Positions 1 through 22,445 of a stretch of 22,445 nt of DNA are shown one piece after another. The stretch's first letter is position 1; each line of letters begins with the position of its first letter. The notes under the pieces were generated by a model. That model saw only the letters and a program-made list of their open reading frames with translations, did no database searches and was not told the DNA's origin. The position numbers and the translations under genes were made by a program. This stretch comes from a virus: positions 1-22,445 of IMG/VR virus record IMGVR_UViG_3300028844_002925; one strand, written 5' to 3'.

Positions 1-633
1 TATCATGGGAACGGCGGCGATGATGCAAAGGCTAGGTTTAATTCGTTAGCGGATAAGTTTGGATACATTCAAAACGCTATTGAAAGCCCACCAGTTAATT
101 CTTTGAGTTATGATGAGGTCGCAAAAGACATTCTTGTCGTTCCGTTTCTTTCAGAAGCGCAATGTGAAAACATCATTGCAAAATCTGAGGCAGTAGGTGG
201 GTGGGGCCAAATGGCGGGTGATAAGTTCCCCGCGCAAGAGATTAGGGCCGACAAGCTTGGGATATGGGGAGAGCTTGAGGCGGCATGGAAAGACCATCTA
301 GGAAAGATTGCAGAAAGCAAATGGACCCCAATGGAACACATAGGTTTACGGGATGCTTTCGCTATGCGTTATGCGATGGATACACAGACTAGCCTTGGAT
401 TTCATACTGATGCGTCTTTAGTTACTGGAAGCGTAAAGCTTAACGAGGATTATGAGGGCGCGGAATTAATTTTCCCGCATCAAAATTTTTCAAATATCAA
501 TGTTCCCTTGGGGCATTGCATCTTATTTCCAAGCGCAGTTACGCACGGGCATAAGGTTAATCCTTTAAAGTCTGGTGTGAAGTATTCTTTGACCATGTGG
601 ACAAGTCGCTATCAGGGTGACGTAAACATATAA
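1..633 (+). CDS. PLOD-like 2OG-Fe(II) dioxygenase, 5' end cut by window
   Basis: The frame is open from base 1, so the TTG at 103 is not the real start; 210 residues are visible. The C-terminal domain matches animal procollagen lysyl hydroxylases: RYAMDTQTSLGFHTDAS, then LNEDYEG, then a distal THGH and GVKYSLTMW. The Fe(II) ligands would be H135, D137 and H182 (visible numbering); K194 stands where PLOD enzymes have the 2OG-binding Arg. The first visible residues, YHGNG, resemble the HGNG motif near the end of the PLOD glycosyltransferase domain, so the full protein may be a glycosyltransferase-hydroxylase fusion. Such an enzyme would hydroxylate, and perhaps glycosylate, lysines of a phage or host protein. 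The repeat-protein gene follows 33 bases later. Family call is strong; substrate is unknown. Confidence 0.8.
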   Translation, partial: YHGNGGDDAKARFNSLADKFGYIQNAIESPPVNSLSYDEVAKDILVVPFLSEAQCENIIAKSEAVGGWGQMAGDKFPAQEIRADKLGIWGELEAAWKDHLGKIAESKWTPMEHIGLRDAFAMRYAMDTQTSLGFHTDASLVTGSVKLNEDYEGAELIFPHQNFSNINVPLGHCILFPSAVTHGHKVNPLKSGVKYSLTMWTSRYQGDVNI

Positions 634-666
634 ATTTGATATGGTGCTAGAAAATAGAGGTTTGAC

Positions 667-2166
667 ATGAACGCTTTAAATCCATTTAGTACGCAGCCAT
701 TTTCCGCATCTACGCATCTTTATGTTTTGAGCGGTCAATCAATCACAACCGCTGCGCCTAGCGTTGCGACAGCGGCTATTTCTCAAAATCATGTTCTAGG
801 TGCTGATGGTATTACAACGGGTGCGCCAGTTCTTGATACAGCTTTAATATCTGGAACCCAAATCCTTGAGCCTCAAGATATAACGGCGGGCGCTCCCGAT
901 GTTCCAACGGCAAACATGGCAGAGGATGAAACCTTTGACACGCCAAACCTGTTTACTGGTGCGCCCATTGTTCCTCATATTACCCTTATTCAAGAGCATA
1001 TTTTAAACGCAACTGCTATAACAACAGGCGCGGTTTCTATAGGTCAAACAACGCTTGTCCTTACAACGCCTCTTTCAACTGGTAATGTTACAACGGGTGC
1101 GCCTACGGTTGGAAATACAACCATAAATCAAGATCATGTTATTGCGCCTCAAACGATAAGCACGGGGGCCGTATCAGTTGGCTCTGCGGCTATCTCGCAA
1201 GTTCATGTTTTAGCGTGTAATGATTTAGATACGGGTGCGCCAGATGTAGGAACCGCAGGGATAACTCAGGTTCATGCATTGCTTGGAGCGGGATTTAACA
1301 CGGGTGCGCCTAGTGTTGGCTCTACGGAGATAGATCAAAATCATGTAATAACCGCAAGCGCCATAACTACGGGGGCGGCGACTGTTGCGAACACCGCTAT
1401 AAATCAAACGCATGTTCTTGCAACGGCAGATGTTTCGACGGGAGCGCCCGTTGTTGATGATTGCACAATGTCAGAGGAAGAAAGCTTTGACGCGCCCAAC
1501 CTTGATACTGGTGCGCCTGTTCTAGGAACCGCCGCGATAACGCAAGATCATCAGTTGCTTGGGGCAGATTTAACATCAGGAAGCCCAGTCTTAGGAACGG
1601 CATTAATAAATCAATCGCACGTTCTTGTTGGTGAAGGCTTCAATGCAGGAAATCCTACGCTTGGAACGGCGGCTATTTCTCAGAACCATGTTATTACTCC
1701 GCAGGGCTTTGCGACAGACCCCGTGGATGTTGGCTCTCCGCTTATTGAGCAAGTGCATATCTTTACAACCGCAGACGTTACGACGGGCGCTCCTAGCGTT
1801 CCAAGTATCGCAATCGTTCAAGAGCATATCTTTACAACGCCAGATATAACAACGGGCGCTCCCGTTATTGATAGCGGGGTTCTTAATCAAACTCATATTC
1901 TAGGCGGGCAAGGTATAACCACAGGAGCGCCTAGCGTTCCCCAGATTAATCCAAACTTCATTTACGGATTTACTACTGCAAATATCTTAACTGGCGTTCC
2001 TAGCGTTCCAAACACAGCCTTTGGGCAAGTGCATATTCTTTCAGCCAATAACATCACAACGGGCGCTCCGATTATCCCTGATCTTTTGTTTGATGCGGGC
2101 ATAGGTAGATATGCTGATGAGCAAGAAAGCAGAAATACGGTAGTAGAGGTTAACGAAGCTGCTTAA
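667..2166 (+). CDS. 23-residue-repeat structural protein (putative virion fibre/decoration)
   Basis: The 499-residue protein is almost wholly a tandem array with an exact 23-residue period: about nineteen full units from residue 26, half a unit before and a partial one after. The typical unit is (I/V/L)xTGAPxVGTxxIxQxHVLxxxD. Regular period, short side chains and alternating hydrophobics suggest a beta-solenoid or beta-prism, as in phage fibres, but no solved fold is recognised. Units 3 and 11 deviate in the same way (MAEDETFDTPN and MSEEESFDAPN). I find no lysine or tryptophan and only two arginines, both near the C-terminus. The start has a GAGG ribosome site seven bases upstream. Position before the head-tail joining genes suggests a head or neck appendage. 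Function is inference. Confidence 0.85.
   Translation: MNALNPFSTQPFSASTHLYVLSGQSITTAAPSVATAAISQNHVLGADGITTGAPVLDTALISGTQILEPQDITAGAPDVPTANMAEDETFDTPNLFTGAPIVPHITLIQEHILNATAITTGAVSIGQTTLVLTTPLSTGNVTTGAPTVGNTTINQDHVIAPQTISTGAVSVGSAAISQVHVLACNDLDTGAPDVGTAGITQVHALLGAGFNTGAPSVGSTEIDQNHVITASAITTGAATVANTAINQTHVLATADVSTGAPVVDDCTMSEEESFDAPNLDTGAPVLGTAAITQDHQLLGADLTSGSPVLGTALINQSHVLVGEGFNAGNPTLGTAAISQNHVITPQGFATDPVDVGSPLIEQVHIFTTADVTTGAPSVPSIAIVQEHIFTTPDITTGAPVIDSGVLNQTHILGGQGITTGAPSVPQINPNFIYGFTTANILTGVPSVPNTAFGQVHILSANNITTGAPIIPDLLFDAGIGRYADEQESRNTVVEVNEAA
742..2052 (+). repeat. Coding tandem repeat, 69-nt period, 19 full units
   Basis: Nineteen consecutive 69-base units encode 23 residues each without indels, from Ile26 of the repeat protein; a twentieth partial unit follows. 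The DNA units are diverged while the protein pattern is kept, which points to old duplication under selection. It is not a CRISPR array: there are no spacers and the reading frame is continuous. Confidence 0.85.
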
Positions 2167-2218
2167 CTTATACAATGTTTTCGTGTAGAGTGCGGCTAGA
2201 AACTAATGGACGCAGCGA

Positions 2219-2542
2219 ATGGCTTTTTACATTAAGCAGAACGATACAGCACCGATTATTCTTGTAACCCTTAAAGACGGTAATGATGCTGTTGTGAGCC
2301 TTACTGGCGCAAGCGCTGTTTTTAAGATGCGGCCTGTTGGGCAAACTACGGTTAAAACAAACGCCGCCGCAATCATCCATAATGCAGATGGTGGTCAAGT
2401 TCGATATGAATGGGTCGCGGCTGATACGGATACGATAGGATCTTATGAGGCTGAGTTCCAAGTAACCTTTTCCGATGGAAAGATTGAAACATTCCCAAAT
2501 TCTGATTTTATCAGAATAACAGTAACGGATGATATATCATGA
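2219..2542 (+). CDS. BppU-like (DUF2479-type) N-terminal domain protein
   Basis: A 107-residue protein beginning MAFYIKQNDTAP, followed by LTGASAVFKMRP and a closing beta-rich IRITVTDD. This is the pattern of small phage proteins related to the N-terminal domain of baseplate upper protein BppU, often placed among head-tail joining genes. It probably folds as a small immunoglobulin-like beta sandwich that anchors an appendage to the virion. The start is supported by the GGA in taatggacgcagcg eight bases upstream. Its stop overlaps the next start as ATGA, so the two are probably translationally coupled. Role in the particle is inferred from context. Confidence 0.65.
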   Translation: MAFYIKQNDTAPIILVTLKDGNDAVVSLTGASAVFKMRPVGQTTVKTNAAAIIHNADGGQVRYEWVAADTDTIGSYEAEFQVTFSDGKIETFPNSDFIRITVTDDIS

Positions 2543-3246
2543 GTGGATTGACCGTAGCAGTAGAGCCAACCAGAGAGCCGCTAACCGTTATAGAAGTTAG
2601 GGACGCGTTAAGGCTTGACGATGATGTGGATGAAACTCTGGTTATGAGCTACATCATAGCCGCAAGGGAGTGGGCGGAGAACTACACGGGCCGCGCCCTT
2701 ATAACGCGCACTCTGCATCAGTTTATCGACGCATACGCAAGACTGCCCGACAATCTAACAGAGGGTTTTTATACGGGCGTTGAGCAAACGATACCGCAAA
2801 ACTACTTAGAGTTGGCTATATCTCCTGTCATATCTGTTTCGAGCGTTAGCTATTTTACGGATAGCGGGGTGGATGATCTAGAATATGCCGTTACCGTTGC
2901 GGGCGGGGTTTTCTACATAGATGGAACGGCGCAGCCTACTTTGACGCTCAAGCGCGGCTCAACGTATAGGTTTAAACAAGATGATAGTAGTAACTCAAAC
3001 CATCCCTTTCGGCTTTCTGCTACGGCAAACGGAACACATGGCGGCGGATCTGAATACACGACTGGCGTAACGACTAGCGGGACGGCGGGAAGCTCGGGAG
3101 CATACCTTGAGATAACCGTTTTGGAAGATGCGCCAGACGCGCTTTACTATTACTGCTCAAATCATAGCAATATGGGCGGGCGGCTCTTTAACGATCACAA
3201 ACCAAGACACAGAAGCCACATGGGCCGCGAAGAATTACTATGTTGA
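2539..3246 (+). CDS. Head-tail connector, N-terminal part, with inserted cupredoxin domain
   Basis: Residues 12-105 match the HK97 gp6-like/phiE125 gp8-like connector family (LTVIEVRDALRLDDD, then helices with AREWAENYTGRAL). Residues about 116-214 are an inserted beta domain, YAVTV to NMGG, of a kind seen in marine phage structural proteins. It carries a type 1 copper-like ligand set: H155 (NHPFRL), C206, H209 and M212 in YYYCSNHSNMGG. The C-x2-H-x2-M spacing is that of amicyanin. Right after NMGG the frame departs from the family, and the last 20 or so residues (RLFNDHKPRHRSHMGREELL) look like out-of-frame sequence. The rest of the connector continues in the +1 frame and is listed separately. 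Start is ATGA-coupled to the gene before. Confidence 0.75.
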   Translation: MSGLTVAVEPTREPLTVIEVRDALRLDDDVDETLVMSYIIAAREWAENYTGRALITRTLHQFIDAYARLPDNLTEGFYTGVEQTIPQNYLELAISPVISVSSVSYFTDSGVDDLEYAVTVAGGVFYIDGTAQPTLTLKRGSTYRFKQDDSSNSNHPFRLSATANGTHGGGSEYTTGVTTSGTAGSSGAYLEITVLEDAPDALYYYCSNHSNMGGRLFNDHKPRHRSHMGREELLC

Positions 3247-3553
3247 TAGTGTAAGGGAACCCGCTCGGATCTTGCTGCGTGACGCGGGGTCATTCCCCAC
3301 CGATTTGCGGGCCGCTAATGGCTTAAAGATAGTTTACACCGCTGGATACGGAACAACCACGCAAAGCGTCCCTGAGCCTATTAGGATCGCTATGATGCAG
3401 TATTGTGCTTTCTTATATGAGCATAGGGGCGACTTTGAACGGTTCCCACCACCAGTGCCGCCTAAAGTGTTGACCCAGCTATTGACGCCTTACATGATCA
3501 TGCGCTTTGGTTCGACGCCTTATCAGAATGTTATTCGGCAGGGGATTGGCTAA
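3128..3553 (+). CDS. Head-tail connector, C-terminal part (frame +1)
   Basis: This frame carries the missing end of the connector: SLTITNQDTEATWAAKNYYV, then EPARILLRDAGSFP, VYTAGYGTTTQSVPEPIRIA and a C-terminal helical part, all typical of the gp6-like family. Homology begins at about base 3181; residues encoded before that (MRQTRFTITAQ) look like an out-of-frame reading of the cupredoxin domain. Removing one G from the GGG at 3178-3180 would join the frames as NMGGG-SLTITNQ. It is thus either the second half of a gene broken by one inserted base, a +1 recoding product, or a sequence error. It ends directly before the head closure gene. Confidence 0.7.
   Translation: MRQTRFTITAQIIAIWAGGSLTITNQDTEATWAAKNYYVDSVREPARILLRDAGSFPTDLRAANGLKIVYTAGYGTTTQSVPEPIRIAMMQYCAFLYEHRGDFERFPPPVPPKVLTQLLTPYMIMRFGSTPYQNVIRQGIG
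3172..3190 (+). other. Apparent +1 frameshift site in connector gene
   Basis: In ATGGGCGGGCGGCTCTTTA the upstream frame reads M-G-G-R-L-F and drifts into non-family sequence, while the downstream family sequence is in the +1 frame. A one-base excess in the G-rich run is the simplest explanation; programmed +1 shifting cannot be excluded. Confidence 0.7.
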
Positions 3554-3901
3554 ATGTCTATCGGCTCTATGCGCTATAGGTTGGAGATCCAATCTCCCAC
3601 GCGGACATCTGATCAGGGTGGCGGCTCCACGATAGCGTGGACTAAGGTTGCGACTGTATATGCCGACATTGTAGAAAAGAAGTCTGACGAAACCACATTC
3701 GCGGATAAGCTGCGTGATAAGCTAGATAGCGTTGTTCGCATTCGATACAGACGGGACGTAACCACGGCAAACAGATTAGTCCAAACCTATCGCAGGGATG
3801 GGGTGCAGACCACTAGAACCTTCACAATCAAAGGTGTTTTAAACGTCGAGAACCGCTTTAAGTTCTTGGAGCTTGACGTTGAGGAAGGGGTGGCTGTTTG
3901 A
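3554..3901 (+). CDS. Head closure / head-tail adaptor (SPP1 gp16-like)
   Basis: The 115-residue protein follows the phage head-tail adaptor family (PF05521 type): MRYRLEIQSPTRTSDQGGG near the start, then W-x-x-V-x-x-VYADI, an RIRYRRDVTTANRL strand, and a closing IKGVLNVENRFKFLELDVEE. Length is normal for the family, which forms a ring below the connector and seals the head before tail joining. AGGGGA lies about nine bases before the ATG. The gene starts at the base after the connector stop, and its own TGA overlaps the TTG start of the following gene, as expected for stoichiometric virion proteins. Confidence 0.85.
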   Translation: MSIGSMRYRLEIQSPTRTSDQGGGSTIAWTKVATVYADIVEKKSDETTFADKLRDKLDSVVRIRYRRDVTTANRLVQTYRRDGVQTTRTFTIKGVLNVENRFKFLELDVEEGVAV

Positions 3902-4386
3902 GCATTCGCGTAAAAGTAGAAGATAAGCCTAAATATAAAGTTGTTGAGGCTAACTATAGAAAGGCTATAGAGCGCATTATAGAAGATAAGCCTAAATATA
4001 AAGTTGTTGAGGCTAACTATAGAAAGGCTATAGAGCGCATTATTGTTTCTGGAGTTCAAAACACAATGAACACTGCAAAGCAAAGCATACAACAGCATGG
4101 AAGCAGCGGAAAAACCTACGAGAAGTATAGCCCGAGAAGAACGCATACTGCATCGTCCGCTGGAAATCCTCCAAATTCCGATACAGGTTTTTTAGTAAGC
4201 AATATTCATATGGAGATAGATGCTGACGGAATGGGCGGGTCTGTAGAAAGCCGTGCCGATTACTCTGGGTTTCTTGAGTTTGGCACAAGCAAGATGCAAG
4301 CTAGGCCATATCTGCAGCCCGCTCTTGAAGAGAATAGGCCAAAAATAAGATCAATGTTTACACGATTAAAGAATAGAGGTCTTTAA
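3898..4386 (+). CDS. HK97 gp10-like tail completion protein with internal duplication
   Basis: The 162-residue product has the gp10-family pattern: an N-terminal helix, a middle with SPRRTHTASSAGNPP and DTGFL, then YSGFLEFGTSKMQARPYLQPAL, the usual family signature (hxxFlEfGTskmxarPfl). It probably joins head and tail. Start is TTG, overlapping the previous TGA; no other start gives the full N-terminus. Residues 8-28 (EDKPKYKVVEANYRKAIERII) are repeated exactly at 29-49, lengthening the N-terminal helix by 21 residues. Without it the protein would be 141 residues, a usual family length. The duplicate is in frame, so the protein may still work. Confidence 0.8.
   Translation: MSIRVKVEDKPKYKVVEANYRKAIERIIEDKPKYKVVEANYRKAIERIIVSGVQNTMNTAKQSIQQHGSSGKTYEKYSPRRTHTASSAGNPPNSDTGFLVSNIHMEIDADGMGGSVESRADYSGFLEFGTSKMQARPYLQPALEENRPKIRSMFTRLKNRGL
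3917..4043 (+). repeat. Perfect 63-bp tandem duplication in gp10-like gene
   Basis: The block starting gaagataagcctaaatat is present twice with a 63-base period and no mismatch; period identity runs over 3917-4043. It keeps the frame and adds 21 residues. Absence of divergence implies a very recent slippage event or an assembly artefact. Confidence 0.95.
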
Positions 4387-4387
4387 G

Positions 4388-4795
4388 ATGGCTCTGCATT
4401 CTTGGAACCTACAAAAAGCAATATACGCAACGCTAAATAGCGCGACGATTACGGGGGCGTCAGTCGCGGATGTTCCCGTGTATGATGACGTTCCCGAGGG
4501 TACGTCCGCGCCATATATTGCGATAGGAGAAGAAACCGCTATAGATGCAGCGGTAAAAGACAAGGATGCACACGAGCATACCTTAACAGTTCATGTCTGG
4601 TCAGAGTATCGGGGCAGATATGAAATCAAGCACATTATGGAACAGGTCTATCAAAATCTCCATAATGCTGCTATAACCGTATCAGGCGCTTCTTTGGTGA
4701 ACCTACGAAATGAGTTCGTAACAACACTCCAAGAGGCCGATGGTATAACGAGGCACGGGGTCATGAGATTTCGCGCCGTAGTGTTTGACAGTTAA
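4388..4795 (+). CDS. DUF3168 tail terminator/tail completion protein
   Basis: A 135-residue protein with the DUF3168 (PF11367) layout: an N-terminal helix LQKAIYATLN, then VPVYDDVPEGTSAPYIAIGEE, a strand EHTLTVHVWSEYRGRYEIKHI and a C-terminal ITRHGVMRFRAVVFDS strand. The family relates to tail terminator proteins such as SPP1 gp17, which cap the tail tube at the head-proximal end. AGAGG lies about nine bases before the ATG. It sits between the gp10-like gene and the major tail protein, the standard siphovirus position. Confidence 0.85.
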   Translation: MALHSWNLQKAIYATLNSATITGASVADVPVYDDVPEGTSAPYIAIGEETAIDAAVKDKDAHEHTLTVHVWSEYRGRYEIKHIMEQVYQNLHNAAITVSGASLVNLRNEFVTTLQEADGITRHGVMRFRAVVFDS

Positions 4796-4807
4796 AGGAG
4801 AAAGAAC

Positions 4808-5242
4808 ATGGCGGCACAAAAAGGCTCCGCAATGCTTTTAAAGATCGACCAAAGCGGAACGCAGACAACAGTCGGTGGGCTACGGTCAACGAGCATCACG
4901 TTTAACGATGAGGCCGTAGACATTACGAACAAGGATAGCTTGGGGATGCGTACCCTTCTGGCGGGCGGAGGAACGCAGTCAGTGAGCATTTCGGGTTCTG
5001 GCGTGTTCACCGATAGCACAACGGAACAAGCGGTCAGGACGGCTTATTTCGCTCAGGCGAATACATCCGATGGATCTGCCGCACAGGCTGCCGCGTTTGA
5101 TAGCTTCCAAGTTATTGTTCCCGACTTGGGAACATTTACAGGAACCTTTATGATTGCGACAATGGGTTACTCAGGAGAGTTCAACGGAGAGGTTACATAT
5201 GACCTTACCCTTGAAAGCTCTGGCTATGTAACCTTCGCGTGA
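4808..5242 (+). CDS. Major tail (tube) protein, TP901-1/GTA type
   Basis: The 144-residue protein shows the TP901-1-type tail tube signature (PF06199): GSAMLLKIDQSG, then VGGLRSTSITFNDEAVDITNKD, an LLAGGGTQSVSISGSGVF strand pair, and the closing YSGEFNGEVTYDLTLESSG. Hexamers of this protein stack into the tail tube; alphaproteobacterial GTAs have the same protein in the same place. It has the best ribosome site of the region, AAAGGAG ten bases before the ATG, as expected for a protein made in hundreds of copies. Confidence 0.9.
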   Translation: MAAQKGSAMLLKIDQSGTQTTVGGLRSTSITFNDEAVDITNKDSLGMRTLLAGGGTQSVSISGSGVFTDSTTEQAVRTAYFAQANTSDGSAAQAAAFDSFQVIVPDLGTFTGTFMIATMGYSGEFNGEVTYDLTLESSGYVTFA

Positions 5243-5248
5243 TCATAA

Positions 5249-5548
5249 ATGTCTTGGGTCCGCGCTGAAATAGAGGTTGATGGTTCAGCCGTTTCGGGGT
5301 GGGCCAAAGAAAACCAAGAGTTCACAATACCTTTTTCTCCTGACTTTGGGGCGGGCGACCGCTTCAAGGTTGGAAGAAAGACATTCGTGTCTGTCACGGT
5401 GACAAACGTGGCGGGGCGTAGTGAGCAACTTCTAATAAGTGGAAAGGAAGTAAACAATGTCGAACCCAAAGAGAGGCGAGATAAAAGTAAGTCTGGGAGA
5501 AAAGACCTACGACTGCAAGATAAACATGGACACGATAATGAGGATTGA
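5249..5548 (+). CDS. Hypothetical small beta protein overlapping tail chaperone gene
   Basis: A 99-residue frame just after the major tail protein. Residues 1-70 look like a genuine small beta domain (MSWVRAEIEVDGSAVSGW, then FSPDFGAGDRFKVGRKTF and VTVTNVAGRSEQLLISGKEV). The last 30 residues are highly charged (EPKERRDKSKSGRKDLRLQ) and are read through the start of the chaperone gene, so the natural end may once have been near 5457. The 92-base overlap is far longer than the 1-4 bases usual here. There is no good Shine-Dalgarno, so translation may depend on coupling to the major tail gene. I do not recognise the family; a tail-tube-associated role is a guess from position. Confidence 0.55.
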   Translation: MSWVRAEIEVDGSAVSGWAKENQEFTIPFSPDFGAGDRFKVGRKTFVSVTVTNVAGRSEQLLISGKEVNNVEPKERRDKSKSGRKDLRLQDKHGHDNED

Positions 5549-5792
5549 GCAGAATTGTGGGCGTGGAATACTAACTATTGCTAACGGTCTATCGAAGGCA
5601 GAAATGTCTACGCAAGATATGGTTTCGATTATGACGCCTGTGCTGCGCTCTAGCGGAGAGGATCTTAAAGACAAAGATGTCGGAAAGATAATCTGGGAAG
5701 CGGGGCTAACGGAAGGTTTGCGCGTTATTGCCGAGGTGGTGGCGTTTATTATTGGTGGGGAAGATCAGGGAAACGTAGCAGCGGCGGGGTAA
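5457..5792 (+). CDS. Tail assembly chaperone, GTA gp10 type (PF11836-like)
   Basis: The 111-residue product (MSNPKRGEIKVSLGEKTYDC, NMDTIMRIEQNCGRGILTIAN, then MVSIMTPVLRSSGEDL and a C-terminal LRVIAEVVAFIIGG) matches the GTA_gp10/TAC_11-like family found between the tail tube and tape measure genes. Such proteins hold the tape measure during tail assembly. GGAAAGGAAG precedes the ATG. The frame ends at TAA 5790-5792, directly preceded by GGGG, and a second chaperone-like frame with no usable start follows in the -1 frame. I infer that part of translation shifts at the stop to make a longer fusion, as in lambda G and GT. Confidence 0.8.
   Translation: MSNPKRGEIKVSLGEKTYDCKINMDTIMRIEQNCGRGILTIANGLSKAEMSTQDMVSIMTPVLRSSGEDLKDKDVGKIIWEAGLTEGLRVIAEVVAFIIGGEDQGNVAAAG
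5784..5792 (+). promoter_or_regulatory. Putative -1 frameshift site GCGGGGTAA
   Basis: The 0-frame codons are GCG GGG TAA. A P-site tRNA on GGG (5787-5789) can slip back one base to GGG (5786-5788) with full re-pairing while the A site holds a stop, giving GTA as the next codon. The downstream frame then reads VKVESFPWDDW, a tail-chaperone sequence. No classical X-XXY-YYZ heptamer is seen in the overlap. Confidence 0.5.
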
Positions 5793-5992
5793 AAGTTGAA
5801 TCCTTCCCTTGGGATGACTGGATAAGTCTTGCCTTGGGAAAGATGAGAATGACAAGCTCGGAGTTTTGGGGGCTTTCATTACAAGAATTTTACCTTGCCG
5901 TTGATGGCTTTTCTGAATTTCATGGCGGCAATAAATCCGCCCCGCTTGGTAGAGATGAGCTTGAGGATTTGATGGAAAGGTATCCTGACTAA
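5789..5992 (+). CDS. Second tail chaperone frame (TAC_6/rcc01693-like), likely expressed by -1 frameshift
   Basis: From 5789 the frame reads VKVESFPWDDWISLALGKMR, then MTSSEFWGLSLQEFYLAVDG and ends DELEDLMERYPD. This is the rcc01693/PF09550 pattern (W-x-x-W/L...LGxLRxSxxxFWxLTxxEFxxA), the small protein between GTA gp10 and the tape measure. Going back to the in-frame stop at 5666 there is no ATG, GTG or TTG before the domain begins; the first TTG and ATG fall inside it and would remove the conserved WDDW. A -1 shift from the upstream gene at GGGGTAA is the simplest way to translate it, giving a fusion of about 178 residues. The stop overlaps the tape measure start as TAATG. It is absent from ordinary ATG-based predictions. 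Confidence 0.65.
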   Translation, partial: VKVESFPWDDWISLALGKMRMTSSEFWGLSLQEFYLAVDGFSEFHGGNKSAPLGRDELEDLMERYPD

Positions 5993-7929
5993 TGGCTACA
6001 ACAGTTGATACCCTTCTAGTCCGCATTGAGGCGGATATGTCTGACTTGCGGCGCGACCTTGCCAAGGTTGCAAAGACTACGGAGCAGCAAACCAACAGAA
6101 TGGCAGACGGCTTTCGTAAGGTGCGAAATGCTATTGTTGCCATTGGTGGCGGCGCTCTGTTTGGGACATTCCTTAAAAGTACGGTTATGGTTGGCGCTCA
6201 GATCGAAGGACTTGAGGTTCAACTTAATGCGCTCCTCGGGTCTGCCGAAGAGGGCGGCAAGGCCTTTGAGAATATGCGTAGGTTCGCCTCAAAGGTTCCA
6301 TTCTCTTTACAGCAAATCCAACAAGGCGCGGGTGGTCTTGCGGCGGCGGCGGGGAATGCGGACGAGCTAGGCGAGCTTTTACAATTAACAGGTAACATTG
6401 CCGCGCAGTTCAATCTTCCCTTTGAGGAAGCGGCGGCAAACGTGCAACGAGCATTGTCTGCGGGTATAGGCGCGGCGGATCAATTTAGAGATAGAGGCGT
6501 TTCGGCTTTTGCGGGATTTGAGGCGGGCGTAAGTTATAGCGCGGCGGAGACTGCTAGGAAGTTGCAAGCCGTGTTCGGCACGGGTGGAACCGCAGACGGC
6601 GCTATGGATGAGTTCGCCAAAACTACGCAGGGCGCGTTGTCTATGCTTGGTGACGCGGTTTTTAACTTCCAAGCGGTAGTAGCGGGATCTGGATTAAATG
6701 CTGCCTTTATAGACCTCACTAACCTTTTGACTGGATTGATAAACGGATCTAGACAATTTGCGGCTGTTACGGGCGTTTTATTAGGCAGAGTGCTTCGTGG
6801 TGTAAGCGCAATAATCGCAAAAGTCGCTGAAAATATGGATACGCTGCTTTTCATGTTTGCGGGATTTGCCGCCTTTAATTTTGCTATGGTTATCGGTGGG
6901 GCTACTAAAAGATTTATTGCCTTTGCTGCCGCTATTCGTGCGGCGGGTCTTGCTAGTATTTTGTTAAATAAAATAACTAGAAAAAATATTCTTGGGATTA
7001 CTTTTGTTGGTGCTGCCCTTGCTTTAGCTGGCGGGAAGCTTGAAGCTTTTGAAGGTAAAATAGCGGGGTTTTTTGACCGCGCCATGCAAGCTTTGCCAGA
7101 TAAAGTTAAAGCAAGCATAGATGATCTATCAGATGAACTTGACCTAGCACTGAAAGCTATCAATGAAGCAGAGGGAAAAGAAAAACAGACAAGCCCTAGT
7201 AATATAGAAATAGGCGGCGCGGGGGTAGATACCAAAAGTTTAATAGATTTGAGAAAAACTATTGATAGCATAACGGGCGGGACGCGAAGCTTAACAGAGG
7301 ATTTAGAGAAGCTAAAAGCAATCGGTGCGGATAGTGATTTATTTGTGGGCGCTCAAGACGCTATAGCGAGATTAGAGCATCAGCTAGAATATGAAACCAA
7401 TCCTGCTTTTGCCTCTTTTGTCGATTCAGCTATGGCTCTTGGGGATGGCGTTCAGAGCGCGTTTCGGCAGATGTTAGACGGAACGCAGCTAACACTAGCA
7501 GATTTTGGCGAGATGATAAAGTCAGCTGTCAAAGATGTCGTAGCGCAGATATTCCGATTAGTTGTTATAAATCAAATGCTTAACGCAATGTTTCCTGGGT
7601 TGGGGTTGCAGACATCAACGCTGCCGCAGATACTTGGAAGAGCGGGCGGAGGGTCCGCTTATGGCAATCAGCCAATGTTAGTTGGAGAGCGCGGGCCAGA
7701 GTTGTTCGTCCCTCATAGCGCGGGCAGTGTAATGAACAACGCAAGCTCGAAAGGGGCGCTAGGCGGCGGCTCTACGGTGGTCAACCAGACAATCAACATA
7801 GAGACAGGAGTATCGCAAACGGTACGAGCGGAAATGCTATCGTTGCTGCCAGTCATAAAAGCGGATACAATGAACGCGGTAGCCGACCAGAACAGGCGCG
7901 GCGGATCATATAGACAGGCTCTTGCGTAA
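5992..7929 (+). CDS. Tail tape measure protein
   Basis: The 645-residue protein starts with a helical TMP segment (LLVRIEADMSDLRRDLAKVA) and the N-terminal TMP domain: EGLEVQLNALLGSAEEGGKA, FASKVPFSLQQIQQGAGGLA and the FEEAAANVQRALSAGIGAAD region. A hydrophobic region lies at about residues 285-345. The C-terminal part has SAFRQMLDGTQLTLADFGEM and the common TMP signature RAGGGSAYGNQPMLVGERGP. It sets tail length and is threaded in the tube; at roughly 0.15 nm per residue the tail would be near 100 nm (family rule, not measured). Start overlaps the chaperone-frame stop. No frameshift or interruption seen. Confidence 0.9.
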   Translation: MATTVDTLLVRIEADMSDLRRDLAKVAKTTEQQTNRMADGFRKVRNAIVAIGGGALFGTFLKSTVMVGAQIEGLEVQLNALLGSAEEGGKAFENMRRFASKVPFSLQQIQQGAGGLAAAAGNADELGELLQLTGNIAAQFNLPFEEAAANVQRALSAGIGAADQFRDRGVSAFAGFEAGVSYSAAETARKLQAVFGTGGTADGAMDEFAKTTQGALSMLGDAVFNFQAVVAGSGLNAAFIDLTNLLTGLINGSRQFAAVTGVLLGRVLRGVSAIIAKVAENMDTLLFMFAGFAAFNFAMVIGGATKRFIAFAAAIRAAGLASILLNKITRKNILGITFVGAALALAGGKLEAFEGKIAGFFDRAMQALPDKVKASIDDLSDELDLALKAINEAEGKEKQTSPSNIEIGGAGVDTKSLIDLRKTIDSITGGTRSLTEDLEKLKAIGADSDLFVGAQDAIARLEHQLEYETNPAFASFVDSAMALGDGVQSAFRQMLDGTQLTLADFGEMIKSAVKDVVAQIFRLVVINQMLNAMFPGLGLQTSTLPQILGRAGGGSAYGNQPMLVGERGPELFVPHSAGSVMNNASSKGALGGGSTVVNQTINIETGVSQTVRAEMLSLLPVIKADTMNAVADQNRRGGSYRQALA

Positions 7930-8513
7930 TGGCTCTAATCACAATGCCCTCAACCCCTGCTTTCGTAAAGTCGCGCTGGTCTATGGCGCGGGCGGTAGCT
8001 AGTTCTAAAAGCCCTTTTACGGGTCACGAGCAGATTTATTCCTACGACATGGCTTGTTGGCAAGCCACAATGACCCTGCCGCCCATGAAGAGAGCACAGG
8101 CGGGCGCGTGGCAAGCCTTCTTTATGCTTCTTAAGGGTAGAGCAAACACGTTTCTCTTGGGTGATCCTGACGGCAAATCGCCGCAGGGCGGGGCAACAAC
8201 TTGCTCGGTAGCATCGACGGGGGCTATAGAGGCAACCTCAATAAGCTTAACGCTAAACGGAACAGTCAAGGCAGGTGATTATGTGCAGTTCGGGACGGGT
8301 GCAACCTCTCAACTGCACATGATAACGGCGGATGCAAACGCGGGGACTGTAACGGTAAGCATAGAACCCGCCCTTAAGGTTGCGGTTGGAACGGGGACTG
8401 CGTCAGTGCTTAATACTGCATGTGTTATGAGGATGGACAGTAACGATTTAGGTTGGGACGCCGACCATGTTAGCAAGTATGGCTTTTCCTTTAGCTGTAC
8501 GGAGGCATTATGA
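7929..8513 (+). CDS. Putative tail tip/minor tail protein
   Basis: A 194-residue protein following the tape measure with a TAATG overlap. The N-terminal half (MPSTPAFVKSRWSMARAVAS, YSYDMACWQATMTLPPMKRA, FFMLLKGRANTFLLGDPDG) resembles small phage proteins located directly downstream of tape measure genes, where distal tail or minor tail proteins usually lie. The second half is beta rich with many small residues (TSISLTLNGTVKAGDYVQFG, TADANAGTVTVSIEPAL). The layout fits a distal-tail-like protein attaching the tape measure to the tip, but family assignment is uncertain. No GTA gp12-gp15 equivalents follow: genes switch directly to small membrane proteins, so host-recognition proteins must be outside the window. 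Confidence 0.65.
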   Translation: MALITMPSTPAFVKSRWSMARAVASSKSPFTGHEQIYSYDMACWQATMTLPPMKRAQAGAWQAFFMLLKGRANTFLLGDPDGKSPQGGATTCSVASTGAIEATSISLTLNGTVKAGDYVQFGTGATSQLHMITADANAGTVTVSIEPALKVAVGTGTASVLNTACVMRMDSNDLGWDADHVSKYGFSFSCTEAL

Positions 8514-8722
8514 AATTGAGCGATGCAATACTTTCTCCCGCAGTTGCCGCTGGCATAGCTATTGTTGCCGCATTAGGCGCGATTTTAAGGTTCGTATTTA
8601 CTAACCAAAAAAAGATCGCGGTTCTTGAAGCCCGCTACGATGATATAAAATATCTTCTCAAAGAAATGCGCGATGAGCAAAAAGAGCTAAGACGCGACGT
8701 TCAGAATTTAGCCCGCAAATAA
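8510..8722 (+). CDS. Small membrane-anchored coiled-coil protein
   Basis: The 70-residue protein has one N-terminal membrane segment at about residues 8-29 (PAVAAGIAIVAALGAILRFVF) and then a charged, probably coiled-coil tail (KIAVLEARYDDIKYLLKEMR). It overlaps the preceding stop as ATGA. A single helix plus coiled coil at the front of the lysis cluster resembles XhlA-type or spanin-like accessory proteins, though no lipobox or clear family motif is present. Confidence 0.65.
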   Translation: MKLSDAILSPAVAAGIAIVAALGAILRFVFTNQKKIAVLEARYDDIKYLLKEMRDEQKELRRDVQNLARK

Positions 8723-8741
8723 AATGTGATATGATGGGGCC

Positions 8742-8915
8742 ATGATTTGCGCCCTAACCTCTATTGCTTTTGGAATGTATCCCTTTGGGGTGATGTTCAA
8801 GGCGTGTCGTTATGGATGCCCGCCGCCTTCGTTTTATTACCATTATCCAAAGGTCATAAGAATAATCCCAGAGGCAGATTGCCCTCGGTATGTAATTGTG
8901 GGGCGTGATACATGA
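8742..8915 (+). CDS. Hypothetical 57-residue cysteine-rich protein
   Basis: ATG at 8742 opens a frame reading MICALTSIAFGMYPFGVMFK, then ACRYGCPPPSFYYHYP and ending EADCPRYVIVGRDT. It holds four cysteines and many aromatics. The stop TGA overlaps the next gene's ATG as ATGA, the coupling used by neighbouring genes, which supports it as real; otherwise 189 bases here would be empty in a fully packed region. The start lacks a strong Shine-Dalgarno (GGGGCC immediately upstream). Function unknown; the cysteines might form disulfides if the hydrophobic N-terminus exports it. Confidence 0.6.
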   Translation: MICALTSIAFGMYPFGVMFKACRYGCPPPSFYYHYPKVIRIIPEADCPRYVIVGRDT

Positions 8916-9355
8916 TTGATCCATTTACTGCATTAGCGGCGGTCAAGTCTGCGGTGGCGGCGGGAAAGGAACTGGTCAACGTCACCAAGCAGATCGGAGA
9001 GTTTTTCGACGGGGTGGACGATTTGCGGGCTGCTCATGAGAAAAAGAAGAGTAGCCTGTTTTCTGGGTCTGATGAAAATGCAATGGAGACTTTCGTCAAT
9101 TTGCAGAGGGCCAAGGATGCAGAGGAGGAGCTAAGACAGATCGTCATAGCCACACGCGGTTTCTCTGCTTGGGGCGAATTGCAGGCCATAAGGGTTCAAG
9201 CAAGGAAAGATCGAAAGGCTAAGATAGAAGCCGAAAGAAAGCGCAAAGCCAAATTGATTGAGCGTATTGTGATTTACGGCGGGGCTGTAATTATCGTGAT
9301 AATCATGCTTGGAATTACCGTTGTGATTATCTTAGCGAAGCAGGGGCGTTTATGA
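8912..9355 (+). CDS. Hypothetical C-tail-anchored helical protein
   Basis: A 147-residue protein: a helical N-terminal part (MIDPFTALAAVKSAVAAGKE, then VTKQIGEFFDGVDDLRAAHE), a charged middle with ARKDRKAKIEAERKRKAKLI, and one strong membrane helix at about residues 119-141 (IVIYGGAVIIVIIMLGITVV) near the C-terminus. The basic block just before the helix predicts an N-in topology. The gene is linked by ATGA overlaps on both sides. I do not recognise an assigned function; its place in the lysis cluster suggests a membrane role. Confidence 0.7.
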   Translation: MIDPFTALAAVKSAVAAGKELVNVTKQIGEFFDGVDDLRAAHEKKKSSLFSGSDENAMETFVNLQRAKDAEEELRQIVIATRGFSAWGELQAIRVQARKDRKAKIEAERKRKAKLIERIVIYGGAVIIVIIMLGITVVIILAKQGRL

Positions 9356-9606
9356 GTGACGGTTTAAGCGGCGTAGGCTCCGCTCCCTTTAATATTGGAT
9401 CGCATATCCACGAGCAAAGCAGAGCGCGTGAGGCTATCGAAACACATTTAGCAGAGCAAAGGGTGGAGAAAGAGCATAGGGCAAACCACAGCTATTTAGA
9501 GGCGCTTGCAAAGCAGAGATTTGATTTACAGGAAAGTTATGATAGGTTTGGGCGCAAGACAAACGCGGATAGACCGCAGGGAACCAAGCTAAACATAGAG
9601 GTTTGA
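9352..9606 (+). CDS. Hypothetical helical protein
   Basis: An 84-residue soluble protein. The N-terminus is glycine/serine rich (MSDGLSGVGSAPFNIGSHIH) and followed by a long charged helix (REAIETHLAEQRVEKEHRAN to LAKQRFDLQESYDRFG). ATGA overlap joins it to the upstream membrane protein and the holin-like gene starts two bases after its stop. No family recognised. It could be a cytoplasmic partner of the adjacent membrane proteins, but this is position only. Confidence 0.6.
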   Translation: MSDGLSGVGSAPFNIGSHIHEQSRAREAIETHLAEQRVEKEHRANHSYLEALAKQRFDLQESYDRFGRKTNADRPQGTKLNIEV

Positions 9607-9607
9607 C

Positions 9608-9808
9608 ATGGCAAACACGTTTGAAAAGATACTGCAATATCGGCTTATGCCCCGCATAATGATGGTGGTTATGACGATTATGTACATCAAGGTAATAAAC
9701 TGGGGGATGAGCCTTGACGATTTATCAACACAGCAATCCGCAATGATAAGCGTTGTAAGTGGGGCTATGACTGGCACAATAGCTGTCTGGTTGAGTTCTG
9801 AAAAATGA
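9608..9808 (+). CDS. Putative two-TM holin-like protein
   Basis: The 66-residue protein has two predicted membrane helices, about residues 13-33 (LMPRIMMVVMTIMYIKVINW) and 44-63 (SAMISVVSGAMTGTIAVWLS), joined by a short polar loop. Size, two helices and position two genes upstream of the endolysin fit a class II holin. GAGG lies seven bases before the ATG. The 3-TM protein encoded next is an alternative or additional holin, so which one forms the lysis pore is open. Confidence 0.6.
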   Translation: MANTFEKILQYRLMPRIMMVVMTIMYIKVINWGMSLDDLSTQQSAMISVVSGAMTGTIAVWLSSEK

Positions 9809-10194
9809 GCATTTTCACCGCCGCATTAGGGCCAATAGCAAACCTTGCAGGGTCATGGTTGCAAGGCAAGGCAGACAAGAACGCCGCCGCCGCCAAGCTA
9901 AAGCTTACCGAGGCCGAGGCTAAGGCTAAGATTATGCTGAGTGAGAAAACAAGCGTTGCTGATTGGGAACGCATAATGGCAGAGGGATCTACAAACTCTT
10001 TCAAGGACGAGTGGCTAGTTGGCTTGTTCTCTATTCCTCTAGTGCTTTCATTCTGCGGTGAGTGGGGGCGGACTGTTGTTGCCGAGGGCTTCCAAGCCTT
10101 GGAGCAAATGCCCGACTGGTATCAATACACTCTGGGCGTAATCGTGGCCGCAAGCTTTGGCGTCCGCTCGGCAACGAAGTTTTTTAGGAAATAA
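9805..10194 (+). CDS. GTA-type 3-TM holin (PF11351-like)
   Basis: A 129-residue protein with the layout of the alphaproteobacterial GTA holin family: a hydrophobic N-terminus (FTAALGPIANLAGSWLQG), a charged helical linker rich in K, A and E, then SFKDEWLVGLFSIPLVLSF and a final helix YTLGVIVAASFGVRSATKFF. The F-K-D-E-W-L motif before the middle helix is typical of this family. It would make inner-membrane lesions that release the GH19 endolysin. ATGA-coupled to the two-TM gene. Confidence 0.75.
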   Translation: MSIFTAALGPIANLAGSWLQGKADKNAAAAKLKLTEAEAKAKIMLSEKTSVADWERIMAEGSTNSFKDEWLVGLFSIPLVLSFCGEWGRTVVAEGFQALEQMPDWYQYTLGVIVAASFGVRSATKFFRK

Positions 10195-10196
10195 TC

Positions 10197-10466
10197 ATGT
10201 CAGACGTAAAGCTTCCCCTAGCTCTTGTGGCTGCTATGGTGGCGCAAGTAATCGCCGCGACTTGGTACTTTGCAGAGCAAGCGCATAAGATTGATGTTTT
10301 GGTTGAGCAGTTAGCTATTCTGGATGAGGTAGTTCTCACGCTTGAGGCTGACAATCAGGCGCTTATAACATTCGCAACCTTTACGGAGAACAAATGGGCA
10401 GAGGCCTATAGCGAAGATTTGACGTATGTTCGCACCTTTGGGACGAAACCCGCACAGGAGGATTGA
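10197..10466 (+). CDS. Membrane-anchored small protein, possible i-spanin
   Basis: The 89-residue protein has one N-terminal signal-anchor helix at about residues 5-26 (KLPLALVAAMVAQVIAATWYF) followed by an amphipathic helical part (HKIDVLVEQLAILDEVVLTL). Anchor plus periplasmic coiled coil between holin and endolysin is the usual shape of an inner-membrane spanin, but I see no overlapping or following lipoprotein gene for an o-spanin, so this is tentative. AGGAAA lies six bases before the ATG, and the gene ends one base before the endolysin start codon. Confidence 0.6.
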   Translation: MSDVKLPLALVAAMVAQVIAATWYFAEQAHKIDVLVEQLAILDEVVLTLEADNQALITFATFTENKWAEAYSEDLTYVRTFGTKPAQED

Positions 10467-10467
10467 T

Positions 10468-11106
10468 ATGACTTTAGCAATGGAAAAGCTACAGGAGCGC
10501 GTAGGAGTGGCTACAGACGGGTCTTTTGGCCCTAACACCGCACGAGCTATCACAAAGCACTTTGGCCTCTCTGCGGTGCGCTCTGCGCATCTCTTGGGGC
10601 AATCGTCACATGAGAGCGGCGGGTTTACCAAAGTTTGCGAAAGCTTGTATTATAGCTCTGCAGAAAGGCTGTGTAAGGTTTGGCCTCATAGGTTCAAGAC
10701 TGTAGAGGATGCAAGGCCATATGCTAGGAACCCTCGCGCTCTGGCAGAGAATGTATATCTCGACGCGAACCGTGGCAAAAGATACAAGCTCGGTAATGAA
10801 ACCCCGCAAGATGCCTCTACGTTTATCGGGCGCGGGTTTATACAGCTTACGGGAAAGAGTAACTATAGAAAGTTTGCCGCCGATATGGGACTGCCCGAGG
10901 TCATGACGGACCCCTCTCTAGTAGAAACAGACTACGCTTTTGAAACGGCTATGTGGTTCTTTGAGGCAAACAATCTATTCAAGCTTGCTGACCAAGGCGT
11001 CAACACCGAAACGATTGAGGCAATGACCAAGAAGGTTAACGGCGGCTTTAATGGCTTGCAGCATAGAATAGACGAGACAAACAAAATTTATGACTGGCTT
11101 ACTTAA
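10468..11106 (+). CDS. GH19 (chitinase-like) endolysin
   Basis: The 212-residue enzyme cleaves peptidoglycan during lysis. AGGAGG at 10457-10462 selects the ATG at 10468 (MTLAMEKLQERVGVA); a longer reading from 10426 overlaps the previous gene and is unlikely. Residues 8-27 look like a shortened peptidoglycan-binding repeat (LQERVGVATDGSFGPNTARA). The GH19 domain follows: HESGGF with catalytic E49, E58 in VCESLYY as probable second acid, and FIGRGFIQLTGKSNYRKF as the family core. No signal peptide, so export depends on a holin. It is the enzyme of the lysis cluster starting at 8510. Confidence 0.9.
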   Translation: MTLAMEKLQERVGVATDGSFGPNTARAITKHFGLSAVRSAHLLGQSSHESGGFTKVCESLYYSSAERLCKVWPHRFKTVEDARPYARNPRALAENVYLDANRGKRYKLGNETPQDASTFIGRGFIQLTGKSNYRKFAADMGLPEVMTDPSLVETDYAFETAMWFFEANNLFKLADQGVNTETIEAMTKKVNGGFNGLQHRIDETNKIYDWLT

Positions 11107-11657
11107 TGCCGTTCTTCGTAGAGATTGGATCTTGTGACTTTGACACCTGTCGGCCCCTTGTAGATCAGGGATGGTCTGGCGTTGTGGTCGAACCAAATCC
11201 AGAAATATTTAGCAAGGTTCAAAATGTGTTCAAAGGGACATCTGTGCAGTGTGTAAATTACGCTGTAACAGATAGAAATGAAGAGGTGGAAATAAAGCTT
11301 GCGACTGGTTGGGGTTGGGCGCGTGGGATAACGCACGTTGTGAGTGATCACCATATCGGCGCAAGATTGTCTGATGATCCTAAGAACGAAAACAATTTCG
11401 GCAAAACCGTATCTGTGCAGGGCATTACATTAGATAGCTTAATCTCGGTCTGTAATGTTTCTAAGATTGATTTCCTCAAGATAGATACTGAGGGCCATGA
11501 GATAAACATTTTGAACGGGTTTAACTTTTCAAGGGTCCGCCCCAAGTTTATCAAGATTGAACATAGACTGACTGATGATCAGAGGATCATGGAGAGGCTA
11601 GGTTTAGAAGGTTATCTCGCATGGGTGGAAGAGAACGACATTTACGCCGTTGGGTAG
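11106..11657 (+). CDS. FkbM-family methyltransferase
   Basis: A 183-residue FkbM-type (PF05050) SAM-dependent methyltransferase. The SAM site is visible as MPFFVEIGSCDFD (motif I), VVVEPNPEIF (motif II) and VNYAVTDRNEEV; the FkbM signature DFLKIDTEGHEINILNGF is intact. These enzymes usually methylate sugars or small molecules. It overlaps the endolysin stop (TAATG), so it is transcribed with the lysis genes, and is the last gene of the rightward operon. Possible roles are modification of virion or host surface glycans; no substrate can be read from sequence. Confidence 0.88.
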   Translation: MPFFVEIGSCDFDTCRPLVDQGWSGVVVEPNPEIFSKVQNVFKGTSVQCVNYAVTDRNEEVEIKLATGWGWARGITHVVSDHHIGARLSDDPKNENNFGKTVSVQGITLDSLISVCNVSKIDFLKIDTEGHEINILNGFNFSRVRPKFIKIEHRLTDDQRIMERLGLEGYLAWVEENDIYAVG

Positions 11658-11711
11658 ACCCCCCTATAGGGAGGACAGGGGGGCCGAGCGCATGACCGCT
11701 CTGGGGCGGTT
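11658..11711. terminator. Hairpins between convergent operons
   Basis: Two hairpins sit between the convergent gene ends. One pairs CCCCCC (from 11659) with GGGGGG at about 11678-11683 around CTATAGGGAGGACA. The other is ACCGC (11695-11699) with GCGGT (11706-11710), followed by TTTGTGT on the rightward strand. The U tracts are poor, so termination strength is uncertain, but the position at the end of both operons supports the role. Confidence 0.5.
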
Positions 11712-11721
11712 TGTGTCACCC

Positions 11722-11913
11722 CTATATTCTTTTACCCTGTTTTCTTAACCGATCAATACATTGTTTCTTTTCTCGCCTTGATCTGTCTAGATTTTGCTTG
11801 ACGCTAGTATCTCTTGGATATCCAGCTTCAAGGTCTTTGTTTTCAAAGATGCTTATCTCTCGGTCAAGGTGGTTAAGCAGTGCTTGATCGTATGGTGTTA
11901 GATCTTGATCCAT
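11722..11913 (-). CDS. Hypothetical 63-residue helical protein
   Basis: Last gene of the leftward operon: MDQDLTPYDQALLNHLDREI, a charged helical middle, and a basic end (REKKQCIDRLRKQGKRI). GGGGAAAG lies immediately upstream of the ATG. It starts nine bases after the preceding gene's stop. No family recognised; high charge and helix content suggest a small binding protein. Confidence 0.6.
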   Translation of the reverse strand: MDQDLTPYDQALLNHLDREISIFENKDLEAGYPRDTSVKQNLDRSRREKKQCIDRLRKQGKRI

Positions 11914-11922
11914 ATCTTTCCC

Positions 11923-12168
11923 CTAATGCTTTGTCTGAGATTTGCTATCCACTTCGTCTAGATCAATAACCTTCATCTCTTCCGTTTCATCGTCGCAGAC
12001 TATGACTACCCTGCCGCCCATATTGTTCTTTTTAGAAAAGATCGTGCTAAATACAAACGTCACTGCATCAGCGGGGCGGTCAAGGTTTTCGTGGGTCAAT
12101 AGTGAAATCACAAAGGACATTTCTTCCTCGCTTACATCCTCGCCTCTAAACACGCTGTAAGTTATCAC
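11923..12168 (-). CDS. Hypothetical acidic protein
   Basis: An 81-residue acidic protein (MITYSVFRGEDVSEEEMSFV, then FVFSTIFSKKNNMGGRVVIV and DDETEEMKVIDLDEVD). The start is GTG, supported by GGGGGTG six bases upstream. It overlaps the end of the GIY-YIG gene by 23 bases. Alternating hydrophobic and acidic stretches suggest a small alpha/beta fold; DNA-mimic behaviour is conceivable from the charge, but nothing in the sequence proves it. Confidence 0.6.
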   Translation of the reverse strand: MITYSVFRGEDVSEEEMSFVISLLTHENLDRPADAVTFVFSTIFSKKNNMGGRVVIVCDDETEEMKVIDLDEVDSKSQTKH

Positions 12169-12673
12169 TTTTCACCCCCTTGCTTTCTAAGTCATAAATC
12201 CTTGCGTTTTCTTCATTTTCTTTTAACCACATTATCTGATGTTTGCCGAAAGCCCAAATGCTGCGTCCAATCGGTGGGGTTTCTAATCTTTTAAATTTTT
12301 GAACCTGTTTGTTGTATTTTGGGCGGAAGAAATTTATCAGATCCCTCTCAAAATAATGGGCTTGCATGTAATCATCGCCTGTATCAACGGACTGATACTG
12401 TATATTTTTAACCTCTTGGAACCAGTGCTTTGTTCCTTTGTGCTGCTGTATTCTTCGTGTTAGGCTCTGCGTTTTGCCAATATACAAAGGCTGATCATTT
12501 TCCCCTAACATAAAGTATATGAAATAAAGCCCGTGTCTTTCGACGCTATATCCGTCTAGCTCCCCGAATGCCTGACGCAAACTTTTATTAGATGGGATGT
12601 GCTGAGATGGCTGTGGTCCTTCTAGCGGTTTCTTTTTTACCACCCATTTCCCGCCAGCGTATTTACTTATCAT
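12146..12673 (-). CDS. GIY-YIG nuclease domain protein
   Basis: The 175-residue protein carries a GIY-YIG core: GLYFIYF at 48-54, PLYIGKTQSLTRRIQQHKG from 62 with the conserved YIG, arginines and histidine, and the metal-binding Glu probably in HYFERDLINFF ahead of RPKYN. The N-terminal 40 residues are basic and may bind DNA; the C-terminal part (LETPPIGRSIWAFGKHQIMW) is not recognised. These enzymes cut DNA in homing, repair or restriction. There is no intron or interrupted neighbour here, so a free-standing phage nuclease is more likely than an intron endonuclease. ATGA-coupled to the hydrolase gene upstream. Confidence 0.8.
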   Translation of the reverse strand: MISKYAGGKWVVKKKPLEGPQPSQHIPSNKSLRQAFGELDGYSVERHGLYFIYFMLGENDQPLYIGKTQSLTRRIQQHKGTKHWFQEVKNIQYQSVDTGDDYMQAHYFERDLINFFRPKYNKQVQKFKRLETPPIGRSIWAFGKHQIMWLKENEENARIYDLESKGVKSDNLQRV

Positions 12674-13080
12674 GACATATTTCCCTTTGCTTTGTCGGTA
12701 TAAAACAAATGAACGCCCACCTTACCGATTAGATCTAGCCTGTGACGCCATACGGGGCTTGCGTAGTGCGCGTGATAATACAGAGCGTTGTGGCCTAGCG
12801 TGTTTCCCTTGAGCGCCTCTGCGGCTTGCTCCTTGGCTCTGCTCCACTTCTCTCCGTGATAGGGTTTCTCTGGTTTCCCGTCACAATAGAACGAAAATTG
12901 ACAATCATAAGGCTTTGGCCCCTTGTCCTGCTTCACGACCGCGCAAACATTATCTGGAAACCTTGGATCTGCCACACGGTTTAAGATAACCTCTGCGACT
13001 GCCAGTCCCGCATCATTGCTCGGCTCTGTTGCGGTTTCGTAATAAATCGCCATTGCTAGGCATAGGGACGCGCTAATCAT
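12670..13080 (-). CDS. SleB-like cell wall hydrolase (PF07486)
   Basis: A 136-residue Hydrolase_2 domain protein: AIYYETATEPSNDAGLAVAE with probable catalytic E15, VILNRVADPRFPDNVCAVVK, then QFSFYCDG, all family hallmarks. Such enzymes cleave glycan strands of peptidoglycan. I prefer the ATG at 13080, because GGGGTGG lies upstream and it overlaps the stop of a 30-residue gene as TAATG; the in-frame ATG at 13113 lies inside that gene and adds only MDLCSQRGVDV. It is a second lytic enzyme apart from the GH19 endolysin and is placed among leftward, probably early, genes. No clear signal peptide. Confidence 0.85.
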   Translation of the reverse strand: MISASLCLAMAIYYETATEPSNDAGLAVAEVILNRVADPRFPDNVCAVVKQDKGPKPYDCQFSFYCDGKPEKPYHGEKWSRAKEQAAEALKGNTLGHNALYYHAHYASPVWRHRLDLIGKVGVHLFYTDKAKGNMS

Positions 13081-13172
13081 TACATCCACCCCGCGCTGAC
13101 TGCAAAGATCCATCCGAGAACGATTGCTGCAATTAGGACTGCAATGATTTTATCTTCGTGGCGTTTAATCAT
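13080..13172 (-). CDS. 30-residue single-TM peptide upstream of SleB-like gene
   Basis: This short frame reads MIKRHEDKIIAVLIAAIVLG then WIFAVSAGWM. A basic N-terminus precedes one strong membrane helix (about residues 9-28), predicting N-in. Its ATG overlaps the regulator's stop (ATGA) and its TAA overlaps the hydrolase ATG (TAATG); AAGGA lies a few bases upstream. The overlaps on both ends make it convincing despite its size. Adjacent to a cell wall hydrolase, it may be a holin-like or anchor peptide; this is inference. Confidence 0.65.
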   Translation of the reverse strand: MIKRHEDKIIAVLIAAIVLGWIFAVSAGWM

Positions 13173-13378
13173 TTCCTTATCCCTTTCATTATAGAGGCAA
13201 AGCTATGCGCTTTGTCTAAGGCTTGCTCAATTAAGATTTGCTGCCTTGGGTTGATTGGTCTGTCTCCGCTCTCAAGGCGTGAGATTGACGATTTGTCCTT
13301 GTAGCCAAGAAGCGTAGCAAACGCTTCCTGACTTAGGTCTAGACGCTCTCGCGCTTCCTTAAGCTGCTGTGCGGTCAT
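13169..13378 (-). CDS. XRE-family HTH regulator
   Basis: A 69-residue lone HTH: MTAQQLKEARERLDLSQEAF, ATLLGYKDKSSISRLESGDR and PINPRQQILIEQALDKA, the classic Cro/C1 five-helix pattern with LSQEAFA as helix 2 and KSSISRLE as recognition helix. I take the ATG at 13378 (GGAAAG upstream); ATG 13399 would add MQRKAST and is possible. It overlaps the preceding gene by 20 bases. With no C-terminal domain it is Cro-like, perhaps controlling the promoter at 14.24 kb or the SleB-like gene; target unknown. Confidence 0.8.
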   Translation of the reverse strand: MTAQQLKEARERLDLSQEAFATLLGYKDKSSISRLESGDRPINPRQQILIEQALDKAHSFASIMKGIRK

Positions 13379-13607
13379 TGTTGAGGCTTTCCGCTGCATC
13401 GAGCATCCTTTCAAATGGGTGGATCACATCCGCAATAGTATCGTCTAGCTTCTGGATATATTCATCTAAGAGGCTATCGCTGTTGGCGATTGCTTCCGAG
13501 TTTTGCAGCTTGTGGGCGTACAATATCGCATCGTGTATTTTCGAGCGTAGTTCCATCACTAGCATCTGATCGTTTGCAACGTCTAAAGGGTTATCACATT
13601 TAATCAT
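13359..13607 (-). CDS. Hypothetical helical protein
   Basis: An 82-residue, mostly helical acidic protein (MIKCDNPLDVANDQMLVMEL, IHDAILYAHKLQNSEAIANS, EYIQKLDDTIADVIHPFERM). The ATG overlaps the previous stop as ATGA and the 3' end overlaps the XRE gene. No family recognised. Size and helix content resemble small coiled-coil phage proteins made early, but I can assign no role. Confidence 0.6.
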   Translation of the reverse strand: MIKCDNPLDVANDQMLVMELRSKIHDAILYAHKLQNSEAIANSDSLLDEYIQKLDDTIADVIHPFERMLDAAESLNNDRTAA

Positions 13608-13849
13608 TTTTCTTCCTTCGTGGTTAGATATTCGTAACGCTTGACCAGTGCGTCAATTCCGTTTTGCACAAGCTGTGCGGGGTCTTTGCCCATAGATTTA
13701 TAAAACCGTGGGTTTACTCTCGCGGCATGAGCGGTGCGGATTGCATCCTTGGCATCGCCTAACCGTGGGAATTTCTCTGCGAGTGCAAGCGCCGCGCTGT
13801 AGTCTTTGGCAACCAATAGGGCGGCTAATCTATCGCTCTTACTCTGCAT
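13604..13849 (-). CDS. Hypothetical 81-residue helical protein
   Basis: Starts MQSKSDRLAALLVAKDYSAA and continues LALAEKFPRLGDAKDAIRTA, then HAARVNPRFYKSMGKDPAQL. I place the start at 13849 because it overlaps the upstream gene's end by only 11 bases; the longer in-frame reading from 13942 covers most of that gene. The AxxLxxKDYxxALxLAExFxxLxDxxxAI pattern is helix-turn-helix-repeat-like (TPR-like spacing) and has been seen by me as an unnamed phage protein type. Function unknown. Confidence 0.65.
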   Translation of the reverse strand: MQSKSDRLAALLVAKDYSAALALAEKFPRLGDAKDAIRTAHAARVNPRFYKSMGKDPAQLVQNGIDALVKRYEYLTTKEEK

Positions 13850-14006
13850 TGCGTACACTCCAAATATAATCTTCCGCTTCTTGACGCTCGCGGGTGATGC
13901 GCTGCTCTTCCGTTTCGGTTTCGCATACGCGGCAAATCTCATGGACCGTCACGACCAGACCGTTGTGGTCGCGGCGATCTTCGTATGAGTGACAATTGCA
14001 AGCCAT
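13839..14006 (-). CDS. Small CxC/CxxC protein, putative zinc binding
   Basis: A 55-residue protein with paired cysteines: MACNCHSYEDRRDHNG near the start and HEICRVCETETEEQRITRER in the middle, so C3, C5 and a C-x2-C pair could bind one zinc. The end is a charged helix (QEAEDYIWSVRNAE). Start at 14006 overlaps the preceding TAA as TAATG; the longer reading from 14111 runs inside the upstream gene. Function unknown; a small zinc ribbon-like regulator or adaptor is possible. Confidence 0.6.
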   Translation of the reverse strand: MACNCHSYEDRRDHNGLVVTVHEICRVCETETEEQRITRERQEAEDYIWSVRNAE

Positions 14007-14218
14007 TAGATGATAGCCTTGTAAACGGCTTCGCGGACCGAAGTATCTTCCGCTTCTTCTGTTTCGGCATAATCGCCAAGCATTGCCAATTCGTCTTGGG
14101 CGTAATTCCATGCCGCCTCAACGGAAAAGCCTGATTCCTCTTGCAAGGTGCGCGCTGTTAAAACAATTACTTCTACTTTTTTGTTGCCTTCGTTAGTGAA
14201 CATTCCGTAATTTGTCAT
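14006..14218 (-). CDS. Hypothetical first gene of 14.2-kb promoter operon
   Basis: A 70-residue acidic protein (MTNYGMFTNEGNKKVEVIVL, TARTLQEESGFSVEAAWNYA, then ETEEAEDTSVREAVYKAII). AAGGAGAG precedes the ATG by about six bases, a strong ribosome site. It is the first gene after the promoter at 14242-14270, and the putative transcription start leaves a very short leader. No family recognised. Confidence 0.65.
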   Translation of the reverse strand: MTNYGMFTNEGNKKVEVIVLTARTLQEESGFSVEAAWNYAQDELAMLGDYAETEEAEDTSVREAVYKAII

Positions 14219-14237
14219 TTTTTCTCTCCTTGGTTAT

Positions 14238-14270
14238 CCCCAATATGGGGTATGAATTGACAAGTGTCAA
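14238..14270 (-). promoter_or_regulatory. Leftward promoter with palindromic operator over -10
   Basis: On the minus strand TTGACA (14270-14265), a 17-base spacer and CATATT (14247-14242) form a sigma70-like promoter. The -35 is half of a palindrome, TTGACACTTGTCAA (14257-14270). The -10 lies within the 13-base palindrome CCCCAATATGGGG (14238-14250), whose occupation by a repressor would block polymerase. A close match recurs at 18.1 kb. Confidence 0.75.
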
Positions 14271-14281
14271 CCTCTAAATCG

Positions 14282-14313
14282 AAAAAAAGAGGGAAAAGCA
14301 AATTTTTTTTGCT
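14282..14313 (-). terminator. Weak leftward terminator
   Basis: On the minus strand AGCAAA (14313-14308) pairs with TTTGCT (14302-14297), loop of five, followed by TTTTCCC and then seven T. It lies just after the stop of the 84-residue gene and before the next promoter, as expected for separating two leftward transcripts. The stem is short and AT-rich. Confidence 0.45.
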
Positions 14314-14337
14314 CACCCCCCTGACAGATAAGGTTTG

Positions 14338-14592
14338 TTATCCCTTTTTCTTTTTCCATTTCACGCGGTCTAGTTCGTTTATTTGACCGATCACAGGCAC
14401 GTTTCTCTCTGATGAATGACGCTTGGCAAAGTCCACGTCAGTATGATGAAGCCTGTTAAGAAGCGTTAAATCTTCCTGTATCTCTTCAAGCTCTGCAACT
14501 TCGATCTGACCCAGACTTTTATGTCGGCGGATCATTTTGGTTAGCTTCATAAATATCTCTGAAAATCTCATGTGGAAATAGTCTACCTTCAA
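14338..14592 (-). CDS. Hypothetical basic helical protein
   Basis: An 84-residue helical protein with a very basic end (MRFSEIFMKLTKMIRRHKSL, VAELEEIQEDLTLLNRLHHT, INELDRVKWKKKKG). The start may be TTG at 14592, with AAAGGA about ten bases before, or ATG at 14571, where the ribosome site is poorer. It is the last gene of the recombination operon. The lysine-rich tail suggests nucleic acid contact. No family recognised. Confidence 0.55.
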   Translation of the reverse strand: MKVDYFHMRFSEIFMKLTKMIRRHKSLGQIEVAELEEIQEDLTLLNRLHHTDVDFAKRHSSERNVPVIGQINELDRVKWKKKKG

Positions 14593-14593
14593 T

Positions 14594-14788
14594 TTAAAAT
14601 CCTTTCAGTCCGTCTATAAGGCTATCAAGCTCCTGTTTATCCCAGAGCTTCTTTCGCTTGGCGATCAAGATAGGTCTAGGCAGTTCACCGTTAAGCTCTA
14701 GTCTGCGAAAGGTCTTAGTGCTTAACCCCAAATATGCGGCGGCTTGTTTCGTATCCAAGCAGCGCGGTTCTATATCTGCATTGCCCAT
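14594..14788 (-). CDS. Excisionase/MerR-type HTH protein (HTH_17-like)
   Basis: The 64-residue protein contains LDTKQAAAYLGLSTKTFRRL, then NGELPRPILIAKRKKLWDKQ and ELDSLIDGL. This is the winged-helix pattern of AlpA/excisionase-like proteins (PF12728): T-x-x-x-A-A-x-Y-L-G-x-S-x-x-T-x-x-R, then P-I-x-I-x-x-x-x-x-W. GGAGAA precedes the ATG. Such proteins bind DNA as excision factors or small regulators. With no integrase in view, a transcriptional role is as likely as excision. Confidence 0.8.
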   Translation of the reverse strand: MGNADIEPRCLDTKQAAAYLGLSTKTFRRLELNGELPRPILIAKRKKLWDKQELDSLIDGLKGF

Positions 14789-15240
14789 TGGTCATATTCT
14801 CCCTTTATTCTGTAAAACGCTTGCAGTGATGCTTGATCTTTCCCTAGCTCCGATCTGCTTGTTATCCCAAGGATTGCCCGTAACGCCTTAGCTCTGCTTT
14901 CGTCGGTATCCTCAACCCCTGCCATCCCCATCTGCTCCCGTAGAAAATTTCCAAATTTATCGGACCTGCACAGCATTTGTGATGACACGATAGCCTTGTG
15001 CCCATCTTCGCCGTTAGACTCAACAGACACCTCATGCAGGGCCGCTACAGCTACCCATTGTTCTTTTTGCGGAGTAGGAACCCCGAACATCTGTATCGCG
15101 CTCTGTGCCTCTTCTAGCGGAACCTCTATAATAAGCTGCGCTACGTTGCGCGTTTTGACGATCTTAAAGTCAGCATAGGTTCCTTGGATCACCCTGTTTG
15201 TCACGGTTTCAACCTTTCGTAAGCGGGGCTGTTGAGCCAT
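14770..15240 (-). CDS. Conserved phage protein of unknown function in recombination block
   Basis: A 156-residue protein: basic N-terminus (MAQQPRLRKVETVTNRVIQG), then FKIVKTRNVAQLIIEVPLEE, AQSAIQMFGVPTPQKEQWVA and a C-terminal helical region (FLREQMGMAGVEDTDESRAK). A similar K-T-R-x-x-x-Q-L-I-I-E-x-P layout is familiar from unnamed proteins near phage recombination genes, but I know no tested function. Its start overlaps the HNH gene by 40 bases and its end overlaps the HTH gene by 19. It may act in DNA replication or recombination by context only. Confidence 0.65.
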   Translation of the reverse strand: MAQQPRLRKVETVTNRVIQGTYADFKIVKTRNVAQLIIEVPLEEAQSAIQMFGVPTPQKEQWVAVAALHEVSVESNGEDGHKAIVSSQMLCRSDKFGNFLREQMGMAGVEDTDESRAKALRAILGITSRSELGKDQASLQAFYRIKGEYDQWAMQI

Positions 15241-15509
15241 AAGAGCCGTGCCATAAACTGACCATCGTCCTCTCTGCCTAGACTGCCCTCAAAAAATTTA
15301 ACTTCGTTTCCGCGTTGATGCAGTTCGCGGTGGTGTTTATTGCAGAGGGGGACGGTGTTCTCGTCCCCCGCCTTTAAGCTCATGCCCCTTGCGCCTCTCC
15401 AAGGCCTCAAGAGATGGTGAGCCTCAACCCCGTAATCTGTACCGCAAACCATGCAAGGCCGCTCTCTTACATATTTCAGATGCTTGAGGTTCACATATCT
15501 AGCAGACAT
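15201..15509 (-). CDS. HNH-type zinc nuclease-like protein
   Basis: The 102-residue protein has PCMVCGTDYGVEAHHLLRPW, then DENTVPLCNKHHRELHQRGN. The C-x2-C, AHH and C-x2-HH-x2-LH residues are the zinc and catalytic positions of compact HNH proteins such as those of the Ref/DUF968-like group found next to phage recombination genes. The GNEVKFFE after the last histidine is also characteristic. Start overlaps the SSB-like stop (TAATG). It may nick or cut recombination intermediates; exact subfamily is uncertain. Confidence 0.75.
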   Translation of the reverse strand: MSARYVNLKHLKYVRERPCMVCGTDYGVEAHHLLRPWRGARGMSLKAGDENTVPLCNKHHRELHQRGNEVKFFEGSLGREDDGQFMARLLWLNSPAYERLKP

Positions 15510-15913
15510 TAGAACGGTATTTCGTCATCTTCTAGGCGGCTTGATGGTATTTGATTAGCCGCATCTGATTCCATAGGTGACTGCCTCGGCGCGTCTAGTG
15601 GTGGCGCTAAAGATATGGCGGTGTAGTCGTTGCCATTCTTGCTCTGCTTTTTGCGCCCCCAAACCTTCATTGGTCCAGATTTGGTTTCTAAATTCCCGCT
15701 CATGTCAGCGTCATTTTCATTACGCTTTTCGTTGGGGAATATAGCTCCGATTTTCTGGTAGAACTCAAAAATTGTTTTTCCGCTTTTGGTTTTCGTTTGA
15801 ACGATAGCGCAGTGTTCTTGACTGCCATCTATGTTCACGGGACCGCTGCGGATGATCTTTTGGTCCTCGGCGGGGAACAAAGCCCCGCGATTGGTATCGT
15901 CGTATTCGCTCAT
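15509..15913 (-). CDS. Putative single-stranded DNA-binding protein (SSB-like)
   Basis: The 134-residue protein ends SSRLEDDEIPF, the acidic D-D-x-I-P-F tip by which SSB proteins recruit partners, after a proline/serine-rich linker. The N-terminal domain is beta-rich (ALFPAEDQKIIRSGPVNIDG, AIVQTKTKSGKTIFEFYQKI, MKVWGRKKQSKNGNDYTAIS) but is not a textbook SSB OB fold. Position between ERF/exonuclease genes and HNH gene is where SSB genes often lie. It overlaps the XRE gene stop as ATGA. A partner for the annealing protein is inferred. Confidence 0.55.
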   Translation of the reverse strand: MSEYDDTNRGALFPAEDQKIIRSGPVNIDGSQEHCAIVQTKTKSGKTIFEFYQKIGAIFPNEKRNENDADMSGNLETKSGPMKVWGRKKQSKNGNDYTAISLAPPLDAPRQSPMESDAANQIPSSRLEDDEIPF

Positions 15914-16275
15914 CTATCTATCCATTGCATTATTAATCTTGTTACATCTGCGTCAGAATACTTAGCTTTCGTAAAGTCCTTCTGCTCTTTTAGCTTTCCC
16001 TTAAGCGCATCGACCTGTTCAGTCAATTCGTCAACTTGTAGCTGCAACTCCGCATTTTCTTCCGATAGATCGTAATCTATTTCTATATGATCATGCGTTA
16101 CGTCAAAGAAGGCGGCGAGCTTGTCTCGCGTTGCCTGTCTAGGTGACTTTGTGTCTCCCGTTTCAATCATAGCAATGCCAGATGGAGACATTCCAATGTG
16201 CTCTGCAAGTTGAACCTGAGTAAGCCCTGCGTTTTCACGCAGATTTATAATCTTTTGTGCATCTACTGCTCTCAT
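15910..16275 (-). CDS. XRE-family regulator with coiled coil
   Basis: A 121-residue protein. The HTH lies at residues 8-60 (IINLRENAGLTQVQLAEHIG, MSPSGIAMIETGDTKSPRQA), followed by a leucine heptad coiled coil (EENAELQLQVDELTEQVDAL) and a basic tail. The start is ATG 16275, which overlaps the upstream stop as ATGA; a longer reading from 16314 is less likely. There is no LexA-like peptidase domain. Being inside the recombination operon, it may regulate that operon through the 18.1-kb control region. Confidence 0.8.
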   Translation of the reverse strand: MRAVDAQKIINLRENAGLTQVQLAEHIGMSPSGIAMIETGDTKSPRQATRDKLAAFFDVTHDHIEIDYDLSEENAELQLQVDELTEQVDALKGKLKEQKDFTKAKYSDADVTRLIMQWIDR

Positions 16276-16547
16276 ATCAATCTCCCTGATTGTCCTTGAG
16301 TGTCTGGCTTCCACGGGATTGTGATAAGCCGATAGTCTTTACCGCCTGATTTCGATTTAAAGACGATACTTTTCTGGCCGTGTTCTTGCCAGTATTCGCA
16401 TTGATCTTTCGCAAGGGTCATTGTGTTAGAGGCAAACTTGATAACGATGCCCCCTGCCTTTATCGCGTTCTGCAATTCGTAATCTCTTACGTCTGCTCCC
16501 TGCTTTCCGTTTACATAGAAAAGCTTTTTGACTGATTTGTTTATCAT
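16272..16547 (-). CDS. Hypothetical small protein after ERF gene
   Basis: A 91-residue basic protein (MINKSVKKLFYVNGKQGADV, RDYELQNAIKAGGIVIKFAS, DYRLITIPWKPDTQGQSGRL). It overlaps the ERF gene stop (ATGA) and is ATGA-coupled to the XRE gene. Predicted as mixed alpha/beta; I recognise no family. Its place between the annealing protein and SSB-like gene suggests an accessory role in DNA metabolism. Confidence 0.6.
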   Translation of the reverse strand: MINKSVKKLFYVNGKQGADVRDYELQNAIKAGGIVIKFASNTMTLAKDQCEYWQEHGQKSIVFKSKSGGKDYRLITIPWKPDTQGQSGRLI

Positions 16548-17275
16548 TTCGCGCTCTGCCAGATCTGTTCTATTGATTTGATAGAGTTTGTAAGAGCATC
16601 CTTCTGCTTTTGGCTTAACGTCACATCGTCTTTGACGTCTGCCATTATGCGGTCAATTTCATCTACATTGAATGCATACGCCTCTGGGGTTTTCTTAACC
16701 TCTGTCTTCATAAGAGAACCCCAAGGGCGAATGTCTGTAAACGATTGGACAAGAGAACATTCGGCATTAAATACGCGATAGGGTGCGCCAGAATAAGCAA
16801 AGTCTATTTCTTCATCCTGTCCACCCTTCTGCTTGTCGTTAGCGTCCGCATCGTGGGTTGTGGCGGTATGCTCTACCTCTTGCACCTCTGGCTCTTCATA
16901 TTCGCCCGTAGGGATCTTAAATATGGTTCGTAGGGCGAACTTCTCCGCATAGCTTAACGCGCTACCGCAAGACTGTGCGCCCGTGTAGGGGCAGTATACC
17001 GTCCTATGGACAGCGCTTTCCCAAACCTCTCCGCTACTATGCAGAATATGAAAGTCAAACGTGGCCTTATACGTCTTGCCATCTGGTGAAATCGCCGCTT
17101 CCGTTTCGGTTGGAACGATTACAAGACCCGCATCAGTAAGAAGCGGTCTTATCTTCTCATAGTATTGGTCAATGCTGACGTAGTTATATGACGCAAATTT
17201 ATTTTCGCTATCATGACCCAAGCGCCGCACTTGTCCCTGCACCTTTAAGAGTGCTTTGATGATCTCTGGTTTCAT
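16544..17275 (-). CDS. ERF-family single-strand annealing protein
   Basis: The 243-residue protein has the ERF (PF04404) core: YNYVSIDQYYEKIRPLLTDA, GLVIVPTE, a FDFHILHSSGEVWES strand, and the signature GAQSCGSALSYAEKFALRTI followed by FKIPTGEYEE. A linker rich in D, T and Q separates a C-terminal part (AYSGAPYRVFNAECSL) and a helical end. ATG 17275 is chosen because it overlaps the exonuclease stop as ATGA and has GGGGGA upstream; ATG 17293 has no ribosome site. It anneals complementary single strands made by the neighbouring exonuclease during phage recombination. Confidence 0.88.
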   Translation of the reverse strand: MKPEIIKALLKVQGQVRRLGHDSENKFASYNYVSIDQYYEKIRPLLTDAGLVIVPTETEAAISPDGKTYKATFDFHILHSSGEVWESAVHRTVYCPYTGAQSCGSALSYAEKFALRTIFKIPTGEYEEPEVQEVEHTATTHDADANDKQKGGQDEEIDFAYSGAPYRVFNAECSLVQSFTDIRPWGSLMKTEVKKTPEAYAFNVDEIDRIMADVKDDVTLSQKQKDALTNSIKSIEQIWQSAK

Positions 17276-18039
17276 TGGTTGGTTATCCCCCATATATCCA
17301 TTGCTGCAAGTTTCGTGGTTTCTCCCCAGTAAAAGCTATCCATGTCGGGGAATACACAGCGGCAACATTCAAAGATGTCATCGCTAAAGGATAGGGTTCT
17401 CTCAAGCGTAAACGCTGCTCTCTCTACCTCTAAGAGCCTCTGGTTGACGTTCTCAACCTTAAAGGCGTTCACGGTGGTTTTGCTTACATAGTCAATCCAA
17501 GGCTCTCTGCCCGTACCGAGCGCGTAGATAGAGGCTTGCCTAGCCGCACCTGATGTTACTGCATTGGTTGTGCGCCCAACGGATTTAACATCCCTTACCT
17601 TGTCCTCATAAAGCAGGTCAAAGTACCCAATCCAAGGCAGGGGACATTCGCCAATCTTGACGTTGACCTTGCCCTGCTCTTCCTTGAATACACCCTTAAG
17701 GTTGCTGTAAAAATTTATACATTGGTCAATCATTGGATCAACCATCGCATTTTCTTTTTCAATCTTCTGCGGATCGTGATTGTCTAATGCGCGGTTCTTG
17801 GACTTGTTGAAGGTATCAGAAGCAATCTTTCGAAGGTCCGCCTTCTTTCTAGTCGCTTTGGAAGCAATAGCGGACGCTACCCTATCAATGGCATTTCCAC
17901 GCCATGCTGCGGGTCCAGCTTCGCCATCTCGTATTCCCGCGATCTTGAGCAAGCAGAGAGCGGGTTGGGCTATCCATAGGTTGATAGTTGATGCGCTAAG
18001 ATATTCGACGCCGTGCTTTTTAAAAGTGTTCTTGCCCAT
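17272..18039 (-). CDS. PD-(D/E)XK exonuclease (RecB/Cas4-like)
   Basis: A 255-residue nuclease. N-terminal LSASTINLWIAQPALCLLKI is the usual lead-in of phage RecB-like nucleases; the catalytic site is GYFDLLYEDKVRDVKSVGRT with D141, D150 and K152, followed by the QxxxY motif at Q168-Y172 (RQASIYALG). Four cysteines near the C-terminus (FECCRCVF) are not enough to claim an iron-sulfur cluster. It would resect DNA ends and hand single strands to ERF, the gene directly after it. It is the first gene of the leftward recombination operon starting at the 18.1-kb control region. Confidence 0.85.
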   Translation of the reverse strand: MGKNTFKKHGVEYLSASTINLWIAQPALCLLKIAGIRDGEAGPAAWRGNAIDRVASAIASKATRKKADLRKIASDTFNKSKNRALDNHDPQKIEKENAMVDPMIDQCINFYSNLKGVFKEEQGKVNVKIGECPLPWIGYFDLLYEDKVRDVKSVGRTTNAVTSGAARQASIYALGTGREPWIDYVSKTTVNAFKVENVNQRLLEVERAAFTLERTLSFSDDIFECCRCVFPDMDSFYWGETTKLAAMDIWGITNQ

Positions 18040-18098
18040 CTATGTCCGCCTTTGGCTTCGTGTGTCCCCTTTCTTTTGGCTCAATAATCCAACCGCGT

Positions 18099-18118
18099 CA
18101 ACCCCCGAAATGGGGTTG
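18099..18118. promoter_or_regulatory. Palindromic operator candidate in divergent control region
   Basis: CAACCCC and GGGGTTG form perfect 7-base arms around CGAAAT. The inner CCCCGAAATGGGG matches the CCCCAATATGGGG operator at 14238-14250 at 11 of 13 positions, giving the consensus CCCCRAWATGGGG. The same repressor may therefore control both leftward operons. I find no convincing -35/-10 pair for the leftward operon next to it. Confidence 0.6.
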
Positions 18119-18145
18119 CTATTATTTTCATTACAGTCTACTTTC

Positions 18146-18186
18146 CCTGTCATAGTTTTTGGTACACCTGTCATAGTTTTTGGGAC
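18146..18186. repeat. Two 20-base direct repeats with 21-bp period
   Basis: CCTGTCATAGTTTTTGGTAC (18146-18165) and CCTGTCATAGTTTTTGGGAC (18167-18186) differ at one base and start 21 bases apart, two helical turns, so proteins bound to both would lie on the same face. They sit between the exonuclease start and the rightward XRE gene and look like regulator binding sites. Confidence 0.85.
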
Positions 18187-18226
18187 GGTTTCGTATCGTT
18201 CAGTACGTTTGGAGAAAGCAAGTTGC

Positions 18227-18451
18227 ATGATTTTACGAGCCTACCTAACAGAGAGCAAAACGCGGGTTGACGATTTTGCGGCAGAGATAGACGTAAGCAG
18301 AGGCGCGGTCCTCAAGTGGATAAGCGGAGAGCGTTATCCTAGATACGATTATCTGCAAAGAATATATGAGGCAACCAACGGGGCGGTTACTGCTAATGAC
18401 TTCTACGAGCGCAAAGCGCAGCAAGTACAGAAACGTCAGAACAATTCTTGA
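18227..18451 (+). CDS. XRE/Cro-like HTH regulator
   Basis: A 74-residue HTH protein: MILRAYLTESKTRVDDFAAE, IDVSRGAVLKWISGERYPRY, then LQRIYEATNGAVTANDFY. The helix-turn-helix V-D-D-F-A-A-x-I-D-V-S-R-G-A-V-x-K-W-I-S-G is of the Cro/YdaS type. GGAGAAAG nine bases upstream selects the ATG at 18227; a longer frame extends back over the exonuclease gene and is a shadow. It faces the exonuclease operon across a region with two direct repeats and a palindrome, the normal arrangement of a divergent phage switch. Its end overlaps the DUF1064 gene. Confidence 0.8.
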   Translation: MILRAYLTESKTRVDDFAAEIDVSRGAVLKWISGERYPRYDYLQRIYEATNGAVTANDFYERKAQQVQKRQNNS

Positions 18452-18734
18452 CGGCATAACCTTCGACAGCAAAAAAGAAGCCGCCAGATACGCGGACTTA
18501 AAGCTGCTAGAGAAAGCGGGATTAATCCGTGATCTAGAACTACAGCCCCGCATTCCTTTGATCTGCAATGGGGTTAAGATCGGTTCTTATGTTGGAGACT
18601 TCGCATATAGCGAACGGGGAATCAGAGTTATTGAGGACGTAAAATCACCCGCGACAAAGACCCCCGTATATAATTTGAAGAAAAAAATACTCGCAACGTA
18701 TAGCCCGCCCATACACATTAAAGAGGTTTTCTAG
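18396..18734 (+). CDS. DUF1064 putative phage nuclease/resolvase
   Basis: The 112-residue protein follows DUF1064 (PF06356): KRSKYRNVRTILDGITFDSK, KEAARYADLKLLEKAGLIRD, LQPRIPL, then VGDFAYSERGIRVIEDVKSP and TPVYNLKKKIL. The D-F and E-D-V-K residues have the spacing of PD-(D/E)XK nucleases, and Holliday-junction or endonuclease activity has been proposed for the family. Start is uncertain: ATG 18396 has GGGGCGG upstream; ATG 18366 adds ten residues. Either way it overlaps the XRE gene by more than 50 bases. Confidence 0.8.
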   Translation: MTSTSAKRSKYRNVRTILDGITFDSKKEAARYADLKLLEKAGLIRDLELQPRIPLICNGVKIGSYVGDFAYSERGIRVIEDVKSPATKTPVYNLKKKILATYSPPIHIKEVF

Positions 18735-18783
18735 CGCGAGCATACAAGATGCTGTGTCAAGCAAACTTTTAAAAAAGGTTTTC

Positions 18784-18811
18784 TTGACGGATGGTTCCTC
18801 TTGGGTATTTT
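18784..18811 (+). promoter_or_regulatory. Rightward promoter of replication operon
   Basis: TTGACG (18784-18789), a 16-base spacer and TATTTT (18806-18811) make a plausible sigma70-type promoter, preceded by an AT-rich stretch (AAACTTTTAAAAAAGG). It lies about 40 bases before the initiator-like gene's ATG at 18854. Confidence 0.55.
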
Positions 18812-18853
18812 AGACGATACCACAAAGCGAAACCAGAACACGGAGCAAACCAA

Positions 18854-19489
18854 ATGAGTTTTGAAGCTATGGCTTGGGCGGCAAAAGCAGATTGCCGCTC
18901 TAGCCTCAATAAGCTTGTCCTAATGATGCTTGCAAATTACGCGGATGAGGATCACACCGCCTATCCATCCTATCGAAAGCTAGCAGAGCTTTGCCTCTGC
19001 AATGAGCGGACGGTTATGCGCGGTATAAAATCCTTAGAGGCTTTAGACCTAATTAGGACAAGCGCGAGATTTTCCAAGAGCGGAAAGCAAACCAGTAACA
19101 ATTTTCATCTATTGGTTGGGGGTGACATATCCGACAGGGTGGGGGTGACAAATAATGCACCCAATACTATCAGAGATATACAAGTTAAACCTATCATAAA
19201 TAAGGGTGACAAAAAGAGCGCCCCATACTCAGAAGATTTTGAGAAATGGTGGAAGGCTTACCCGAACGGTGATGGATCAAAAAAGAAAGCCTTTGACCAT
19301 TGGAAATCGGCGGTCAAAAAAATAAACAGAGAAGAGCTTTTGCACCTCACGGTACGGTTTGCAAATGCTGTCAAGGGGAGTAAGTTTATCCCACACGCTA
19401 CGACATGGCTAAATCAGGATCGTTGGGAGACTGTTGGAGCTATGAACACACACACCACACGAAGCAATAGAAACCAGTTAGCAGGATAA
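18854..19489 (+). CDS. Replication initiator-like HTH protein (HTH_36, phage O-like)
   Basis: A 211-residue protein. The N-terminal winged helix (LVLMMLANYADEDHTAYPSY, RKLAELCLCNERTVMRGIKS, LEALDLIRTSA) is the HTH_36 pattern of phage replication proteins. After a linker the C-terminal domain reads FEKWWKAYPNGDGSKKKAFD and FIPHATTWLNQDRWE, the common end of O-type initiators. ATG 18854 follows CGGAG; an ATG at 18791 would lie within the promoter. It probably binds the origin and helps load the primase-helicase encoded four bases later. The gene body may hold the origin as in lambda O, but no iterons were seen by eye. Confidence 0.8.
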   Translation: MSFEAMAWAAKADCRSSLNKLVLMMLANYADEDHTAYPSYRKLAELCLCNERTVMRGIKSLEALDLIRTSARFSKSGKQTSNNFHLLVGGDISDRVGVTNNAPNTIRDIQVKPIINKGDKKSAPYSEDFEKWWKAYPNGDGSKKKAFDHWKSAVKKINREELLHLTVRFANAVKGSKFIPHATTWLNQDRWETVGAMNTHTTRSNRNQLAG

Positions 19490-19493
19490 TCAA

Positions 19494-21275
19494 ATGCAGG
19501 AATTAACAGAGCGCGGGATTGCGCTTAAGAATTTCGCCGTTGGCGATCATAAATCTATTTGTCCCGAGTGTAGCCACACGAGGCGAAACAAATCGGATCA
19601 GTGTCTATCAATTACTATTGAGCCTGACGGTGGAGCCGTTTGGAAATGCCACCACTGTGAATGGTCGGGCGGCATAGCGGGTAGAAGCTACAGGAGCGAT
19701 CAGGAGAGCTATTCCGCAATCAAGGTCAAAGCACCCGAGAAAAGGCCTACACCCGTTCCACCGCTTCCCAAAACGTCCCTGCTAGAGCAGCACTATGATT
19801 GGTTTGCTAAGCGCGGGATAAGCCGCGAAACGGTGGACGATTTCGGGATCATTAGAACGCAGAAGTTTTTTGGGAATGGGGAGCAGGGATGCATTGGCTT
19901 TCCCTATTTTGAAAACGGCGAAGTGGTCAACGTAAAGTATCGAACCAGCACCAAGGACTTTAGACAGGAAAAAAATGCAAAGAAAACGCTCTTCAATATC
20001 GACAGGCTACGCGAGGAAGAAACAATCATTTTCGTTGAGGGTGAGATGGATGTTATCGCCTGTTATGAAGCGGGTTTCAAGAATGCGGTTTCGTTGCCAG
20101 ATGGAGCGCCTAAAGAAGCAAAGTTTGAAGAGGGAGACAAAAGGTTCTCGGCAATTTCAAACTGCGCAGATGCGCTCGACGGGAAAGAGCGTGTAATTAT
20201 TGCGGTTGATAATGATGAGGCGGGAAACGCCTTGAAGCTTGAGCTTGCCCATAGGTTTGGCAAGGACCGCTGTTCAGTTGTTTCTTGGCCTAGCTATAAT
20301 GGCAAGCAGTTGAAAGATGCCAATGAGGTTCTTTTAGCTTTTGGTCACGACATCCTGATTGATTGCATAAACGCGGCGGAGCCTTTTCCCGTCGAGGGCG
20401 TTTATTCAGTCAAGGACTACCGCCGCGAGGTGTTCGACATATACACGGGCAATATTCAAAAGCCTGTTGATACTGGGTTCCCAAACCTTGATGAGTTTTA
20501 TCAGGTCATGTCAGGGACTTTTGCTTTGGTCACGGGGATACCTAATCACGGTAAATCAAACTTTCTTGATCACATGGCGGTCAATCTTATGAAGCGGCAT
20601 GACTGGAAGTTTGCGGTTTTCTCACCAGAGCATTCAACGCCAAACCATATCCGCCGACTGGCAGAGAAGATCATTGAGAAGCCTTTTGATGTTGGCCCCA
20701 ATATCCGAATGTCGAAAGATGAACTGGGCAGGGCTATGGACGCCTTGGACCAGTATTTCTTTTTCATGGAGAGCGAGGACGAAATCCCTTCGATTGATTG
20801 GCTGCTAGCAAAGTGCAAAAGCGCGGTCCTGAGGTTTGGTTGTCGAGGAATAATCATTGACCCGTACAACGAGATCGACGCCACGCGCAGCGGAGCGAAG
20901 AGAGAGGACGAGCATATCCGAGATCTGATCAGTAAGTGTAAATCGTTTTGCAGATCCCACAATGTGGCAATGTGGATGGTTGCCCACCCTGCCAAGATGC
21001 GGCGGGACGAAACGGGAGCCTATCCGCCGCCCAGCTTGTATGATGTTAGCGGCTCGGCTCACTGGAATAATATGGCGGATGTTGGTCTGGTTGTGCATCG
21101 TGATTTTGAGGAAGGGCAGACAAGAGTGATCACCCGCAAGATCCGAGAGCAGGGGCTTTATGGTTCGATAGGCGAAGCTTTCTTTTCCTATAACCTATCA
21201 AAGCACATTTACGAGCCTGTTGCAGAAACGCCATTGCATTCCGAAAGCTATCAAAATCACTGGACGCAAGACTAG
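19494..21275 (+). CDS. Primase-helicase (T7 gp4/Twinkle-like)
   Basis: The 593-residue protein unwinds and primes at the replication fork. Zinc-binding domain: C23-P-E-C26 and C52-H-H-C55. TOPRIM primase core: IIFVEGEMDVIACYEAG with E182 and VIIAVDNDEAGN with D239 and D241. Linker, then a RecA-like helicase: Walker A TGIPNHGKSN at 347-356, Walker B GIIIDPYNE with D456, H498 in MWMVAHPAKM, and a C-terminal NMADVGLVVHRDFEEG. All motifs are intact, so both activities are expected. No phage DNA polymerase is seen in the window. AGGA lies upstream of the ATG. Confidence 0.92.
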   Translation: MQELTERGIALKNFAVGDHKSICPECSHTRRNKSDQCLSITIEPDGGAVWKCHHCEWSGGIAGRSYRSDQESYSAIKVKAPEKRPTPVPPLPKTSLLEQHYDWFAKRGISRETVDDFGIIRTQKFFGNGEQGCIGFPYFENGEVVNVKYRTSTKDFRQEKNAKKTLFNIDRLREEETIIFVEGEMDVIACYEAGFKNAVSLPDGAPKEAKFEEGDKRFSAISNCADALDGKERVIIAVDNDEAGNALKLELAHRFGKDRCSVVSWPSYNGKQLKDANEVLLAFGHDILIDCINAAEPFPVEGVYSVKDYRREVFDIYTGNIQKPVDTGFPNLDEFYQVMSGTFALVTGIPNHGKSNFLDHMAVNLMKRHDWKFAVFSPEHSTPNHIRRLAEKIIEKPFDVGPNIRMSKDELGRAMDALDQYFFFMESEDEIPSIDWLLAKCKSAVLRFGCRGIIIDPYNEIDATRSGAKREDEHIRDLISKCKSFCRSHNVAMWMVAHPAKMRRDETGAYPPPSLYDVSGSAHWNNMADVGLVVHRDFEEGQTRVITRKIREQGLYGSIGEAFFSYNLSKHIYEPVAETPLHSESYQNHWTQD

Positions 21276-21517
21276 GCGCAGGGTATAGAGGGGTAGCTTA
21301 CTAGGTTCTCTGGTTTGCTTCGTGGTGTTGGGGATGGGTTACGGCCTGTCCCCTTTCCTTTTGGACCACTCGGTCCCTTTGGCCCCGTTCTCTTTGGACC
21401 CTTTGGAACTGTTGCAGTTATTTTTTTGTTGACTGATGTGGGTTTTATCTGCCAGTATAATTTTTGACATGCGAGGGGTGTCTCCATTTCATCGGGTTGA
21501 TATTTGGTTTTGGTCAT
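21272..21517 (-). CDS. Doubtful ORF with collagen-like Lys-Gly-rich segment
   Basis: An 81-residue frame: MTKTKYQPDEMETPLACQKL, then a basic stretch containing GPKGPSGPKGKG and a Pro/Ser-rich end. Four X-Lys-Gly sites occur in the middle. Its ATG follows GGGGCTTTA, but that sequence is one arm of a strong hairpin, and no clear promoter is seen, so it may be noncoding. The interval 21276-21632 otherwise holds only the two hairpins. A conserved homologue would be needed to accept it. Confidence 0.3.
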   Translation of the reverse strand: MTKTKYQPDEMETPLACQKLYWQIKPTSVNKKITATVPKGPKRTGPKGPSGPKGKGTGRNPSPTPRSKPENLVSYPSIPCA

Positions 21518-21518
21518 T

Positions 21519-21550
21519 AAAGCCCCGCGGGCTAAACACGCGGGGCTTTT
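21519..21550 (+). terminator. Terminator after primase-helicase operon
   Basis: AAAGCCCCGCG (21519-21529) pairs with CGCGGGGCTTT (21539-21549) around a 9-base loop, ending in TTTT on the rightward strand. It lies 240 bases after the primase-helicase stop. The symmetric A and T flanks could also make it work leftward. Confidence 0.75.
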
Positions 21551-21567
21551 ACCATTCTGCAACAGGC

Positions 21568-21594
21568 AAAAAAAATCCCCGCGGCTGCGCGGGG
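21568..21594 (-). terminator. Strong terminator of the cyclotransferase-like gene
   Basis: On the minus strand CCCCGCG (21594-21588) pairs with CGCGGGG (21583-21577) around CAGC, followed by A and then eight T. It lies about 40 bases beyond the stop of the leftward cyclotransferase-like gene and is a textbook intrinsic terminator. Confidence 0.9.
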
Positions 21595-21632
21595 AGTAGT
21601 TGAGGCGGATATGAAGATACCCGAAACTTATC

Positions 21633-22124
21633 TTACCTCAGCACGGAGCTTCTGGCAAGGCTGGGGGCGCGGTATCGTTTCGAGGTATATCCAACCGTCC
21701 TAACCTTTAAGCTCTCCTTGAGCGCCCTCTCTAGGTCGCTGTGATCTAATCCGCAATCGGTGTAACCTTCATAGATCCCGTCATAGTAATACTTAGAAGG
21801 TCTGCCTATGTCGTGGCCGTTCATAACATAGGCCATGATCCAGTCCCCTGTTTCCTTGCCATCCTTAAGGATCTTCCAGTATTGCTTTCTGTAGAGGCGG
21901 GGAAAGCCCTCATAAATGTCTAGTGATTTCTCGCAAGCCTCGGTGATGTTCCATAGCATCACTTGGACCTGATCCCCCTTTGATGGGATGATGTCGGCCA
22001 CGCCCTTAAACACTAGCTTATAGTCTGGTAGGACCATCGCCTTATGTATGGTTGCGGCGGGGCAACGGTAGGACATCTGATCTTTGTTGAGGTTGGAGCC
22101 ATAGGCGGCGTAGTAAATATTCAT
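21633..22124 (-). CDS. Gamma-glutamylcyclotransferase-like protein (GGCT/AIG2 fold)
   Basis: A 163-residue protein: MNIYYAAYGSNLNKDQMSYR with the YGSNL substrate-loop motif at 8-12, RCPAATI, then LDIYEGFPRLYRKQYW with probable catalytic E72, and IMAYVMNG. The family forms 5-oxoproline from gamma-glutamyl peptides or amines. Phage members are often linked with amide-ligase (peptide tagging) genes, but none is visible here; the upstream leftward gene is cut by the window. GGAAA precedes the ATG. Its role could be editing of a glutamyl conjugate on DNA, protein or cell wall; unknown. Confidence 0.85.
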   Translation of the reverse strand: MNIYYAAYGSNLNKDQMSYRCPAATIHKAMVLPDYKLVFKGVADIIPSKGDQVQVMLWNITEACEKSLDIYEGFPRLYRKQYWKILKDGKETGDWIMAYVMNGHDIGRPSKYYYDGIYEGYTDCGLDHSDLERALKESLKVRTVGYTSKRYRAPSLARSSVLR

Positions 22125-22159
22125 CTCTGATTTCCTTTCGTGGTGGTGGTGAGCGGGGC

Positions 22160-22445
22160 TTACGCCGCCGCCCGTTGTGAACCTGTTGCTAGGCTAGTCA
22201 CCCGCGCCGCGACATATGCCGCGACCTCGGGGCGGATGCCGCGCATCCAAGTGTCTGATGCGTTGCCCGTTAAGCTTTCGACTAATTGGGCAAAGCCCGT
22301 AGTGAATGTTGGACCCGCTTGGCGAGTGCGCCGCGCCGCCGTTGGATGACAAGCGCCTTGAGCATAGAAGCGGAACATCTCTTGACCCGATACGGTCAAA
22401 ACCAATGCGCCACTAGCGTTATAGATTTTCCAATTACGGCCTGAT
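22160..22445 (-). CDS. Unknown protein, 5' end cut by window
   Basis: The leftward frame is open to the window end, so the TTG at 22405 need not be its start; 94 residues are visible. They read RNWKIYNASGALVLTVSGQE, MFRFYAQGACHPTAARRTRQ, then LVESLTGNASDTWMRGIRPE and end VTSLATGSQRAAA. A beta N-terminal part followed by helical, Arg/Ala-rich sequence. The GC content is higher than in neighbouring genes. It ends 36 bases before the cyclotransferase-like start. No family recognised. Confidence 0.6.
   Translation of the reverse strand, partial: SGRNWKIYNASGALVLTVSGQEMFRFYAQGACHPTAARRTRQAGPTFTTGFAQLVESLTGNASDTWMRGIRPEVAAYVAARVTSLATGSQRAAA

Follow-up and report, generated by a model that had tools for sequence, protein, structure and literature searches.

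A predicted cupredoxin-like domain, inserted in a head-tail adaptor and mobile among virion proteins of marine phages, keeps a putative copper site

The adaptor (head-tail connector) gene of the virus record IMGVR_UViG_3300028844_002925 carries an additional domain. Its most likely role is that of a mobile module on the virion surface, which keeps a putative metal site and is used like the Ig-like/CBM decorations of phages. The record was analysed as one 22.4-kb stretch of DNA (the window), in which the adaptor gene spans positions 2539-3553; this gene with its domain and ligand codons and the tail terminator gene are on the + strand. Beta-sandwich decorations on phage particles are already known. 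If the present reading is true, a selected copper-type site in neck, tip and fibre proteins of ocean viruses would be a common and apparently undescribed virion function; among the open-licence papers searched, none was found that mentions cupredoxin together with phage tail fibres or virions.

The N-terminal half of the adaptor and the additional domain are encoded by an open reading frame of 235 residues (2539..3246) which ends at an out-of-frame stop and matches PF05135 (5e-5), phrog_442 (2e-8) and phrog_40. The C-terminal half (3176..3553) is found in another frame, matches the C-terminal part of phrog_442 (5.6e-7) and is 97% identical to L002. The gene adjoins the head-completion and tail-terminator genes, and the terminator of the window (4388..4795; PF11367, 6.6e-25) is free of the domain. 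A search for the window adaptor in 84,980 cellular genomes did not reveal the connector. The first-pass annotation had described a connector split by about 100 residues, and this is confirmed by the adaptor family matches on both flanks of the insert (PF05135/phrog_442 on the N side, phrog_442 on the C side) and by shorter, domain-free homologues. Intact adaptors measure 222-224 residues without the domain versus 336 with it. The closest empty adaptors (L084, L085, L087 and L088) have flanks very similar to those of the loaded ones, as in the empty site IKYY-ADDD-TETTWPSTNYYAD compared with the loaded IKYY-ND..domain..TDQD-TETVWPAKNYYVD. From these alignments, the insertion of the domain in an adaptor of the window type is virtually certain. 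Its absence from close relatives shows it to be dispensable, which counts against the explanation favoured here; such natural empty and loaded sister phages also lend themselves to simple comparisons. The insert had been placed at 2884-3180; it is indeed there, but the domain is wider and extends over about 2866-3204 (residues ~110-222 in the numbering of the in-frame relatives), its last strand lying past a break of the reading frame. Residues ~120-215 of the window adaptor match tail-fibre/baseplate families of marine phages (phrog_30742, 6e-23).

The full-length, in-frame L002 adaptor was modelled by AlphaFold2. The domain reached pLDDT values of 83-96, and the overall pLDDT of 72.9 and pTM of 0.51 make its placement against the adaptor body unreliable. 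Foldseek analysis of this model matched the domain to rusticyanin (E 3e-4), amicyanin (1.6e-3), AcoP and nitrous oxide reductase, and the body to the GTA adaptor. In VIA alignments, residues 109-222 gave Z scores of about 7-8.5 (~8 for rusticyanin) and rmsd values of 2.4-3.3 A with nitrite reductase, laccase, rusticyanin, auracyanin, plastocyanin and a Nitrosopumilus cupredoxin; amicyanin, though found by Foldseek, was not among the best 50 VIA matches. Those of the listed VIA matches which are confined to the domain are all cupredoxin folds. The remainder of the adaptor model matches the fold of the RcGTA adaptor (Rcc01688, PDB 6toa/6te8; VIA Z 11.6) and of HK97-type adaptors, whose genes likewise neighbour those for head completion and the tail terminator; the inserted domain is missing from the solved adaptors to which it was matched. 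Residues 110-214 of the window, modelled alone by AlphaFold2, gave a pLDDT of 90.6. This domain-only model lacks the last strand and gave weaker comparisons: the best Foldseek match, to a different protein, had an E of 0.03, and VIA Z scores did not exceed 7.2. In the window domain model His155 is located just before a strand and Cys206 at a strand end, and Met103 of the model (M212) aligns with Met148 of rusticyanin and Met171 of AcoP, judged by the ends of the aligned ranges; each of these two methionines is given as the mutated residue in structure entry titles. The His155 and C206-x2-H209-x2-M212 set with amicyanin spacing, which the first-pass annotation had pointed out, is encoded in the 2539-3246 frame, and in the predicted structure it follows the canonical order and strand positions of type 1 copper. 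A fold placing these residues apart had been named as the observation that would speak against the proposal; their register in the AlphaFold2 model is canonical, a statement which concerns register only. As a Z score near 8 is middling by itself, the cupredoxin argument is based on the consistency of the family and on the ligand register. On these models, the amicyanin-like cupredoxin fold proposed earlier is retained as very probably correct. The predicted domain resembles amicyanin, rusticyanin and plastocyanin, with His and Cys-x2-His-x2-Met at the same topological places and the loop spacing of amicyanin; these proteins are free periplasmic electron carriers, whereas the phage domain is an insert in a virion protein.

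Solved cupredoxins have no significant sequence similarity to the phage domain. A PDB sequence search with the domain or its profile gave no significant cupredoxin and only antibodies (E 0.07-0.5), while PF00127 Copper-bind matched two relatives end to end at E ~0.09, below the cut-off. The antibody matches are in agreement with an Ig V-set-type domain, as annotated in P-HM1 ("contains PF07686") and MED4-213. This assignment is nevertheless very improbable and was rejected as a weaker structural match than the cupredoxins: with the complete domain, Foldseek lists cupredoxins from 3e-4 and a first antibody at E 5e-3 with an rmsd of ~14, no antibody is present among the best 50 VIA matches, and in place of two core cysteines the domain has a single conserved Cys, located in the CxxHxxM motif.

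The first-pass annotation did not mention that the reading frame of the window copy is broken. Around 3175-3186, just past M212 and ahead of the last strand of the domain, the window contains 4 bases more than L123, L124 and L002 in a GGGCGGGC direct repeat, and this last strand and the C-terminal half of the adaptor are out of frame. The window adaptor has no single intact frame, and those of L002, L123 and L124 are in frame. In all likelihood, the window gene is a pseudogene or an assembly error which codes for no complete adaptor as written, a conclusion compatible with the favoured explanation. The absence of the 4-base excess from the nearest relatives argues for it, as does a second anomaly ~0.75 kb downstream, a perfect 63-bp tandem duplication (3917-4043) in an HK97-gp10-like tail gene, which repeats 21 residues and is single in L124. 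This duplication is either recent or an assembly artefact, and it makes assembly trouble in this stretch plausible. On the other side, programmed or corrected frameshifting could still apply to the window record, and another loaded adaptor, that of L152, is likewise broken at a different place. Programmed frameshifting as the normal route to the adaptor was rejected, since some 20 loaded relatives have an unbroken frame and no exact copy of the window junction was found in viral contigs. Frame breaks were also observed at unrelated places in two other connector genes (L152:2501-3419 and L147:2501-3065).

The first-pass annotation regarded the domain as an unusual single case; it is instead a widespread mobile module of neck, tail-tip and fibre proteins. 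Among contigs in which both neck genes are visible, the domain is in the adaptor with an empty terminator in 21 (the window included), in the terminator with an empty adaptor in 5, in neither in 37 and in both in 0, the last count being a weak statistic due to near-copies and shared ancestry among the contigs. In the five contigs with a loaded terminator (L032/L082, L083, L086, L089 and L142), the domain is near the N-terminus, between an N-terminal segment and the YDDVPE strand (L086:3953-4702, L142:3950-4699, L083:2721-3494, L089:2025-2774 and L032:2869-3465). Contigs of 44-47 kb contain the domain once (L133, adaptor; L142, terminator) or not at all (L097, L105 and L125). In the L100 contig, its carrier matches fn3 and, weakly, Phage-tail_3; this protein is probably the tail tip and would be the sole tail-tip case among sister phages with an empty adaptor. 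With L156:2-1897, a probable tail tip matching fn3 and bearing the domain, the module has a third site within this phage group. On an adaptor tree computed without the insert, the adaptor insertion and the terminator insertion each require two changes of state. In the domain tree, which has few columns and support from SH-aLRT alone, the adaptor copies join the terminator copies of L086, L089 and L142 (SH-aLRT 94), and those of L032 and L083 are located elsewhere, amid fibre-type domains. On these trees, the domain would need to have reached the terminator independently at least twice, and one move perhaps took place between terminator and adaptor. The module is present in non-homologous structural proteins and missing from close relatives, as expected for a mobile decoration, and the proteins which bear it (adaptor, terminator, tail tip and fibres) are virion proteins reaching the exterior. 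Cultured phages with the domain in a virion protein include S-TIM5 and Pelagibacter phage Baldr.

The Ig-like and carbohydrate-binding decorations of phage virions, for example the neck and tail CBMs of 936 lactococcal phages, are likewise dispensable, horizontally shuffled beta-sandwich add-ons, found in the neck as well. The CBMs of 936 phages bind host cells (PMC6669499). In contrast to these decorations, the present domain has a conserved metal-ligand set, and its insertion site is a loop within the ring proteins.

The earlier proposal was to be abandoned if close homologues had lost Cys, His or Met. All four ligands, H155 (3001..3003), C206 (3154..3156), H209 (3163..3165) and M212, the predicted axial ligand (3172..3174), are present in 81/81 close copies from viral contigs, a sample chosen partly via the ligand motifs. 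A fairer test is given by 23 named phages collected by whole-domain tblastn at about 34-68% identity, of which 20 keep all four. Taken individually, each ligand is conserved in 21/23 named phages (with one Gln at the Met position). The copies from cellular genomes keep all four in 36 of 38 cases, one having Gln; the individual counts are 37/38 for H155, 38/38 for C206, 37/38 for H209 and 36/38 for M212 (one Gln). The exceptions are either Met-to-Gln replacement, as in P-RSM6, or joint loss of several ligands, as in the baseplate-wedge-annotated copies of PSS2 (L168) and S-P4 (L224). Gln also takes the place of the Met ligand in stellacyanin. The codons of the His and Cys ligands show synonymous changes only, TGT alternating with TGC and CAT with CAC, and pN/pS is 0.20 for the domain versus 0.21 and 0.16 for the adaptor halves. 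At the sequence level, the conservation of the four ligands is far beyond chance. H167 (3037..3039), a nearby conserved histidine outside the ligand set, is present in 10/23 named and 26/38 cellular copies; it was rejected as a fifth ligand, since more than half of the named phages lack it and S-P4 retains it despite the loss of C, H and M.

These data suggest that the domain of the intact relatives binds copper, a prediction which we hold to be somewhat better than even. The cupredoxin fold could also be a protein- or glycan-binding decoration only, whose ligands serve folding or occasional metal stabilisation and whose copper has no working role. The pattern of use, similar to that of the Ig-like/CBM decorations, and the persistence of the PSS2 and S-P4 copies without most of their ligands are compatible with such a role; it appears rather unlikely, since few residues are conserved as well as the ligands down to about 34% identity and ligand loss is coupled, with no drift.

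The explanation which we moderately favour as a whole is a mobile cupredoxin-like module which would gain copper outside the cytoplasm and bind at the particle surface. In marine phages, members of this domain family are placed in the tail fibres, the baseplate, the tail tip, the tail terminator or the adaptor. From the GTA and R4C structures, the adaptor insert should be present in 12 copies facing outward at the neck rim; as it sits in the corresponding beta-region of the adaptor, up to 12 modules would be expected to form a ring on the outside. Roseophage R4C shares this neck layout and has an Ig-like domain for attachment (PMC10276861). Phage assembly takes place in a copper-poor cytoplasm, which counts against the favoured explanation, as do the lack of a significant sequence match to a solved cupredoxin, the weaker matches of the domain-only model and the broken frame of the window copy. 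The domain probably folds there metal-free, and copper would be taken up after lysis or at the host envelope. The module would then bind at the particle surface, attaching with low affinity to the surface of the host or to a partner in its envelope, and the copper site would either stabilise the binding face or be part of the contact. An adhesion-type use of the domain is put forward tentatively. In an unlikely, stronger version, true type 1 copper centres would encircle the neck, up to 12 of them with the adaptor or 6 with the terminator; their loading with copper would control a step of infection, for instance attachment to a host envelope partner or stabilisation or triggering of the neck, and selection would have repeatedly placed the module in the neck and tail proteins which display it.

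In SAR86, SAR92, OM182 and Marine Group II contigs, the domain is found near the C-terminus of proteins with a lipoprotein-type N-terminus, judged by eye (e.g. ...LSGCMGSDD or ...IAGCGGGG), which indicates that the family is also used at cell envelopes. Some cellular relatives thus combine a lipoprotein-like appearance with conserved ligands. Other cellular matches look like the phage proteins and may stem from prophages or viruses. Lipoprotein-like carriers were observed in L175, L177, L178, L192, L205 and L207 (Marine Group II, SAR86/SAR92), some of them also with collagen-like repeats, cadherin-like or PEBP domains. The resemblance of some cellular relatives to envelope lipoproteins would fit a "Trojan horse" in which the copper of the particle draws a host metal-uptake system or supplies copper, an idea taken by analogy from the hypothesis on iron-binding HxH tail fibres (PMC11705849). 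Such fibres (T4 gp37, R22Y) likewise bear a metal-binding motif on a virion surface protein, but their metal, fold and ligands are different. This metal scavenging is quite improbable, as no receptor is known and the neck lies at a distance from where the particle first makes contact.

Upstream of the neck genes, the window codes for a 2OG-Fe(II) oxygenase (103-633; PF13640, phrog_61). Between this gene and the neck genes, positions 667-2166 encode a 499-residue protein made of repeats of ~23 residues (TGAPxV...IxQxHxL) with no convincing family match. Further downstream, an FkbM-type methyltransferase gene (11106-11657; PF05050, 8e-21) directly follows a chitinase-class (GH19) lysis-type gene.
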